From contig JABSRN010000003.1 of the NCBI GenBank assembly GCA_013214025.1, forward strand, positions 1 through 64,000: a stretch of DNA of 64,000 nucleotides. Direction: 5' to 3'. Source of the stretch: Polyangiaceae bacterium (lineage in GTDB: Bacteria; Myxococcota_A; Polyangia; Polyangiales; Polyangiaceae). Within the stretch, counting starts at the first letter, position 1; the number at the start of each line of letters is the position of its first letter. A model generated the notes under the pieces. That model was not told the origin of the DNA, ran no database searches, and saw nothing but the letters and a program-made list of their open reading frames with translations. Position numbers and translations under genes: made by a program. Positions 1 to 64,000 of the stretch are shown in pieces.

Positions 1-139
1 GATCCGCAATGATTTCACCGACCATGACGCCTACTTCGCGGTCACGGCCGAAGGGGGCGGTGGCGAAAACGCCGAGTCCAATGTTCGTTTCCTGGACGTC
101 CAGCCCGAGGGGCATAGCGCGATAAGAGTTGGTTGACAT
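1..139 (-). CDS. SET-domain protein, N-terminal fragment
   Basis: An ATG at 139 opens a frame that reads leftward off the window edge, so only about 46 codons are visible. The segment GLGVFATAPFGRDREVG resembles the start of SET domains of the GxGVFA...F..GE type, found in lysine methyltransferase-like proteins. Substrate and full architecture cannot be seen. It lies downstream of pyk on the same strand, about 210 bases away; that gap holds no recognised gene. The fit to SET is by motif only. Confidence 0.5.
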   Translation of the reverse strand, partial: MSTNSYRAMPLGLDVQETNIGLGVFATAPFGRDREVGVMVGEIIAD

Positions 140-350
140 GAGGTAGGGCTCGGGCTCCTTGAGTGGGTTCAGCCCAATAGCGGATCTTGATAGGCAAGCT
201 CAAGCCTTGAACTTTAAAAAATATTTTTCGGGGGTGGGCCGAGGGAGTCAGGGGTACCGAAGCTGTATCCCTCAGCCTACAAATTCATGAGTCGTCTACT
301 GCGAGAGGGCGTTACCGTGGGTCCCGCTCCAGCTAGGGCAGCGATCGTGT

Positions 351-1808
351 TCAGTTGTTGGAGAGCGGACCGCTCGCGTCGCCGTCACCGTGAAAGGTTC
401 GAACCTGAACGCTTCGGATGCCGCCGGTCTTGGTCGCGACGTCGGAGACCACGACGATTTCGTCGCCGGGCAAGACACGGTTGCGTTGTCTCAGCTTGAG
501 GAACGCGGTCTGAATGGTCTTTTCGGGATCTTGGGAATGATCGATGACAAAGGGCACGACCGAACGCAGCAGCCAGAGCTTCCGGCGAACGGAACTCATA
601 TTGGTAAATGCGTAGATGATGGACTTTGTTGGGCGGAAGCTGCTCACGGTTTGAGCTAGCAGCCCGCGACGGGTGATCACGACGATGGCAGGCGAGTTCA
701 GAGCATCAGCGAGCCGGCAGGCCGAACGAGCGAGCTGTTCTCGTGACGAAATGACTTCGCGTTCCTTGTGGAAGTCCATGCCAGGTTCTTTTTCGATGCG
801 CCGCGCGATTCGATCGAGCACTTGAATGCAGCGCGCCGGATAGGCGCCGGTTGCGGTCTCACCGCTGAGCATTACGGCGTCCGTTTGCTCGAACACCGCG
901 TGGGCGACGTCGCTGACTTCGGCTCGGGTCGGCATCGGGGCTGTGATCATGGACTCAAGAAGGTGGGTGGCCACGATGACGGGTTTGCCCGCGAGAGAAC
1001 AAGCTTTGACGATGCGCCGTTGGATGACGGGGAGGTCTTCGAAATCGACCTCCACACCGAGATCGCCTCGGGCGACCATAATCCCGTCGGAGGCCGCGAG
1101 GATTTCGGAGAAATTCTCAACGCCCTCTTGATTCTCGATCTTGGAGATCAGCTGGATATTGCTACCGGCGTCATCCAGTAGCTTGCGGGCTTCTGCGACA
1201 TCTTTGGCGGCTCGAACGAAGGACAACGCGATGAAGTCGAGCTCGTTCTTGATCGCGAAGGCGATGTCCAGTCGGTCCTTTTCTGTGATGCTCGGTAGGT
1301 TAACGCGGATGCCGGGTAGGTTGACGTGTTTGCGGCTGCCAAGCGTGCCGCCGTCAACGACGCGGCAACGCAACTTGCGCGAGTCGACGTCTAGGACCTC
1401 AAAGTTGATGAGACCGTTGTCGACCGTGACGCGGTCGCCGCGCTTAAGATCGTGAACGATGTCGGCGTAGCTGACGTGAATCGTCTTCTCTTCCGTGTCG
1501 GACTCCGGGCTGACCGTGAAGTTGACAATTTCGCCGACGTTGAGATCTAAGCTGCCGGTCATCTCGCCGGTACGAATCTCGGGACCCTGTAGATCGGCCA
1601 GAAGTGAAACGGGGTGATTCAGTTTCTTGTTCAGGCTTTTGACTCGCCGGATGCTCATCAAGTGCGAATCGTGGTCCCCGTGGGACATATTCAGCCGAGC
1701 CACATTCATGCCGGCGTTGGCCATCTCCTTCAACGCGTCGGTCGTGAAGCTGGCCGGTCCGAGGGTGCAGACGATCTTGGTGTGGCGGAAGTCTCGGCGT
1801 GGGGTCAT
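351..1808 (-). CDS. pyk: Pyruvate kinase
   Basis: A 485-residue protein, the usual size for bacterial pyruvate kinase, which converts phosphoenolpyruvate and ADP to pyruvate and ATP in the last step of glycolysis. Seen: the N-terminal TKIVCTLGPAS signature, the MNVARLNMSHGDH segment, LADLQGPEIRTG, and the active-site stretch LISKIENQEGVENF that carries the catalytic Lys and metal-binding Glu, followed by IMVARGDLGVE. The C-terminal allosteric-type domain (VVITRRGLLAQTVSSFRP) is complete. The start ATG at 1808 leaves only a few residues before the conserved barrel. It appears to be a single-gene unit. No damage seen. Confidence 0.97.
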   Translation of the reverse strand: MTPRRDFRHTKIVCTLGPASFTTDALKEMANAGMNVARLNMSHGDHDSHLMSIRRVKSLNKKLNHPVSLLADLQGPEIRTGEMTGSLDLNVGEIVNFTVSPESDTEEKTIHVSYADIVHDLKRGDRVTVDNGLINFEVLDVDSRKLRCRVVDGGTLGSRKHVNLPGIRVNLPSITEKDRLDIAFAIKNELDFIALSFVRAAKDVAEARKLLDDAGSNIQLISKIENQEGVENFSEILAASDGIMVARGDLGVEVDFEDLPVIQRRIVKACSLAGKPVIVATHLLESMITAPMPTRAEVSDVAHAVFEQTDAVMLSGETATGAYPARCIQVLDRIARRIEKEPGMDFHKEREVISSREQLARSACRLADALNSPAIVVITRRGLLAQTVSSFRPTKSIIYAFTNMSSVRRKLWLLRSVVPFVIDHSQDPEKTIQTAFLKLRQRNRVLPGDEIVVVSDVATKTGGIRSVQVRTFHGDGDASGPLSNN

Positions 1809-1988
1809 GGCAGGTTTGTCTAATTAGAGCAGATCGTAAGGGATCCGCGACCATTGAATAGGGAGAAATAGGATCGGAATACTTCGGACGTACCCGCGCC
1901 AGCGTGACCTGGCTAGCTTGCGTCGCGCGGGTACTGCGAGATTTTAGGATTGGTTCTTAGTGCGGGAACGCCGCCCTTTCAACTCCGT

Positions 1989-2933
1989 CTAGTCGACCGC
2001 TCCCAGCTGGGATAACTCTTGAGCGGAGAGCCGGTAGGGATCGTGAGAAAGCTTCTCTATAGAGAAGTGAGGCAGTGCTTCGGCCGGCGCTAGGGATCGT
2101 CCGCAGGGCATGCCCAGACTTCGAGCGGCCCAGCCTACGATCACTTCTGGGCGGACGCCGCGATCGCGCAGCTTCCTCAGACTGACGGAGTGCGCGCGCT
2201 TAGCGAACCGCTCACCGTTTTCGTCGAGCACCAAGGGAACGTGTATCCAACGGGGATGGGAGTATCCGAGAGCTTCTTGCAGGAGATACTGACGCGCGGT
2301 ACTTTCTAGGAGATCGTCTCCTCGCAGCACTTCCGTCACTCCTTGGCGGGCATCATCGACGACGACTGCTAGCTGATAAGCGGCGGTGCCATCCCGTCGA
2401 GCGATCAAGAAGTCTCCGCGCTCGTCCTCGACGTTCTCTTGGATCACCCCGGCCAGAGAATCTTCGAACACGGTGATGCCTGGTTGAGGACGAAATCGTA
2501 GTCCGGCTACCTTGCCTGTTATCTGTTCGGCTTCTAAGACGGATGCGTAGCGATCTCGACAGGTGCCCGGGTATATCGCCTCATGACCATGAGGCGCGCT
2601 CTGGGCGCTCCGGATGTTCGAGCGAGAGCAAACACAGGGGTAGGCGAGCCCTCGGCCCTCAAGGGAAGCAATGGCGGCTTGAATCGCTCCTTTGTGGTCG
2701 GACTGGCGCGTGGGGATGCCGTCCCAAGACAAGCCCAACCATTTGAGATCTTCGACGATGGCGTCGCAAAATTCTTTCCGGACCCGGGGGCCGTCCAGAT
2801 CCTCAAGACGAAGTTTGAGCTGACCGTTCTGGGAGCGCATGGACCACCAGGCCAATAGGAAGCTCCGGGCGTGCCCCAGGTGAAGGTGCCCGGTGGGGCT
2901 AGGGGCGAGGCGACCGACAGGAGGGGAAGACAT
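1989..2933 (-). CDS. gluQ: Glutamyl-Q tRNA(Asp) synthetase
   Basis: A 314-residue protein related to the catalytic half of glutamyl-tRNA synthetase. It has the class I signature as GHLHLGHARS near residue 15, a Cys-rich zinc site (CVCSRS ... YPGTCRDR) near residues 100-130, and a KMSKS-like ERFAKRAHS motif. The anticodon-binding domain of GltX is absent, which is the hallmark of GluQRS. Known role of the family: attaching glutamate to queuosine at the wobble position of tRNA-Asp. Length matches the family. It sits alone about 180 bases from pyk; no queuosine gene is adjacent. Confidence 0.92.
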   Translation of the reverse strand: MSSPPVGRLAPSPTGHLHLGHARSFLLAWWSMRSQNGQLKLRLEDLDGPRVRKEFCDAIVEDLKWLGLSWDGIPTRQSDHKGAIQAAIASLEGRGLAYPCVCSRSNIRSAQSAPHGHEAIYPGTCRDRYASVLEAEQITGKVAGLRFRPQPGITVFEDSLAGVIQENVEDERGDFLIARRDGTAAYQLAVVVDDARQGVTEVLRGDDLLESTARQYLLQEALGYSHPRWIHVPLVLDENGERFAKRAHSVSLRKLRDRGVRPEVIVGWAARSLGMPCGRSLAPAEALPHFSIEKLSHDPYRLSAQELSQLGAVD

Positions 2934-3024
2934 GATGGGTAGTATTTACCAACGATTGCGGGGGTCGGTGCGGGCGTAGAGACGGACCCTTATCGAGTCA
3001 GGGGGGTGTGTGCCGTTTTAGCGC

Positions 3025-3700
3025 ATATGATGTTTTCCGCTACACCCTACTTCCAGCGTCGGGAGCTCAAGGCAGAACCGGACTAGGAGGAGGCCTGTTG
3101 GGGGCCGGTGCGGGATCCCGATGGCAACGAGCGGGACTTGAGTTTGGAGCGAGAACATCATCTCGCCAACGTTGCCACTGAATTGGGGCATCTGAACGCA
3201 TGCCAGGAGGTCGAATATTGGATGTGGGATGCCGATTGGGCTATTTGCTCAGCGGCCTCGGTCAACAATAGGAGTGTTTTGGTGTGGAGCTGTCCGTTTA
3301 CGCGGCGAAGCGCGCGCGCAGCTACGGGGAATCACAGCGGGCAGCCTCAAGAGCGCAAATTTTGAGGCGAACGGTTTCGACGCGGTGGTGCTGCATCATG
3401 TGATTGAACACATGCTCGATCCCATCTCTGCATTGAGGGAATTGCTGCGAATTCTCGAGCCCGGGGCAGGCTGGTCCTGGGGACTCCTGACTTTGATGGC
3501 GCTTGCGCGAGACGTTTCGGGGAGAACTATTGGCTGCTGTATGACCCGACTCATGTCAGCTTGTTCTCTTGTGAGTCCATGCACCGCTGTTTGCGGGATC
3601 ACGGATTCGTAGTGGAGCGGGTCGACTTTCCGTACTTCGACGATGTCGCCGCCATTTTGGGGGAACTTCATGACCTTTTACTGTCACTCAAACGAATTGG
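3025..3700 (+). pseudogene. Broken class I SAM methyltransferase
   Basis: Pieces of one SAM-dependent methyltransferase are spread over different frames. They read in family order: VRDPDGNERDLSLERE; then ILDVGCRLGYLLSGL (motif I) followed by an in-frame stop and GVELSVYAAKRARSYGE; then a new frame with FDAVVLHHVIEHMLDP and LRELLRILEPG; then another with FGENYWLLYDPTHVSLFS and GFVVERVDFPYFD; and finally VSPPFWGNFMTFY, a typical C-terminal end. At least one stop and three frame changes are needed to join them, so the gene cannot make the enzyme. Such methyltransferases often act on sugars in lipopolysaccharide clusters; that role here is inferred. The last piece runs without a stop into the SIS-like frame that follows. 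Confidence 0.8.
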
Positions 3701-4176
3701 AGGGCGTGACGGCCCTGTTGGATATTGCCAGTCGAATGGCCGTGCGACTCGTGGACGAACAGCGCGCGGCTCTGGAGCAGACCGCGGAGATACTGGCTCG
3801 GGCGCGTCGCACCCACAATCGCGTCTATATGGCGGGGGCTGCGACGCCGGCGTTGCGCGCCTTCTTGAGCGATGCGGGGTTTCTGGCGCACGCCTTGCCG
3901 AATGTGGTGACGACGCTGCCCAACGAAGCGGGACCCAGCGATGTGCTGTTGGCATTTGCTCCCGGGTCGGGTCTGGACTCGCTGATCGCTGAAGCTCGGG
4001 TCCGTGCGCTGACTACCGTAGGACTATGTAGCGAAGCCGCCGAGCTGGGCGATACCGACGTCAGCATCGCGGTGCCCGGCGTGGACGATGACAGCGTATT
4101 GTCGGCTTATTGTTTCGTGATGTCCGTGATGGCTCGGGGGGCCGAGGCGCGCTCGACGGCGGCGGACGCCGCCTGA
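3643..4176 (+). pseudogene. Degraded SIS-domain (GmhA-like) protein fused to methyltransferase end
   Basis: The open frame begins inside the methyltransferase tail (SPPFWGNFMTFY) and continues as a sugar-isomerase-like protein: LLDIASRMAVRLVDEQRAAL, RVYMAGAATPALRAFL, then GPSDVLLAFAPGSGLDSLI and LTTVGLC. This is the layout of SIS proteins such as phosphoheptose isomerase, which use GNGGSA and STSG loops to bind the sugar phosphate. Here those loops read MAGAATPA and FAPGSG, and the middle of the domain is short. I therefore treat it as a decayed or strongly diverged copy. If still translated, the likely start is an ATG near 3736 (MAVRLVDE). An intact divergent SIS protein cannot be excluded. 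Confidence 0.5.
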
Positions 4177-4203
4177 ACAGCGCGTTGGGGTACGGTAAGG
4201 GAG

Positions 4204-4386
4204 ATGGACGAGACAGGGCCGCCGAGCAAACCGATGGTGAACCGCCTCAAGGGGCGGCCGTTCATTGGCGTGTTGTTCAACTGTTGCTACGTATACAACC
4301 GGGTGTACCGGCAGGAGCATGGGCCCTACTACATTGGCCGTTGCCTCCGCTGTTACCGGGAACTCAAGGTGATGGGCAAGAGCTAG
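4204..4386 (+). CDS. Small conserved Cys-containing protein
   Basis: A 60-residue protein with the segment GRPFIGVLFNCCYVYNRVYR followed by YYIGRCLRCYREL. The paired CC and CxxC suggest a small zinc-binding fold. Short proteins with this pattern (RPFIGV.F.CC.VY.R.Y ... C..C) occur in several environmental phyla as far as I recall, with no known function. The start ATG at 4204 lies 28 bases after the SIS-like frame ends. The stop codon overlaps, tail to tail, the stop of the Cys-rich lipoprotein gene on the other strand. Confidence 0.6.
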   Translation: MDETGPPSKPMVNRLKGRPFIGVLFNCCYVYNRVYRQEHGPYYIGRCLRCYRELKVMGKS

Positions 4387-6503
4387 AGTCCGCCCTGGCT
4401 CACACTAGGGGGGCGAAGGTAGATGCCGGAGCACTCGCTGAACGCGTCGTCGCCTGCGATGCCGTTCGCGGCCTGGTTGCATGGGGCTGTATTTACGTCC
4501 TGGGCACACGCGTGGCAGGCTTCGTTGTAGCCCGTGGTGCAGTCCGTTCGGCACTCGCCCGTCACCAAGAGGCAGGTGAGCAAACTGGTGTAACAGCCGT
4601 CACAAGTTCGGCTGAGGCTATCAAAGGTGAGTTTGGCAATTTCCTTATCGATGCAGGTACTGGAACAGATTTGGGCACCGAGGGCGATGTTGCAATCGAC
4701 CAGGCATGTGTTCAACGCGCGGAAGGCAATGCTGGGCGGTGTCACGCCGTTAGTGGCGAGTCCTTCGCTGGTCAAGCACTGGTTGCTGCGGTCGCAACAA
4801 GTGGCTGTAGCGTTGGCACAGGAGCCCGTCGGCGGGGTCAGATCGCCGATGCACTGGTTGTCGGGTTGACACATCAACTGGCCGTTGACGTCCTGGCAGG
4901 ATTGCCCATAGCAGCAGTCGATATTGCCGCCGCAACCGCCCCCCTCGGTGCCGCAGTCGGCGGCACAGCGTTGACCGCAAGTCGCCGCGTCGTTGTTGTC
5001 GCAGGCGCACGCGGTGGCGCAGTCCAGCGGCTCTACCGAGCAGTCAGGCCTGGGGCCGACCACCGGGCTGCACTCGCTGTTGCATTCCTCGGGGGTACTG
5101 CCGCCATCGCACAGGCACTCATCGTAGCAGTTGTCGGCGCAGTCGCACTGGGGCGGTGCGCAGCCGGTGATGTTGCGGCAAATCACTACTGATTGGTTGT
5201 TGCAATAGCAGGTGTCGAAGTCGGTGTCGCATGTGCAGTCGGGCGCACTGCACGCGGGCCCGCCGCATTCCATGGCGCAGGAGTCAGCGGTACCACCTTC
5301 GCAGAGGCATTTCTCCTGGCAGCTGACGCAGGTATCGCAGGTGTCGCCGAAGCAGCCGGTGGGCACGCAGGTGTTGATGCAGGTGTTGGTGTCAAAGCCA
5401 TCGCAGAAACACGTGCCGAGACAGGTGTTGCAAGTATCGCAGCCATCGATGCATTCGGTCTGACCCGATTGCTCGCAGCTTGCGACGCAGGTCGTCACCG
5501 GGTCGCTCTCCGCTTCGGCATTGGCTGGATCAAACTGTGCCGTGATGGATTCGCACAGGCACGTTTCGTAACAATTGCCGCAATCGACGCAGGCATCGGC
5601 GGGGTCTGAAGGGGAGATCAAGCAGATGGGGTCGGTTTCGGGCTCTGCCGCACACGTGTCCACAGTGCCGCCCTGGCAGAGGCAAAGTTCGGGGCCTGGG
5701 TCGGGGCAGTCGTCGCAGCTAAAATCGCTACATCCTGCTACGGGCTCCGTTGACAGACAGACGAGTATTTTTAGATTGGTGACGGGTTCGAAGGAATTGC
5801 ATAGGCACGAATGGAACTCGTTGGCGCAACCCTCGCAGTCGGTTCCCTCGCAGCCCGGGTAGCCGCCGGGCGGATACAACACGCCGGGATCGGTAACTGG
5901 GTTGAGGCAGGCGTTCGGGTCTCCGCCTTCGCAGACGCAGGAGCTCGCGGCGTTTGGGCACTCCGTGCAGTCGCCGGCCGACGTGCAGCCAGGGACGGGG
6001 ATTAGCGAGAGGCAGCTCAGCTGTACAAGAGCGTCGGTGGGATCCCCGCCATCGCAAGTACAGATGGCCATGTCGGTTTCACAATCGTCGCAGATCGTGC
6101 CGTCACAGCCCGGATAGCTGACGCCGATGCACTCGAGATTCTCACTCCCCTGGCAGGAGCACTCGGTGGGGGATCCTCCCTCGCAAATGCATTCGATGTC
6201 GTCCGGGCAGCTCTCGCAATCGGGCGCCGTGCTGCAGCCCGTTAGTGGATTTTTCTGGAGGCAGTCGAGCTCGAATTCCAGGTTGGCGTCAGCTGGGGCG
6301 TTGCACAGGCACTCGTGATACTCGCTGGTGCAGCTCTCGCAGCCGGTGGCGTTACAGCCTTCGTAGCCGTCCGGGGGGTAGACAACGTCGAGGCTACGGT
6401 CGGGGAAATCGCAGGCGCCGATAATCAGTCCGGCCATACAGAGAGCGGCGAGAAGCATGCGGTGCCACCCGTTGGGGAGCTGGGATGTGGGGGGATGGGT
6501 CAT
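4383..6503 (-). CDS. Large Cys-rich repeat lipoprotein
   Basis: About 706 residues, exported and lipid-anchored: the N-terminus has a hydrophobic stretch ending in the lipobox LIIGAC. The rest is made of some fifteen Cys-rich modules of 30-50 residues, with patterns such as CEGTDCEGCANEFHSCLCN and CNATGCESCTSEYHECLCN, plus a C-terminal region (LTPPTGSCANATATCC ... CTTGYNEACHACAQD) with different Cys spacing. Many disulfides are expected; the function is unknown. The ATG at 6503 overlaps the stop of the upstream TPR gene (TAATG), so the two are translationally coupled and probably act together at the cell surface. A TTG two codons upstream is possible but less likely. Confidence 0.85.
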   Translation of the reverse strand: MTHPPTSQLPNGWHRMLLAALCMAGLIIGACDFPDRSLDVVYPPDGYEGCNATGCESCTSEYHECLCNAPADANLEFELDCLQKNPLTGCSTAPDCESCPDDIECICEGGSPTECSCQGSENLECIGVSYPGCDGTICDDCETDMAICTCDGGDPTDALVQLSCLSLIPVPGCTSAGDCTECPNAASSCVCEGGDPNACLNPVTDPGVLYPPGGYPGCEGTDCEGCANEFHSCLCNSFEPVTNLKILVCLSTEPVAGCSDFSCDDCPDPGPELCLCQGGTVDTCAAEPETDPICLISPSDPADACVDCGNCYETCLCESITAQFDPANAEAESDPVTTCVASCEQSGQTECIDGCDTCNTCLGTCFCDGFDTNTCINTCVPTGCFGDTCDTCVSCQEKCLCEGGTADSCAMECGGPACSAPDCTCDTDFDTCYCNNQSVVICRNITGCAPPQCDCADNCYDECLCDGGSTPEECNSECSPVVGPRPDCSVEPLDCATACACDNNDAATCGQRCAADCGTEGGGCGGNIDCCYGQSCQDVNGQLMCQPDNQCIGDLTPPTGSCANATATCCDRSNQCLTSEGLATNGVTPPSIAFRALNTCLVDCNIALGAQICSSTCIDKEIAKLTFDSLSRTCDGCYTSLLTCLLVTGECRTDCTTGYNEACHACAQDVNTAPCNQAANGIAGDDAFSECSGIYLRPPSVSQGGL

Positions 6504-7576
6504 TACCAAGCTCCGTTCAGCATGAGACCGCCGCCCTGGGGTCCGGCAGCCGCGTGAAGACTTAGACTGGCGCTTCGAGCTTCGGCCTCGTCGTCGTCGG
6601 ACGGGGCTAGGTAGAACAGGATGCCGCCGGTGATCAACAGAGCTGCGCCCAGGCCCAGGAGACTGCCGCCCGTTTCGCCGGCTTGGGTGGCTTCCGCCCC
6701 CTTATCGTAACCTTCCTGGGAACAAATCGTCGGGTCGTCGCGGCGGCAGAGGCCGTCTGCTTCTTCACTCAGTGATTTTCCGTTGTTCATCGCAGCCAGC
6801 CCAACGACGCTGAATACGGCGCCGGTGCCTGTGGCGATCCACGCCCACATCGGCAAGGAGCTACCGCCATCGTCTTCGTCCGCTTCTACATGTTCTCCCT
6901 TGGTGCCCTTGTCCTTCTTGTCGGGCTGGACCTCCTGTTTGTTCGCGGTGCTGGGGGGCGGTGCGACCACGGGGGTGTCTGCCAGTGCGGGCACGGTAAA
7001 CTCGACGGTGCCGGCCTTTTTCGGAATGATGACGTCCCCCCGCCACTCGAGTCGCCCGGGAGCGTTCGCGATGATCATGTGAGTACCGGCGTCCAGAGGG
7101 ATAGCGGTGCTCCACATCACCTGGCGGATCGCCTTGGGTGACTTCATGCGATCGCTTTTCCGCGCAATTTCGAGCCCGTCGGTCTTGGGCGTTTCCACAA
7201 CCAGCTGCAGATAGCTGAGCTGGGGGCGTAGGCGGTCGGCGTATTCGTTGGCCACCCGCTCTCGCTCGGATTGCCCGCTACTACGGGCCAGGTAGGCGGC
7301 TTCCCGGAAGGTGGCCCAGGCGCTGGCGGTCCGGCCGACGTTTTCGTAGCAATCGGCCAGATATAAGAGGGTGCCTACACCAGGATCTAAGCGCTCGCTT
7401 TCTTCCAGCTGCGGGCAGGCGCCGTTGAAGTTCTTGCCCTCCATATTCTTCACCGCGGCGTTGAAGAGAACCTCGGCGGCGGCGCGGTCATCCGCGCTTT
7501 GGGAAAGAGCTGGGGTTGAGGAAAATATGAGGGTGAGAGATAGGGTCAGCAATAAAGCTAAGGCACGTTCGGTCAA
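6503..7576 (-). CDS. Exported TPR protein with C-terminal membrane helices
   Basis: A 357-residue protein: signal peptide (residues about 1-25, ending TPALSQS), TPR-like helices (AAAEVLFNAAVKNMEGKNF, YLADCYENVGRTASAWATF) to about residue 120, a beta-rich PEGA-like segment (AGTHMIIANAPGRLEWRGD), a charged KDKGTKGEHVEADEDDGG linker, then two hydrophobic helices (MWAWIATGTGAVFSVVGLAA; LLGLGAALLITGGILFYLA). This plan is common in myxobacterial genomes as uncharacterised envelope proteins. The start is TTG at 7576, chosen because GGAGG sits about eight bases upstream and no in-frame ATG is near. It is coupled to the Cys-rich lipoprotein gene. Confidence 0.8.
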   Translation of the reverse strand: MTERALALLLTLSLTLIFSSTPALSQSADDRAAAEVLFNAAVKNMEGKNFNGACPQLEESERLDPGVGTLLYLADCYENVGRTASAWATFREAAYLARSSGQSERERVANEYADRLRPQLSYLQLVVETPKTDGLEIARKSDRMKSPKAIRQVMWSTAIPLDAGTHMIIANAPGRLEWRGDVIIPKKAGTVEFTVPALADTPVVAPPPSTANKQEVQPDKKDKGTKGEHVEADEDDGGSSLPMWAWIATGTGAVFSVVGLAAMNNGKSLSEEADGLCRRDDPTICSQEGYDKGAEATQAGETGGSLLGLGAALLITGGILFYLAPSDDDEAEARSASLSLHAAAGPQGGGLMLNGAW

Positions 7577-8019
7577 TAGTCCGCCTCCACATTAAACCTA
7601 GCTGATGCCCCCCCGCAGGGCGAGTCGCAAGGGTACGTCCGGAGCGCGAGGAGTGGGTTGGGGCTTGCTCGCGCGGTGCTGCTACTGGAATATGGCGGAT
7701 GTTGACCCTTGGGAGCGCGGTGGGCAGAGTGCCTTTCGTTCTGGCTGATGGCGGGGACCCGGCGACTGATATCCTCAAAATGAGGAGAGGCAGAGGGGAA
7801 TGGGCCGCATCCGAGCGTTGAGCCAGCCGAGTTGACCTAACTCACCGGGCGGGGAGATGGCGGCATTCGCTCTGGCGCCCGGCCCGCCACCCCAGGCTCG
7901 GCGGTGCGGGGACCACCGCGCCGTCGGCCAATTCGGCCTCGCAAGCAGCGACTTTGCGCGAGGCACCCCCGAGAGTATGTTGTTGGATTCGAACGACTAC
8001 CGAGAGGGGCACCCGCAAG
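7577..8019. other. 443-base gap, no supported gene
   Basis: This stretch separates the divergent TPR protein and DHH phosphoesterase genes and must hold both promoters. The frames that cross it are Arg/Pro-rich and resemble nothing I recognise. A GAGAGGGGC stretch lies upstream of the phosphoesterase ATG. No strong hairpin, tRNA or repeat was seen. Confidence 0.5.
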
Positions 8020-8946
8020 ATGGGCGACAAGTATCGATTGGTGACACGCAGTGACTTTGACGGCCTGGTTTGTGCGGCCCTGCTCAAGGATCTCGACATG
8101 GTGGACGCCATTAAGTTCGTGCATCCAAAAGACATGCAGGATGGCATCGTGGATGTTAGCGAGCGCGACATCACGACCAACCTCCCCTACTGCGAGGAAG
8201 TGTATCTCGCCTTCGATCACCATTTGAGCGAAACCATTCGTGTCGGCAAACATGACAACCACATCATTGACCCGAACGCCCCGTCGGCGGCGCGGGTGGT
8301 GTTCGACTATTACGGTGGCAAGGAAAAGTTTCCGAACATCTCTGACGAGATGATGACCGAGGTCGATCGTGCGGACTCCGCCCAATACAATGAAGAGGAA
8401 ATTCTTCGTCCGACAGATTGGGTGTTGCTGAATTTTCTCATGGACGCCCGAACCGGCCTCGGGCGCTTCCGGGATTTTCGTATCTCCAACTATGAGTTGA
8501 TGATGCAGCTAATCGAACACTGCCGGACCGACACCATTGCTCAGATCCTTGAGCTGCCCGATGTCAAAGAGCGCGTGGAGATCTACAAGGAGCACGAAGG
8601 TAACTCCAAGGAGCAGCTCGCGCTCAATTCAACGAAACACGACAACTTGGTAGTATTGGACCTGCGGGAGCAGGAGACGATCTACGCGACCAACCGCTTC
8701 ATGATCTACGCGATGTGGCCGGCGTGTAATATTTCCATCCATGTTTTGTGGGGAAAGCAAAAGAAAAATACCGTCTTCGCTGTCGGCCGCTCCATCCTCG
8801 ACCGAGGCTCTAAAACGACCGTCGGCGAGCTGATGCTTAAATACGACGGTGGCGGACACGAGGCGGCAGGCACATGTCAGGTGCCTAACGAACGCGCCGA
8901 AGAAGTACTGGCTGAGCTCATCGCGGCTATTACAGCTGACGGTTGA
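8020..8946 (+). CDS. DHH/DHHA1 family phosphoesterase
   Basis: About 308 residues. The DHH domain shows SDFDGLVCAALL near the N-terminus and the name-giving FDHHLS, with DRADSAQ further on as a metal-binding site. The C-terminal DHHA1 domain ends with the glycine-rich GGGHEAAGTC motif. Families of this type include nanoRNases, cyclic-dinucleotide phosphodiesterases and exopolyphosphatases, all using two metal ions to cleave phosphodiester or phosphoanhydride bonds. Which substrate applies cannot be read from the sequence. I chose the ATG at 8020 because MGDKYRLVTRSDFDG starts directly on the conserved domain; an upstream extension would add an unconserved Arg-rich leader. Confidence 0.9.
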   Translation: MGDKYRLVTRSDFDGLVCAALLKDLDMVDAIKFVHPKDMQDGIVDVSERDITTNLPYCEEVYLAFDHHLSETIRVGKHDNHIIDPNAPSAARVVFDYYGGKEKFPNISDEMMTEVDRADSAQYNEEEILRPTDWVLLNFLMDARTGLGRFRDFRISNYELMMQLIEHCRTDTIAQILELPDVKERVEIYKEHEGNSKEQLALNSTKHDNLVVLDLREQETIYATNRFMIYAMWPACNISIHVLWGKQKKNTVFAVGRSILDRGSKTTVGELMLKYDGGGHEAAGTCQVPNERAEEVLAELIAAITADG

Positions 8947-9321
8947 GCCTGCTTCCGGCGTCGCTTTCCGTGGGCGCTGGCTGGTGACCTAAGCTATCCG
9001 GAGATGCGTCGTCTCTTGAGTAATCGGGGCGGCGGCCAGCGTCACCCGGTAGCTGCCGCATGGAAATCGTATCGATCGCGTTGAACGCGGTGGCGCTGCT
9101 GCGAAAGAACTACGTGGTAGCGGCGGCTGCTGTCACACTGATAGCGGTCGCGGTAATGCTCTTGGGATTCCCCAACGTCAAACGCTGGTGCCCGATGACG
9201 AGCTGCCAGAGCGAGTCTCCCAGCGATCGCTGTTCGCACGCTGAAGGCCCGCGCTCCGCGCCTTCGTCAGTGTTCTGAACATTCAGTGTCCTCAGTACTC
9301 GTTGTCGGGCGTCGTTGTCGC

Positions 9322-10152
9322 CTAGTTTTCGGCGACGATGTATGCGACCCAGGCGGCCTCGTTCTCAACTTTTTTCCGAGGTCGGAATACGCCGGTGCCT
9401 TCGCCGTCGTCGTCCGCGTCTTCCCAGTACACCGTTGATTTCTTGAAGCCGGCTTCTGCGAGCAGCTCCTGGATCTCAAGTAGGGACCAAAAGCGCCACT
9501 CGTAGGTGAATGCCTTACGCATCTTGGTGCCGTCACGGAACTCGAAATGGATGTGATTCACGACGCTATTGTCGATAGGGTTGAAGCTGTCTTGATCCCA
9601 AACGTAGGTCGCTCCACCAGTGATGCGCCGCGGCTCTTCCATCGGCTGAATCGACTCATAACCACCGTAGGCATCGAGAACGAAGATGCCACCGGGCTTG
9701 ATAGTTGACCGCGAGCACTTGAAATAGGCGAGCATGTCTGGGCGATTTCGGAACGTCCAGTAGCTAAAGTTCATGCCGACTCCGACGTCGAACTTGCCCG
9801 GCACCTTCTTGCGTACGTCCTGGCTGTAGAGTTTGATTCGGCTGCCAGGCTCGTCGATCGCCTTCAGGTTGTGCTCTGTGCCCCAGTCGAGAGTCGCTTG
9901 ATCGAAGTCGATGCCGGAAGCGGTACGGTCTTTGTGGCTCTTGATCCATTCCCCACATAGAAAGGCGGTTCCGCAGAAGTCTTCGCGGATGCTCATTGGC
10001 TTCTTGCCGTTCAGCTTTTGGAAGACGCGGGTAACGAATTGGATCTCGCTTTCCGGATCCTGCACGGACAGCTGATACAGCTCGTGTTTGTCCGCTGTTT
10101 TGGCGGAGTACCGGGGCTTACTTTTCTTCGTCTTCTTCTTCCGCTGAGCCAC
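9322..10152 (-). CDS. SAM-dependent methyltransferase, class I
   Basis: About 276 residues. After a Lys-rich start (AQRKKKTKKSKPRYS) come a methyltransferase motif I-like segment (IREDFCGTAFLCGEWIK), an acidic loop (GIDFDQATLDWG), FDVGVGMNFSYWTF and LKPGG-like IKPGGIFVLDAYGG. The C-terminal part (YEWRFWSLLEIQELLAEAGF) is typical of small-molecule methyltransferases; the substrate is unknown. The GTG at 10152 is preferred because AGGAAGAG lies just upstream at good spacing; an ATG 13 codons earlier would swallow that ribosome-binding site. It stands alone between two intergenic gaps. Confidence 0.8.
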   Translation of the reverse strand: MAQRKKKTKKSKPRYSAKTADKHELYQLSVQDPESEIQFVTRVFQKLNGKKPMSIREDFCGTAFLCGEWIKSHKDRTASGIDFDQATLDWGTEHNLKAIDEPGSRIKLYSQDVRKKVPGKFDVGVGMNFSYWTFRNRPDMLAYFKCSRSTIKPGGIFVLDAYGGYESIQPMEEPRRITGGATYVWDQDSFNPIDNSVVNHIHFEFRDGTKMRKAFTYEWRFWSLLEIQELLAEAGFKKSTVYWEDADDDGEGTGVFRPRKKVENEAAWVAYIVAEN

Positions 10153-10272
10153 TGAATACTCTCTTCCTTGAAGATGGTGGGCGCCTGGCATAAATGCCCT
10201 CGCGCCTAGTCCTGGAGTCTGGGCCTTATTAACCTACTTTGCTCGAATTGAATCCCCTGAATGTGAGGAATC

Positions 10273-11751
10273 TTATCGGCATCGGACAGTCACTGCCTGA
10301 CTCAGCCAGTTTTCTGTGTAGGTCACAAGCAGCCCTCGCGGCAATATGGCCACGGACACATTGTAGAAGGTCTTGCCGGTAGCGAGGAGGGCACTTTGCA
10401 GAACGCTTCCACCGCTCTCTGTTCTGTCGCCTCTGCTGGGGACCACCGACGGGAGGCCTTTGACCGAGTCGGCCGCCTTGCCAGCGGTCGGCGGGATCTG
10501 GGACCGAGGTCCGGCCAATGTCATGAGCGCCAGCTCCTGTTCGGATTGTGGACCGGACGTCTGGGGACGGGCAAAAACCACGACATGTTCACCGCATAGC
10601 GTCCCGCTAGCGAGGGGAGCCGGGTCAACGCCGTTCTTGTAGTCGTAGTGATAGAGCTGTTCTACCCGACTGGCATCCGCTGCCAAGGCGAGAGCATGCA
10701 GGCCGAAAGTACTGATTCCGCGTTCTAAAGGAATCAGAGCCACGAGGTTGTCATGGCGGTCTAGAGAGGCCACCAGTTCGGTTTGTCGCTGGGACGGGCC
10801 CCCCACCCACAGCACCACGTCGTCGGATAGCTCGGGGTGACCTTTCGGAAAGCTGAGCCAGCGCGCGTGAACTGGCGTCATACCCCGACGTCCTTGGAAT
10901 GCGATGCTGAGAATGCCTCTCGAGAGGTTGGCCAGGCTAATATGCCGGCTGGCTGCTCCGTCCGGCGTCAAGACGTAACTGTCGTGGCCGTCGATCCAGA
11001 CGGCGACTTGCGGTTCTCCTTTCTCGCCCACCGCGCGTCGTACGTATCCGATAGTTGCCGGGCGAAGCGTCATACTCTTGGGGGAGGGAGGGGCTCCCGG
11101 ATTCGCTACGGAGCGAGACCCCTCGACAGGCGCCGAGACACGAGTCCCGTCTGCGGCGTCCCGGCGGAGTACTTCTATGGGACCCGTTGCGCCGGATATC
11201 GGGAAGTGACGTCGGCGCAGTTCTCCGTCCCGAATATAATATACGTAGTCGCGGTAAAGCGCCGGGCCGTGCCCGATGGGAAAACGTCCAGCGCGTCGGG
11301 TCACCTTGCCTATCGAGGTCTTCTTTGGCGAGGCGCTAACGGGGAGCTTGCCCAGCTTGGCGAGATAGACGTTTTGATCTTTGTTGATCATTACGACTCC
11401 CCGCTCCGTTGCCGTGATGGAAGCCGCGACCGCGAACTTTGTTGGCTCGTCGACTACCCAGTCAGGGGTGACCACCCCCGCTCCCGGTCCGGCGTCTCCC
11501 GGAACTGCGGGGGGAGGCAGTTCAATGCCCAAGGGCGTTGGCGTTGCGACAGACGCGAAGGGGTTGTAGGATTTGGCGGAGGGGGACGGGATGGCCGCAG
11601 AGGCACCGGGTGTGGCGGACGCTGCTGGGGACTGGCCGCCGGCGGAAGCCGCGCCGGGAGCGCTCGGCTTGGATTCGCAGCCCACAGAGAGAAGCACCAG
11701 CCAGGCGACCCTGAGCCTGGGACAGCGAAAATCGAGGCGCAAGTCTATCAT
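10273..11751 (-). CDS. Lipoprotein with beta-propeller-like body
   Basis: About 492 residues. From the ATG at 11751 the protein has a basic start, a hydrophobic stretch and a lipobox (LLSVGC), then a Ser/Pro/Ala-rich linker of about 60 residues that should place the body away from the membrane. The body holds repeated beta-type segments (ATERGVVMINKDQNVYLAKLG, GPALYRDYVYYIRDGELRRR, SYVLTPDGAASRHI, DDVVLWVGGPS) that look like a beta-propeller, but no catalytic motif was found. Function unknown. An earlier start at 11871 would put 40 residues before the signal peptide and is unlikely. Confidence 0.7.
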   Translation of the reverse strand: MIDLRLDFRCPRLRVAWLVLLSVGCESKPSAPGAASAGGQSPAASATPGASAAIPSPSAKSYNPFASVATPTPLGIELPPPAVPGDAGPGAGVVTPDWVVDEPTKFAVAASITATERGVVMINKDQNVYLAKLGKLPVSASPKKTSIGKVTRRAGRFPIGHGPALYRDYVYYIRDGELRRRHFPISGATGPIEVLRRDAADGTRVSAPVEGSRSVANPGAPPSPKSMTLRPATIGYVRRAVGEKGEPQVAVWIDGHDSYVLTPDGAASRHISLANLSRGILSIAFQGRRGMTPVHARWLSFPKGHPELSDDVVLWVGGPSQRQTELVASLDRHDNLVALIPLERGISTFGLHALALAADASRVEQLYHYDYKNGVDPAPLASGTLCGEHVVVFARPQTSGPQSEQELALMTLAGPRSQIPPTAGKAADSVKGLPSVVPSRGDRTESGGSVLQSALLATGKTFYNVSVAILPRGLLVTYTENWLSQAVTVRCR

Positions 11752-12512
11752 CCGGGAGCTCGACGGACCCTGAGGCCAGGGGTCGTGTCTATCACACTTC
11801 AGGCTGGACGCGCCCGTGTTCATCGCTGGGGGAGGGCACTCGGATGCTGCAGGGGCGAGGGCTGCGTCCATGATCTAGAAAAAAAAGTACTTCCCGGGAG
11901 CGGGCGTTGCCGCACCCGGACGGCCCCTGCCGGGCGTGAGCGAAAGCTTCCTCCTCGCTAAGTTACTGGGAGCCTTGGCTGACGCCTTGCATATGTTGAG
12001 CGGCATGGGCACAACGCCGACTCGGAGCTGCTGGCCGTTGCCCAGGAAATGCCCACGCGGACGGCCGTCCGATCCGAACATCGGCTTTCCCGTCCACTTG
12101 GGAGCTCTCAGGGGCGCGCGCATCGGCGGTGCTTCGCTACTGCGTAGAAATTCGGGAGATCGGTCCGAGACTGCTTTATATTGGTGGCTATGCTCACGCA
12201 ATCGGCCGATTGCCACCAACAAGACCCCAGAGGGGCGCGCAAAAATCCGTCGGGTTGAGTTCGTATTCGAACACGACCCGCGGTTGAAGAAGTTGGCGAG
12301 TACCGAGGGCTTAGATTTGCCCTTTGCTGGTTGGGATCCGGTCCTGATCGCTCACAAGAAAAAGACAGCGATACTGTGCTCCCAAAGGTGCTGAGCGCAA
12401 TCCGACTCCTCTGGGCCCTCCCCAGCCGCCCGAGTTTCAGTAAATAGCTGATTCTGTTGGCGGGCAGGTCGGGCTGGATGTGTTGCCGTGATTGGCTACA
12501 CTGCGGAGCACG
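11752..12512. other. 760-base gap, no supported gene
   Basis: This region lies between two divergent lipoprotein genes. Both strands hold open frames of 110-150 codons, but none shows a signal peptide, a familiar motif or a good ribosome-binding site, and they overlap one another in antisense. An A-rich run at 11878-11886 followed by GC-rich inverted segments (CCGGGAGCGGGC ... GCCCCTGCCGGGC) could fold. It is probably promoter and spacer sequence, possibly with an old decayed gene. Confidence 0.4.
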
Positions 12513-13889
12513 ATGCGACGCGCCACTCTGAGACCACTCCGCGCTCTGCCCGTGGGTAGCTTTCCGTGGAGTGGTCATGAGCTATGGACGGCCTGGGTCT
12601 GCCTGGTCTGCTTGGCCTGCGTTCCTGATGAATCGGTGCCGGTGGACGAGCTGGATCGAGCGCGAAGGGTCAGCTGCGGTGAGTCTCGTGAATGTAGCGT
12701 GTCCGTGTACGAAGCGCCGGCGAGGCTGAGCGAGCACAGCGCCACATTTCTACCGAATCGCGGGCAGATGCTCATCTTCGGGGGATCCGGTGCGGTGTCT
12801 GAGAATTGTAGCGCGGCGGCGCCGGCCTACACCGACGCTGTTTGGATATATGACGAGCACTGCGATGCTTGGACGCGACTTTTGGGAGAGTCCCCCAGCG
12901 CGCGCGGGCGGCACTCGGCTGCGTCCGCAAGAGAAGCGGTGTGGATGTTCGGCGGTAGATTTCGGGAGCGGGATTCTACCGGACCGTACGTTCTTCACAA
13001 CGATCTGTGGCGCTTTGATGCCGAGACGCAGGAGTGGGAGCTAATCAACTCTGAGGGCGACATGCCACCGCCACGGGCGGGCGGCTCCATGTTGGCAGAC
13101 GTCGAGGCCGGGGTGCTGTGGCTCGTGGGAGGCGACTCTGCGACGGAGGGCACGCAGTATGCTCCTCTCTCGGATGTCTGGAGCTTCGAGATCGCGTCTC
13201 GACGCTGGCGATCTCACCCGCTTCGTCGGTCCGGACCGCTCTCGGTACTGTCGGGCGCCCTCCTCGACGCGAGCCGACGACGAATCGTGCTGTTTGGTGG
13301 GGCACCGCGAGATGCGTTTCAACTTGATGTTAGCTATTCGTCGGATTTGGACTTTTTCGATCTCGGCCCCGTCGGCGAACCGCCCGACGAGCTGCTGCTG
13401 GTGCCTCTTGTTGCCGCATCGAGCGCTGGGCCGAGCGGTAGATTCGCATCAACCTTTGAACACCTGCAAGCTTCGGATCGCTACGTTGTCTTTGGTGGCC
13501 ACGACGACACAGAAATAGGTAACCGAAACGATCTTTGGACATTCGAACTTCAGTCAAGTGTTTGGGAGCCCCAGGCGCTGGGCGATATTTTTCAGAATGC
13601 TCCGGTTGGACTCTGTGACTTTCCGGCGGATTTTGTGGCAGTGGATATGAGCCAGCCTGAGAGGCGTAGTTTTCACAGTTTTGCGTGGTCGGAGAGCTGC
13701 CAACGGGGTCTGCTGTTTGGGGGAAAAACTGATTGCGGCGCGGTGGACGACCTCTGGCGGTTTAGCCCAGCACTTATGTCGAACGATGCCGGCGGCGGCT
13801 GGGAACGGCTGGCAGCCGCCGAAGAGGGTGAAGTGTGCGTTCGCACCCACCCGGATGACCCCCTTCGTTGTTCGGAGCTGTGCAATTAG
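12513..13889 (+). CDS. Kelch-repeat lipoprotein
   Basis: About 458 residues. The N-terminus has a long basic lead, a hydrophobic core and a lipobox-like CLVCLAC. At least five Kelch-type beta blades follow, each with a Gly-Gly doublet and a downstream Trp: MLIFGGSGAV ... DAWTRLLG; VWMFGGRFRE ... LWRFDAETQEWEL; LWLVGGDSATE ... VWSFEIASRRW; IVLFGGAPRD; YVVFGGHDDTE ... LWTFELQSSVWEP; GLLFGGKTDCG. Kelch propellers usually bind proteins or sugars; the partner is unknown. The ATG at 12513 is preferred over a TTG seven codons upstream. It is a single gene with its own promoter region. Confidence 0.85.
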   Translation: MRRATLRPLRALPVGSFPWSGHELWTAWVCLVCLACVPDESVPVDELDRARRVSCGESRECSVSVYEAPARLSEHSATFLPNRGQMLIFGGSGAVSENCSAAAPAYTDAVWIYDEHCDAWTRLLGESPSARGRHSAASAREAVWMFGGRFRERDSTGPYVLHNDLWRFDAETQEWELINSEGDMPPPRAGGSMLADVEAGVLWLVGGDSATEGTQYAPLSDVWSFEIASRRWRSHPLRRSGPLSVLSGALLDASRRRIVLFGGAPRDAFQLDVSYSSDLDFFDLGPVGEPPDELLLVPLVAASSAGPSGRFASTFEHLQASDRYVVFGGHDDTEIGNRNDLWTFELQSSVWEPQALGDIFQNAPVGLCDFPADFVAVDMSQPERRSFHSFAWSESCQRGLLFGGKTDCGAVDDLWRFSPALMSNDAGGGWERLAAAEEGEVCVRTHPDDPLRCSELCN

Positions 13890-14008
13890 GCTTCAGCTTC
13901 ACGCCACCGAGCTTCAGCTAAGCATCATGGTCGCGGGGCGGGGCGAGGAAGAGCTTGCGTTCACCGTTGTGCCGCGCGACCCTGAACTATCTAAGTTAGG
14001 GGAATTCG

Positions 14009-15598
14009 ATGCGTCTCTTCTTTGGACGAAAGAAAAAGGATAGCACAGAGTCGCGGCGCGGTTCCCGATCGACCAAACAGATAGAACGGGATCTTCGCAA
14101 TCACCGTGAGGCTGGTCAAAAAGCTATCTCCAAGGGGAAATTCGAGGCAGCGAAGGATGAGTATATCGCCCTCACTCGACTAGAACCGAATGATCCGGAG
14201 TGGCAGAGAAAGTTGGCGGATTGTTACCGTCGGCTTGGCCGAAGAGTGGATGAGCTCAACGCCTTGTGCCGTACGGCCACCTTGTATTCTGAAACCGGCT
14301 ATCTGTTGAAGGCGGTGGCCATGTGCAAGATGGCACTGGTGATCGATCCCGAGCATGTGGCGACGCAGAAAAAGATGGCGGAGTTGCATGGCAAGGGCCA
14401 AGCCTCGCCCACAGCCCTTCCCCTCATGCCGGCTCCTAGGCCGCGGTCGGAAAAGCCCAACGCTCTCGGCGGAGGTGTCGCGTCGTCAGATGGTTCTGGC
14501 GAAGCTTCGTCATCGGCATTGCCCGTTGCGGAACCACTTGGGACTGAGCGCGCCAGAGTCGCCCCGTCTATTTCTCCGGGAGCTCCGCTCGCGAGCGTTG
14601 AGTTAGGTTCGTTGGTTGGTAGTTCCCCTCTGGCATCGGATGCGGATTCATCGCAGCAAGATGTCGGAGCAGTGGAAATATTATTGGATGCGGAAGTGCT
14701 TTCAGAGCCGCCGCCGACGGAAGAGGAGACAGAAGCGGACCGCATATCGGCGGCCATCGCAGCCGCCATCGAGCGGACGCCGTTGCTAAGTGATCTCAAC
14801 AATAAAACCCTCATGGCGCTGATTGCCAAGTTGCGACTCGTCGAGTTGGAGCCTGGCGCCGTGCTCTTCGAGCAAGGCGACCCCGCGGATTCGATGTACG
14901 TCGTGGTCGAGGGAGAGGTCATTGCTTCGGTTTCTGGCTTGCCGCCCGTAGAGCTAGCTCGGCTGGGTGGGGGAGAGTTTTTCGGTGAGATCGGTCTCTT
15001 GGCGGAACAACCTAGGCAGGCCACAATCACTGCCGCGTCGGCAACTCAGCTACTAGTGTTCGACCGGAGTATCCTCAACGAACTAGGGGCGAGTGAGCCG
15101 GAGTTCTTGAAGATACTTCTTCGCTTCGTTCGCGAACGATTGGTGGCATCAATCGTTCGCACGAGTCCGCTCTTTGCCCCCTTCGGTGGAGCGGAGCTGG
15201 ACGACTTGACTCGGCGATTCAAGTTCTTGGAGGTGCAACCCGAGAGCTGCATGATCGCTCAAGGCGGGCCCGCGGACGGAGTCTTTGTCCTTCTGACCGG
15301 AGCTGCGAAAGTTGTCCAAGAAGAAGGTGGGGATCAGCGACAGTTGGGCAAACTGGTTCCAGGCGATGTGTTCGGTGAGATGTCACTTCTCAACCATGAA
15401 GACGCCATCGCGGGGGTCTGGACGACGGAAAAGTGCTTCGTGTTGGAATTGCCGGCGAACGACTTTCGCCAAATCATCATGATTCATCCGGCCGTGTTGG
15501 CATTTGTTAGCGGGCTCGCCCACGAGCGAGAACAGAAAAATGCAGGCGTATCAGCTGGTAGTGGCTTATTTCAGGACGAGAGAGTGTCGTTCCTCTAG
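14009..15598 (+). CDS. TPR protein with two cyclic-nucleotide-binding domains
   Basis: 529 residues, cytoplasmic. After a basic start (MRLFFGRKKKDS) come TPR helices (residues about 30-130: AGQKAISKGKFEAAKDEY, WQRKLADCYRRLGR, AVAMCKMALVIDPEH), a Ser/Pro/Ala linker (about 135-245), then two cNMP-binding folds in tandem. The first has VLFEQGDPADSMYVVVEGEV and GGGEFFGEIGLLAEQPRQATITA, close to the classic phosphate-binding cassette (FGE..LL...R.A). The second has GDVFGEMSLLNHEDAIAGV, where the ligand-binding Arg is missing, so it may not bind nucleotide. Such proteins occur in myxobacteria without known roles. It lies tail to tail with the fossil flgK and is undamaged. Confidence 0.85.
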   Translation: MRLFFGRKKKDSTESRRGSRSTKQIERDLRNHREAGQKAISKGKFEAAKDEYIALTRLEPNDPEWQRKLADCYRRLGRRVDELNALCRTATLYSETGYLLKAVAMCKMALVIDPEHVATQKKMAELHGKGQASPTALPLMPAPRPRSEKPNALGGGVASSDGSGEASSSALPVAEPLGTERARVAPSISPGAPLASVELGSLVGSSPLASDADSSQQDVGAVEILLDAEVLSEPPPTEEETEADRISAAIAAAIERTPLLSDLNNKTLMALIAKLRLVELEPGAVLFEQGDPADSMYVVVEGEVIASVSGLPPVELARLGGGEFFGEIGLLAEQPRQATITAASATQLLVFDRSILNELGASEPEFLKILLRFVRERLVASIVRTSPLFAPFGGAELDDLTRRFKFLEVQPESCMIAQGGPADGVFVLLTGAAKVVQEEGGDQRQLGKLVPGDVFGEMSLLNHEDAIAGVWTTEKCFVLELPANDFRQIIMIHPAVLAFVSGLAHEREQKNAGVSAGSGLFQDERVSFL

Positions 15599-15701
15599 TC
15601 GGCAGGAGAGGCTGGCTCAGTCTATCGACCGGGCGCAACGAAACCCCCACGCGGCACGCAAACAAGTGCGAGCACGGGCCATCGCGGGCGGCTTGCCCCG
15701 G

Positions 15702-15726
15702 CCGAGGCCTGTAAGAAGGGCCTCGG
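15702..15726. terminator. Hairpin between converging genes
   Basis: Perfect 8-base arms CCGAGGCC and GGCCTCGG with a nine-base loop, placed between the cNMP protein gene and the converging flgK remnant. There is no T-run on either side, so a bidirectional terminator is only a guess. Confidence 0.35.
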
Positions 15727-15849
15727 CTTCGCGGTAAACTCGAGCGCCAAGAGGGAGCCGAATTCGGGGACGCGGAGGTCGGTTGAATCGTTGCAATGTT
15801 CGATGCACCACGGTGCTCATCTGGCCTCCGACTCGGACGTGTTTCTCGC

Positions 15850-16809
15850 TGCGCCTGTGTGACGCCGTCTAGGCCAAAGCCGGCGGCGTCACCGGGCGTC
15901 GAACGCCGTGGCGATGTCGAACACGAGCTGGTCCAGTTGGGTGTTCACTGCCGGGAGGTAGACGTCCCGAGTTTCCACAGGTCCCCCTAAAGAGCCGCCT
16001 CCGAGCAAGTTCGTCATGTTGCCCGCGGCTTCATTGGACCGTGAGGGCAAAGTTCGGATATTGCCGTTGCTATCCAGGTCTACCGCTAAGTCGCGGTAGT
16101 TTTCGCTCTCGATCAGCGTGGTGCCCGCGCCTTGCACGACCGGCTGCCCTGACTCAGTGATGCACCTTCGAATATCGATGAGCTTCGAGAGATTGGTCAG
16201 CAAACTGTCGCGTCTGTCTTTTAGATCAGCGGCGTCGGAACCGCCTGCTTCCGCCACCTGGATCCTTCGGTTTAGCGAGGTAACTTCCGCCGACTGTTCA
16301 TTTCCGTGGCGCACCAATGAGCGAGCCTTGTCATGCTCGTCCTGGCGGAATACTTCGAGTTCTCGCGGGGTCTCTCGCGCACGCTGGGTGAACTCTTCGG
16401 CGCGTTGCAATACTGTGGAGCGAGTGGTGGGTTCGTTGGGGTTTGCAGATAACTCCGAAAAGGAAGCGAACAAGGAATCGATATTTGCGCCGATGCCCGC
16501 GCCTGCAACGTCGTTGAAGAGCGCCTCTACGACGGTCAGGTTTGTGTTTCGTTCCTCGGCCGCGAAGGAAAGCACCATAGCGGTGTTGAGTCGCCGCTCG
16601 GCGTAGATATCGGCGATGCGGTGGAGTCCGGCGACGTTGATGCTCTCGTAGCTGGGCCCGTTGTGGACGCGCGTTTCCAAGTCGGCGCTCCGGCGCACAT
16701 AGCCATCCGTGTTGAGATTCGTGACGTTCTGCCCCGCGACATTCAAGCCGAAAGACTGGGCCGCGAGGGCATTTTTCGCGGTGTTGAGCAGGTCGTTGAG
16801 ACTCGCCAT
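15850..16809 (-). pseudogene. flgK: flgK remnant (hook-associated protein 1)
   Basis: FlgK joins the flagellar hook to the filament. The open part (306 codons) carries the rod/hook N-terminal signature (ALAAQSFGLNVAGQNVTNLNTDGY), the LNRRIQVAEAGGSDAADLKDRRD segment, and VNTQLDQLVFDIATAFDAR. It then stops where the family continues. Directly after the stop another frame reads AAGFGLDGVT, the usual FlgK continuation (HAAGFGLDG), so one indel truncated the gene; the rest of the C-terminal D0/D1 part is not recognisable. FlgK is normally 450-600 residues and needs both ends, so this copy should be non-functional. It follows flgN by four bases. Confidence 0.85.
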
Positions 16810-16812
16810 TCG

Positions 16813-17172
16813 CTAGATCCGAAAGTTCACTCGCAGCGGTGCTAGCGATGCGTTCTTCAGCTCTTGGATTTGGATTAGTTCGCGAACTAGGGAAAGCAGT
16901 CCGGTGAGGCAAGAGCGAGCATGAACCAGTAGTAACTGGTTGGTCAGCGCGCCGGCCCGCATGCGTTGGAGTTCGCTGTAATCAGCCGCCGTGGGCTTTT
17001 CTCGTTCGCACAAGGCCTTCAGTTGTGCATCGAGCTCAAGCTTGCGCGTGGTCGCGAACTCGATGCGGTCGAGATCGAGTCTGCGGAGCGCGTCGCGCTC
17101 CTGAGCCAGAAGCGCGTTGAACTCTGAGAGTATGGACCTACAGTTTCGCTTGATATTCTGTTTTGGTACCAA
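16813..17172 (-). CDS. flgN: FlgN-like flagellar export chaperone, start possibly damaged
   Basis: A small helical protein between flgM and flgK, the standard place for FlgN, the chaperone of FlgK and FlgL. The helix ILSEFNALLAQERDALRRLD with QLKALCEREKPTAADYSELQ fits FlgN in length and heptad pattern, and the C-terminal helices are present. The start is uncertain: a good ATG (MAIGTKTEYQAKL) upstream runs into a stop, and the open frame begins only at an alternative codon (TTG at 17172). The N-terminus may thus be frameshifted. Assignment rests mainly on position, since FlgN is weakly conserved. Confidence 0.6.
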   Translation of the reverse strand: MVPKQNIKRNCRSILSEFNALLAQERDALRRLDLDRIEFATTRKLELDAQLKALCEREKPTAADYSELQRMRAGALTNQLLLVHARSCLTGLLSLVRELIQIQELKNASLAPLRVNFRI

Positions 17173-17186
17173 TTGCCATCGTCGAC

Positions 17187-17479
17187 TTACTCCCCAGCAG
17201 CGGGCACCATCTTCTCGGCGACCACGTGGGCGTCGATCCGGAGGGTGCCTTCGTTGATCGCGGCTCGAATTGCCTCGATTTTCTGCGTGTTGGCGTCGTT
17301 TGAACTCGCTGCACTAGCGAGTTGACGAGGTTCTGCCGATATCGTGACCTTCGCCGCTTTCGGCGGTCTGAGCATTCCCCGAGCCGTTTCCCTCGACGCG
17401 CCTGTTGGGTTGGCCTCACCGGTGTGATAGCCGCCCTCTGGTAGGCGTCGATTGCGGGATTTCTGGTAATTCCCTTCAG
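17187..17479 (-). pseudogene. flgM: flgM remnant (anti-sigma-28)
   Basis: FlgM binds the flagellar sigma factor FliA until the hook is finished. The C-terminal sigma-binding helix is clear (TQKIEAIRAAINEGTLRIDA, then HVVAEKMV), and the preceding KAAKVTISAEPRQLASAAS fits the linker. The N-terminal half lies in another frame: ITRNPAIDAYQRAAITPVRP, a typical FlgM beginning, followed by a frameshift near 17380-17400. No ATG remains in front of that piece. A short product from an ATG at 17375 (MLRPPKAAK) could still carry the sigma-binding helix, so partial anti-sigma activity is possible. This matters because fliA itself is intact. Confidence 0.7.
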
Positions 17480-17689
17480 GGGTCTCGTTTCTCCGTCGTG
17501 GGGAGGTGGGGAGGTGGGGGGAGATGCGGGGCATCTTGTTGGTCTGAACGGCTACTCGTCGTGACCCTTGAATTTTTAATTGAGAATTTTTGGCGCGCCG
17601 TTGAGGTCAGCGCCGGCTGAGTGCTCGCAAGTATCGAACTACGAAGGGTTTTCGCAGCCGTCATGTGGGTCCTGGCTGGTCGGCACAGT

Positions 17690-17931
17690 TTGGAGTTTTT
17701 TCCATGAAGGCCTTCAGAACGATTTCCGCGAGGCCGGCCACGAGCATCGCGCCACAAATCTTGGAGCTCGCCCCGCCGTCTCCAGTAAGCGATGTGCTCT
17801 TCTCAAGGGGGGGCTAGGAGCTGGCGGAGAAAGATCGCTTCGAATTGTTGGGCCGCCTGTTCAATTTTGGAACGCTCGGTGGGCAGCTCTGCCACCGGAA
17901 TGGACACTGGGGCGGGCGGAAGGGCAGTCAC
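17690..17931 (-). pseudogene. flgJ: flgJ remnant (rod-binding protein)
   Basis: The GTG at 17931 overlaps the original flgI stop (GTGA). The product reads VTALPPAPVSIPVAELPTE then IEQAAQQFEAIFLRQLLAPP and stops. The AARQFEA.FLRQLL helix is the FlgJ rod-binding signature. In the next frame the family pattern continues as LEKSTSLTGDGGASSKICGA and MLVAGLAEIVLKAFM. The frame break falls in a run of seven C bases at about 17808, so it is either a homopolymer indel mutation or a read error. FlgJ lacks the muramidase domain here, as in many deltaproteobacteria. Confidence 0.75.
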
Positions 17932-18645
17932 TGGATAATCACTTTGGCGCGTAGCGCGCCTGCTGTGTGTAAAGTGGCAAGATGCTGGCCAGCTCCCTCG
18001 GGCTGACTCCGAACACGGAGAGCGCTTGGGCGACATCTGCTAGCGAGATCGCCCCGTCGACGTACGTTAGTGCGGGCGCGGATTCGGCTGACTCGACATT
18101 TGTATCGGCGACCACCGTCGTGTCGCCACTGGCTAGGGCGTTCGGCTGAGCGACATGAGCTGTCTCGCGGACGCTGATGGTGATTCCGCCTTGGGAGAGG
18201 GCGACGGGCAACAACGGTACGTTGCCGTCCGCGGCGATGATTCCGGTGCGCTCGTTGATGATCACTTTCGCCAAGAGGTCTGGCGTGACCTCGATACTAC
18301 TGATTCGCGCGAGCAACGCGACGGGGTTCTTCGCGAACTTCTTGGTCGGTTTTATGCTGGCCGTCCTGCCGTCCAGCGTAACGCCGCCGCGAAGGGATCG
18401 AGCGTTCCCGATAGATGAAACCGTGACATCCAGGCGTGCTCCCGAGCGAAGGGGGGCACGGTAGCGGTGATCAGCACGGCGGCTATGTTGCGGAGCCTGA
18501 GCTAGCGTTGATCGATCTGTACGCCTAGACGACGGAGAAGTGCTCTCAGGGATTGTATGGCGAAGGGGGCCTGCATGTCATCGCCGGTACCGTCAAGACC
18601 GGTCACAACGCCGTCGCCGACCAACTGGTTGTCCCGGAAATATAG
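17928..18645 (-). pseudogene. flgI: flgI remnant (P-ring protein) with internal deletion
   Basis: FlgI forms the periplasmic P ring. Recognisable pieces, in order: [20 protein letters not shown] and [16 protein letters not shown] (N-terminal), a stop, LRNIAAVLITATVPPFAR, a frame change, RLDVTVSSIGNARSLRGG, then a jump to ARISSIEVTPDLLAKVIINE and the C-terminal domain (ITISVRETAHVAQPNALASG, LTYVDGAISLADVAQALSVF, GVSPRELASIL). About 150 family residues between the SLRGG and ARI..IEV motifs are missing. A last frame change moves the native ending (TAGALRAKVIIQ) out of frame. Signal peptide and first residues are also gone, because the remnant starts directly at the flgH fragment. Confidence 0.85.
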
Positions 18646-18735
18646 AGGTGGTACTCCTCTTTGTTGATCATCACCATCTTAGTGCCTTCAACAAAGAGAT
18701 ATCCAATCGAGCCGTCGTGGTGAACGGTCCACCCG
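18638..18735 (-). pseudogene. flgH: flgH C-terminal fragment (L-ring protein)
   Basis: Only about 30 codons remain: [20 protein letters not shown] then EYHLYISG. This matches the highly conserved FlgH stretch NG.L.V.G.K.V.IN.EE.....SG. It passes directly, with a frame change, into the flgI N-terminal segment (RDNQLVGDG), so the end of flgH and the start of flgI have been deleted and joined. The bases upstream (about 18736-18897) hold no clear flagellar motif, except LKPGVTLRSIRPSRGITI, which might come from flgA. Confidence 0.7.
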
Positions 18736-18897
18736 TTTCGGTAGTGCTAGTATCGTCGCTCGGGCGAGTGAGGCAGACGTCGGAATCGTGATTCCGCGGC
18801 TAGGACGAATAGAACGGAGGGTGACCCCGGGCTTCAGGGCGGGCCTGACGAGCGTTTGTCTCCCTGTCTTGAAGTTGGAGCCGGCGAGGCGTTGTGC

Positions 18898-19218
18898 TCA
18901 CGAATCACACGAATCACACGAATGGGTCGAAGGGGGGGGCTCTCGCGGAGGCAATCCAGCGCGCTGCAGACGGCGCCGTATCTCGTTGACGGCGATCACT
19001 CGACTGGATCCCCCCCGGGGCGCGGCTCCGATGTCAAAGTTCGCTAAGGCCTGGCTCAGGTCGGCGACCACGTGCCCCAGGGTGAGAGGCGACTGATTCA
19101 CACGGGAAACTTCGGTGGTCCACGTTAGCGATGACGCGAAGAACAACATCAAGACTGCCGAAGCGCGGAAGCATGGCGAAACTAAGCGACGCATCAGGGA
19201 AGGGAGCGGGACCCGCAT
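18898..19218 (-). pseudogene. flgA: flgA remnant (P-ring assembly chaperone)
   Basis: The ATG at 19218 opens two bases after the flgG stop. It gives a signal-peptide-like start (VLMLFFASSLTW) followed by VNQSPLTLGHVVADLSQALA then NFDIGAAPRGGSSRVIAVNE and IRRRLQRAGL, which follows the FlgA N-terminal plan (LTLGDV.P.....D.D.GPAP..G..R......I...L...G). It then enters a 9-base tandem repeat (18899-18925) and stops at 106 residues; FlgA is normally 200-250 and needs its C-terminal SAF domain. The repeat may itself be the damaging expansion. Confidence 0.65.
18899..18925. repeat. Three copies of a 9-base unit in flgA
   Basis: CACGAATCA occurs twice in direct tandem, followed by a third imperfect copy (CACGAATGG). 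On the flgA strand it codes Asp-Ser-Cys type repeats just before the premature stop. Confidence 0.8.
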
Positions 19219-19220
19219 GA

Positions 19221-19400
19221 CTACCTTCGGTTGGTCGCTGTCCGGAGCATCTCATCTGCCACCGTGATGACGTTGGAGTTCACTTCGTAGGCTCGTTGGG
19301 CAGTGATGAGTCCGCTCATCTCCTCGACGACGTCGATGTTCGCTCTTTTGAGCGCCCTTTGAAGTAGCGCGTGGCGCTGAACAACGCTGTAAGGGCTGTG
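19221..19400 (-). pseudogene. flgG: flgG C-terminal fragment (distal rod)
   Basis: The last roughly 50 codons of flgG: LQRALKRANIDVVEEMSGLI then TAQRAYEVNSNVITVADEML, the near-universal FlgG ending (VNVVEEMV.MI..QRAYE.NSK.I...D.ML). The stop TAG is two bases before the flgA ATG, as in intact flgGA operons. Upstream it meets the 3' end of the sigma-54 activator gene after a few bases, so the rest of flgG and any flgF is absent on this strand. A candidate flgG 5' end lies at 24981 on the opposite strand. Confidence 0.85.
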
Positions 19401-19405
19401 CTTAG

Positions 19406-20542
19406 CTACGCCGCGTTGGGGACCATGCGCTTTCGCTTTAGCATTTCGACTAGTGTAGTTCGATTGAGCTTGAGCAACATCGCCGCGCGGTTTTTGTTCC
19501 AGCCGGTTCGGTCGAGGGCCTGCTGAATTAGATTGTTCTCGAACGACGCCACGGCCATGCGCAAATCGATACCCGCTTCGGGAAGTTTGGGTGCTTCGCG
19601 TTTTTCGCTGGATAAGCCGCGGAGTCTTGCGGGCAAATCTCCTGGTTCAATTCGATCGCCGGCGCAGAGGAGCATGGCGCGCTCCACAGTGTTTTCTAGC
19701 TCGCGGACGTTACCCGGCCAATCGTAGGTTTCCAGCAATTGAATCGTCGCTCGTGTAAGAGGGAGTGGTTCGCGGCCGGTCTTGTCCTTGCTTTGACCCA
19801 TGAAAAACTGAACCAACGGGAGGATATCCTCGGTTCGTTTGCGGAGTGGGGGTACCGTGAGGTGAATCACGTTCAGGCGGTAGAAGAGATCCTGGCGGAA
19901 CTCGTTGGCGGCGACTGCCTTCTCTAAGTCAACGTTCGTGGCAGCCACGATTCGAACATTTGCGTTCAGCGTCCGGTTGTCGCCTACGGGGGAATAGTCA
20001 TGGCTATGCAGCACACGCAGTAACTTGACCTGGAGAGCCAGCGGCAGTTCTCCGATTTCGTCTAGGAAGAGGGTGCCTCCATCCGCTGCGCCTATGCGCC
20101 CGATCTTGGAACAGTGGGCGCCGGTGAACGCGCCTCGCGCATGTCCAAAGAGTTCGCTCTCGAGTAGAGCTTCCGGGATAGCTCCGCAGTTGACCACGAC
20201 GAAGGGGTTGTCCTTCCGTTGGCTCGAGGAATGGACCGCTCGGGCGACCAGCTCCTTGCCGGTCCCGCTTTCGCCTGTGATGAGAATGGTGCAGGCCGTA
20301 TTGGCGACTCGGTCGATTACGCTATAGACGTCGACTAGCTCCTCCGATTCTCCGACAACGCCTACCATGCTGGCCGGAAGCGCCTTCTTTTCCGGCGGAG
20401 GCGCCGGGGGGGCGTCGGCTGCTTCGGGCTCCGGCTTGGCCGAAATATTGGCCACGGAACGGGCGGTGTTCGCGAGGAAAATGCCAGATTTGAGTTCGCG
20501 TTCCGGTGCTTCGGCGACCGAATAAGGGGAGGGGCTTGCCAT
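19406..20542 (-). CDS. Sigma-54-dependent activator, flagellar type, no receiver domain
   Basis: About 378 residues and undamaged. After an 80-residue low-complexity lead comes a complete AAA+ sigma-54 interaction domain: Walker A GESGTGKE, the sigma-54 contact loop GAFTGA, Walker B TLFLDEIGE, then VRIVAATNVDLEKAV and FRQDLFYRLNV. It ends with a Fis-type helix-turn-helix (LIQQALDRTGWNKNRAAMLL). A phosphorylatable receiver domain is missing, so it may be active without a kinase or be controlled by another protein, as with FleQ/FlrA-like activators. Its place between the two arms of the flagellar fossil, facing away from a consensus sigma-54 promoter, points to former flagellar control. The start ATG at 20542 is chosen over an earlier one at 20608. 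Confidence 0.85.
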   Translation of the reverse strand: MASPSPYSVAEAPERELKSGIFLANTARSVANISAKPEPEAADAPPAPPPEKKALPASMVGVVGESEELVDVYSVIDRVANTACTILITGESGTGKELVARAVHSSSQRKDNPFVVVNCGAIPEALLESELFGHARGAFTGAHCSKIGRIGAADGGTLFLDEIGELPLALQVKLLRVLHSHDYSPVGDNRTLNANVRIVAATNVDLEKAVAANEFRQDLFYRLNVIHLTVPPLRKRTEDILPLVQFFMGQSKDKTGREPLPLTRATIQLLETYDWPGNVRELENTVERAMLLCAGDRIEPGDLPARLRGLSSEKREAPKLPEAGIDLRMAVASFENNLIQQALDRTGWNKNRAAMLLKLNRTTLVEMLKRKRMVPNAA

Positions 20543-20936
20543 AGGGAATGTACCGAGTCCTTGGGTAGGGGGGCGCTGCAATGCGCTCTCCCCCAGGGCT
20601 CTAAGCAAGGGTCAGACCAACCGCCGAAACTATGGCAAAACTCCGGCCGGAACGGGGCGATCGCCCAGACCTGTATTGTCGGGCAGGGTCAGTGAAGACC
20701 GGCGGCGAATTACGAAACGACGTCGCTGTTTATGTCTACTTTACGGTCACCTTGATGGTTCTTGATGATTCTCTCGGGGAGTGAAATTAGACCCATGAGG
20801 TCTATCGCGACCTGGTCAACAATCCTGACCTGGCTCGCCGACTCCCCCACGGAGCGGATAGTTTTGGGTCTCTAGGTGAGCTGAGCGGCGGGAAAGCCGA
20901 ACACCTTAGAGAAAATCAAACATTTTTTCAAAGAGC
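20543..20936. other. Divergent control region of the flagellar remnants
   Basis: A non-coding stretch between the activator gene and the sigma-54 promoter at 20937. I see no gene or flagellar fragment in it. It is AT-richer than its surroundings and would be expected to hold activator sites, but I could not identify a clear inverted repeat. Confidence 0.5.
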
Positions 20937-20952
20937 TGGCACAAGCGTTGCT
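20937..20952 (+). promoter_or_regulatory. Sigma-54 (-24/-12) promoter
   Basis: TGGCACAAGCGTTGCT matches the sigma-54 consensus TGGCAC-N5-TTGCW at every conserved base, with GG and GC ten bases apart. It faces the fliK-flhA-flhF-fliA-flgF array and lies downstream of the divergent sigma-54 activator gene, so it is the likely promoter of that operon. It is still consensus although the first genes it would drive are broken. Confidence 0.75.
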
Positions 20953-21286
20953 CTTGGCTGGGGTGTGCCTTCTCCCGTTTTCTCCTCAGCGCGTCGCTCT
21001 CTTCTACGACGTTGACGTTTGGATCGGAGAGCCGTTTGACTGATGCTCGTTCCGCAGCCGAAGTCCCGTCGGCGGAGGCAGTCGTCGTCGGCCAGCTGAC
21101 GCAGACCTCGGTGGCTGACGACGAGCAACGGAGTGCCTGGGCGGCGGCACTGTTGATCAGTGTCGCCAACCAGATTCACCAAATAAAATAATTTGAGGTT
21201 GCCGCCGGTGGGGCTGCAGAGCAAGCGGGTACGCGTCGAAGGACGCCGGCACAGGCAGTGCTGCTCTGCCGACGTCGCAGCCCGCC

Positions 21287-21580
21287 TTGAGCGGCACGGG
21301 CCTGGCTGGGCGTGCACTCAGTCCAGATGCCAGTACGTCGATGTCGCGGTGGATCACTGAAATTGATGCGGGGCGCCTGGGCAAGTTGGGACTTGTGATT
21401 GAGGGTGCCGACGCGGGAGTCAAAATTGTGATTAGTGTCGCCGACCGATTGGCGGCCGCGGCTGTCCGCGCCGATCAGCAAAGCTTGGTGGATGCGCTCC
21501 AATCCAGCGGACTTACGGTGAAAAGCGTGAAGAGCACCGACCGGATCTCCCTTGGCACTGGTCTTGCTCATGTGAGAGCA
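21287..21580 (+). pseudogene. fliK: fliK-like C-terminal domain remnant
   Basis: The segment RLGKLGLVIEGADAGVKIVI then DQQSLVDALQSSGLTVKSV looks like the C-terminal Flg_hook domain of FliK, the hook-length ruler (pattern: LG...L.....G..V.......R..L...L..L...L...G). No N-terminal ruler domain is present: upstream bases to 21000 give a short frame (LTQTSVADDEQRSAWAAALL) that ends in a stop. Assignment is by pattern and by position before flhA; a type III secretion equivalent is unlikely given the neighbours. Confidence 0.5.
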
Positions 21581-21699
21581 GGAACTAATGCCCGTGTCTA
21601 CCAATCTCACCGTCGCGCCTATATGAGCTTGATCCGAAATTGCGGGCTACTTTTTCAGGTAGCTAGCGCAGCTCCACCGGTATCGTGGTGACGCGGTCG

Positions 21700-22983
21700 G
21701 CTACTCGCGAACAGCTCGGGCGCGCAGTTCGGGCCCAGCTCTTCCGGAGTCCGCGAGCTTGTGGGGGCGACAGCGGTTGTGCTCACGCTGATGGCGTTGA
21801 TTCCCGGCATGCCGGCGTTTGCCTTTCTCTCCCTGGCGGGGATTCTCGCCTACGGCGGGCGTCCACGTGTCAACAAGGACGGAGCGGACGCAGCATCCGC
21901 GGAATCCAGCGCCGCGCCGAGGCGCCCATTGAGGCGTCCCTGCCATTCGACGTGCTGGGTTTGGACGTTGGCTACGAGCTCATCCGCGTGGTGGATCCCA
22001 GCATGGGCGGGATGCTGGTCGAAAGAATTTCCGCGTGGCGTCGCCAAGTCGCGGCGGAATTGGGCATCGTGATTCCCCCTGTTCACATCCGGGACAATCT
22101 TGAGCTGGCGCCCGGCGACTACCGCTTCTTGCTCCTGGGCGCTAACGTTGCGTCCGGTGCCATTCGCGGGGGCAGGTTGTTGGCGATGGATGCCACCGGT
22201 TCGGCACCGCCCATCGAGGGTGAGGAGACCGTGGACCCCACCTTTGGGACGCCGGCTCGGTGGATTCTTGCTCGCGATCGCGAATTGGCGGAAGCCATGG
22301 GTTACACAGTCGTCGAAGCGGTGACGATTATCGCCACCCACTTGGCGGAATTCGCTCGCAGTCACGCCGATCAAATACTGGGTCGAGCCGAGCTACAGGC
22401 TCTATTCGACCTGTTTTCCCAGACTAATCCCAAGCTGGTGGAAGACCTGGTCCCAAACTTGCTTTCCGTCGGGGAGATGCTCCGACTTATGCGCAATTGG
22501 TTGAAAGAAGGTGTGTCGATTCGAGACTTGAGAACCATCCTTGAGTCGCTCATCGAACTCGGCCCGCAGACGCGGGATCCAGAGCAACTGACCGAATTGG
22601 TACGGCAAGAATTGTCCCGGCAAATCACCGCCAACTTTACGGGTCAGGACGGAAGCATTGCCGCCCTGGTCCTCGACCCCGAAGTCGAGGAAATGTTTCG
22701 TCGGTCGCTCGCGGAGATCTCCCAGGGAACCAGCGGGGCTTTGGACCCGGAGCGTCCCCGGAATCTTGGCGACAAATTGTTCGGGCCGATGGAGCGCGTA
22801 CAGAACATGGGATTGATTCCGTGTTTGGTGACGAGTCCCGACTTGCGGAGATATGTTCGGGCCTTCGCCGAACGCCGCTGTCCGGCTCCCGGCGTATTGA
22901 GCTTTCGGGAGGTGGAACCCACCACCCACATCCGCCCGGTGGAGTCGATCTCCTTCGGCGCAACTAATGTAGGGGTCGCGTAG
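21700..22983 (+). pseudogene. flhA: flhA remnant lacking the membrane export domain
   Basis: FlhA is the inner-membrane core of the flagellar export gate, about 690 residues with eight membrane helices and a cytoplasmic domain. Here the first six or seven helices are gone. The recognisable part begins AVRAQLFRSPRA, changes frame to AVVLTLMALIPGMPAFAFLS (last helix), changes again, and then the whole cytoplasmic domain is open: LPFDVLGLDVGYELIRVVD, IPPVHIRDNLELAPGDYRFL, the linker, and the C-terminal LVTSPDLRRYVRAFAERRCP with a correct ending. A stable soluble domain could still be produced, but not an export gate. Confidence 0.9.
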
Positions 22984-22985
22984 CG

Positions 22986-23468
22986 ATGGACAACGAGCGC
23001 ATGCAGTATCAGACATTCCGTGGTTCGGATGTGGTGGCGGCCCTAGTGGCAGTACGCCAGGCCTTAGGGGACGAAGCGTTAATCGGCAACACACGGCACG
23101 TGAACAACGGAAAATGCTCGAAGTTTTGCCGAGATCGTAGAAGAGTCCGATGCAGATATCGTGTTCGTAGACACGGCGGGACGAACCCCCCAAGACGACG
23201 AGCTCAAAGAACGACTTGCGGAGTGTCTCTCCCAAGTAGACGATATTCACCAAGAGGTATTGTTAGTGCTTCCCGCGTGGTTGCGGGCCCGAGATGCCAG
23301 CCGAGTGGTGGCATCCTACGAAGAGCCTCGATTGACCGGAATAGTACTGCGGTTTTGGAGCACGACCTGCCACTCACGTACCTCTGCGACAGCGCACGAG
23401 TGCCTGAAGACATTCACGACGCGGCCGTAGAACGAGTGTTGGATGCGTTGTTCCCGGGGCAAACATGA
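22986..23468 (+). pseudogene. flhF: flhF remnant (SRP-like GTPase)
   Basis: FlhF sets flagellar position and number. The N-terminus is clear (MQYQTFRGSDVVAALVAV then RQALGDEALIGNTRHV). The P-loop (G1) part of the NG GTPase domain is deleted. The sequence resumes in another frame with FAEIVEESDADIVFVDTAGR (G3, DTAGR), DELKERLAECLSQVDDIHQE and the motif region around LLVLPA, then jumps after EPRLTGIV to the ending LPLTYLCDSARVPEDIHDAA (normally G.PI.Y.G.GQ.VPEDL). At least two deletions and two frame changes are present. The stop overlaps the fliA ATG (ATGA). A gene for FlhG, which usually follows, is absent. Confidence 0.85.
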
Positions 23469-24253
23469 CGTTGGTAAATTCGAGTGCCGAGGAGACCCAG
23501 CTTCCTGTCACTAGTGTGCCGGGCGTAGTCAACCGCCAAAAGCAGCGGGCGATCTACCAACGCTATCTTCCCATCGTCCGCCGCATCGCGATGCGTACGG
23601 TTCGTTCATTACCACCTTCGGTTCTCATCGATGACCTGATTTCGGCGGGCTGGCTGGGCATGGTGGAGGCGCTGGGTCGCCGTACGCCGGAGATGACGGA
23701 AGATCACTTCGAGGCCTTCGCGTCCTATCGTGTTCGGGGGGCCATCCTGGACCATCTACGCATGCTCGATCCGATGTCCCGGAAACTTCGGGGTGCATCT
23801 CGGCAAGTATCGAAAACGGTCAGTGAACTGATGGGTCGGCTGGGGAGAGCGCCTGAGCAAGAGGAAGTGGCTGCGGTCCTCGGGATTGAACTGGCGGAGT
23901 ACCACAAGCTGCTCACTGAGATCAGCGAAGCGGGCTTGGCGCGCTTGGATCTTTCCGAGTTGGGAGAACCATCGGGGAAGGACTCCACTCCTGAGACCAT
24001 CGCCACTCGCCACGAGCAGGTCAGCAACGTCGCGGATGCCGTCAAGAACCTACCCGAGCGATTGAACCTCATTGTCGGGCTTTACTATCAGCAGGAATGC
24101 AGCTTTCGTGAGATCGGCGAAGTCCTCGACGTTACGGAGTCGCGCGTCTGTCAGCTTCATTCTGAGGCCATGCATCTTATCCGCGCGATGGTGGAAGGCC
24201 GGCCGATGCCCAGAGGGCGACGCCGCGCCCTGGCTGGGACGGGGAGTCGATGA
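23465..24253 (+). CDS. fliA: FliA, flagellar sigma-28 factor, intact
   Basis: 262 residues, the normal FliA length, with no damage. Region 2 is seen as YQRYLPIVRRIAMRTVRSLP, DDLISAGWLGMVEAL and FEAFASYRVRGAILDHLRML (the -10 binding part). Region 3 is VSKTVSELMGRLGRAPEQEE; region 4 is LPERLNLIVGLYYQQECSFR followed by EIGEVLDVTESRVCQLHSEA (the -35 binding helix). FliA directs RNA polymerase to late flagellar and chemotaxis promoters. It overlaps flhF upstream (ATGA) and flgF downstream (ATGA), both broken. Survival of this gene amid decay suggests recent loss of flagella or a retained non-flagellar regulon; its anti-sigma FlgM is damaged. Confidence 0.93.
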   Translation: MTLVNSSAEETQLPVTSVPGVVNRQKQRAIYQRYLPIVRRIAMRTVRSLPPSVLIDDLISAGWLGMVEALGRRTPEMTEDHFEAFASYRVRGAILDHLRMLDPMSRKLRGASRQVSKTVSELMGRLGRAPEQEEVAAVLGIELAEYHKLLTEISEAGLARLDLSELGEPSGKDSTPETIATRHEQVSNVADAVKNLPERLNLIVGLYYQQECSFREIGEVLDVTESRVCQLHSEAMHLIRAMVEGRPMPRGRRRALAGTGSR

Positions 24254-24981
24254 GTCCGGGCATTTGGGTCGGGGCTTCAGGTGCCTCGGCACAGCTGGCC
24301 AGCCTGGAGGCAACTGCTAACCATCTTGCTAACTCGTCGACTGCGGGCTTCAGGGCGGACGAGGCGGTCCTCAGCGAGCATCTCGTGGATGCCCAGCGAT
24401 CTGGGGTGGCCGCATAGCACATGTGATTCGTCTCGGTTGCTGAGATGTTGACGAACTTTCGCTTTGAGCGTCACCCAGCGCCCCTTGGATGTTGCTCTCC
24501 GAGGTGACGGCTTATTTGTGCGTTGAGCGCGCCCGGAGGTGAGCGTTACACCTGCGCGGGGGACCTGCACGTGAACCACCGTCGAGAGATCGTGACCGCG
24601 GAGGGACATGTCATGCTCAGTGAGGCACGGCGTTACGCTGACGGTCGCACCCGGGGGCGAGACCGTCAGCGTAACGCCGGATGGCCGTGTTCTCTTTGAC
24701 GGTAACGAGGTCGGCCGATTGCGGATCGTACGCTTTTCGGACAACCGCGGACTCCTCAAGGAGGGGCCGCGGCTGCTGCGCGCGTCGGGTGCTTCCTGCC
24801 TCCTCAGCTCACCGAGGTCGCTTTGGAGTCCGGCACGCCGGAGAAGGGCAAGGTGTCCATCGTCACGGGCATGACGGATATTGTCGCGATCACCCGGAGT
24901 TTTGACGCGATGGGGGAGCTCATCGAGGCCTTCAAGCAAATGGAGCGCAGCGCGGCGACTGACGTCGGGAAGGTTCACTGA
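24250..24981 (+). pseudogene. flgF: flgF remnant (proximal rod), near full length but frameshifted
   Basis: Spans 244 codons, the usual FlgF size. Pieces in family order: MSPGIWVGASGASAQLASLE then ATANHLANSSTAGFRADEAV; DVALRGDGLFVR; GERYTCAGDLHVNHRREIVT and AEGHVML in another frame; VTLTVAPGGETVSVTPDGRV with EVGRLRIVRFSD; and the C-terminal TEVALESGTPEKGKVSIVTG with MTDIVAITRSFDAM. At least three frame changes and internal stops separate them. Little has been deleted, unlike flgI or flhF. The start overlaps the fliA stop (ATGA), and the stop overlaps the next ATG (TGATG). It contains a long inverted repeat (24628-24679). Confidence 0.85.
24628..24679. repeat. Perfect 19-base inverted repeat in flgF
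   Basis: The left arm, CGGCGTTACGCTGACGGTC (24628-24646), and the right arm, GACCGTCAGCGTAACGCCG (24661-24679), are exact reverse complements around a 14-base loop (GCACCCGGGGGCGA). Both arms lie in one FlgF reading frame (VTLTV and ETVSVTP). The structure could fold as a strong hairpin on either strand. No T-run follows. Confidence 0.9.
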
Positions 24982-25030
24982 TGCGAAGCTCCTACAGGAT
25001 CGGGGCCATTCTGAGGTCCTCAGCCTCTGC
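24981..25030 (+). pseudogene. flgG: Possible flgG 5' fragment
   Basis: The ATG overlaps the flgF stop (TGATG), exactly where flgG starts in most flgFG operons, and the product begins MRSSYR, close to the usual FlgG start MRSLYTAATGM. It loses similarity after a few codons. If correct, flgG is split: this 5' tip on the plus strand and the 3' end at 19221-19400 on the minus strand. Confidence 0.4.
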
Positions 25031-25186
25031 GTAGCCTCTTCAGCAGAGGGATGGCCGGTCTTGTGCGTTACCAGCTTCGAAGGGTATTTTTAGCAGCGGG
25101 TAACATATGATGTCTCAAGAGCCACTGACCGAAGCAAAAGAGGTGGTGTAATCGAGAGCTAAACGTCTCGCTTTGGCGTCGTTTCA

Positions 25187-25631
25187 GTGGAGCAGACCGC
25201 TCCCATCCGGTTCTCTGCTGGTGTGATTGGCTTTCCGGAGGAAACCGAATTCGTGTTGGCCCTCCACGGCGACTCGGATTTCATCGCGTGGTTGCAGTCC
25301 GCGAATACCCCGGAATGGGCTTTCCAGTCGTCTTGGCTCATGGATTCGTGGCGGACTATCCTGACGTCGATATCGAGAAGGTAGCCGACCGAGCGGGGCT
25401 GGGTGCGGCTACAGAGGACCTCGCCCTGTTGCTCGTATTGTCGTCGCCTAGAGGACTGCCTGCGACGGTAATCTCCTAGCCCCTATGGTGGTCAATTCTC
25501 GAGACCGTATCGGTGCTCAGCTCTTTCTCGAAGGCTCGCGATTCAGCACTCGCGAACTGTTCGTAACTCCGAGAGAGGCGAAGGAGTCGGACGGAGAGCC
25601 GAGCGATGAACCGGGCGTGATTCACGCCTGA
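25187..25631 (+). pseudogene. fliW: fliW remnant (flagellin-binding regulator)
   Basis: FliW binds flagellin and the RNA-binding protein CsrA. Three frame segments follow the family order: FSAGVIGFPEETEFVLAL with DSDFIAWLQSANTPE; then GFPVVLAHGFVADYPDVDIE and EDLALLLVLSSP; then, after a stop, NLLAPMVVNSRDRIGAQLFL with EGSRFSTREL. The tail ends at 25631 in a normal position. Two frame changes break the gene. No csrA follows; the next gene is greB. It marks the downstream edge of the flagellar fossil. Confidence 0.8.
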
Positions 25632-25678
25632 TCCCAACTCGAAGCCACCGCCTCGTTGACGTAGACTATAGTCGCTTC

Positions 25679-26146
25679 ATGGCGACCTACCTCACACCCG
25701 ATGGCGCGAAGGCGCTCGCCGCGGAACTCAAATCCCTCTTGGAGGTGGAGCGCCCCCGGGTGGTGTCTGAAGTGACCGAGGCTGCTGCCCATGGCGACCG
25801 GTCAGAGAACGCCGAATACAAGTACGGCAAAAAACGCCTTCGTGAGATCGATCACCGGATCCGCGCTGTCACCAAGCGCCTGGACAGCGCTGTCATCGTC
25901 GCCCCCGATCCGGATCGTCGCGAAGACGTTGTGTACTTTGGTGCGACTGTGTTCGTCACGGACGAAAATGGTGTCGACGCTCAGTATCATCTAGTCGGAC
26001 CTGACGAGGCCGATCCAAGCATCGGTAAGATCAGCTTCCAGTCTCCCATCGGCTGCTCGCTCATGAAAAAGGCAGTCGGTGATGTCGTTGTCGTGAAGCG
26101 TCCGGCGGGTGAGCTGGAGCTTGAGATCACGGCGGTCGAGTACTAG
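25679..26146 (+). CDS. greB: Transcript cleavage factor GreB
   Basis: 155 residues. The N-terminal coiled coil has the GreB-type tip AAAHGDRSENAEYKYGKKRL followed by REIDHRIRAVTKRL, with the acidic residues (D, E) that enter the RNA polymerase secondary channel and trigger cleavage of backtracked RNA. The C-terminal domain ends PAGELELEITAVEY as in GreA/GreB. The basic GKKRLREID patch separates GreB from GreA. Intact and single, it follows the fossil fliW by 47 bases, so the boundary between decayed and healthy sequence is sharp here. Confidence 0.93.
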   Translation: MATYLTPDGAKALAAELKSLLEVERPRVVSEVTEAAAHGDRSENAEYKYGKKRLREIDHRIRAVTKRLDSAVIVAPDPDRREDVVYFGATVFVTDENGVDAQYHLVGPDEADPSIGKISFQSPIGCSLMKKAVGDVVVVKRPAGELELEITAVEY

Positions 26147-26396
26147 CTCGCGATATTTGCAGTGCGAGGGGCCAGGTAAACAGTCGAGCGCGTAGCCCCC
26201 GCTGGGTTGTGAGATTGGTATGCAACACCAACCGGTCCTCCGATGGTCCCGCGGCCGCCCTCAGAATGCCCAATAATCCCCGGGATTTTGGGGGATTGGG
26301 GCGGAGAACGGTGCCCTTGAGGGACCGACCTCGCGTCCGCCGTCGGAGGCTGGTAGATTGGGGCCCGCTGGAGATCAATTGAACAAGCGACGACGA

Positions 26397-27416
26397 ATGA
26401 ACTGGACCTTCACCGGCCAAGCTGTCGGTGGTGTGGGGGCGCGAGAAGTGAGATCACTCACCACCGCGGACCTCGACGTCTTGTTTCAGCCAATCGTCGA
26501 CATTCGTACCGGTAAATTGCTAGCCCACGAAGCTCTCACGCGTTGTCGGGTTCCGGAGTTTGCGGTTACCCCGGTTCTGTTTGAGAAGGCGGTCGACGAG
26601 AAAGCCTGCGGCCGACTCGGCCATCTCATTCGTCAGGTGACATTTGAACGGTGTACGGACAAGCCGTTGTTCATCAACTTGCATCCCGCGGAACTGAGTT
26701 CACGCTGGCTGGTTCGCCCTGACGACCCGATCAATTTCCATGAGCACCGTATTTACCTCGAAGTCACCGAGGCCGCTGTGCTGGCGAATTTCGATTTGTG
26801 TCGAAGCACCCTCCACGAGGTGTGTCGCCGTATCGGGGCATATCTAGTGGTGGACGACTACGGTGCGGGTCATTCGGACAAACAGCGCGTAATGGATTTG
26901 CAACCGCATATCGTAAAAATCGATGGTGGCTTTGTTAGCGGCGTCGAGAACGATCCGGAAAAACAAGCGTTCGTACGCGACACGGTGGAGATGTGTGCGC
27001 AGCTCGGCGCGAAGGTGGTCGCCGAATTCATCGAAACCCAGCCGGAGCTCGACATGGTTCGCGCTCTTGGGGTCGACTACGGTCAGGGCTATTTGTTCGC
27101 GAAAGCCGCGCACCCCCCGCCGGATCATGTTTGGCCATATCAAGACTCGGGGCCCCGAAGCGGCAAGATGCCTCCGCGAGCGCGGCCGAGCGGCACCATG
27201 AGGGCGCCGGCCGTTGAATCCCGTGGGTTGAAGGGCTCTGGCGGCGTCGCGGCGCGGGTTACCGCGGCCGTTCGACGGGTGACCGGTGGAGGCCCCAAGG
27301 TTCCGCCGCCCCCTAGCTCATCGGGCGGGCCGTCGTCGGCGAGTCCGTCGTCGCCCGCCCCAGCATCCGGTACGGCGTCGTCGACACGACCGCCCCACGA
27401 GCCGTCTAAGGAATAG
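26397..27416 (+). CDS. EAL-domain cyclic-di-GMP phosphodiesterase-like protein
   Basis: About 339 residues. The EAL domain spans roughly residues 20-250: LFQPIVDIRTGKLLAHEALT (EAL motif), FINLHPAEL (the Asn metal ligand), YLEVTEAAV (Glu), VVDDYGAGHSD (DDFGTG loop), HIVKIDGGFV (Lys) and VVAEFIETQPEL (AEGVE-like Glu), then QGYLFAKA. All main metal and catalytic positions appear kept, so hydrolysis of c-di-GMP to pGpG is plausible. No GGDEF or sensor domain is present; the C-terminal 85 residues are Pro/Ser/Ala/Gly-rich. An ATG at 26397 (MNWTFTGQ) is preferred over one 13 codons earlier. It may once have controlled the motility switch, given its neighbours, but that is inference. Confidence 0.85.
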   Translation: MNWTFTGQAVGGVGAREVRSLTTADLDVLFQPIVDIRTGKLLAHEALTRCRVPEFAVTPVLFEKAVDEKACGRLGHLIRQVTFERCTDKPLFINLHPAELSSRWLVRPDDPINFHEHRIYLEVTEAAVLANFDLCRSTLHEVCRRIGAYLVVDDYGAGHSDKQRVMDLQPHIVKIDGGFVSGVENDPEKQAFVRDTVEMCAQLGAKVVAEFIETQPELDMVRALGVDYGQGYLFAKAAHPPPDHVWPYQDSGPRSGKMPPRARPSGTMRAPAVESRGLKGSGGVAARVTAAVRRVTGGGPKVPPPPSSSGGPSSASPSSPAPASGTASSTRPPHEPSKE

Positions 27417-27517
27417 GTTCCGCCCGACATCGCCGGCATGGTGCGCCCGCGCGGGGTCTCCCGTCCGTGACGTGGCTTGTGGTATGGCAGTGCGCCCGCA
27501 GCTCAGTCCCCACTATC

Positions 27518-28477
27518 ATGCCCTCCGATATTCGTAGTGCGAGCCTCTCGGCGCGCTGGCTGTACGCGCTCAAGCCGGGGAGTTGGCCGAAGTTGTTGGT
27601 GCCCGCGGTGTTGGGGCAGGCGTTGGGCGCGTCCCTGACGGGTCGACTGGATCCCCTTGCCCTCGCCTTGGGCCTGGGCTTCACGGTGTGTGATCTCGCG
27701 TTCATCGTCTGGCTAAATGATTGGGCGGATCGCGATGTGGATCGAATCAAACGCGACATGTTCCCGGACGCTTGTTCGCCCAAGACCATCCCCGATGACA
27801 TCTTGCCGGCGCGACACTTGCTGCTCGCGGGCTTGGCTGCTGGAGCGCTGGCGCTCGGCTTTGGCGTGGTCGCGGCGGTGTTGCTGCGCGTCCCAGCCCT
27901 CGGGATTTTTGCAGTGCTCAACCTGGTCGTTTTTCTGGCGTACTCTCTGCCGCCTATTCGGGCGAATTATCGCGGGGGGGGCGAGCTGCTCGAAATGCTG
28001 GGCGTCGGATTGCTACTTCCTTGGTGGAACTCCTTGGCGCAGTGTCAGCAACTTTGGCATTCCGCGTTGAGCTTGCTGGGAGGTTTCACTGTCCTCAGCT
28101 TGTCCAGCGCCATTGCTAGCGGACTCAGCGACGAAGAGAGCGATAGGGCGGGAGGTAAGCGCACCTGGGTCAGCCTGTTGGGCAACGCCGTCGGGCGCCG
28201 AAGCACCGAGTGCTTGGCGTGGCTAGGGCTCCTTATATGGCTAGGGGCGATGGCATTTTTGCCCGCCACGGTGCCCAACTGGAGTGTGATCGCAGCGGCG
28301 ATTCTTGGTGCCTATCATCTATCCGCGGTTCATCGATGTAGTGATGCCGCCCAAAGTGGGGAATTAGCCCAGCAAGGTATCTACAAACTCCACGTGCACC
28401 GGGCGATTTGGTACCCCGCTTTGGTTTTGGTCGGGGGCATCGTCTGGACACTCTTTGCGGACGGCACTTCCGCGTGA
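27518..28477 (+). CDS. UbiA-family polyprenyl-type transferase
   Basis: About 319 residues, mostly membrane helices (eight or nine hydrophobic stretches). The two Asp-rich Mg-diphosphate sites of UbiA enzymes are visible: NDWADRDVDRIKR in the first half and GLSDEESDRAGGKRT in the second. These enzymes move a prenyl chain onto an aromatic ring or a sugar phosphate onto a polyprenyl phosphate. Its stop overlaps the GTG of the next gene (GTGA), and two GT-C glycosyltransferases follow, so a role in making a lipid-linked sugar for the envelope is more likely than quinone synthesis. The acceptor is unknown. ATG at 27518 chosen because it precedes the conserved LKPGSWPK region closely. Confidence 0.8.
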   Translation: MPSDIRSASLSARWLYALKPGSWPKLLVPAVLGQALGASLTGRLDPLALALGLGFTVCDLAFIVWLNDWADRDVDRIKRDMFPDACSPKTIPDDILPARHLLLAGLAAGALALGFGVVAAVLLRVPALGIFAVLNLVVFLAYSLPPIRANYRGGGELLEMLGVGLLLPWWNSLAQCQQLWHSALSLLGGFTVLSLSSAIASGLSDEESDRAGGKRTWVSLLGNAVGRRSTECLAWLGLLIWLGAMAFLPATVPNWSVIAAAILGAYHLSAVHRCSDAAQSGELAQQGIYKLHVHRAIWYPALVLVGGIVWTLFADGTSA

Positions 28478-29919
28478 ATCGGGAACCCCAGCGCTTCGCG
28501 GCGCGGCGAGCGATCGAGTTGGCCATCGTGTCTTTCGCGCTGTGGGCGTGGTTCTCGTTCATCGCCACCCGCCGAATCGTCGACGACGATGAAGCGTTCT
28601 ATTTGATCGCGGCCAGCCTGGTCAGAAACGGCTCGCTTCCTTACGTAGATTTCTTTTTCCCGCAGATGCCGCTGACCCCCTACCTATATGCAGCGGGACA
28701 AGTCCTGTTCGGTGCGTCGATGGAATCCGGGCGGCTGGTCGCTGTGAGCGCGGCCACGGCTTCGGGAGTTCTGGTTTTCTACGGCATTCGGCGTAACCTG
28801 TGTTTCGGCATGGCCGTGCTCGGCACCGCCTTATTCGCGACGCACTGGCTTTGCATCGATTGGCTGGTGACGTCCAAGACCCACAGTCTTTCGGTGATGA
28901 CGGCGCTGGCAGCGATGTTATTCGCTGAGCGCGACGATCGTCCCTCTGCAGTAGCGGCCGGGGTGATCGCCGGACTGTGCTTCGCCGGTCGCGCGCTCAT
29001 GCTTCCGGTGGTTGTTGGCGTACTGATCCATCTCTGGGCCGACGGAGATCGGCGCCGTTTGCGTTCCGCGGGGGTGGGTTTCTTCGTCGCCTGCATACCA
29101 GTCATCGCGCTCTACGCTATGGACCCAGCGGCCTTCTGGTTCGATAACTTCGGCTACCACGCAGTACGAGCTGACGGGGAAGGCTACGTAAAGGATGTCC
29201 CGCAGAAACTGGCTCAGTTGGCCTCGGTATTCTTGAGTCCGCTCTGGTCCTCCCCGGGCGGTGGATTGGCGGAGAGTACGGGATTGCAGACCACTCCGGT
29301 GGTCATCATGGCGGCGTTGGCGTGGCGCCGCTGCCCATCGAACCCGTGGGCGTGGTTGAGTTTTCTGTTGATCGCCTTCGCGGTGCTCCCGTCACCCACC
29401 TATTCTCAGTATTTTGTGGTTGTCGTGGGCCCTCTCGTTATTGCCAGTATGCGATTTCTGGGTGAGTGGACTTGCCGGGGGTTGCGCTATGCTGGTTTAT
29501 TGTTGGGGCTTGGCTGCCTGGCTGTGGTCCCATCGTTTCGGGCACGGGTCATGGATACGAGCGAGCTTCGCCGGAGCGCCCATGCGGACAAAGTTGCGCG
29601 AGCGGTTAGAGACGTGACGCCTCAGGGTCATGCGGTGGCTGCCCACTGGCCCGCTTTTCTCGTTGCCAGCGAGAGGGAGATTTTAGCCCCTGCCCACAAC
29701 CAGTTCGTCCGCGTGGCGGCCGCGCGGGTCGCCCCGTCACGGCATGCCGCGCTCAAGTTGTTCAGCGAGGGGGACCTGAAAGCCATGTTGCTTCGGGGAG
29801 AGGCGACCACCTTCGTGGTGGGTCAATACATCGTGATCGATACGGCACTAGCGCTCAAGCGAAGCGGATGGCAGCGACAAGTCGCACCAGTTGGGGTGAG
29901 CGTGTGGACTCGCCCCTAG
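28474..29919 (+). CDS. GT-C type membrane glycosyltransferase
   Basis: About 481 residues with around ten membrane helices. After helix one comes the acidic loop IVDDDEAFYLIAASLVRNGS, then PYVDFFFPQMPLTPYLYA. This layout (acidic pair in the first outer loop, then Pro/aromatic-rich segment) is typical of GT-C enzymes such as ArnT/PMT relatives, which use polyprenyl-phosphate sugars. The C-terminal 110 residues are periplasmic-like. The GTG at 28474 overlaps the UbiA stop; the 3' end overlaps the next gene by 16 bases. Sugar and acceptor unknown. Confidence 0.75.
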   Translation: MNREPQRFAARRAIELAIVSFALWAWFSFIATRRIVDDDEAFYLIAASLVRNGSLPYVDFFFPQMPLTPYLYAAGQVLFGASMESGRLVAVSAATASGVLVFYGIRRNLCFGMAVLGTALFATHWLCIDWLVTSKTHSLSVMTALAAMLFAERDDRPSAVAAGVIAGLCFAGRALMLPVVVGVLIHLWADGDRRRLRSAGVGFFVACIPVIALYAMDPAAFWFDNFGYHAVRADGEGYVKDVPQKLAQLASVFLSPLWSSPGGGLAESTGLQTTPVVIMAALAWRRCPSNPWAWLSFLLIAFAVLPSPTYSQYFVVVVGPLVIASMRFLGEWTCRGLRYAGLLLGLGCLAVVPSFRARVMDTSELRRSAHADKVARAVRDVTPQGHAVAAHWPAFLVASEREILAPAHNQFVRVAAARVAPSRHAALKLFSEGDLKAMLLRGEATTFVVGQYIVIDTALALKRSGWQRQVAPVGVSVWTRP

Positions 29920-31565
29920 CCCCGGCGGCGCCCACTGAGTCCGCCAAGGGCCAGCCGATGTTTTGGCTGCGTCTTGTTGTACTGAGCGCCGGGGTGTTCT
30001 GGCTGCTGGACGGATTGAACCGCGTTCGCCTCCGGCTGGCCTTCGACTACGATCTGATTCTCTGGGCTGACGATTTCTTCATGACGACGATGCTCAAGCT
30101 GCACGATGGCTTGCCTGTCTACACGTCCCTCCGTGATGCGAACTCGACCATCTATGGACCTCTGCACTCACTCCTTCATCACGCGCTGCTCACACCGTTC
30201 GCTTTGTCGACTTCGTTGCTGGCCAATCGTCTCCTGAATCAACTGTGGCTTTGTCTGATGATTGGTTTCGCCGTCGTCTGGGTGCGGCAGTTAAGTGCCT
30301 CAGACAAGAGAGGGGAACCAGTCTGGAGCCGCCGACTCTGGTCGGCGCAGCTCGTCGTGTTTCTCACCTTGGTGGCCTATATCAACCCGATCGCTGACTC
30401 GCTACATCCGGTGAACCTCGAACTCTGCTGGCTCATGCTTAGCGGGTGTGTATTGTCGCGCAACGATAAGCTCTCGATTCGCTGGAAGTTCGCGGCATTC
30501 GCATTGTTGCCCGTGGCTGGCTTGCTGACCAAACAGACCGCCGGTCTCACCATCGGCGCTGCCCTGAGCTGCGCTGTGTTGGTGGATCGCTCGCAACCGT
30601 TGTTGAAACGCTGGCTTTGGCTGGCCTTGCCGAGCCTGTCGCTGCTGGGTGCTGGCTTGGTGGTCAACTATTGGACGGAGGGATTGTTTTGGCTCTGGGG
30701 TTTTGAGGTTCTGAGTCGCCAACCGTTTCACTGGTGGAAGGTCACCGACTTCTATCAAGGATACTTTTTGTTGTTTATTCCGACGCTGCTCGTCGTGATA
30801 GGCAGCGCGTTCCATAGTTGGCGAGCCGGCCATGAGCAGGATCAGGCCTGGCTACGGAGCTCGCTGCTAGTCTGGTTCTACATCCCTCCGTGTTTCGCGG
30901 CGCTGTTCAAGGCGCAAGGCGGACCGAACAACTTGGCGTCCCTAGGCTTCTTGATGGCGCCTCTGGCCTTGGCCTCACTGTCACGGTGTTGGCGTCGGGG
31001 GCGAGGGCCCGGCGGTCGCGTCCTGGCGTGCATCGGGCTGGTGGTGATCGCGGTGCAGTGTTGGCTCTGGCGCCCGCGACGTCGGGTGCCCACGGCGTTG
31101 GACCATCAGCGCGCGGCGGCGATCTGCGAATACGCGGCAGCTCGCATGCGCTGTGGCGAGCGCGTTCTGATCGGGCACGGAAGCATGTGTTATTCGCGCG
31201 GCGGGGTGTCGGTACCGCTTGATCGAGTGAATTCCCTATTCGAGCTCAATCTAGCGGGCTACGGCGAGCGGGCGGGAATGCACGAACGGCTCGACCGTGA
31301 ACACTACGATTTGCTCATCTTGTCCATCGGTGACCTACAGGGTCTGGGCGCCGCAACATGGCAGCGGCTCGATCCGCACTACAAAGCCTTCGACATGATG
31401 AAAGGGACATTGAAGAACGACTTCTGGTTCGATGGCTGGCAGGGCTACGCCAGTTGGACGACAGGATTCTTCGAGCGACGCTCGAGGGCGGGGAGACACT
31501 CCCTCTCGACCGGTGGTCGGTGCGACACCTCAGACTACGCTCTGCCTGGAAACTTCCTTCCTTAG
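29904..31565 (+). CDS. Second GT-C type membrane glycosyltransferase
   Basis: About 553 residues with a similar topology to the gene before it: first helix (LVVLSAGVFWLLDGL), acidic outer loop LILWADDFFMTTMLKLHDGL, then DANSTIYGPLHSLLHHALL, followed by many helices and a soluble C-terminal part (ICEYAAARMRCGERVLIGHG). It fits the GT-C fold but is not close enough to a named family for a substrate call. The GTG at 29904 lies inside the end of the previous gene, so the UbiA-GT-GT trio is one translationally linked operon. Confidence 0.72.
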   Translation: MDSPLAPAAPTESAKGQPMFWLRLVVLSAGVFWLLDGLNRVRLRLAFDYDLILWADDFFMTTMLKLHDGLPVYTSLRDANSTIYGPLHSLLHHALLTPFALSTSLLANRLLNQLWLCLMIGFAVVWVRQLSASDKRGEPVWSRRLWSAQLVVFLTLVAYINPIADSLHPVNLELCWLMLSGCVLSRNDKLSIRWKFAAFALLPVAGLLTKQTAGLTIGAALSCAVLVDRSQPLLKRWLWLALPSLSLLGAGLVVNYWTEGLFWLWGFEVLSRQPFHWWKVTDFYQGYFLLFIPTLLVVIGSAFHSWRAGHEQDQAWLRSSLLVWFYIPPCFAALFKAQGGPNNLASLGFLMAPLALASLSRCWRRGRGPGGRVLACIGLVVIAVQCWLWRPRRRVPTALDHQRAAAICEYAAARMRCGERVLIGHGSMCYSRGGVSVPLDRVNSLFELNLAGYGERAGMHERLDREHYDLLILSIGDLQGLGAATWQRLDPHYKAFDMMKGTLKNDFWFDGWQGYASWTTGFFERRSRAGRHSLSTGGRCDTSDYALPGNFLP

Positions 31566-31648
31566 GGCGAGGGTTGGCGACGATGTGCGATACGAGATGA
31601 TCCGTTGATGTGAGATTTCTATATGCTTTGGCCCAGAACAGAGTGGTC

Positions 31649-33250
31649 ATGCCGACGCAAAAGCCGAACGTAGAGAGTTCATCGAACTCCACCCAAAACA
31701 TGGCGGTTCCACGCCCCGTGAGCGTGCCGCCCCGGCCAGCCAGCACAGCGCCGGGAGCCAACGAGGCACCGACGGGTGAATCGGGAGTCGTCCCGAGAGC
31801 AAAACCGGGCGCGCCGGACGCGTCGGTTGACGCTGCGACCGCAGCGATGATTGTGGGCGAGATGGCATTGCCGAAGCAGTCGGCGCCGCCGTCAGCACTC
31901 TACGGCGGTCTGAACTTGGACGGAGACGCAGCTCCCTCGGGTGCTTCCGGTGGCGGTAACAGCGCTGCTAGTTCTTCGCTTGCGGAGATCGATGCGGGAT
32001 CTACTAATTCGGCAGAGGCTTCCGCAGCCGGCAGCCCCAAGTTGGATATCTTTGCTATTCCTGGCGCTCGGCCGCCTTGGGATGGCGCCGAGACCGAGCC
32101 TGCGACGACAGCCGAATCGGGCTCAGCATCGGACGGTGAGGCGTTGAATCAGAAGGTGGCGACTGAGGGAGCCCGCGCCCCCGGCGAGTCGACTCCCCCC
32201 CGGACATCTGCAGAAACGGCTTCGGATTCGGCTTCCCCCGTAACCACTGCTGCCAAGTCTTCGACACCATCGTCCGCAAGCTCGTCCAAGGTGGACGCAG
32301 GCATATGGGGTACGGGAGCACCCGAAGCGCCCCAAAGCTCACCGATGATCTCGAGCACGCCTAAACCGGCTCGGGTTAAAGTTGGCGCAGCCAAGGTGAA
32401 TCGCCCCGTCAGCGTTCCCCCACCGCCGCCAAGCTGTCGGGCTATCGCCGACCGTCCCAAGTCAGTGACACCGGGTAATCTACCGCCCCCCGCGTCGGCA
32501 CGGCGACCCCTGGCCACGGCGTCCGGGGTGGCAAAGCGCTCACTGCCCCAAGCCGCTCCTGTAGCCAACGCCCGTAAGCTCTTGAACAAGAGCACGGATC
32601 AAAAGCAGATTCAAAGACTCCAGGGCGAGCTGGACACTTTGCGCATGAGCTTGTCGGCTCAAAAGCTCAAGGCTCGAACCGACGAAAAGGAACGTGAACG
32701 CCTGAGGAAGGAGCTGGAGGCGCTCAAAAAACAGAACTTCGATGCTATTTCTGTAGCTGCCCCGTCCAACGCAGAAGTATCCGTTCTGAACAAGAAGGTT
32801 CGCGCACTGCAATCCTCGTCGTCAAAACTCAGCGGTGAGCTCAAGGCCATCAGCGAGCGGCATTCTGAAGCGATGGTGCTGATGGAAGCGAAACACGCGT
32901 CCGCTCTCGAGGCCGCCTCCAGCGCGGACGAAGCGGGGCCCAGTCAGGACGACGGTCGTATCTCCGAGTTGGAAGCGCGTTTGTCGGTCGCCAAAAATAG
33001 CATCGCCCTACTGACCGAGAAGCTAGCCCAGAGCCCGGCCGTGGCTTGCGATTTTACGCAGCTCAAAGGTGTCGGCCCTGCTTTTGCGAAGGCGTTGCGC
33101 GCTCAGGGGGTGAGTTCGTTTGCCCAGATGGCAGGATGGACACCAGAGGAAATCGAAGAGATCGCCCCCAAGCTGAAGACGACGGTCGCTCGGATCCAGC
33201 GTGACGCGTGGGTAGAATCCGCAGTCCAGCTCGCTGCTGGTACTGATTGA
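31649..33250 (+). CDS. Coiled-coil protein with C-terminal helix-hairpin-helix
   Basis: About 533 residues in three parts. Residues 1-300 are a low-complexity Ser/Ala/Pro region with no signal peptide. Residues about 310-450 form a long coiled coil (QIQRLQGELDTLRMSLSAQK ... ERLRKELEALKKQN ... EVSVLNKKVRALQSSSSKLS). The last 70 residues carry helix-hairpin-helix repeats (FTQLKGVGPAFAKALRAQGV, EEIEEIAPKLKTTVARIQRD), a module that binds DNA or nucleoprotein. A nucleoid-associated or scaffold role is possible but unproven. An ATG at 31649 (MPTQKPNVE) is chosen over a GTG 13 codons upstream. Confidence 0.7.
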   Translation: MPTQKPNVESSSNSTQNMAVPRPVSVPPRPASTAPGANEAPTGESGVVPRAKPGAPDASVDAATAAMIVGEMALPKQSAPPSALYGGLNLDGDAAPSGASGGGNSAASSSLAEIDAGSTNSAEASAAGSPKLDIFAIPGARPPWDGAETEPATTAESGSASDGEALNQKVATEGARAPGESTPPRTSAETASDSASPVTTAAKSSTPSSASSSKVDAGIWGTGAPEAPQSSPMISSTPKPARVKVGAAKVNRPVSVPPPPPSCRAIADRPKSVTPGNLPPPASARRPLATASGVAKRSLPQAAPVANARKLLNKSTDQKQIQRLQGELDTLRMSLSAQKLKARTDEKERERLRKELEALKKQNFDAISVAAPSNAEVSVLNKKVRALQSSSSKLSGELKAISERHSEAMVLMEAKHASALEAASSADEAGPSQDDGRISELEARLSVAKNSIALLTEKLAQSPAVACDFTQLKGVGPAFAKALRAQGVSSFAQMAGWTPEEIEEIAPKLKTTVARIQRDAWVESAVQLAAGTD

Positions 33251-33477
33251 GCTCAGCCCGTCGGCTAACGGCGGGATCGAGCTCGGTGTTGGTACGGACG
33301 GATAGGTACCGGCCTTCCGTAACGGCGGGGCCGCATCGCTGCTCCGCGATGGCTTTGGGCACGGAAGTGCCACCGCTGCTATCGGCAGGAGGGGGCGGCG
33401 CGGTGCTGGCGCCAGTGGCAGGAAGGCGTAGCCGCTACGGCGTTCGGCGGTAACGGCACGGGCGCGTCACCGCTATT

Positions 33478-33514
33478 CGTCGCGATCGCCCTCGCTAGAG
33501 GGCCAATCGCGACG
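33478..33514. terminator. Long hairpin downstream of the propeller lipoprotein gene
   Basis: Outer arms CGTCGCGAT and ATCGCGACG (9 of 9) enclose inner arms GCCCTC and GAGGGC around a GCTA loop, with a small bulge between the two helices. It lies 11 bases after the minus-strand stop. A T6 run occurs on the plus strand at about 33529 but not on the minus strand, so it may act as a terminator in either direction or as an RNA-stabilising structure. Confidence 0.5.
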
Positions 33515-33525
33515 ACGGGTGTTGG

Positions 33526-34809
33526 CTATTTTTTCGGAGCCGGTGCCGATACTGCTGCCGGGGGCGGCTTCGGGGCGGACGCCGCTATTTGTTTCGGCGG
33601 AGCCTTAGCCGCGGGCTTGGCGGCTGTTTTTGCAGGAGCCTTAGCCGCGGGCTTGGCGGCTGTTTTTGCAGGAGCCTTAGCCGCGGGCTTGGTGGCTGTT
33701 TTTGCAGGAACCTTAGCCGCGGGCTTGGCGGCTACCTTGGCCGGGGCAGCAGGCTTGGCGGCTACCTTGGGAGCAGCCGCTGTGGCGGCGGGTGCAGCGC
33801 CCAGAGGCGTGATCTGCACCGCATCGCTCTTGAACAGCGGAATCAACACCCGGTTGCGCTTGGCGTCGTAGCCGATGTCTGCCGGAGCCTCGACGCCGGA
33901 GATGGCGGTGGTGAAGCCCTTTTCGGCGGTTCCGCGGAAGATCGCTGAGGCGTCCCAGCTGGCGATCAGCAAGGTGCCGTCATTGGCCTTGACGATACCG
34001 TCCAAGCTGCCAGCGGGTAGAACGATGGGTTTGCCGAGCTTGCCGTCACGGCTGACGTGAACCAAGTCCTTGGAGCCGAAGGCCACCATCCACACGCCAT
34101 CGGCGTCCGGCAATAGACCGTTGGGTCGGTTGAGGGTCTTGGATGTGATGACCGTCTTCGACGCCAAGGCTTTTGCACTGACCGTGTCGACGGAATCGCT
34201 ACCCGTAGGGGCGAAGCCGGACTTGCCAGCCTTGAGACCGCTATCTGACACGTAGACTGTGCCGTCGGGGCCTGTGGCAAGATCGTTCAAGAAGGTCGCG
34301 CCGGCGACTCCAATTTTGCCTTTGGCAGCGCCCGTCTTGCGGTCAAACATGCGCACGAAGGTCAGATCCGCAACGTACAAGGTATCGCCGGAGATGGTCA
34401 TGCCCTTGGGGGCGTTCAGATTGATGCCCTTGGCGGCGCCATCGATGAATTTAAGCTTGATGACTTTGCCGTCTGGCGAAACTTTGGAGATGAAGCCGTT
34501 ACCGTCGGCTTCGAGGGGAGAGCCATTGATGTTGCTCACGAAGTAGAGGTCCTGATCGGCGTCGTGAAGCACGCTCTCGGGTGTCTTGAAGCCTACGTCT
34601 TTCACCACGATGGGCGCCGGTGGCGGCGCGGGGGCAGTAGCTACGCGCGCTGGTGCAGCAGATGCGGGCGCGGAGGCAGGCATTGAGGCGGCGGTTTCAG
34701 GGCCTGGGCTGGCGTCCTGTTTGTTGCAGGCGACAGTTCCGGCAAGTACCAGAGCTGAGCCGAAGAAATACGCCAGGCGTGTTTGAATGGATGCCGTGTG
34801 CCTAATCAT
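33526..34809 (-). CDS. Beta-propeller lipoprotein with histone H1-like repeat tail
   Basis: 427 residues. A signal peptide with lipobox (VLAGTVAC) and an Ala/Pro linker (to about 65) lead into an NHL/SMP-30-like six-bladed propeller (about 70-340): TPESVLHDADQDLYFVSNIN, NAPKGMTISGDTLYVADLTF, FLNDLATGPDGTVYVSDSGL, PNGLLPDADGVWMVAFGSKD, LDGIVKANDGTLLIASWDAS, PADIGYDAKRNRVLIPLFKS. The tail (about 345-427) is made of 12-residue units of the kind AAKPAAKAPAKT. Such propellers bind ligands or hydrolyse lactones; the cationic tail could bind envelope polyanions or DNA. The combination looks unusual for an exported lipoprotein. ATG at 34809; single gene. Confidence 0.8.
   Translation of the reverse strand: MIRHTASIQTRLAYFFGSALVLAGTVACNKQDASPGPETAASMPASAPASAAPARVATAPAPPPAPIVVKDVGFKTPESVLHDADQDLYFVSNINGSPLEADGNGFISKVSPDGKVIKLKFIDGAAKGINLNAPKGMTISGDTLYVADLTFVRMFDRKTGAAKGKIGVAGATFLNDLATGPDGTVYVSDSGLKAGKSGFAPTGSDSVDTVSAKALASKTVITSKTLNRPNGLLPDADGVWMVAFGSKDLVHVSRDGKLGKPIVLPAGSLDGIVKANDGTLLIASWDASAIFRGTAEKGFTTAISGVEAPADIGYDAKRNRVLIPLFKSDAVQITPLGAAPAATAAAPKVAAKPAAPAKVAAKPAAKVPAKTATKPAAKAPAKTAAKPAAKAPAKTAAKPAAKAPPKQIAASAPKPPPAAVSAPAPKK
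33601..33735. repeat. 36-base tandem repeat coding the Lys/Ala/Pro tail
   Basis: Three full 36-base units start at 33601, 33637 and 33673, with a fourth partial unit from 33709. The first two are identical and the third differs at two bases. Each codes one 12-residue block with Lys-Ala-Pro content. Near-identity at the DNA level suggests recent copy-number change by slippage. Confidence 0.85.
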
Positions 34810-35361
34810 GGTGGTTGTCTCCGTCCCCTAGAGGTGATGAGGGCAGACCCTAGCCAAGGCGATGGGGGCTAGCAACCTCGGGTCTGCATGGTGTGCCGAC
34901 ACTAGGAAATTCCAGTACGCATGGCCGCATAGGCACAGGCAGTCGCACGAACAACAATTCGGCTTATTGTTCGTGCGTGGCTCCCGCACCGCGTATCGAC
35001 GGGGATTGCGCGGTGACCGAGTTGGTGAGCCGTGGGTCAGTTAGTTAGCTATGGCCTGAAGCTGACACGCGTCCTGCGTATCGTGTTGCGCGCCCGCATG
35101 TTGCGCGCCCGCATGTTGCGCCCCCGTCTGTTGTGCGTGGTGTGCACCCCGTGTCGTGTGCTCGCCGGGTATTTCAGAGAGCGATCCGAAACATACATCC
35201 CCTAGTGGTACGCGATCCGTTTCGGTTTATTGGCACGCAAAATCAGAGATTAGCCTCAAGGACTCTCTCCAGAACCGTTCCTGTCATTGACGGATAATGA
35301 TGCCCGTCAACGCAGGATCCATCCTGATCCTGCGGGATCACTTCATGGAAGGAGAAAGAGC
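34810..35361. other. 550-base gap upstream of the flagellin fossil
   Basis: No supported gene. It holds an inverted repeat (34944-34977), a 15-base direct repeat GTTGCGCGCCCGCAT at 35085-35099 and 35100-35114 with a decayed third copy, and a sigma-54-like half site TTGGCACG near 35222 whose expected -12 GC reads CA. A ribosome-binding site (AAGGAG) sits just before the flagellin ATG. Confidence 0.6.
34944..34977. repeat. 11-base perfect inverted repeat
   Basis: Arms CGCACGAACAA and TTGTTCGTGCG separated by 12 bases, in the intergenic region upstream of the minus-strand propeller gene. It could be an operator for a dimeric regulator or a hairpin. No T-run follows. Confidence 0.6.
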
Positions 35362-35898
35362 ATGGCTCTATATATCCAAACCAATGTGGCTAGCCAACAG
35401 GCTCAAAAGAATCTGGCCGGCAACCAAAGGAACTTGCAGAAGAGTTTTAACCGACTCTCGAGCGGGTATCACACCGCAGCCGACGACGCGGCGGGTTCAG
35501 CGATCAGCGAAGGAATGTAACCTCAGATTCGTTCTGTCACTGTAGCTGAGCGCAACGCATCTGACGGGGTCAGTATGTCCCAAACTGGAGAAGGTGCCGT
35601 TGGTGAAATCCACAACGTCCTCGGGAGGATGCACGAACTTGCTATTCAGTCTTCAAACACTACCGTTTCTACGTCTCGGCCCAAATTCGGCGCTGCAATG
35701 AATCGATTGGCAGTTGCCACAAGCAACATCCAAACGATGCGGCTCAACCTGTCAGCGGCGAACTCTCGGATTTCGTGACGTCGACGTGTGGCTGCTGAAA
35801 CGGCAGCCACGTCGACGAACCAAGTGCTGACTCAAGCTGGTGTTTCTGTATTGGCGCAAGCCAATCAGCTGCTCCTGCTCGCCTTCGGACTCCTGTAG
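35362..35898 (+). pseudogene. fliC: Flagellin remnant
   Basis: One reading frame of 178 codons carries both conserved ends of flagellin but contains two stops. N-terminal part: MALYIQTNVASQQAQKNLAG, QKSFNRLSSGYHTAADDAAG; then TAA at 35518, and the frame continues PQIRSVTVAERNASDGVSMS with GEIHNVLGRMHELAIQSS. The C-terminal part begins NRLAVATSNIQTMRLNLSAA and NSRIS, then TGA at 35776, then AAETAATSTNQVLTQAGVSV and LAQANQLLLLAFGLL. The variable middle is missing. Near 35770-35790 one extra T and one extra GT keep the overall frame while changing IRDVDV. The strong ribosome-binding site remains. It lies 10 kb from the other flagellar fossils. Confidence 0.92.
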
Positions 35899-35986
35899 GA
35901 CAGTGAAACCATGTGCGGCGGGTTTCTCGCCGTGCATGGATTTCGCCAAGCTTCCCCCCCGGCGGCGACTACAGTAAGCGCGGATC

Positions 35987-36457
35987 ATGGTTCGCGTTTG
36001 TTTCGTTTGTTTGGGGAACATTTGCCGCTCGCCCACCGGCGAGGGCGTCATGAAGAAGGTAATCGCAGACGCTGCGCTGAGCTCGGCTATCGGGACCGAT
36101 AGCGCGGGCACAGCCGCCTATCACGTCGGTGATCGCCCGGATGCTCGCTCCCAGCGTCACGCCGCGCGCCGCGGCGTGACGCTTCCCGGGCGCTCGCGTC
36201 AGTTTCAGAAGTCCGATTTTACCAAGTTCGATTACGTGCTGGCGATGGACGAAGAGAATTTGCGGAACCTATCAAAGCTGGGCGGCAAGCAAGAACATCT
36301 TTCCTTGCTGCTCGACTATGCCGACGCTTTGCCGGTGGGGTCTAGCGTGCCGGATCCCTATTATGGCGGAGACGCGGGTTTCGAAGAGGTGCTCGACCTT
36401 TGCCAACAAGGCTGCGAGGGATTGCTGGCCGCGATTCGTCGCGAGCATTCCCTGTGA
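35987..36457 (+). CDS. Low-molecular-weight protein tyrosine phosphatase family
   Basis: 156 residues, the standard size. The active-site loop is VCLGNICRSPTGEGV (CX5RS, nucleophile Cys and Arg both present) and the general acid lies in VPDPYYGG. Family members remove phosphate from tyrosine, but in vertebrates an LMW-PTP also acts as protein-ribulosamine-5-phosphatase. The stop overlaps the GTG of a fructosamine-kinase-family gene (GTGA), so the deglycation role is the better guess here. The Asp-Tyr of the acid loop is intact and no damage is seen. Confidence 0.92.
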   Translation: MVRVCFVCLGNICRSPTGEGVMKKVIADAALSSAIGTDSAGTAAYHVGDRPDARSQRHAARRGVTLPGRSRQFQKSDFTKFDYVLAMDEENLRNLSKLGGKQEHLSLLLDYADALPVGSSVPDPYYGGDAGFEEVLDLCQQGCEGLLAAIRREHSL

Positions 36458-37353
36458 GGCCGTCGCAACTTGTGAAGCCGTCGCAGCTATCGTCGGCTGC
36501 GTTACTGCAGGCGGTGGGGGACGAGTTGGGGGTGCGAGCCCTTCGGGCGCAGTCGGTATCGGGTGGGGACATCAACGACGCCTATTGCGTTGAGCTACGC
36601 GGGGGCGAGCGCGTGTTCGTCAAGACTCACGCTTCGCCTCCGGACGGCATGTTCACTGCTGAGGCGCGCGGGATTCGCTGGCTAGCGGAAGCGGATGCCA
36701 TAACGATCCCTCGAGTCCTCGGTTATCGCGACGACGGTCCGGTTCGGTTTTTGGCTTTGGAGTATATTGCAGGAGCTCTCAGGCTCGAGAGTTACGACGA
36801 CCAGCTTGGTCGCGGTCTGGCGGCGCTGCACCGCTATGGCGCACCAGCCTTCGGGCTCGACCACAGCAACTTCATCGGTACCTTGCGCCAAGGGAATGAA
36901 TCGGTCGACAGCTGGGCTGAATTTTACCAACGCCGGCGGCTCGAACCGCAACTGGCGCTGGCCGAAAAAAATGGCCTCGCACCCCGGGAGATGATCGACG
37001 GCTTTGAGCAGCTGTTCGGGCGGTTGGATGACGTAGTGGGCCCGCCGGAGCCCCCAGCCCGCCTGCACGGGGATTTATGGGGCGGCAATCAGCACACGGA
37101 CGCCAATGGCTCGCCCTGTTTGATCGATCCGGCCTGTTACGGGGGGCACCGAGAGATGGATCTGGCCATGATGCGGCTCTTCGGCGGCTTCAGCGGCGCT
37201 TGCTTTTCTGCCTACGAGGAGGCATTTCCGCTCTCGGCTGGGGCCGAGCAGCGGGTTATGCTCTGTCAGCTTTACCCGCTTATGGTGCACCTGAATCTGT
37301 TCGGCAGTTCCTATCAAAACGGGGTGATGAATATTCTTGGGAGCTATTGCTAG
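36454..37353 (+). CDS. Fructosamine/ribulosamine 3-kinase family protein
   Basis: 299 residues from the GTG at 36454. It shows the FN3K pattern of the aminoglycoside-kinase fold: ERVFVKTHASP (nucleotide-binding Lys), LALEYIAGALR, LAALHRYGAPAFGLDHSNFI, the catalytic loop ARLHGDLWGGNQHTD and metal-binding CLIDPACYGGHREMDLAMM. These kinases phosphorylate the sugar part of glycated lysines, making the adduct unstable so that the protein is repaired. Coupling to the LMW phosphatase upstream (overlap of 4 bases) and to the unknown gene downstream (overlap of 1 base) suggests one operon. Confidence 0.9.
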   Translation: MRPSQLVKPSQLSSAALLQAVGDELGVRALRAQSVSGGDINDAYCVELRGGERVFVKTHASPPDGMFTAEARGIRWLAEADAITIPRVLGYRDDGPVRFLALEYIAGALRLESYDDQLGRGLAALHRYGAPAFGLDHSNFIGTLRQGNESVDSWAEFYQRRRLEPQLALAEKNGLAPREMIDGFEQLFGRLDDVVGPPEPPARLHGDLWGGNQHTDANGSPCLIDPACYGGHREMDLAMMRLFGGFSGACFSAYEEAFPLSAGAEQRVMLCQLYPLMVHLNLFGSSYQNGVMNILGSYC

Positions 37354-38060
37354 TGCGCTCGTCAGCAGCAGAATCTCGGCTGCTTTTCGTCGACCGCTGC
37401 ATCGAGAGCGTGGCGCCCTTGCGTGGCACACTCAACCCGAAAGCTTCGCGCGCCACGTCGCTGGTGCAGTTAGGAGAGAGTCTGTCTCCCCCCGTGGGCG
37501 CTGCTCTGGCGGATATCGCTCTCAGCATTGTGCGTAGCTTCCCCGGGAATCTATTCTGGGATTTTGACTGGTGTGCACAGACGTTGACACAAATCGAGTG
37601 GGAGGGCTCGGCTGCGCTGAATCGTACGGTCAGCGCCGTCACCGAGCTCCAGGAACTCTTCGGTCCGCGAACGGCGATTCGTTTCGCCTACGCCCACGAT
37701 TTTATCTACGGTTTCGACTGGGCGAAATGGTGTTGGGCCGACCGAGCTGCCCGGGAGTACTGCGGCCCCCTGAGTGAGCCCTTCTTGGAGGCCATGCGTC
37801 GGCGCGCGCTTGAGATACAAACGCTTATCGTCGAGGAAGACCGTGTGTACCCCAGCGTGAAGGGTCCACGAAACGCATTCGGCTTTGCCCGAGACGTGGC
37901 GAGCGAGCGACGACTGCACAGAGCGTTGGTGCAGGCTTGTGGCATTCCGCTGCGGGCGTGGGAACAGGGCGCTACCCCGGAAATCGATCGCAACTATCGA
38001 GCGTGGCGATCGGTTACTGCGGAGCGGCTGGAACTCGCTAAGGGTGCCGGGTCACTTTAG
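37353..38060 (+). CDS. Unknown protein in the fructosamine-kinase operon
   Basis: About 235 residues starting with GTG at 37353, whose first base is the last base of the kinase stop. No signal peptide or membrane helix. Visible features are an aromatic-rich centre (SFPGNLFWDFDWCAQTLTQI, FAYAHDFIYGFDWAKWCWAD) and a charged C-terminus; I do not recognise the family. Overlap with the kinase gene makes a role near deglycation or sugar-phosphate handling possible. Its stop overlaps, tail to tail, the end of the minus-strand prenyltransferase gene. Confidence 0.7.
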   Translation: MRSSAAESRLLFVDRCIESVAPLRGTLNPKASRATSLVQLGESLSPPVGAALADIALSIVRSFPGNLFWDFDWCAQTLTQIEWEGSAALNRTVSAVTELQELFGPRTAIRFAYAHDFIYGFDWAKWCWADRAAREYCGPLSEPFLEAMRRRALEIQTLIVEEDRVYPSVKGPRNAFGFARDVASERRLHRALVQACGIPLRAWEQGATPEIDRNYRAWRSVTAERLELAKGAGSL

Positions 38061-38956
38061 AAGCGCGCACTCACGAAGCCCATCGCACCGACCACCCACG
38101 CCCAAGAACACGCGGCCCCGCTGCGCAATACGAATAGCTCGCAGCCTTTTCGGTTGGCTGAGTCCGAGTCTTGGGCGAGCAAGTTCCAGAGCAATAGTGC
38201 GCCCACCGGAAGGCCGACGCCCGCTCGCCAGGTCACGGAAAACGGGCTGGTTGCTACCAGGATCCCGACGGCTGTCGCGAGCAATAGCAGGGATTCTCGG
38301 CGGGCCGAGCGTTCCCCGCGACGAACGGGATAGCTGCGTTTCGCCGTCTTCTCATCCGATGGGCGGTCGGGCAGCGCAGTCGTGATGTTGCCGGCGTAGC
38401 CCATCAAGAACGAGGCGAAGCCAACGACGACCGGGAACTGTCCCAGCCGCCCTCCTTGGGCGAGGTAGCCGAACAACGGAAGCACCACGCCAATGCCGAG
38501 GCCTTGCAGCACTTCGCCGTGTCCTCGATAGGCGAGGCGAGCTGGAGCGAAGCTATACAGCCACAGCAGCAACAGCGCGATCCCACCCAAGCCGAGCAAC
38601 CACGGCGATGGCACGGTGAATGCTAACGTGGCGCAGACGCCCATCATCAGCACCGCACTCGCGATGGCGGCCCGCATCAGTTCCGCCGGTTGGAGTCGCC
38701 CGTCCACCAACACTCGCGAGCCTCCAGAAAACCGGTTGTAGAAAACGTTTTCTTTGTCACTCACATAGTCTGCGACGTCATTGGCGAACACGATGTACAG
38801 CTGGTCGAACACGCCAAATACGAACACCGCGGCACATACGGACAAGGAGAAGTGACCGGTCAAACTGAAGGCCAGGGCCTGCCCAAATCCCAATGGGATC
38901 GCGATGTTCGCTTGGGCCATGGGGCGTGCGGCCTGGATCCAGGGGCTCAACTGCAT
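38057..38956 (-). CDS. UbiA-family prenyltransferase, MenA-like
   Basis: 299 residues with about eight membrane helices. First Asp motif region: VFANDVADYVSDKENVFYNR followed by FSGGSRVLVDGRL, which resembles MenA (1,4-dihydroxy-2-naphthoate prenyltransferase) and related enzymes with the R.SGGSR.. loop. Second Asp motif: ALPDRPSDEKTAKRSY. The reaction is probably transfer of a polyprenyl chain to an aromatic or similar acceptor in the membrane. No other menaquinone gene is near, so the exact acceptor stays open. It differs clearly from the UbiA protein at 27518, which lacks the SGGSR loop. Confidence 0.8.
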   Translation of the reverse strand: MQLSPWIQAARPMAQANIAIPLGFGQALAFSLTGHFSLSVCAAVFVFGVFDQLYIVFANDVADYVSDKENVFYNRFSGGSRVLVDGRLQPAELMRAAIASAVLMMGVCATLAFTVPSPWLLGLGGIALLLLWLYSFAPARLAYRGHGEVLQGLGIGVVLPLFGYLAQGGRLGQFPVVVGFASFLMGYAGNITTALPDRPSDEKTAKRSYPVRRGERSARRESLLLLATAVGILVATSPFSVTWRAGVGLPVGALLLWNLLAQDSDSANRKGCELFVLRSGAACSWAWVVGAMGFVSARF

Positions 38957-39257
38957 GGCGAGGGGCAGCCTAGCGCTCCGCAGCTGTTACTGCGAGTTTC
39001 CGCCACGGCAATCACGACAGCGTCCGGGCATGTTCAGACGGGGGCGGGTCCCAGAGGCCGGCTTGGCAAGGGACCTCAGCTTCAACAAGCGGAATCCGCC
39101 AATGTTTCGAGAACTAGGGGCTTTTTCAGGCTGTGGAGGGAGGCATCGGCAACGGATAGAGGCTGAGGGCAAGAGGCGGCTGCTGTGACGACTCCTACAC
39201 TCCACGGCTCGGTCGATCCCGCTCGCCCTCCCGGCGAAGAGTGGCTATCCCGCGGTG

Positions 39258-40226
39258 ATGGGTTCGGTACGGGAATTTATCAGGCACAACTATCGGCACT
39301 TCAACGCGGCCAGTCTGATCGACGCCGCCGAGGGCTGGGAAAAACACCTGGCTGACGGGGGCAAGATGTTCCTGACCATGGGAGGTGCCATGAGTACCGC
39401 CGAGCTGGGGATTTGCGTCGCCGAATTGATCCGCCAAGACAAAGTGCACGGCCTGTGTGTGACCGGCGCCAACATTGAAGAGGACTTCTTCAACTTGGTC
39501 GCACACGATCACTACGTGCGTGTTCCTCATTACCGCGAACTGAGCAAGCAGGACGAGCAGGCCCTACTGGATCAGCACCTGAACCGAGTCACGGATACGT
39601 GCATTCCGGAAGAGGCAGCCATGCGCAAGATCGAGGGCAAGATGCTGCAGGTCTGGCAAGACGCGGAAGCGAAGGGCGAGCGTCATCTTCCTTACGAGTA
39701 CTTTTATCAGGTGGCCCGATCTGGCGTGCTTGAGAGCGAGTATCAGATCGATCCCAAAGATTCCTGGCTATTGGCCGCGGCCGCTAAGGACCTCCCTGTT
39801 TTCACTCCCGGCTGGGAAGACTCCACCCTGGGGAACATGTTTGTGGCGTGCAACCTCACCGGCAGCTTGCAGAGTTTGCTGACCGTCAAGAGCGGGGTCG
39901 AACAGATGGCGGCGTTGATCGAGTGGTATCGGGAGACGACAAAGGCCGCGTCCCTCGGTTTCTTTCAGATCGGCGGCGGCATCGCAGGCGACTTTCCTAT
40001 CTGCGTGGTGCCCTTGCTGGAGCAGGACCTAAGGGAAGACGTGCGCAAGTGGGGATACTTCTGCCAGATCTCGGATTCGACGACCTCACTCGGATCCTAC
40101 AGTGGAGCAGTTCCGAACGAGAAGATCACCTGGGGCAAGATCGATATCGATACGCCCAGCTACGTGATCGAGTCGGATGCCACCATCGTGTTCCCGCTCA
40201 TCGCAGCTCATGTACTGAATCAGTAG
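39258..40226 (+). CDS. Deoxyhypusine-synthase-like protein
   Basis: 322 residues, related over its full length to deoxyhypusine synthase, which in eukaryotes and archaea transfers an aminobutyl group from spermidine with NAD. Seen: MFLTMGGAMSTAELGICVAE, LCVTGANIEEDFFN, PVFTPGWEDSTLGNMFV, the glycine loop FFQIGGGIAGDFPICVVPLL, and SLGSYSGAVPNEKITWGKID with ESDATIVFPLIAAHVL. In true DHS the glycine loop is followed by KHH with the catalytic Lys; here the equivalent residues are AGDF. Bacteria have no eIF5A, so the product is likely a polyamine or related compound; related bacterial proteins are thought to act in polyamine synthesis. ATG at 39258 (a GTG is directly before). Confidence 0.88.
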   Translation: MGSVREFIRHNYRHFNAASLIDAAEGWEKHLADGGKMFLTMGGAMSTAELGICVAELIRQDKVHGLCVTGANIEEDFFNLVAHDHYVRVPHYRELSKQDEQALLDQHLNRVTDTCIPEEAAMRKIEGKMLQVWQDAEAKGERHLPYEYFYQVARSGVLESEYQIDPKDSWLLAAAAKDLPVFTPGWEDSTLGNMFVACNLTGSLQSLLTVKSGVEQMAALIEWYRETTKAASLGFFQIGGGIAGDFPICVVPLLEQDLREDVRKWGYFCQISDSTTSLGSYSGAVPNEKITWGKIDIDTPSYVIESDATIVFPLIAAHVLNQ

Positions 40227-40320
40227 ATTCTCGTTTGTTGCCGAGCTGACGCTGTATCGCTAGGCTGCGCTGTGTTTCTGAGGGTTGCTCTGGGCAGCGG
40301 GTGACTCTAAGCTCGCTGCC

Positions 40321-40746
40321 ATGGCGGAGACGATATTCACGAAGATCCTCAGCGGTGACATCCCGTGTCATAAAGTTTACGAAGACGACTTGGTTTTCGC
40401 CTTCCTCGACATCGGCCCGCTGAGTAAAGGGCACACGCTGGTGATTCCGAAAGAGCCGGCGGAAACTCTCGATCAACTGAGCGACGAGAGCGCCGCGGCT
40501 ATCGGTCGCGTGTTGCCGCGCCTCTGTCGGGCCGTGATGAAAGTGAGTGCTTGTACGGCATACAACGTACTCGAGAATAATCTTCCCTTGGCCCACCAGG
40601 CAGTGTTCCACGTTCACTTCCACATCATTCCGAAGCCGAACGAAAATGGCGGATTGGGCATCAAGTGGCCGGCCGGGAGTTTGTCCTCGGCCGAGGGGAC
40701 CAAGCTAGCCGCTGAGCTATCCAGCGCGATATCTGCCGATAGCTGA
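40321..40746 (+). CDS. HIT-family nucleotide hydrolase/transferase
   Basis: 141 residues. It begins with the HinT-type FTKILSGDIPCHKVYEDD and LAFLDI-like FAFLDIGPLSKGHTLVIPK, and carries the histidine triad as FHVHFHIIPK. HIT proteins cut phosphoramidates or dinucleotides; the precise nucleotide is not readable from the sequence. ATG at 40321 fits the usual start four residues before IFTKI. Single gene about 95 bases behind the DHS-like gene. Confidence 0.92.
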   Translation: MAETIFTKILSGDIPCHKVYEDDLVFAFLDIGPLSKGHTLVIPKEPAETLDQLSDESAAAIGRVLPRLCRAVMKVSACTAYNVLENNLPLAHQAVFHVHFHIIPKPNENGGLGIKWPAGSLSSAEGTKLAAELSSAISADS

Positions 40747-40905
40747 TCCCGGGCTGTGAACCGTGACGTGATTGTCATGGGTTGGGCTGAGAAAATCGTC
40801 CAGTGGCTGAAAATAAGCTGCGCCGGGGTGGTGTGCGAGCGCAATCTGCCGCCGCCTCGGCCAAAAGGCACCGTGGCACGGGCGTTGCAATCGTAGCCTA
40901 TCGTT

Positions 40906-42642
40906 ATGGCGCTTAACTTTGCTTGCTTACGGGGGGCCGGCGCTCGGACTTGGCGAACCCAACTTGCTCTTGGCCTGTGCGTTGCGGGGCTGGCGTGGCC
41001 CTGTGACGCGCAGGCCTGCGGCGGGACTTTTTGCGATACCCCACCTCCGGGGCGCCAACCCATGGCCGTGGATCAGGCCGGGGAAAATGTCGTGTTTGTA
41101 ATTCACGACGGCATGGTCGAGGCCCACATACAAATTCAGTACGAGGGGGATGCGGAGCGCTTTGCTTGGGTGATTCCTGTGCCCACGGAGCCAACCCTCA
41201 GTATCGGCTCCGAAGGTCTGTTCATCGAGCTCCAGAACAGCACTGTGCCCACCTTCGAGCTCGAGTCCGTGCGGGTCTCCTGCGGCGGCATGTCGAGTAG
41301 TGGCGGAGGCTGTGGCATGGCGGCCGAGGACGGCGATACTTTAGCTGCTTTCAGCTCTGGCGTAGAAGTGCAGAGCGATGGCGAAGTGACGCTCCAACAA
41401 GAGAGTGTCGGCGCCTTTGAGTACAGCATCGTGGGCGGCGAGGACCCGAACGAGGTGCTCGACTGGCTGGACAACAACGGCTTTCTCGCAGGTGAGAGTG
41501 GGCGCCCGGTGTTGGCTGAGTACGCGGGGCGGGGCCACAAGTTTGTCGCTCTAGAGCTACGTCCCGGCGCCCAGGTGCAAGAGATCCACCCGATCGTATT
41601 GCGCTACCCCGGCGACGAGGCCTGCATCCCGATCAAGCTCACGCGCATCGCCGCCACCGACGACATGGGCATCCGGGCCTTCTTTCTGTCAAACTCTCGA
41701 GTGGTGCCGAATAACTTTCGGCACGTGACGTTGAACCCCGTGCGCTTCGATTGGAACGCGCTCGGTCAGAACTACAACAACGTTGTTTCAGTCGCCGTGG
41801 ATAGCGAAGGGGCCGACGCCCACGGTTTTGTGACTGAGTACGCGGGACCGTCGAGCGTGGTGGATCGAGGGCGGATCGCACAACCCATGTGGTACGCCGA
41901 TACCTTCGCCGATATTAGGCCGGAGACGCTGACCGACGAGCTCACCGCCCAAGGCTTACTCGATTGTCAGTTCGGCAGTTGCGCGCCCGCCAGCAGTGTG
42001 GTCGCCGGCTTGTTGGAAAAATACCTGCCGCCACCTACGGAACTGGAACCGGCGCTCTTTTACAGTTGTTCGTCTTGCTACGCGCACTGGATCGAGGAGG
42101 GCAGCTGGCAGGTGACTGCTTTCACCGAGGCGATCGAGACGAGATACTTCACCCCGGCTCGCGAGGCCGCGGAACTACTGCGGGAGTGGCCCTATCTCAC
42201 CCGAATGTTCACCACCATCTCGCCGGCAGAGATGACGAAGGATCCCATGTTCTCGGAATGGGAGCTGTACCTGCCGGAGGTGTCCAACCAATGGTCGGCT
42301 GCCATGTCGACCGGCTGCGGCGAAACTCGGTTGGAACTCGACGATGGTCGGCGAGTCAATAACCCGATCCCCTTTGTGCCCTTCGGTGCCGACATGCCTT
42401 GGACGGAAAAGATCGAGTCGTTCAGTGTGTGGGGCGAGCATCGCGTGTTGTTGTCGAACACTGGCATCATCGACGCGGAGCTGGCTCGGCACAACGGCGA
42501 CAGCTCAGGAACGTCAATCACACCGTCGTCGCGTCAAAGTTGCGCCGTCAACAGCAGTGCTCCGGCACCATTGCGGGGGGCCGCCTTGTTGGTGCTAACG
42601 CTGCTTGGCTGCGCGCGGCGCGCTCGTAGGACGCGCGGGTAG
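40906..42642 (+). CDS. DUF2330-family exported protein with MYXO-CTERM-like tail
   Basis: 578 residues. Signal peptide to about residue 37 (LCVAGLAWPCDAQA), then the DUF2330 start CGGTFCDTPPPGRQP and the body (ENVVFVIHDGMVEAHIQIQY, FAWVIPVPTEP, FVALELRPGAQVQEIHPIVL). The C-terminus is SRQSCAVNSSAPAP, a hydrophobic helix (LRGAALLVLTLLGC) and an Arg-rich end (ARRARRTRG), which is the Cys-helix-Arg layout of MYXO-CTERM sorting signals in myxobacteria. It is therefore probably anchored at the outer surface after processing near that Cys. DUF2330 proteins have no settled role. The stop is 6 bases from the end of the converging protease gene. Confidence 0.85.
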   Translation: MALNFACLRGAGARTWRTQLALGLCVAGLAWPCDAQACGGTFCDTPPPGRQPMAVDQAGENVVFVIHDGMVEAHIQIQYEGDAERFAWVIPVPTEPTLSIGSEGLFIELQNSTVPTFELESVRVSCGGMSSSGGGCGMAAEDGDTLAAFSSGVEVQSDGEVTLQQESVGAFEYSIVGGEDPNEVLDWLDNNGFLAGESGRPVLAEYAGRGHKFVALELRPGAQVQEIHPIVLRYPGDEACIPIKLTRIAATDDMGIRAFFLSNSRVVPNNFRHVTLNPVRFDWNALGQNYNNVVSVAVDSEGADAHGFVTEYAGPSSVVDRGRIAQPMWYADTFADIRPETLTDELTAQGLLDCQFGSCAPASSVVAGLLEKYLPPPTELEPALFYSCSSCYAHWIEEGSWQVTAFTEAIETRYFTPAREAAELLREWPYLTRMFTTISPAEMTKDPMFSEWELYLPEVSNQWSAAMSTGCGETRLELDDGRRVNNPIPFVPFGADMPWTEKIESFSVWGEHRVLLSNTGIIDAELARHNGDSSGTSITPSSRQSCAVNSSAPAPLRGAALLVLTLLGCARRARRTRG

Positions 42643-42648
42643 TCCGTC

Positions 42649-44793
42649 CTACTTCTTCGATGACTTCTTCGGCTGAGTCTTCTTGCTGGACGACTTCTTG
42701 CCGGTCTTCAGGGCTTTCTTCGAGCTCCGGCGCTTTTTGGAGCTCTTCTTCACCGACTTCTTGCGTCGCTTGAGCTTGCTTGCCTTTGTCTGCTTGCGCT
42801 TCTTCGACTCGGCTTTGGACTTCTTGCGCTTCTTCTTGCGCTTCTTCTTCTCCGGCGGAGGAATAATCAGCTTTTGCCCCGGGTGGATGGATCGCTTGGT
42901 GCTGATGCCGTTGGTCTTCGCGATGGCACGGGCCGTCGTGCCGTATTTTCGGGCGATGCGAATCAGGTTGTCGCCACGCTTCACCGTATGGATCCGTGGG
43001 TGCGGTTTTTGCCCGCGGGCGCCAATGGGAATGATCAGCTTTTGCCCGGGATAGATGGGGCGCTTCGGATTGATGCCGTTCTTGCCTGCGATGGCGGCAA
43101 CGGTCGAACCATATCGCTTGGCGATGCGAATGAGGTTCCCGCCCTTGCGAACGATGTGCACCTGACTGAGGAAGGCGGGCGGCGGATCCACGGTCCAGCC
43201 CTCGGGGTACACTTCCACCACCGAACGCAGCTCCGGTTGCAGGTAAATGTACGCTGCCGCTCGCACTTGTTCCTGGGTCACCGTGTCGATGGCTGCCAGT
43301 CGTTCGTTGAGGCGTCGCGCGTCGCCGTAGAATATTTCGTATTCGCCGAGCAGGGTCGCCCGCGCCTCATTGCTCTCCATTTCTTCGAGCAGCTGAAGCC
43401 GGAGACGCGCTTTGGCTTTGGCTAGTTCGGCGTCGCTGGGGCCCATGAGGCGCGCTCGCTTGAGTTCGCCGGCTAGAAAGAATTGCGCCTTGTCGATACT
43501 GGACAGCGGCGCAATCTCGATTTGGATCACGAAGGCGTCCGGGCCCCGATGGTCTTCGGTCCACGCCGACACGTTGAGTGCCTTCGCCTTGGCGCGCACG
43601 AGGGACTGAAACAGCCGTGAGCTTTCGCCGTCGCCGAGAATAGCGGCCTGAAGTTGCAGCGCCGTATGGTGTTTTTTTCCGGACGGCGGGATGCGCCACC
43701 CGTAGTAAACACCGGGGGCCTTGGTGTTGTAGTCCTCAATGACACTGAGCCGCTCGCTGCTCTGGGGAATGAGTAGCGGAGGCGAGTACTTCGGTCGCGC
43801 CCCTGGGACCGCATCGTCGAAATAGTCCGTGACGATGGCGAGGGTTGTCGCAGGATCAAAATCGCCGGCGATGCTGAGCACGGCGTTGTTGGGCGTGTAG
43901 TAGGCCCGATGAAACTCTTTGACCCAGCTCACTTTTGCTGTGTCGAGATCTCCCATGGTGCCGATGGGCGTGTGTTCGTAGGGGTCGTAGCCTTGAAACA
44001 CGAGCTCCTGCAGTCGGAGGTAGCCAAATCCGAAGGCCTCGTTGCTGACGTCTTCCCGATACTCTTCGCTGACAACGGCGCGCTGGTTCTCGAACTTGGC
44101 GCGAGTCACCGCCAAGGACTTCATGCGCTCGGCCTCCAGCCAGAGTCCGAGGCGCAATTCGCTACTGGGCAGGGTGGAGTAGTAGTTCGTCAGATCGCTG
44201 CTGGTGGAGCCGTTGTCGTCGCCACCGCGTTGGGCGATTAACTTGGAGTGGTCGCCTTTGGGCAGGTTCAGGCTGCCCTGAAACATCATGTGTTCGAATA
44301 GATGAGCGAAACCCTTTTGCCCGGGCCCTTCATCGCGGGAGCCCACGTCGTAGGTTACGCAAACAGATACGGTGGGCGCTCGAGGATCCGGCGCCATGAC
44401 CACTCGCAAGCCGTTACGAAGTTTGGCACGGTGGATCTCCAGCAATCCCTTCGACGGTGGCGGTAACTGGGGGGCAGCCGTCGTTTCTTTTGTTTCGCTC
44501 GTCTTCTGAACGGAGCTAGCCGTGGCGCCTGGTGACGCTACCTTGATGCGGCTGCCAGCAATGGGCCGGGCCGTGGGCGTAGCGATCTTGGGCGCTACGG
44601 ATGTGGGCTGTGCGGTCTTGCCCGCTGGTGGTAGCGCGACAGCGGGAGTTTTTCCCGGTTGAGCCACGGCTGTGGCCAACCGCACGGACGGCGATGCCAG
44701 TAGTAGGGCGAGCAACAGTCCGAGCAGGCGACGCGATTGGCGATACCGGGGGGAAGGGATCTGTACCCCAGTCACAGCTGCGCTCTCGCCCAT
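42649..44793 (-). CDS. M16 zinc protease fused to two LysM domains and a Lys-rich tail
   Basis: About 714 residues. Signal peptide (LLGLLLALLLASPSVRLATA), an Ala/Pro/Thr linker, then one M16 unit (about 125-560): the inverted zinc motif AHLFEHMMFQGS (HxxEH), the distal Glu in VVSEEYREDVSNEAF, and the M16 second subdomain (LSIAGDFDPATTLAIVTDYF, PGVYYGWRIPP). Two LysM repeats follow (VRKGGNLIRIAKRYGSTVAA; VKRGDNLIRIARKYGTTARA), each ending in PGQKLIIP; these bind peptidoglycan. The last about 75 residues are almost all Lys, Arg and Ser. M16 enzymes often work as pairs; no second M16 gene is adjacent. ATG at 44793 is used because it precedes the signal peptide. Confidence 0.85.
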   Translation of the reverse strand: MGESAAVTGVQIPSPRYRQSRRLLGLLLALLLASPSVRLATAVAQPGKTPAVALPPAGKTAQPTSVAPKIATPTARPIAGSRIKVASPGATASSVQKTSETKETTAAPQLPPPSKGLLEIHRAKLRNGLRVVMAPDPRAPTVSVCVTYDVGSRDEGPGQKGFAHLFEHMMFQGSLNLPKGDHSKLIAQRGGDDNGSTSSDLTNYYSTLPSSELRLGLWLEAERMKSLAVTRAKFENQRAVVSEEYREDVSNEAFGFGYLRLQELVFQGYDPYEHTPIGTMGDLDTAKVSWVKEFHRAYYTPNNAVLSIAGDFDPATTLAIVTDYFDDAVPGARPKYSPPLLIPQSSERLSVIEDYNTKAPGVYYGWRIPPSGKKHHTALQLQAAILGDGESSRLFQSLVRAKAKALNVSAWTEDHRGPDAFVIQIEIAPLSSIDKAQFFLAGELKRARLMGPSDAELAKAKARLRLQLLEEMESNEARATLLGEYEIFYGDARRLNERLAAIDTVTQEQVRAAAYIYLQPELRSVVEVYPEGWTVDPPPAFLSQVHIVRKGGNLIRIAKRYGSTVAAIAGKNGINPKRPIYPGQKLIIPIGARGQKPHPRIHTVKRGDNLIRIARKYGTTARAIAKTNGISTKRSIHPGQKLIIPPPEKKKRKKKRKKSKAESKKRKQTKASKLKRRKKSVKKSSKKRRSSKKALKTGKKSSSKKTQPKKSSKK

Positions 44794-45009
44794 GGTTCCC
44801 GGCTTATCACGATGTCGAGGGAGGGCCGAAATGCGGGTGGCATTGAGTTCGTTTTCCAATTCTCCCCCGGGAAAACGCGCTAAATGCGCCAATTAGTCCC
44901 CAGTGTACGCGGGGCGCCGAGGATTCGACGGAGGCTTGCCCGTCGCGGCTTTAGCCGGCCCCGGAGCGCATTGTATGCGGGCGGCTCTCGCGTTCTACTC
45001 GCTGTCGCC

Positions 45010-45624
45010 ATGACTGACGCCAACGACGATTCGACGGAAAGCTCTGAACAACGCAGCACGGAAAGCTCTGAGCAACGCAACACCGTGGAGAGTCCTCAAG
45101 ATTTGGGGCAGCCGTCGCCAACCGAGCGGGAAACGGAGCCGCCCGCTTCTCGGCCATTGCAGAAGCGGGTCGCCGACTCAGCCGTGGTGCTGCAACAGCT
45201 GACGCTGCCCGAGCATGCCAATGCCATGGGCACGGTGCACGGTGGCGTCATCATGAAGCTGGTGGACGAAGCCGGTGCCATCTGCGCCATGCGGCATTCC
45301 CAAAAACAATGCGTCACGGTGTGGATGGATTCGATGACCTTTACGTCACCGGTACGGGTGGGGGAGGTACTGCGTTTGAGCGCTCATATGACCTTCGTTG
45401 GACAGAGCAGCATGGAAGTCGCGGTGCACGTCACCAGCGAGGATCTGATCGCGGGCCACGTGACCCACACGAACTCGGCCTATTTGGTGTTCTGCGCACT
45501 CGGCGAAGACGGGAAACCCACCAGCGTGCCGGAGCTGACCGTGGAGAGCCCGGCAGAACGCGAGCACTGGCGGCAGGGCATGGCGCGCCAAAGAAGGCGC
45601 TCCCAGCAGCGCGACGATGGCTGA
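45010..45624 (+). CDS. Acyl-CoA thioesterase, hotdog fold
   Basis: About 204 residues. The hotdog domain shows NAMGTVHGGVIMKLVDEAGA, typical of the YciA/BFIT class of long-chain acyl-CoA thioesterases, followed by VWMDSMTFTSPVRVGEVLRL and a strand ending TNSAYLVFCALGEDGKP. The Asp in LVDEAGA is the likely catalytic residue. About 55 disordered residues precede the domain, rich in Ser, Glu and Thr, including a duplicated 24-base unit. ATG at 45010 is chosen; a longer reading would add an Arg-rich, unlikely leader that overlaps the divergent protease gene. Confidence 0.85.
   Translation: MTDANDDSTESSEQRSTESSEQRNTVESPQDLGQPSPTERETEPPASRPLQKRVADSAVVLQQLTLPEHANAMGTVHGGVIMKLVDEAGAICAMRHSQKQCVTVWMDSMTFTSPVRVGEVLRLSAHMTFVGQSSMEVAVHVTSEDLIAGHVTHTNSAYLVFCALGEDGKPTSVPELTVESPAEREHWRQGMARQRRRSQQRDDG
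45034..45081. repeat. Two 24-base direct repeats in the thioesterase gene
   Basis: Units at 45034-45057 and 45058-45081 differ at two bases (ACGGAAAGCTCTGA.CAACGC.). They code the doubled block TESSEQRS/TESSEQRN in the disordered lead of the thioesterase. Confidence 0.85.
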
Positions 45625-45703
45625 GCGAGCTCGCCGGCAAGCAGGCGATACCAAACGACGGCGCGCAGGCTGAAGGTGATCGCCGAGACGGGTTTCGCCC
45701 CTA

Positions 45704-45741
45704 CAAAAAGCAAAAGGCCCACACCCTTTCGGATGTGAGCC
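45704..45741 (-). terminator. Rho-independent terminator of the porin gene
   Basis: On the minus strand an 11-base-pair stem (GGCTCACATCC / GGGTGTGGGCC, with two G-T pairs) closes a GAAA loop and is followed by TTTTGCTTTTTG. It starts 23 bases after the porin stop. On the plus strand there is no T-run, so it serves the porin gene. Confidence 0.85.
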
Positions 45742-45763
45742 TCTGCTGTGGGTTGACTGAGTA

Positions 45764-46960
45764 TCAGTCGGTGGTGGCTACGAAGCCGATGGTGGAGGCC
45801 ATGCAGCTGGTGCTGGGGTCGCGGTCACTGTCGAGCAGGCCCAAGTAGTCTTCGCTGGTCTGCCAGAAGCGGCCGTCCAAGCGCATGATGAGCTTGTCAG
45901 AGCTTTCAACTGGCTCGAAGTCCAAGGTGATGGTTTCGGTGTTCAATGTCAGAGCGTCATCTGCGTTGGGGTCGAAGTTGAGGTGCTCAAAGCGACCGGC
46001 GACGCCGAAGCTGTCGCTAATTGCGTAGCTGAGCGCCAAACTGACGCCGTAGGCACTGGCGTCGTCACCATTGGCTGCGCCCTCTTTGTCCGTCACGTGG
46101 TCGCCGTTGAAGATGATGGTGAGATCGTCCAAGCTGGCAATAGCTACGACGTCGAAGAACTGGTCGAAGCCACTTCCGTTGTCGACGCCGTTCATGGCCA
46201 TCCTGCCTTCGGCGTAAACTTCGATGATGTCGTTCGGGGTGATAGCTGCCAGCAACGCGATGGAGGGCGAATCGCCGTTGGCGTCATCCACCTCGGTGGC
46301 ATTGGTGGTGCCGTTGACGATCATCTAGGTGAGACCGAACTCGTCAACAATCTCATAGCTGGCACGCGGACCCGTGTACCAGAAGGGCTGCAGGGAGTAG
46401 TACAACGCGCCGCGGGTGTAGTTCAGGTTCTGCCAGCTCTCGGCGACTTCAGCACCGAAGATAGTGCCAAACAGGCCGATGTCCATGCTGAACTCGTCGG
46501 TGGGGCTCCAAGTGACAAAACCCTGGGTCAGGTTGTCGATGCCGAAGCCGGCCATGTCGCCCGCGTAGTACTCGGGAACGGAAGGACCGAAGCGAAAGCT
46601 GCCGGTGGCGCCGACTTCGCCGCCGGCAAAGGCGGTATCGATGCCGAGGAACGAGAGAGCAAAGCCATTCTCGTTCTGCAACTCGTCGCCGCCGCCTGTG
46701 CCAGGAATAGGCGAGTCGGTGGTCGCATCAATTTCCTCGGCGGAGGTGCCAATGCCGGCGGAAACGTAGGCGCGCCAGCCCGGGGCGGGAGTTCCTTGCT
46801 TTCCACTGTGCACGGTGTCGTCGGCATCAGCGAACATCGGGAAGCTCAGGCCGTTGTCGCTATCCTCTTCGGTGGCTTCCTCGGCGGGCGCGGCCGGTGC
46901 TGCGGGAGCCTCTTTGGTGACCGGCCAGCCTATTGCTATACCGGGACTTCCGGAAACGTG
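45764..46960 (-). pseudogene. BBP2-type outer-membrane porin broken by an in-frame stop
   Basis: Two open parts lie in the same frame. The first (46837 to 46328) holds FADADDTVHSGKQGTPAPGW, YVSAGIGTSAEE, FGTIFGAEVAESWQNLNYTR and GALYYSLQPFWYTGPRASYE, ending FGLT and then TAG (46325-46327). The second begins MIVNGTTNATEVDDANGDSP and ends IMRLDGRFWQTSEDYLGLLD ... STIGFVATTD, a beta-strand ending. The usual BBP2 text runs F.LT.MVVNG.., so only the stop codon splits it. Upstream, WPVTKEAPAAPAAPAEEATE continues the frame but I find no signal peptide or start, so the 5' end is damaged too. Such porins move small solutes across the outer membrane. Confidence 0.75.
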
Positions 46961-47237
46961 GCGACGGTCTTGCCCCTAGTGGCGAAAGTCAGATGATTAC
47001 TAGGTGGTGCTGGGGGATGGGTCGGCCTGCTCATCGAAGGGATTCGTTAAGGATGAAGATCCAATCATTAGGCGCGGCACGAGCCTAGGGCGCGGGGTGC
47101 AGGAGGCCTTAGCGGTCGTTCGAGGAGCCCAACCAGGACCCCACCACCCGGGCTTGCCCCTAGATTTCCTGTGCTGTGACCGCCGCGGCCGACGACGACA
47201 TGCAACCCAGTTAAGGGCTCTGAGCTAGTTTTAGATC

Positions 47238-48353
47238 TCAGTCTTCGCTTGAGGCGCAATACGCCTCGTAAGGTGCACCCAGTAGCTGTTTGCGCCAGCC
47301 CTCCAGCTTGTCAGCACCGCGTTGTCGCTCACCGGTCTCTTCAATCACTGCCTTGATCTCTTTGACCAAGCGATTGGGTAGCGCGAGCTCTGGAGCGACC
47401 TGAAGCTGGGAGCAAAGTTCAGCGCGGAGGCTGCCCAGCCAGGCATCCAAACGGATTTCTTCGAAGGTGGCGTAGGGCGGGGGAGTCAACGGCTCAAAGT
47501 CGTCCGAATGCGCGTTGGCGACGGCTTCTTTCATCTGACGAATCAGTGTACCGGCATTGTCGGCGGCCCAGCCGCGGGGGATGCCTTTGAGTCGAGAGAG
47601 ATCGGCCGCGTTCCGCGGCATACGGCTCGCAATGGCCAGGAGGTTTTTGGCAGAGGGGGCGCGCCGCTGTTCGTTCTCGTGCAGGTCGTTGTACCAACGA
47701 ACCAGGAATCGCAGCACGGCCTGGTTTTTCTCTCCCAGCTGCCAGGCGTTGCGGAAAGAATCGAGGCTGATGGGGCGCACGGGCTCTCCCTTGGGCCAAA
47801 GTTGCTCCCGGCAAATCGTGGGCACCAAGGCCTCGCGGTCGAGCTTCGCCAGCCGTTCTTTCAGTAGCTTCTCGATCTCCGGCAAGTGCTCGACATCTTC
47901 GGCGGCGTATTGCAGTTGAGACTCCGGCAAGGGGCGGCGGATCCAGTCGTCAGCTTGGTGGGTCTTCATGGTTCGCAGCCCCAGGAGCTGAAACTTGAGA
48001 TAACTCAGAGAGACACTGGGCTCGGGTCCTTGTAGCGCCCAGGCGACCTGGGTGTCGAACAGCGCGGGGGGCTCAGCTATATCCAGGGCCGGCACCAACA
48101 AGTCGACGTCTTGCAGCCCCGCATGGGTGATCCAAGTGACTTCCGGGCGTCCCAGAGCTGCTCCGAGCGGCGTCAGATCGCGAATTTTGAGGGCATCGAC
48201 GAGGTAAATCTCCTCGCCCCGAGAGACCTGAATCAAGCTCAGCCGCGTACCGTTGCGGGAAGACTCGAACTCCGTGTCGACGTAATAACTGTCGCCCTTT
48301 TTTAGGTCTGCTGTGGCGTCCGCCAAATCGCTTCCGTTCTCGATGAGCTCCAT
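47238..48353 (-). CDS. rnd: Ribonuclease D
   Basis: 371 residues, the family length. The DEDDy exonuclease domain shows YVDTEFESS (motif I), ITHAGLQDVDLLVPAL (motif II) and LQYAAEDVEHLPEIEKLL (motif III, with the Tyr), followed by HRDC-type helices (VLRFLVRWYNDLHENEQRRA, LKGIPRGWAADNAGTLI). RNase D trims 3' ends of tRNA and other stable RNAs. Start ATG at 48353. The 240-base gap between this gene and the porin fragment holds nothing I recognise. Confidence 0.93.
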   Translation of the reverse strand: MELIENGSDLADATADLKKGDSYYVDTEFESSRNGTRLSLIQVSRGEEIYLVDALKIRDLTPLGAALGRPEVTWITHAGLQDVDLLVPALDIAEPPALFDTQVAWALQGPEPSVSLSYLKFQLLGLRTMKTHQADDWIRRPLPESQLQYAAEDVEHLPEIEKLLKERLAKLDREALVPTICREQLWPKGEPVRPISLDSFRNAWQLGEKNQAVLRFLVRWYNDLHENEQRRAPSAKNLLAIASRMPRNAADLSRLKGIPRGWAADNAGTLIRQMKEAVANAHSDDFEPLTPPPYATFEEIRLDAWLGSLRAELCSQLQVAPELALPNRLVKEIKAVIEETGERQRGADKLEGWRKQLLGAPYEAYCASSED

Positions 48354-48768
48354 GCTTCGGGGTTACCACGGCCAGAGTTCGGGTGGCACAGGTCACAGGA
48401 TCCGGCGCAGTGTTGCGACGCGCAGCCCATGTCTCAGACGCCGCACCGACAAATGGCTCAGGATTGCTTCAGTAGAGATGGAACTACCGCCGGTCGCAGG
48501 CTCACTTGGGACGGCACCAGTCGAGCGTCCTGCGGGCCGATACAAAGACGAGCTACCGCGAAGTAATCGACGCACCGAGCCATGGTGGCCCATTCGGCTC
48601 ATGCGAATCAGATTACGCAGCGGTCCGAAGGATATCGTTAAGGAGAGAGAAGTGCGGCGCTTTTGGGGTATCGATCGGGCGCGGGACAGTGGCGATCACG
48701 CCGGGTGTTCCGAGTCGGCAGGGGGACTGGTCGGGGTGACTTCTGATGCGCGCGGCAGGTGAGTCGAG
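48354..48768. other. 415-base gap before the elb-like operon
   Basis: No supported gene. Overlapping frames of 70-150 codons occur on both strands but carry no recognisable motif or ribosome-binding site; one of them (RSNRRTEPWWPIRLMRIRLR) might be a decayed small gene. It should hold the promoters of rnd (minus) and the lipid operon (plus). No clear -35/-10 pair or sigma-54 site was found. Confidence 0.4.
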
Positions 48769-49476
48769 GTGCTTGACTCACGGGCGCAGCTAAGGGACCA
48801 AAAGGCCTTGCCTGCTAGCTATTTCGACGTCGACGGCACGCTCATTTCGAGCAACGTGTTGCACCCGGCCGCGTATTATTTGTCTCATCAGCAGACCCCG
48901 TTGCAGGTGGCTCTGCGCTTTGGCAAAACCTTGGCGAACGCACCGCGCATGGCCATGGCAGAATTGGCGGATCGCCGCACGTTCAACGAACTGTTGTTCT
49001 CGTCTTACGGTGGCATGAGCTCGGACCGATTGGAGTTGCTCGCGGACGACGCCTTCAACACCGCGATGAAGCCCTATCTCTATCCCAAGGCCAAGGACTT
49101 GATCAAAACGAGTCGGGCTGCCGGTCACGAGATTGTGCTCATAAGCGGCACTTTGGATTTTATGCTCGATCGCTTGGCGGACTACTTCGGTGGCGCCAGC
49201 ATCATCTGCAACCGACTCGAGATCAAAGACGGTTACGCCACGGGCAAGCTACTGAAACCTGTAGTGGCCGGCCCCGAAAAGGCGCGTCTCATTCGTGAAC
49301 ATGCGCGGATCAACAACCACGACCTCAACGATTGTTTCGCCTTCAGCGATAGTTACTCCGACGTCCCGATGCTGAGCGTCGTCGGACATCCCGCGGCGGT
49401 AAATCCCGATCGCCGTCTTTCACTCTTGGCCAAAGCCTATAGCTGGCCGATGTTCGATCTTGGTGTGAATACATGA
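48769..49476 (+). CDS. HAD-IB family phosphatase, first gene of the elb-like operon
   Basis: About 235 residues. HAD motifs are complete: YFDVDGTLISSNV (nucleophile Asp and acid/base Asp), LISGTLD (motif II), the Lys region GPEKARLIREHA, and DSYSDVPML (motif IV). The SerB-like cap lies between. HAD-IB enzymes of this kind often dephosphorylate lipid or small phosphate esters. The start is uncertain: GTG at 48769 is used, though TTG at 48808 (LPASYFDVDG) would sit closer to motif I. The stop overlaps the next ATG (ATGA). It corresponds by content to the small phosphatase gene I recall next to elbD in Myxococcus. Confidence 0.85.
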   Translation: MLDSRAQLRDQKALPASYFDVDGTLISSNVLHPAAYYLSHQQTPLQVALRFGKTLANAPRMAMAELADRRTFNELLFSSYGGMSSDRLELLADDAFNTAMKPYLYPKAKDLIKTSRAAGHEIVLISGTLDFMLDRLADYFGGASIICNRLEIKDGYATGKLLKPVVAGPEKARLIREHARINNHDLNDCFAFSDSYSDVPMLSVVGHPAAVNPDRRLSLLAKAYSWPMFDLGVNT

Positions 49477-51104
49477 GTCATCCCTGCGTAGTAACTTTGG
49501 ACGCGGACAGTGCCCCGCGCGTAATTTTTGCCGGCGACCGTTTGGTCGAGGTCAACATGCCGCCGGGTACGCGCTGCATTTACCCGAAACCTCCGCTTGA
49601 GCCCTTGGCTGACGTGGACGCCGCGATTCGGTACGCGATCAACCACCCCGAGGGCGGCGACCCGTTGTTCGCCAAGCTCAAGCCGGGCATGAAGTTGACC
49701 ATAGCCGTCGACGATATCTCGTTGCCGCTGCCGCCCATGAAGCGCCCGGACATCCGCGAGCGGGTTCTGAACATCGTGCTGGCCATGTGTGCGGACTACG
49801 GCGTTGACGACATCGAGATCATCATTGCCCTCGGTGTGCACCGGCGTCTGCGCGGCCCAGAGATCAAACACATCGTTGGCCCCAAGGTGTTCAAGGAATA
49901 CTATCCAGACCGCCTCTACAACCATGACGCCGAAGACCACGACAACCTCGTCGTGCTGGGCGAAACAGAGCTAGGCGAAGTCGTCGAGGTCAACAAACGA
50001 GCGGCCGAGAGCGATCTACTGCTCTACGTGAACCTCAACTTCGTGCCCATGGACGGCGGCCACAAGTCGGTCATCTGCGGCCTCGTCAGCTACCGGAGCC
50101 TGAGGGCGCACCACAACCCGAAGACCATGCGTCAGTGTCACAGCTACATGGACCCGGCAGCCTCCGAGTTGGCAAACTCGGTGGAACGCATGGGCAAGGT
50201 CGCGAACCAGAAGCTCAATCTGTTCACTATCGAGACCACCATCAACAACCGCATGTTTCCGGACGCGCTGAGCTTCCTGCACAAGAACGAAGACGATCTC
50301 GACGGCAAAGAGCGTGCTCTGCTCAACGGCATCGTTCAGGCCACAGCGATTTTGCCCCAGGCGGCTCGCGAAAAAATCTTCGACGCTTCCCCGGCTCCCT
50401 TTGGCGTCACCGGCGTGTTTGCTGGCGAGACCGAAGCCGTGCACGCCAAGACCCTGGAGATGTGCTGGAAGCAGTACTGCGTTCCCGTCGAGGGTCAGGC
50501 GGACGTATTAGTCGCCGGCATCCCCTACGTCAGCCCCTACAACGTTCACGCCTTCCTGAACCCGCTGCTCGTGCAGGTGATGGCCCAGGGTTATCTGTTC
50601 AACATGTATCGAGGTCATCCCATCCTGAAAAAGGGCGGGACGATGATCATCACCCATCCCTGTACGGATCGCTTCGATCACGATCAGCACGCGCCCTACA
50701 TCGATTTTGTTCACCGGCTGTTGCCCGAGACCAGGGACGCCATGGAGCTGCACAAACGCTACGAAGACGAGTACGCCAAGGACCCGGCGCTCATTCAGAT
50801 GTTCCGCACGGGCCACGCCTACCACCCGAGTCACCCATTTTTTATGTGGTACTGGGGCGAAGCCGGCCGTCAGCACATCGGTCGCGTGATCGTGGTGGGT
50901 GCGGACAACGAATACATCCCCAAGTTGCTCGGCTGGGAAACCGCTGCCACCATGGAAGACGCTCTTTACATGGCCCGCGGCGAAGAGGCGCGTAAGCTCG
51001 ACATTACCTTGCTGCACGCGCCTCCCATCGTCATGGCTGACGTCACGATCCCGGAGGCTGCGTCCGAGTCAGCCGGGTCCGAGGGAGCTGAGGCGGAGTC
51101 TTGA
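49473..51104 (+). CDS. LarA/DUF2088-like protein in the elb-like operon
   Basis: 543 residues, longer than lactate racemase LarA (about 420). The N-terminal LarA-type domain shows PGMKLTIAVDDISLPLPPMK then RPDIRERVLNIVLAMCADYG and IIIALGVHRRLRGPEIKHIV, which parallels the RPTP......LL..L...G......I..A.G.HR......E. region around the LarA His ligand. Further His-rich segments are HHNPKTMRQCHSYMDP, THPCTDRFDHDQHAPYIDFV and YHPSHPFFMWYWGEAG. LarA holds a nickel-pincer cofactor; whether this relative does cannot be told, and lar cofactor genes (larBCE) are not in the window. It is coupled on both sides (ATGA upstream, TTGA downstream), which ties it to ether-lipid formation. Confidence 0.8.
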   Translation: MSHPCVVTLDADSAPRVIFAGDRLVEVNMPPGTRCIYPKPPLEPLADVDAAIRYAINHPEGGDPLFAKLKPGMKLTIAVDDISLPLPPMKRPDIRERVLNIVLAMCADYGVDDIEIIIALGVHRRLRGPEIKHIVGPKVFKEYYPDRLYNHDAEDHDNLVVLGETELGEVVEVNKRAAESDLLLYVNLNFVPMDGGHKSVICGLVSYRSLRAHHNPKTMRQCHSYMDPAASELANSVERMGKVANQKLNLFTIETTINNRMFPDALSFLHKNEDDLDGKERALLNGIVQATAILPQAAREKIFDASPAPFGVTGVFAGETEAVHAKTLEMCWKQYCVPVEGQADVLVAGIPYVSPYNVHAFLNPLLVQVMAQGYLFNMYRGHPILKKGGTMIITHPCTDRFDHDQHAPYIDFVHRLLPETRDAMELHKRYEDEYAKDPALIQMFRTGHAYHPSHPFFMWYWGEAGRQHIGRVIVVGADNEYIPKLLGWETAATMEDALYMARGEEARKLDITLLHAPPIVMADVTIPEAASESAGSEGAEAES

Positions 51105-54100
51105 GCGAGAGCCCACCAAAGAGCGCCAACGGCGCGACCCCGCCTCTCGATCTGAAGGCCCAATTCGCGGGCAAGAAGATGGTTATCGTCGGTGGCACCG
51201 GATTCTTGGGCAAGGTGTTCTGGAGCATGATGCTCTACGAGTACCCGGAGGTGACCCGCCTTTACGTGCTGGTCCGACCCCGCAAGAACCAGACGCCCCA
51301 GCAGCGTTTCGCAGATGACATCATCCAGAGCGAGGCTTTCGAACCCCTGCGTCGTCAACACGGCGACAACTTCGACACGTTTATTGCCGACAAAGTCGTG
51401 CCCATCGGCGGCGATGTGGTGGAGCCCTTCTGTGGCTTTTCTTCTGAGCTTCGGGACGAACTTCGCGGCGACGTGGCGGTGGTCATCAACGCGTCGGGCG
51501 TCGTTGACTTCGAACCGCCACTAGATATCGCGCTTCAGGTGAATGCCTTCGGCGTAAAGAGCGTAGTCGAGCTAGCCAAAGATCTCGGAGACTGCCCGGT
51601 CCTCCATACCAGCACTTGTTTTGTCGCCGGCGCCCGTACGGGCCAAGTGGAAGAGCTCAACCCCAGCGAGCATCCCTTCCCGCGAGATGGCGAACTCGAG
51701 CGAGCGCATTGGGACGCCGACGGAGAGATTTCTGAGTGTCTCGACGTCATCGAACAAGCCCGCCACCGCGCGGGGGACGCATTTCGTCAGAGCAGTTTCC
51801 TCGACGAAGCCAAGCGCAATCTGATGGCCCGCGGCGAAAGCACGCGAGGTTCCATGTTGGAGTCTGAGATCGCGAAGGTTCGCCGGAAGTTCATCGAATC
51901 CGAGTTGGCGGAACGCGGTCGTGAGCGCGCCCAATTTTGGGGGTGGCCGAATACCTATACCTATACCAAGAGCATCGGCGAGCAGATCGTCGTGGGCTCA
52001 GGTTTGGATTACGCGATCGCGCGGCCCGCCATCGTTGAGTCCAGCGTTAAATACCCGTGTAAAGGCTGGAACGAGGGCATCAATACCTCCGCTCCGCTCA
52101 TCTACCTGATCCGTGAGGGCCAGCTTCAGATCCCCGGCAGCAAGATCAATCTCGACATCATTCCCTGCGACATGGTGGCTGGCGGTATGTTGCTTACCCT
52201 GGGCGAGTTGCTCGAGGGGCGCGCCAAACCCGTCTATCAATACGGCAGCAGCGACACGAACCCGGTGACCGTGGCTCGCATTGTAGAGCTCACAGGTTTG
52301 TACAAGCGCGAGCTCTGGCGCAAGACGGGTCGAGGCGGCCCTGCCTACGGCGCGTTTCAGACCAATTTCGAAACGTCAGTGCTGTCGGCGGATCAATTCG
52401 ACATCTACGGACCGTTGGCCATTTCCCGGGGCGCGTCCAAGCTGTCGAGCTGGGTCGGCGGGCTCGCCAAGGGCGCGCTCAAGCCGCTGTTGAAGCCGGC
52501 AGCTGACGGGCTGAAGAGTTTCGCTCATCAGCAGAATAACATCGGCACCATCCTGGCCCAGTACCTGCCTTTCACGGCGAAGTACTCCTACGTTTTTCAG
52601 TGCGACAACACCCACGCGGCCTACGCCCGATTGACGGACGAAGATCGCGAGAAGATCATCTGGGCACCCCAGGATCTCGATTGGCGAGACTGGATGCTGG
52701 ATGTACACATTCCCGGCCTTGAGAAATGGGTGTTCCCGAATCTCGCCGACAAGCTATCGAAGCCGAAACCGCCGCCGAAACGCTACGAGACCCTGCCCGC
52801 CATCTTGGACGAGATGGCCGAGCGTTACGAGTTGTCGGTTGCGCTCCAGCAGACCGAGCCCGACGGCCTCAGTCGCATCAGTTTTCGGCAATGGCACGAG
52901 CGCTCACTAGCGTGCGCCAAGCGGCTCCAGGAAGCCGGAGTGAACGAGGGCGATCGGGTCATGCTCAGCGGGGCGAATCAGCCCTCGTGGCCCATCGCCT
53001 TCTTCGGAATCATGCTCGCAGGCGCCACAACCGTGCCAGTAGACGCCGGTATCGAGGCGGATGTTGCCGTCAATTTGCTCAAAGCGTCAGGGGCTAAGGT
53101 CTTCATCGCAGACGGCGAGACCCAAGCGCGAGTCGGCGATAAAATCAGCGAGTTGGCCGACGTGAAGTTGTCGGACATGGTCGAGATCGCCCAGGGGGGA
53201 GCGCCCATCGCCCCGGTGGACGTGAGCTCAGCGGACGTCGCGGCGCTCATCTACACCAGCGGTACCACCGGATCGCCCAAGGGCGTGATGTTGTCGCACC
53301 ACAACCTCACCAGCTTGATAGCGGCCTTAACCCCGTTGTTCCCGCTGGGTCGAGGCGACCGTGTCATGAGCGTGCTGCCGCTACATCACACCTTCGAGCT
53401 GACCTGCGGCCTATTGCTCCCGCTCACCCGCGGCTCTCGCATCCTCTACATCGATGAGCTCACGGGCGAAAAGCTGTCCCACGGCCTCAAGGCGGGTCGC
53501 ATCACGGCGATGGTCGGCGTGCCCGCTCTGTGGGAAATGCTGGAGCGCAAGTTGCACGAGCGCATCGCGGACCGCGGCCCCATGGCGGTAAAGGTTTTCG
53601 ATATCGCGATCGATCTCAATCGGACACTCTCGCAGAGCACGGGTCTCGATGCCGGCAAATTACTGTTTGGCCCTGTTCACGCAGGACTCGGTGGTCACCT
53701 CAAGTTCCTCGTGAGCGGAGGCGCGGCTCTTTCGCCCGCGACCCACAAGACCTTTGCCGGAATGGGGCTACACCTCTCAGAAGGTTACGGTCTTACGGAG
53801 GCATCCCCCGTCATTACCGTCAGCAATCCGAAACCTGGGGAGCGTGCGGGTCACGTCGGAAAGCCCCTGGCGGGTACTGAGCTCAAAATTCACGATCCCG
53901 ATCCCAAGGGCATCGGCGAGGTCTACGCGCGGGGTCCGACCATCATGCTCGGTTATGCGGACGATGAAGAGGCGACCCGCGACGCTATCGACGACGACGG
54001 CTGGCTGCACACGGGGGATCTCGGCAAGCTCGACCGCAAGGGCAACCTCGTACTGGTCGGCAGAGCGAAGGACGTCGTGGTCACCTCGGCTGGCGAAAAT

Positions 54101-55774
54101 ATCTATCCCGACGACGTAGAAGAACGCCTCGGCAAGGTCGCTCATGTCGCCGAACTCACGCTACTCGGCATGGACGACGCCAACGGCGGCGAACGCCTAG
54201 CGCTCGTGGCTGTGCCGGAACCAGACAGTTCGCGGGATCGCGCTCAGATGCGCACTCTGGCGAAGACTTCCCTAAAAGAAGCCGTCAACGAGCTTCCCGC
54301 CATCATGCGCCCGGCGTCGACCACGTTGGTGGACATACCGCTGCCTCGTACGCCGACGCGCAAGGTCCAGCGCCGGGCTGTCAAAGACTTGTTGGCACGG
54401 CTCGAGCCTGTCGACATGGCCGCAAGCGGCGCGGTGGACTCGGACGCTGCGTCTAAGATGGTGCGAGGAGCAGCAGCCGCTATCGGTCGAAAAGATCCGG
54501 AATCCTTGGGGCCGGCGACGACTCTTCGGGGAGACCTAGGTTTTGACTCCCTCATGCTGCTGGAGCTGCTGGTGGCTTTGGAGCGCCGCGTGGGCTGCAC
54601 GCTGGACGCAGACCAGCTGAGTGACTGCGAGACTATCGGAGAAGCGGAGGCACTTGTTCGGCTGGCCGGAAGCCAAGCGGCAGGTTCCATCGGCGCGGTC
54701 TCCATCGACTCTGGGGAGGGAGGCGAGATGGACACCGTGGAGCTGCCCGAACCCCTGCGGCAGGCCGCGATGCAGTGGTTGGGCCAAGCGCAAAAGGGTT
54801 TCTACGACAGCGTGCTTCACACCCGCGTCATCGGTCGCGCACACATCCCACAGAATCGCAGCGTGATAGTCGCGGCGAATCACGCCAGTCACCTAGATCA
54901 GGGTCTCGTAAAATACGCCCTTGGCGACTACGGCCGGGACATGACGAGCATGGCTGCCCAGGATTATTTTTTCGAGGGCAACAAATGGCGCAAAGCCTAC
55001 TTCGAGAACTTCACGAACTTGGTGCCGGTTTCGCGCACGGGTTCGCTACGTCAGGGGCTCGAGCAAGCGGCAGAGCTGCTCGAGCGAGGCCAGGTAGTAT
55101 TGCTTTTCCCCGAGGGCACTCGATGCCTGGACGGCGAGTTGCAGGAATTCAAGCCCATCATCGGGCACCTGGCGCTAGAGCACGGGGTCGATGTCCTGCC
55201 GATCTATTTGGGCGGGACCTTCGCGGCCTTACCGAAAGGCGCCACGGCTCCGCGGGGTCGCAATGTCTCGGCGCGAATCGGTCCGCCGCTGGCCATCGTC
55301 GAGCTCCGGCGGCTGACGGACGGACAAAGCGCCTCGGAAGCAGCGCGCACAGTGGCGCGCATCACCGAACGCGCTGTTCGGGAGCTCAGCCATGGCCGGG
55401 TTCTGAATCTTGCTGACAAAACCGCCGAGGATTTCTTGTCGGCGGCGGAAGAGCCCATGACGGACTTGTTCTCTGAATTGGGTCGGCGCTTTGCCAAGGC
55501 CGAGGTCGAGGAACCGGTTAGCTTTTACTTCTCCCTGGGTGGTGAGGAACGCTGGACGATTCGCGTCGATAAAGACAATTGCCTGGTCGAGCAGGGCAAG
55601 ACCGTGGCTGATGCGGATTGTGTCTTGAAGACCTCCACTGGCATGTTCACGCGCATGGTGCGGGAGGGCTACGCCCCCAGTCCCAGCGAATTTATGGCCG
55701 GCACCATCAAGAGCAACAACGTCGCTCTATTGGTTGCCTTTCAGAAGATCTTTCAACTGGCGGATCGCGTTTAG
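51101..55774 (+). CDS. elbD: ElbD-like multidomain ether-lipid enzyme
   Basis: 1557 residues. Domain order: (1) NAD(P)-dependent fatty acyl reductase, about 25-420, with GGTGFLG at 31-37, INASGVVDFEPP and YTYTKSIGEQ (YxxxK); (2) AMP-forming acyl ligase, about 560-1100, with IYTSGTTGSPKGVML near 717, LSEGYGLTEASPVI and GRAKDVVVTSAGENIYP; (3) acyl carrier domain with LGFDSLMLLELL near 1147-1158 (phosphopantetheine Ser); (4) PlsC-type acyltransferase, about 1215-1410, with AANHASHLDQG near 1260 and LLFPEGTR near 1335; (5) SCP2-like sterol/lipid carrier domain to the end. This is the arrangement of M. xanthus ElbD, reported to make alkyl ether lipids. One chain could activate, reduce and transfer a fatty chain. 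It starts with TTG overlapping the previous stop. Confidence 0.85.
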   Translation: MSESPPKSANGATPPLDLKAQFAGKKMVIVGGTGFLGKVFWSMMLYEYPEVTRLYVLVRPRKNQTPQQRFADDIIQSEAFEPLRRQHGDNFDTFIADKVVPIGGDVVEPFCGFSSELRDELRGDVAVVINASGVVDFEPPLDIALQVNAFGVKSVVELAKDLGDCPVLHTSTCFVAGARTGQVEELNPSEHPFPRDGELERAHWDADGEISECLDVIEQARHRAGDAFRQSSFLDEAKRNLMARGESTRGSMLESEIAKVRRKFIESELAERGRERAQFWGWPNTYTYTKSIGEQIVVGSGLDYAIARPAIVESSVKYPCKGWNEGINTSAPLIYLIREGQLQIPGSKINLDIIPCDMVAGGMLLTLGELLEGRAKPVYQYGSSDTNPVTVARIVELTGLYKRELWRKTGRGGPAYGAFQTNFETSVLSADQFDIYGPLAISRGASKLSSWVGGLAKGALKPLLKPAADGLKSFAHQQNNIGTILAQYLPFTAKYSYVFQCDNTHAAYARLTDEDREKIIWAPQDLDWRDWMLDVHIPGLEKWVFPNLADKLSKPKPPPKRYETLPAILDEMAERYELSVALQQTEPDGLSRISFRQWHERSLACAKRLQEAGVNEGDRVMLSGANQPSWPIAFFGIMLAGATTVPVDAGIEADVAVNLLKASGAKVFIADGETQARVGDKISELADVKLSDMVEIAQGGAPIAPVDVSSADVAALIYTSGTTGSPKGVMLSHHNLTSLIAALTPLFPLGRGDRVMSVLPLHHTFELTCGLLLPLTRGSRILYIDELTGEKLSHGLKAGRITAMVGVPALWEMLERKLHERIADRGPMAVKVFDIAIDLNRTLSQSTGLDAGKLLFGPVHAGLGGHLKFLVSGGAALSPATHKTFAGMGLHLSEGYGLTEASPVITVSNPKPGERAGHVGKPLAGTELKIHDPDPKGIGEVYARGPTIMLGYADDEEATRDAIDDDGWLHTGDLGKLDRKGNLVLVGRAKDVVVTSAGENIYPDDVEERLGKVAHVAELTLLGMDDANGGERLALVAVPEPDSSRDRAQMRTLAKTSLKEAVNELPAIMRPASTTLVDIPLPRTPTRKVQRRAVKDLLARLEPVDMAASGAVDSDAASKMVRGAAAAIGRKDPESLGPATTLRGDLGFDSLMLLELLVALERRVGCTLDADQLSDCETIGEAEALVRLAGSQAAGSIGAVSIDSGEGGEMDTVELPEPLRQAAMQWLGQAQKGFYDSVLHTRVIGRAHIPQNRSVIVAANHASHLDQGLVKYALGDYGRDMTSMAAQDYFFEGNKWRKAYFENFTNLVPVSRTGSLRQGLEQAAELLERGQVVLLFPEGTRCLDGELQEFKPIIGHLALEHGVDVLPIYLGGTFAALPKGATAPRGRNVSARIGPPLAIVELRRLTDGQSASEAARTVARITERAVRELSHGRVLNLADKTAEDFLSAAEEPMTDLFSELGRRFAKAEVEEPVSFYFSLGGEERWTIRVDKDNCLVEQGKTVADADCVLKTSTGMFTRMVREGYAPSPSEFMAGTIKSNNVALLVAFQKIFQLADRV

Positions 55775-55799
55775 CGCCGCCTAGGAAACCTTGAGTCGT

Positions 55800-56822
55800 A
55801 TGAAGTTCTGGATCGGAGGTGCCACAGGGTTCTTGGGTAGCCATTTAGTGGCTGTGCTCAAAGAAGCCGGTCATGAAATGGTCCTGGCGTCGCTTTCCGG
55901 TGGGGAGGTGCACGGCCTGCCGGGTTCCAAGGTCAATATTCTGTCCCCAGGAGAGGTCGCGCGTAGTGCTCGGGGTTGTGACGGAGCCTTCTTCGTTGCT
56001 GGCAAGGTGAGCCGTGACGTCGCCGATGCCGATCTGATGCATAGAATTCACGTGCTCGGTACGCGGCATGCGCTCGCCGAGCTCAAAGCGGAGAAAATCC
56101 CCCGCGTTGTCTATCTCAGCACGAGCGGAACCATCGCCGTGGGCACGGATCCGAAGCGTGCCTACGATGAGCAGGCGCCGACCCCGACCGAATTGGTTGC
56201 GCGCTGGCCCTACTACCGCACGAAGCTCTACGCCGAGCGCGAAGCCAAGTTGCTGAACGAGCCTGGCGTGTTCGACGTGATCACCGTCAATCCTTCGTTG
56301 CTGCTCGGTCCAGGCGATTTGCGAGAGTCCTCGACGGCGGACATTCGCCGTTTCTTGGCAAGCGAGATCCCCGCGACGCCGGCCGGGGGCATCAGTTTCG
56401 TGGACGTGCGCGATGTCGCTAAAACTCTGCTACTCGCCTTCGAGAAGGGCGAGGCGGGAGAGCGATATTTGCTTTCCGCGAAGAACGTCACTTGCGTTGC
56501 CTTCTTCGAATTGTTGGAGCGACTGAGCGGAGTGCCCGCCCCCAGGCTGAAGATGCCGAGCCATCGGGGATTGGCCATCGGCGCCAACAAGCTATTCAAC
56601 AAGGCGTTGCGCACGTTCGGCGGCGAGCCCAGTGTCGACGAAGCCAGCGTCGAGATGTCGCAGTACTTTTGGTACTGCGACTCGGGGCTCGCCATCAAAG
56701 AGTTGGGCTTCTCCCCCAGGGATCCGAGCGTGACTCTGCGCGATACCATCGCCGATATGGAAGACCGCGAAGTAGTGTTCCCCCGGGGTGCCGTCGTTCA
56801 TGACAGCGCCGGCCGCAGCTGA
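55800..56822 (+). CDS. NAD-dependent epimerase/reductase, last gene of the elb-like operon
   Basis: About 340 residues of the extended short-chain dehydrogenase type. NAD motif FWIGGATGFLGSHLVAVL at the N-terminus, YLSTSGTIAVGTD, the catalytic YYRTK (YxxxK) in WPYYRTKLYAEREAKLL, and VITVNPSLLLGPGD. It resembles dihydroflavonol-4-reductase/3-beta-HSD relatives that reduce or oxidise lipid-like carbonyls. It starts 25 bases after elbD (ATG at 55800; TTG at 55791 possible) and probably completes the operon, as a reductase gene also follows elbD in Myxococcus as far as I recall. Confidence 0.85.
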   Translation: MKFWIGGATGFLGSHLVAVLKEAGHEMVLASLSGGEVHGLPGSKVNILSPGEVARSARGCDGAFFVAGKVSRDVADADLMHRIHVLGTRHALAELKAEKIPRVVYLSTSGTIAVGTDPKRAYDEQAPTPTELVARWPYYRTKLYAEREAKLLNEPGVFDVITVNPSLLLGPGDLRESSTADIRRFLASEIPATPAGGISFVDVRDVAKTLLLAFEKGEAGERYLLSAKNVTCVAFFELLERLSGVPAPRLKMPSHRGLAIGANKLFNKALRTFGGEPSVDEASVEMSQYFWYCDSGLAIKELGFSPRDPSVTLRDTIADMEDREVVFPRGAVVHDSAGRS

Positions 56823-56952
56823 CGACGGCCCTGGCTGACGGAGACGGGCGCGCCAATGCCCCTCCGTCGCGAAACTGAACTGGGGGCGAGGTGAGACATA
56901 TTATGTCCCCCCTGGGTTGGCCTTCGTTCTCTCGTCCGTGCAAGATGGCGGT

Positions 56953-57489
56953 ATGGAAAACGAGCTGCTCACGACGGACAACACTCACCTTTGGCTGATG
57001 GCGATCGTCATCGCTGCACTGGGCGCGGCGCTGTTCTCTCGCTTGTCGATCCTGATGCTTCGCCATCGTATCCAACTTCGGGGTTTGCGGGCCCAGCGTG
57101 GCGAGATCGAAGCGGTCAAGATGTTAAAGAACGAAGGCTACCGTATTCTGGCCACCCAGCCCGAGCAGGCGTGGCCGGTCGTGTGTGACGGGGAATCCCA
57201 GAGTGTACGACTGCGGGTGGATCTCATCGTGAGCCGGGACAACAAACGCTACGCCGCAGACGTAAAGACCGGAGCCATCGCCCCCCGTTTGCAAACCGCG
57301 GCGACTCGCCGGCAACTGTTAGAATATAGCCTCGCCTACGACGTTGACGGCGTACTGCTAGTGGACATGGAAAAACGCGAAGTTCGGGAGATCGAGTTCC
57401 CAGGGGCCCAACGTTGCGACCACGCTAGTGTTGAACGTCTAGTTTGGATGTCGGCGAGCTGTTTCTTGTGCTGTGCGTATTGGCTGTAG
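56953..57489 (+). CDS. Membrane-anchored PD-(D/E)XK nuclease-like protein
   Basis: About 178 residues. An N-terminal helix (LWLMAIVIAALGAALFSRLS) anchors a soluble domain with the restriction-nuclease core pattern: RGEIEAVKMLKNEGYRIL (Glu), VRLRVDLIVSRDNKRYAADV then K (Asp and Asp-x-Lys), and RRQLLEYSLAYDVDGVLLVD. The (D)-X15-(D)VK spacing fits PD-(D/E)XK folds. A nuclease fixed to the membrane could act on incoming DNA, but activity is unproven. ATG at 56953 preferred over one 12 codons earlier. The C-terminal 20 residues (LVWMSASCFLCCAYWL) look like read-through of spacer and may reflect a shifted stop. Confidence 0.6.
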   Translation: MENELLTTDNTHLWLMAIVIAALGAALFSRLSILMLRHRIQLRGLRAQRGEIEAVKMLKNEGYRILATQPEQAWPVVCDGESQSVRLRVDLIVSRDNKRYAADVKTGAIAPRLQTAATRRQLLEYSLAYDVDGVLLVDMEKREVREIEFPGAQRCDHASVERLVWMSASCFLCCAYWL

Positions 57490-57512
57490 ACACAAGTGAG
57501 TCAGTGGCGCGG

Positions 57513-58790
57513 CTAGGGCCGCCTCACCCAACGCGCGAGCTCTCGGGGGGTTGGAGCAGCGCCGCCGGACAACATGCCGACGCGAAAAATTCGACCGGCG
57601 GCGACAACACACAAGAAAGCCATAGCGGCGCTCCCAGTGAGAGCGAGCAGGGCCTGCCAGAGTGGGGCTCCTGGTTCGAGCATGACTCGGACCATCATGA
57701 GTATGGGGGAAAAGAACGGGATGAGGCTGGCTACGGTGGAGAGCGTGCCGTTGGGATCAGAAATCACGACACTCAACAACAGCAGTGGGGTCATCACCAG
57801 CATCAGAACTGGCATGATGAGAGTTTGTGTCTCACGCAGATCGTTACAGGCTGAGCCCACGGCCAAGAACACCGACCCGTACATCAGTAACGCGCTGGTC
57901 TGAAACGCCAGTAGCCACAGGACGTCAATAAGACTGAGCGGATTGGGAATGCCCGTGGCCATGAGACTCAGTCCAGTCCCTCCCGCGTAAAGGGCCAGCA
58001 GGGTAAAGGAGACGAAGATGGCGCCGAGCAATTTTCCCATCATCAGTTCGGTTGGCGGAACGCTGGACACGAGGACCTCGGCGATTCGGTACATCTTTTC
58101 TTCCAGCACGCTTTGCATCAACGGGGTGGCGCCCATCAATACGGACATGAACATTACGATAGCGGCGAGCAGGGGAAGCAGAATATCTTCGATAGGGTTT
58201 CGTGACTCCGGCGGGGTCCGGCGGCCGTGCCCGGCCTGATAGAGGGTGGTGCTGGGAAAGCTGACGGCGACCTCCGCTCGTTCGAGCAGCTGTAGGTCGA
58301 CGCCATGGGCACTCAATCGCAATGAGCGAACTTCACGGCTGAGCGCTTGTTGCAGCCAGTGAGGCAGGGCGAGGTGGGTCGGCGTGCTGGAGTAGTAACG
58401 AGCTTGGACCATGCTGTCGTCCGCCGCTGGCTCGAGCACATTGGCTTCGATTTCGACGAAACAAAATAGACGTTCTGAACGAACTTCACGCGACAGCGCC
58501 AGGCCCTGAGCCTGGCGTTCCGCTGGAGCGTTTGACTCGAATAGGTAGTGTTCGCCCTGGGGTAGTTCTCGATTTCGGGTGGCGGCCGCCCGCTGTAGCG
58601 CGTCGAAGAGTTGTCGGCTCCGGTCGACGATCACGCAGCGGCGCGCAGCTACGGTGGCCGCGTTTTGTCCGAGCAGCGGAATCGCGATGGAGGCGCCCAT
58701 GAGTAGGGGCATCAAGATGAGGGACAGCAAGAACGCCCGGGTGCGAACGGTGGCGAGGTATTCCTGTTTGCAGACGGCGAGTAGCTTCAC
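57513..58790 (-). CDS. ABC exporter permease, NatB-like
   Basis: 425 residues with an ABC-2 layout: one N-terminal helix (AFLLSLILMPLLMGASIAIP), a large extracytoplasmic domain (about 40-190), then five or six helices (ILLPLLAAIVMFMSVLMGAT, KMYRIAEVLVSSVPPTELMM GK cytoplasmic coupling region, and later helices). The EEKMYRIAEVLVSSV segment is typical of NatB/YhaP type permeases, thought to export Na+ or small peptides. Its GTG overlaps the stop of the ATPase gene (GTGA), so the pair forms one transporter. Confidence 0.85.
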   Translation of the reverse strand: MKLLAVCKQEYLATVRTRAFLLSLILMPLLMGASIAIPLLGQNAATVAARRCVIVDRSRQLFDALQRAAATRNRELPQGEHYLFESNAPAERQAQGLALSREVRSERLFCFVEIEANVLEPAADDSMVQARYYSSTPTHLALPHWLQQALSREVRSLRLSAHGVDLQLLERAEVAVSFPSTTLYQAGHGRRTPPESRNPIEDILLPLLAAIVMFMSVLMGATPLMQSVLEEKMYRIAEVLVSSVPPTELMMGKLLGAIFVSFTLLALYAGGTGLSLMATGIPNPLSLIDVLWLLAFQTSALLMYGSVFLAVGSACNDLRETQTLIMPVLMLVMTPLLLLSVVISDPNGTLSTVASLIPFFSPILMMVRVMLEPGAPLWQALLALTGSAAMAFLCVVAAGRIFRVGMLSGGAAPTPRELARWVRRP

Positions 58791-59659
58791 GATTTAGCCA
58801 TCCGGAGGAAAATGTCACCGAGGGACGGCGTCGAAAGCTCGAAGCGTCTGAGTTTAGTCTGGGACATCAGCTCCCGCAGCACGTCGGTCGGATCCACACC
58901 GGCGTCCAACACCAGTTCTTGAACGGTACCGAGATCGAGTACCTCAAGTACGCCAGTGAGGTCTGGCACGGCCCCGTCCAGCTCGATCTTGATGCTGTCG
59001 TCGGCAAAGGACGCGAAGATCTCGCTGAGACTTCCGTCGAGCACCTTCCGACCGTCGTTAAGCATCAATATCGTGTCACACATCCTTGATGCGATCTCCA
59101 TGTCGTGGGTGGAGAGCAGTACCGTCGTCCCGTCCCCGGCCAAAGTGAGCACTGCCTGGCGCATCAGCTCCCGACTGACCGGATCGAGACCGCTGAAGGG
59201 TTCGTCCAGAATCAACAACTGAGGGCGATGCACCACTGTCGCGACGAACTGAACTTTCTGCGCGGTGCCCTTGCTCAAGGACTCAACTTTCTGATCGGCG
59301 AACTCGGAAATCCCCAGTCGATCGAGCCAGCCGTCGATCTCGCTAGGGCTTGCCCGCGAGTTCTTGAGTCGCGCGTAGTAGCGGATGACTTCGGTGGTGG
59401 TCATGCGCCGGTACAATCCGCGCTCTTCCGGGAGGTAGCCGATCCGATCGCTCGACTGCGAATTGGGCGGGGTACCGAACACCTGCACGCGGCCTTGATC
59501 GGGTAAGTACAGACCTAAGAGCAACCGCAAGGCAGTGGTCTTTCCACAGCCATTGGGCCCCAGAAGGCCCGCGACGCCGCCTTTTGGCAGGACGAAGCTG
59601 AGATCGCTCAGTGCGGTGGCCGCAGCAAAGCGTTTGGTGACCGATTCAAAGTGAATCAC
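58787..59659 (-). CDS. ABC exporter ATPase, NatA-like
   Basis: 290 residues. Walker A GLLGPNGCGKTTAL, signature LSKGTAQKVQF (a variant LSxGxxQ), Walker B QLLILDEPFSGLDPVS with H-loop STHDMEIA. After residue 220 comes the short extension (LDLGTVQELVLDAGVDPTDV) common in NatA/CcmA-like ATPases of this group. It powers the permease encoded by the overlapping downstream gene. Substrate unknown. Start ATG at 59659. Confidence 0.93.
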   Translation of the reverse strand: MIHFESVTKRFAAATALSDLSFVLPKGGVAGLLGPNGCGKTTALRLLLGLYLPDQGRVQVFGTPPNSQSSDRIGYLPEERGLYRRMTTTEVIRYYARLKNSRASPSEIDGWLDRLGISEFADQKVESLSKGTAQKVQFVATVVHRPQLLILDEPFSGLDPVSRELMRQAVLTLAGDGTTVLLSTHDMEIASRMCDTILMLNDGRKVLDGSLSEIFASFADDSIKIELDGAVPDLTGVLEVLDLGTVQELVLDAGVDPTDVLRELMSQTKLRRFELSTPSLGDIFLRMAKS

Positions 59660-59766
59660 TCGGTCAGCTTAGCCCGAAGGCAAATAGCCGGGAAGTAATG
59701 GTGTGGGAACGGTGCCAGTAGGTGGTGAGGGTGTTCTGGGTCAGCGACGGCCACAGGGCGTGGTAG

Positions 59767-60885
59767 GTGGATCCTGTGACGCGCGCTAAGAAGGTAGCCC
59801 CGGAGCTGACGCTCCAGCTTGAAGCGATGGCGATTCGTGCCATGGGCGGATACTACGACGATCTCAATGGCACTTTCTTCGGAGGCGCGCTGCGGCGACC
59901 GGTGCTCGGGGTATCGGAGACTCTGAACCGCCTCGGGCAGTGGACTGTGGAGACTCGAAGTCTGCACATCTCTCGGGAGTTGCTGATACGCGGTGATTGG
60001 GGCGCGGTCGTGGATACCTTCAAACACGAGATGGCCCATCAATATGTGCACGAGGTTTTAGGGATCCTGGATCAGAGCGCTCACGGCCCGGCCTTTACCA
60101 GGACTTGCAGCGAGCGTGGCATCGATTCCCGCGCGACCGTGGAATCTCGCACGGGTAGCGCCACCACGCCGGCTTGCAACTCACCTGGGGATGTGCATCC
60201 AAATCGAGCCGTAGAAAAAGTGGCGAAGTTGTTGGCTCTTGCGGAGAGCGCTAACGAAAATGAGGCCCGGGCTGCGATGAATGCCGCGCAGCGTCTAATG
60301 CTTCGTTTCAACATTGATGACATCGATAAGCCCGAGCGGCGGCAGTCCTATCGACACCTTGGACGGGCCACGGGACGCGTGAGCGAAAGCGAGCGCGTAT
60401 TAGCCCAGATTCTGAACGAACATTTTTTCGTCTCCACTATTTGGGTGAGCGTGTGGAGAGTGCTTGAGGGCAAACGCGGCAGTGTGCTCGAAGCCTGCGG
60501 CACGACCGAGAACCTTGAGTTAGCTGAATATGTTCACGATTTTCTGACTCGAACGGCGGGTCGACTGTGGACTGAGCATAAACAAGCGAATGGAATCCAA
60601 CGGGATCGGGATCGCCGAGCGTTCCTCGCGGGTGTGATGGCGGGCTTTCGTCGAACACTCCGCTCTCAGGCGAAAGTGCACAGCGAGCAAGGAATGGTTT
60701 GGATGGGCGATCCCGAAGTGGCGGCGTTTTTGAAGCGCCGTCACCCCTATACCCGGACAACACGCCATAAAAGCAGCAGTCGCAGTGACGCGCACGCAGA
60801 CGGCTGCGCTGCGGGATCGAAAATTGTCCTGCGCCGGGGCGTGAAGGGCACGAGTTCCGGCGGCGTCAAACAGTTGACGCGATAG
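59767..60885 (+). CDS. SprT-like metalloprotease fold plus DUF2786
   Basis: 372 residues in two parts. Residues about 15-120 form a SprT-like domain with the zinc motif FKHEMAHQYVHE (HExxH) and a further His in DQSAHGPAFTRTC. Residues about 145-340 are DUF2786-like: VEKVAKLLALAESANENEAR then AAMNAAQRLMLRFNIDDID. The two are found together in bacterial proteins of unknown role. The last 45 residues are basic and Ser-rich. SprT/Spartan proteases cut DNA-protein crosslinks in eukaryotes; a similar role here is only a guess. It starts with GTG at 59767 (another GTG at 59776) divergent from the ABC genes. Confidence 0.85.
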   Translation: MDPVTRAKKVAPELTLQLEAMAIRAMGGYYDDLNGTFFGGALRRPVLGVSETLNRLGQWTVETRSLHISRELLIRGDWGAVVDTFKHEMAHQYVHEVLGILDQSAHGPAFTRTCSERGIDSRATVESRTGSATTPACNSPGDVHPNRAVEKVAKLLALAESANENEARAAMNAAQRLMLRFNIDDIDKPERRQSYRHLGRATGRVSESERVLAQILNEHFFVSTIWVSVWRVLEGKRGSVLEACGTTENLELAEYVHDFLTRTAGRLWTEHKQANGIQRDRDRRAFLAGVMAGFRRTLRSQAKVHSEQGMVWMGDPEVAAFLKRRHPYTRTTRHKSSSRSDAHADGCAAGSKIVLRRGVKGTSSGGVKQLTR

Positions 60886-61014
60886 CTTGAAGAGGTCAGC
60901 TGGTGGGCCTGCATTGCCTCGGACGGAGGTCGATACCGACAAAACCCCCGCGAATTTGGCGTCAAATTCGCAAACCTTGATCGCGTGGGGCGACGCGGCT
61001 ATCAGATCGCGCGC

Positions 61015-61272
61015 ATGAACGTTCGACTCGGGACTCTAGCCGGTGATCTTTCTTCCACTATCAAGGTGGCAATTGAAGAGCACATCGCTGGATCGCAGGC
61101 TGAGGTTTCTGGAGGGGGAGGACATTTTAGTATCGTGGTGACATCCGAGCAGTTTGCAGGGAAGTCACCGGTCGCGGCCCAACGGCTCGTGTACACCGCC
61201 ATCAAACATCTGATGAGTGGTGATTCGGCGCCGGTGCATGCCATCGACACACTAAAGACAATCGTTCCGTAG
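61015..61272 (+). CDS. BolA-like protein
   Basis: About 85 residues from the ATG at 61015 (MNVRLGTLAGDLSS). The BolA fold is indicated by HFSIVVTSEQFAGKSPVAAQ then RLVYTAIKHLM and VHAIDTLKTIVP, which follows the family pattern (H..V.IVS..F.G.....RHR.VY..L......IHALS..T). BolA/IbaG proteins work with monothiol glutaredoxins in iron-sulphur metabolism; the typical Fe-S ligand His lies in VHAIDTL. No glutaredoxin gene is adjacent. Confidence 0.85.
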   Translation: MNVRLGTLAGDLSSTIKVAIEEHIAGSQAEVSGGGGHFSIVVTSEQFAGKSPVAAQRLVYTAIKHLMSGDSAPVHAIDTLKTIVP

Positions 61273-61696
61273 ATTTCGCCGGCACGCCCATTTCCCGCTA
61301 CTCGCAGGGACGTCGCAGTGAGTTTGTACACACCCGCGACGTCGTTCAGTAGTGAGTAATACGGACACGTCGTGTGGGCTCGAGAAAAAATCGGGGGCAT
61401 CTTTTGCTCAGTATCGAGGAACGACGGCTGAGTGCTAGTGTGATTTCGACGGTGGGTGGCGTGCCCGGTTTCCAGACATGGAATGTTTGGGGAGCGGGAC
61501 TTAGAAGCGGTGGAATTCGGCGGTCTGTAACGGGCCGTCGGTGAAGTGGCTTGGGCTCGCCAGGGGCAATGGGTCGTAAATGTTTCGCGACCGGTACCCT
61601 GGGCAGCGCTGCACAGTTGCGTTTGCGTTTGGTGTGAATACCCGATTTTGCAAGTATCGAGATTATCTGGCCAATGCAAAATGAGACCAAGCGAAG
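61273..61696. other. 424-base gap, no supported gene
   Basis: Separates the BolA-like gene and the AraC gene. A minus-strand frame crosses it but continues antisense through the BolA-like gene and has no known motif, so it is taken as a shadow. No hairpin with T-run was found. Confidence 0.5.
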
Positions 61697-62974
61697 GTGG
61701 ACACCGCGCACGATGGCGCTAAGCTTTGCGGCGTGGCACAGCGAAGTCGAGACGCACACATCACCGTGAGAGTAATCGCTCCGGTAGTTCGTACCCTACG
61801 CAAGGCGGGGATCGATCCCGGTCCCGTACTGCGTTCCGCTAGTTTGCGAGTTGAGCAGCTCGGAGATTACGACCGTCGTATATCGATGGGTCGCGCCAGT
61901 GCCGTATGGGACCTAGCGGCCAGCTTGGCGCGAGACGACGCATTCGGAATTCACGCGGCCGAAGGGTTACGTGTCCGAGACTTCGATGTGTTGGACTACG
62001 CGTTGCGTAGCGCTCCCACATTTGGCGGTGCCTCTCGTATCTTGGAACGTTACCAGCGCCTCGTGCATACTGGTGCCTCCATGAGTATAGAGATACGGGG
62101 CGACCAACTACACTTCTTGCTGCGACCGGGTAATGCGGGCGAGGTCTCTTCTACCCTCGTAGATTTTTTTGTAGCCGCCTGGACGCGAGTGACGCGACAA
62201 CTCTTTGAAGAGCCGGTGACGTGGAATCAAGTTCGCTTGCAGCGCCCCGCACCGACCGACCCATCCGAGCACCGCCGTTTTTTTGGAGGCCCCGTCAGTT
62301 TCGGTCAGACTCAAGACGAAGTGAGCACTGACGCGAGCTGGGCAGAGCGACCCGTGGTGGCGCGTGGTTCTCACTTCAGCCCAGCGGACCCCTCGGAGCG
62401 GTCCGCTGCAGGCAGCCCACCGAATGACCCAAGCTTGACTGACCCCAGTGGGGCCAATCAAGCCGTCGCCAGTCCGACTGGCGACACGCAAGTCGTTAGC
62501 AGCCCAGCTGCTAGCCGTCAGAATTCTTGGGGAGTCAGTTCTGACGACAACCAAACCAAACAAAATAGGGGGGATGACGTAATGACAGGGAGGGGAACAG
62601 AGCAATGGTTCGCAGAAGAGGTCAGGTCGACCATATCGAAGGAACTCTCGGGCGGTAATCCGTGCGCGGGTAACATCGCGGGTCGTGTAGGAGTGAGTGA
62701 ACGAACTCTTCGTCGTAGGCTGCAGGCCGCCGGCACGAGTTATCAGACACTCTTGGACGAGCGACGATACGACGCCGCGTTGCGCTACTTGCGCGACGAC
62801 GGTTGCAGTTTGCTGGAGGTCGGCTTTCTGCTTGGGTTCTCGGACTCAAGCGGTTTCGCAAGAGCCTGCAAGCGGTGGACGGGCAAGACGCCCGTTGAAC
62901 TGCGTCGTCAGACTCGCGCGAAACAAAGGGAGACCACGGCCTCAGTGGACTTGCCGTCCAGTCCTGGAATGTAA
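61697..62974 (+). CDS. AraC-family regulator with arabinose-type N-domain and long inserted linker
   Basis: About 400-425 residues; starts could be GTG at 61697, 61733 or 61766 (RVIAPVVRTLRKAGIDP). The N-terminal domain follows the Arabinose_bd (OruR-like) plan: GDYDRRISMGRASAVWDLAA, DAFGIHAAEGLRVRDFDVLD then YALRSAPTFG. The C-terminal AraC domain is complete: IAGRVGVSERTLRRRLQAAG with SYQTLLDERRYDAALRYLRD and the second HTH VGFLLGFSDSSGFARACKRW. Family members are about 340 residues. The extra 85 or so lie between the two domains and are Ser/Pro/Asp/Gln-rich. The ligand and targets are unknown. Confidence 0.85.
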   Translation: MDTAHDGAKLCGVAQRSRDAHITVRVIAPVVRTLRKAGIDPGPVLRSASLRVEQLGDYDRRISMGRASAVWDLAASLARDDAFGIHAAEGLRVRDFDVLDYALRSAPTFGGASRILERYQRLVHTGASMSIEIRGDQLHFLLRPGNAGEVSSTLVDFFVAAWTRVTRQLFEEPVTWNQVRLQRPAPTDPSEHRRFFGGPVSFGQTQDEVSTDASWAERPVVARGSHFSPADPSERSAAGSPPNDPSLTDPSGANQAVASPTGDTQVVSSPAASRQNSWGVSSDDNQTKQNRGDDVMTGRGTEQWFAEEVRSTISKELSGGNPCAGNIAGRVGVSERTLRRRLQAAGTSYQTLLDERRYDAALRYLRDDGCSLLEVGFLLGFSDSSGFARACKRWTGKTPVELRRQTRAKQRETTASVDLPSSPGM

Positions 62975-62996
62975 CTCTACCGAATCTGTGCAATCA

Positions 62997-63033
62997 CGCC
63001 CGAGCCCGAAAGGTCTTGGGCGTTTGCTTTTTG
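62997..63033 (+). terminator. Rho-independent terminator after the AraC gene
   Basis: Stem arms CGCCCGAGCCC and GGTCTTGGGCG, with one mismatch and one G-T pair, close a GAAA loop and are followed by TTTGCTTTTTG. It begins 22 bases after the AraC stop. The form is like the terminator at 45704-45741, including the TTTGCTTTTTG tail. Confidence 0.8.
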
Positions 63034-63351
63034 TGTTGAGGCCTTTCGCGTCGAGTATTGCTGGTGGCGAGTCTTCGCGCGGATCGATCGGGCGGGGCTC
63101 GAGCCGTTGGTGCTCGGCTGGTTGCGCCGCTCATGGTGCTCGCCACCTAGATTCCTTCCCTCGTGAGCTGCACATAATGCATTTTTTGACGTGCCCATTG
63201 GGTGACGGTGAGGTCGCGATTTCTTGTTTGATTGCCAATGCTTGCAGGCCGAATGGGGGTTGCTGAACTTTCTGCGACGGAATCGACGTCCGACTGCGTT
63301 GAAGGCTTAGAACCCAACGAGCCGTGCGCTCCCAACGAAGGAATCTCCCAA
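63034..63351. other. 318-base gap before the EF-hand gene
   Basis: No supported gene. Short frames on both strands lack motifs. It should contain the promoter of the EF-hand gene, which has a good ribosome-binding site (GAAGGA) about 12 bases before its ATG. Confidence 0.5.
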
Positions 63352-64000
63352 ATGAAATCTGCTTATCTTGCTTTGAGCCTCGCGGTCGCTGTTGTCTCCA
63401 CTGTCGGCCTATCCAGCGCATCGGGAGGGCATCACGGAATGCGCTTCGAGAAGCTAGACCAGAATGGCGACGGCAAGATCACGCTGCCGGAAATGAGCGG
63501 TCGCGTGAATCAACGATTCGCCCGGCTAGACAAGAATCAAGATGGCGAGATCACGCGAGAAGAGGCTCGCTTTGGCAAACACCACGGCAAGCATCCAGCT
63601 AGGCACCCAGCTAGGCACTACGGCAAGCGGCGCTTTGAAAAACGAGACGTCAACGGCGATGGCCAACTGAGCCGAGACGAGATCCCGCGCATGCCGGACA
63701 AGAAGTTTGCGAAACTAGACCGGAACCAAGATGGCCAGCTCAGCCCCAGCGAGCTGCGTCCCGGGGGAAAAGCCAAGAAGCACCGCCGCTTCGACAAGAT
63801 CGATACCGATGGTGACGGCCGCGTATCGCGAGCTGAGGCAGACAAAGCCAAGAAGCGAAAATTCGCGAAGATGGACACGAATAGCGACGGAGCGGTGGAC
63901 CGGGCGGAGTTCCGCACGAGCAAAGGGCACTGGCCGACGCCCGACGGCGCCAAGAAATCGAAGAAGAACAAACGCCGCAATGCAGGCGAGAAGGCATCGC
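63352..64000 (+). CDS. Exported EF-hand calcium-binding protein, 3' end outside the window
   Basis: The frame is open from ATG 63352 to the window edge (216 codons, no stop). A signal peptide (AYLALSLAVAVVSTVGLSSA) is followed by EF-hand loops with the DxDxDG pattern: DQNGDGKITLPE, DKNQDGEITREE, DVNGDGQLSRDE, DRNQDGQLSPSE, DTDGDGRVSRAE and DTNSDGAVDRAE. Each has the Asp/Asn ligands and the Glu at position 12. A His-rich stretch (GKHHGKHPARHPARHYGKR) sits between loops two and three. It is a periplasmic or outer calcium binder of unknown role. The C-terminus is Lys-rich where cut. Confidence 0.88.
   Translation, partial: MKSAYLALSLAVAVVSTVGLSSASGGHHGMRFEKLDQNGDGKITLPEMSGRVNQRFARLDKNQDGEITREEARFGKHHGKHPARHPARHYGKRRFEKRDVNGDGQLSRDEIPRMPDKKFAKLDRNQDGQLSPSELRPGGKAKKHRRFDKIDTDGDGRVSRAEADKAKKRKFAKMDTNSDGAVDRAEFRTSKGHWPTPDGAKKSKKNKRRNAGEKAS

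Follow-up and report, generated by a model that had tools for sequence, protein, structure and literature searches.

The locus under study occupies positions 48769-56822 of the window (the whole 64,000-nt stretch of DNA that was analysed) and comprises four genes, all on the forward strand. These encode (i) an ElbB-like HAD-IB phosphatase of 235 aa (48769-49476; TIGR01490, PF12710 and an FDVDGTL motif), (ii) an ElbC-like LarA homologue of 543 aa, belonging to the LarAH14/15/16 family (49473-51104; NF052592 and an AF2 model), (iii) an ElbD-like multidomain enzyme of 1557 aa (51101-55774; Pfam domains and conserved motifs), and (iv) an ElbE-like extended SDR of 343 aa, resembling HpnA and dihydroflavonol reductases (55791-56822; PF01370). 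The host assembly is 5.77 Mb in size and 97% complete.

The first two junctions of the operon are 4-nt overlaps. The start codon of the LarAH gene overlaps the stop codon of the phosphatase gene in an ATGA sequence (49473-49476), and the TTG start codon of elbD overlaps the LarAH stop codon in a TTGA sequence (51101-51104). The geometry of the translational coupling of the large gene to the phosphatase and LarA-like genes, proposed in a first-pass annotation, was borne out, as was the presence of a reductase gene downstream, which is that of the SDR. The gap between elbD and the SDR gene is 16 nt, or 25 nt if counted from an in-frame ATG at 55800. Upstream of the phosphatase gene, a 415-nt gap is followed by a DNA_pol_A_exo1 (exonuclease) gene on the opposite strand; no elbA-like SDR gene was found upstream of the elbB-like gene in the locus neighbourhood, and a promoter scan at the locus gave no signal above that of shuffled sequences. 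Since the same four genes recur as a set in dozens of genomes, the locus is far beyond a chance arrangement.

The phosphatase scored 137.7 bits against TIGR01490 (cut-off 98.3) and also matched PF12710; its gene adjoins LarAH in nearly all relatives. The SDR matched PF01370, and its score against TIGR03466 (178.8 bits) is below the cut-off of that model. The YxxxK motif of the SDR (Y141/K145) is conserved in the family alignment.

The domains previously ascribed to the 1557-residue protein were all recovered. From the N-terminus, they are (i) a fatty acyl reductase (FAR) domain, residues ∼22-545 (51164-52735; PF07993, NAD_binding_4, 1.3e-46, spanning residues 29-360), (ii) an acyl-adenylating ligase domain, residues ∼565-1097 (52793-54391; PF00501, AMP-binding, 2e-78, spanning 571-952), (iii) a carrier protein domain, residues 1128-1185 (54482-54655; PF00550, PP-binding), with the phosphopantetheine Ser1150, (iv) a PlsC-type acyltransferase domain, residues 1241-1370 (54821-55210; PF01553, Acyltransferase), and (v) an SCP2 lipid-carrier domain, residues ∼1453-1551 (55457-55753; PF02036 in relatives, and the model). 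The top PDB match of the FAR domain was the fatty acyl-CoA reductase 7eoz (1e-45), while the model of the acyltransferase domain matched PlsC of T. maritima (5kym, 5e-12). Alignment of 55 family members showed that the carrier Ser1150 and the reductase motifs GxTGFxG (G31-G37) and YxxxK (Y286, K290), singled out in the first-pass annotation, are kept throughout, together with the AMP-binding motif, NHxSHLD and FPEGTR. For the C-terminus of the window protein alone, the SCP2 score was under the Pfam cut-off; PF02036 was matched in 16 of 18 relatives (best 3e-4), and the C-terminal model (pLDDT 83) matched many SCP2 structures with a Foldseek probability of 1.00. This domain is optional in ElbD, because it is absent from 6 of the 55 relatives and from the acidobacterial copies.

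The LarA homologue and its active site

The LarA-like protein, treated earlier as a bystander of the large enzyme, may be the most interesting part of the locus. It scored 803.6 bits against NF052592 (LarAH14/15/16, a family dependent on the nickel-pincer-nucleotide (NPN) cofactor), the curated cut-off being 740 bits. Residues D81, H123, K198 and H214 align, respectively, with the ribose Asp, the catalytic His, the NPN-linking Lys and the nickel-binding His of LarA, and these residues, as well as Y356, H451 and H454, do not vary among 50 ElbC sequences from two phyla. The second catalytic His (LarA H174) is absent from all 50 aligned sequences; the window protein has N187, L188 and N189 there. 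Also not kept is Arg75 of LarA, which binds the NPN phosphate and is replaced by Lys in the single-His subfamily: the corresponding position 84 of ElbC is occupied by L, M or V, and by the hydrophobic L84 in the window protein. With the LarAH14/15/16 family the window protein shares the Lys, His and Asp of the NPN site and one catalytic His. We found no function reported in the literature for these groups, which are here linked to ElbD.

The AF2 model of ElbC (pLDDT 90) gave as its top structural matches the single-His LarA proteins of Streptococcus plurextorum (9q3k, holo form, Z 40.1) and Blautia wexlerae (9q3j, Z 36.4). These proteins lack the same second catalytic His. However, their identity to ElbC is only 21-24%, their genes lie in sugar-metabolism contexts, and Lys76 and His306 of the S. 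plurextorum enzyme (LarA_Sp) are not kept in ElbC, His306 being replaced by Pro355.

LarB, LarC and LarE are all encoded in the host genome, in which no Lar_N protein other than ElbC was found. The presence of LarBCE was considered as proof of NPN use by ElbC; this argument is weakened by at least 14 relatives that keep LarC without any Lar_N protein, so that LarBCE alone does not constitute such proof.

Association of LarAH with ElbD

In a survey of 377 genomes of the phylum, LarAH was identified in 113 and ElbD in 113, with both present in 110 (Fisher p ∼1e-87, uncorrected for shared ancestry). Four of the six mismatches (G363, G391, G228 and G301) concern short contigs or contig ends, and in G391 a truncated ElbD gene follows at the end of the contig. 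The remaining two are a fragment (G374) and a genome with a different LarAH (G016). Among the 59 genomes nearest to the host, LarAH14-16 and ElbD occur together in 29 and are both missing from 30; in G017 the LarAH gene is split across two contigs. In the family to which the window belongs, both genes occur in 25 genomes and neither in 12. Shared inheritance inflates figures of LarAH-ElbD co-occurrence.

A scan of species genomes, in which the best 80 of 578 relatives' loci were examined (none of these 80 being from M. xanthus), revealed the order HAD-LarAH-ElbD-ElbE nearly always where there was room upstream, including in Acidobacteriota. LarAH was present in all 19 of the ElbD genomes tested among these 80 loci. 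LarAH was found in 29 of 297 Acidobacteriota genomes, and nearly all of the genes with enough flanking contig adjoin a phosphatase gene and either ElbD or its FAR-only form; the exceptions either run into the end of a contig or are distant LarAHs, for example that of G427 (L262). In three loci (L238, L239 and L248) ElbD is reduced to FAR alone, and the shared core consists of FAR, LarAH, HAD and a dehydrogenase. A Zn-dehydrogenase gene lies between HAD and LarAH in two others (L258 and L261), and some loci have diacylglycerol-kinase-like neighbours.

HAD-LarAH and ElbD-ElbE keep as pairs, yet in several complete or long-contig genomes (G031, G013, G018 and G366) the two pairs are hundreds of kilobases apart. 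The link between LarAH and ElbD is therefore not merely a case of hitch-hiking within an operon. These analyses show the LarA-like protein to be an integral partner of ElbD. Its active site is of the NPN type, and the genes for making NPN are found in the same genome. Such tight pairing joins two questions, namely the ether-bond chemistry of ElbD and the role of LarA groups 14/15.

A possible pathway and the step assigned to ElbC

The reading that we favour, with a probability of roughly 70%, assigns the locus to the elb type, as an operon for alkyl-ether glycerolipids in which the LarA-like ElbC would perform an NPN-dependent hydride step of the pathway. A nickel-cofactor enzyme probably takes part in the building of ether lipids in these bacteria, and a predicted role of ElbC in ether-lipid synthesis is, on genomic grounds, well supported. 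Judging from the domains and from the work on M. xanthus, ElbD would charge its own carrier domain with a fatty acid (ACS and ACP), and its FAR domain would reduce the loaded acyl group to an aldehyde or alcohol. The PlsC domain would acylate the glycerol backbone, and SCP2 would hold or pass on the lipid, while the reduction of a keto intermediate would fall to ElbE and the removal of a phosphate to the HAD enzyme. Lacking the second catalytic His, ElbC is predicted to carry out a hydride transfer and not an ordinary racemization.

The main alternative is that HAD and LarAH constitute a separate module that makes or inverts a polar block (a hydroxy acid or polyol), which ElbD and ElbE would then alkylate or acylate, forming the ether bond themselves. 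The persistence of the HAD-LarAH and ElbD-ElbE pairs, even when they are far apart, is what would be expected of two such modules, whereas the loss, in 50 of 50 aligned ElbC sequences, of the second catalytic His needed for racemization speaks against it. We regard this explanation as possible, although on balance unlikely.

As to the NPN step of the favoured alkyl-ether pathway, the form that we prefer is hydride borrowing, in which the nickel-pincer enzyme ElbC itself would form the ether bond; as a specific proposal it is a speculative one, and we give it a low probability. A fatty aldehyde made by FAR and the C1-OH of glycerol 3-phosphate, or of a like polyol phosphate, would form a hemiacetal in ElbC. 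The NPN cofactor would then move a hydride from the glycerol C2-H to the oxocarbenium carbon. The product, 1-O-alkyl-dihydroxyacetone (phosphate), would have its ketone reduced by ElbE, after which PlsC would acylate and HAD would dephosphorylate. A single catalytic His would be enough for such a one-way transfer, and in LarA_Sp the NPN was found to be partly reduced, with a phosphorylated aldose modelled for the covalently bound ligand of 316 Da (PMC12611868). The proposal also fits the phosphatase and the conserved dehydrogenase of the locus, the core that is left when ElbD consists of FAR alone, the Zn-dehydrogenase that separates HAD from LarAH in L258 and L261, and the failure to find an AGPS-type ether synthase in the host genome. 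Against it, every step of the scheme is one that we infer, and the replacement of LarA_Sp His306 by Pro355 is unfavourable. Moreover, to our knowledge, the characterised NPN enzymes all act on 2-hydroxy acids and none is known to make an ether. If true, hydride borrowing by ElbC would be the first non-racemase role of the NPN cofactor.

It is improbable that the LarA-like protein has ceased to use NPN and persists in the operon as a structural or regulatory relic. The replacement of the phosphate-anchoring Arg/Lys by L84 would be in keeping with such a loss, and LarAH groups 12, 13 and 16 were set aside by Desguin et al., who considered them unlikely to depend on NPN (PMC7583248). Against such a loss stand the residues listed above that do not vary across two phyla, and the occurrence of LarB, LarC and LarE in a host genome where no other Lar_N protein was found.

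Comparison with known ether-lipid systems

The elb operon of Myxococcus xanthus comprises elbA (SDR), elbB (HAD), elbC ('unknown function'), elbD (FAR-ACS-ACP-AT) and elbE (SDR) (PMC9131029). Compared with it by published gene order and domains (M. xanthus ElbD, ABF88003.1), the window has the order elbB-elbC-elbD-elbE, and the match to the elb locus noted in the first-pass annotation holds for both architecture and gene order. Unlike the M. xanthus operon, that of the window has no elbA-like SDR gene upstream, and its ElbD carries a C-terminal SCP2 domain that is not listed in the review (PMC9131029). In M. xanthus, elbD is required for most of the ether lipid, the ACS and ACP activities of ElbD work in vitro, and the formation of fatty aldehyde depends on elbD; ElbA is reported to be dispensable for ether lipids, and the effects of elbB were ascribed to polarity (PMC9131029). 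For elbC, the gene next to MXAN_1528 in M. xanthus, we found no report of a mutant in the literature.

The lipids had initially been described as plasmalogen-like. This part of the claim was dropped: in a further difference from M. xanthus, no match to a CarF/PEDS1-type desaturase (PF10520) was found in the host genome (97% complete). PF10520 is present in 95 of the 377 members of the phylum. As no CarF was found, the product is expected to be an alkyl and not a vinyl ether. An AGPS-type ether synthase (alkylglycerone phosphate synthase) was likewise not found in the host genome, where the sole FAD-oxidase_C protein was rejected as a candidate, being glycolate-oxidase/LctD-like (5e-76, versus 2.9e-27 for AGPS). 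M. xanthus, by comparison, has a minor AGPS route (MXAN_1676).

A HAD-LarAH-ElbD-ElbE cassette, in this order, is also present in Pyrinomonas methylaliphatogenes K22 (L225; Acidobacteria subdivision 4), a strain that makes glycerol ethers and contains more than 40% ether and membrane-spanning lipids (PMC4644332). The identity between the window proteins and those of K22 is 43% for HAD, 55% for LarAH, 40% for ElbD and 41% for ElbE; ElbD of K22, 1475 aa in length, lacks SCP2. In Pontiella, ElbD homologues are present but ether lipids were not seen (PMC11868695). That the operon yields fatty alcohols, waxes or another acylated compound in place of ether lipids, as might be suggested by the PDB match of the FAR domain to a fatty acyl-CoA reductase and by the lack of a known ether synthase domain in ElbD, is quite unlikely in view of the gene order shared with M. 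xanthus, where loss of elbD removes most ether lipid, the cassette of the ether-lipid producer P. methylaliphatogenes, the PlsC domain, and the diacylglycerol-kinase-like neighbours. Glycerolipids are also a better fit than wax, given that a PlsC domain, a phosphatase and ElbE are constant members of the set.

The way in which the ether bond arises in ElbD-type bacteria is described as an open question (PMC9131029), and it bears on where the branched ether lipids that serve as climate proxies come from. We found no link between LarA or NPN and ether lipids in the open-access literature. The AGPS, PlsA/Ger and CarF routes lead to the same product class as that predicted here, AGPS and CarF being those not found in the host genome, and hydride borrowing by ElbC, if true, would be a third chemical way of making ether lipids, in addition to those of AGPS and PlsA/Ger. 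Loci of the elb kind are already known; what is new in the comparison with them is the identity and the constancy of the gene at the elbC position.

An interrupted porin gene and other genes in the window

The gene for a BBP2-type porin (window positions 45764-46837, minus strand) is interrupted by a single in-frame stop codon, immediately followed by an ATG. Both halves match the BBP2-type profile, in adjoining parts. The interruption may represent an assembly error, a site of readthrough or a pseudogene.

Three other genes encode an M16 peptidase with fused C-terminal LysM domains (42649-44892, minus strand), a deoxyhypusine synthase family protein encoded in this bacterial genome (39255-40226, plus strand), and a protein joining a SprT-like domain with DUF2786 and DUF7168 (59767-60885, plus strand).

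LarC in relatives without Lar_N proteins

The cofactor-making protein LarC was found without any protein carrying Lar_N (judged at E 1e-5) in relatives G001, G007, G009, G014, G022, G023, G030, G033, G038 and others. In these genomes the cofactor may serve a different client, or LarC may have another use.

Variant elb-like clusters and HAD-FAR fusions

Two Acidobacteriota clusters (L258 and L261) comprise ElbD, HAD and a distant LarAH, with a zinc alcohol dehydrogenase gene located between the last two; a YegS/DAG-kinase-like gene is also present. At loci L238, L239 and L248, a stand-alone FAR replaces the full ElbD, alongside HAD, LarAH and ElbE. HAD and FAR are fused into a single protein at three further loci (L232, positions 5494-7884; L224, 7265-9700; L227, 9107-11665), and no LarAH was found near these fusions within the fetched stretches. 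The fusions perhaps belong to a related pathway in which LarAH is not required.
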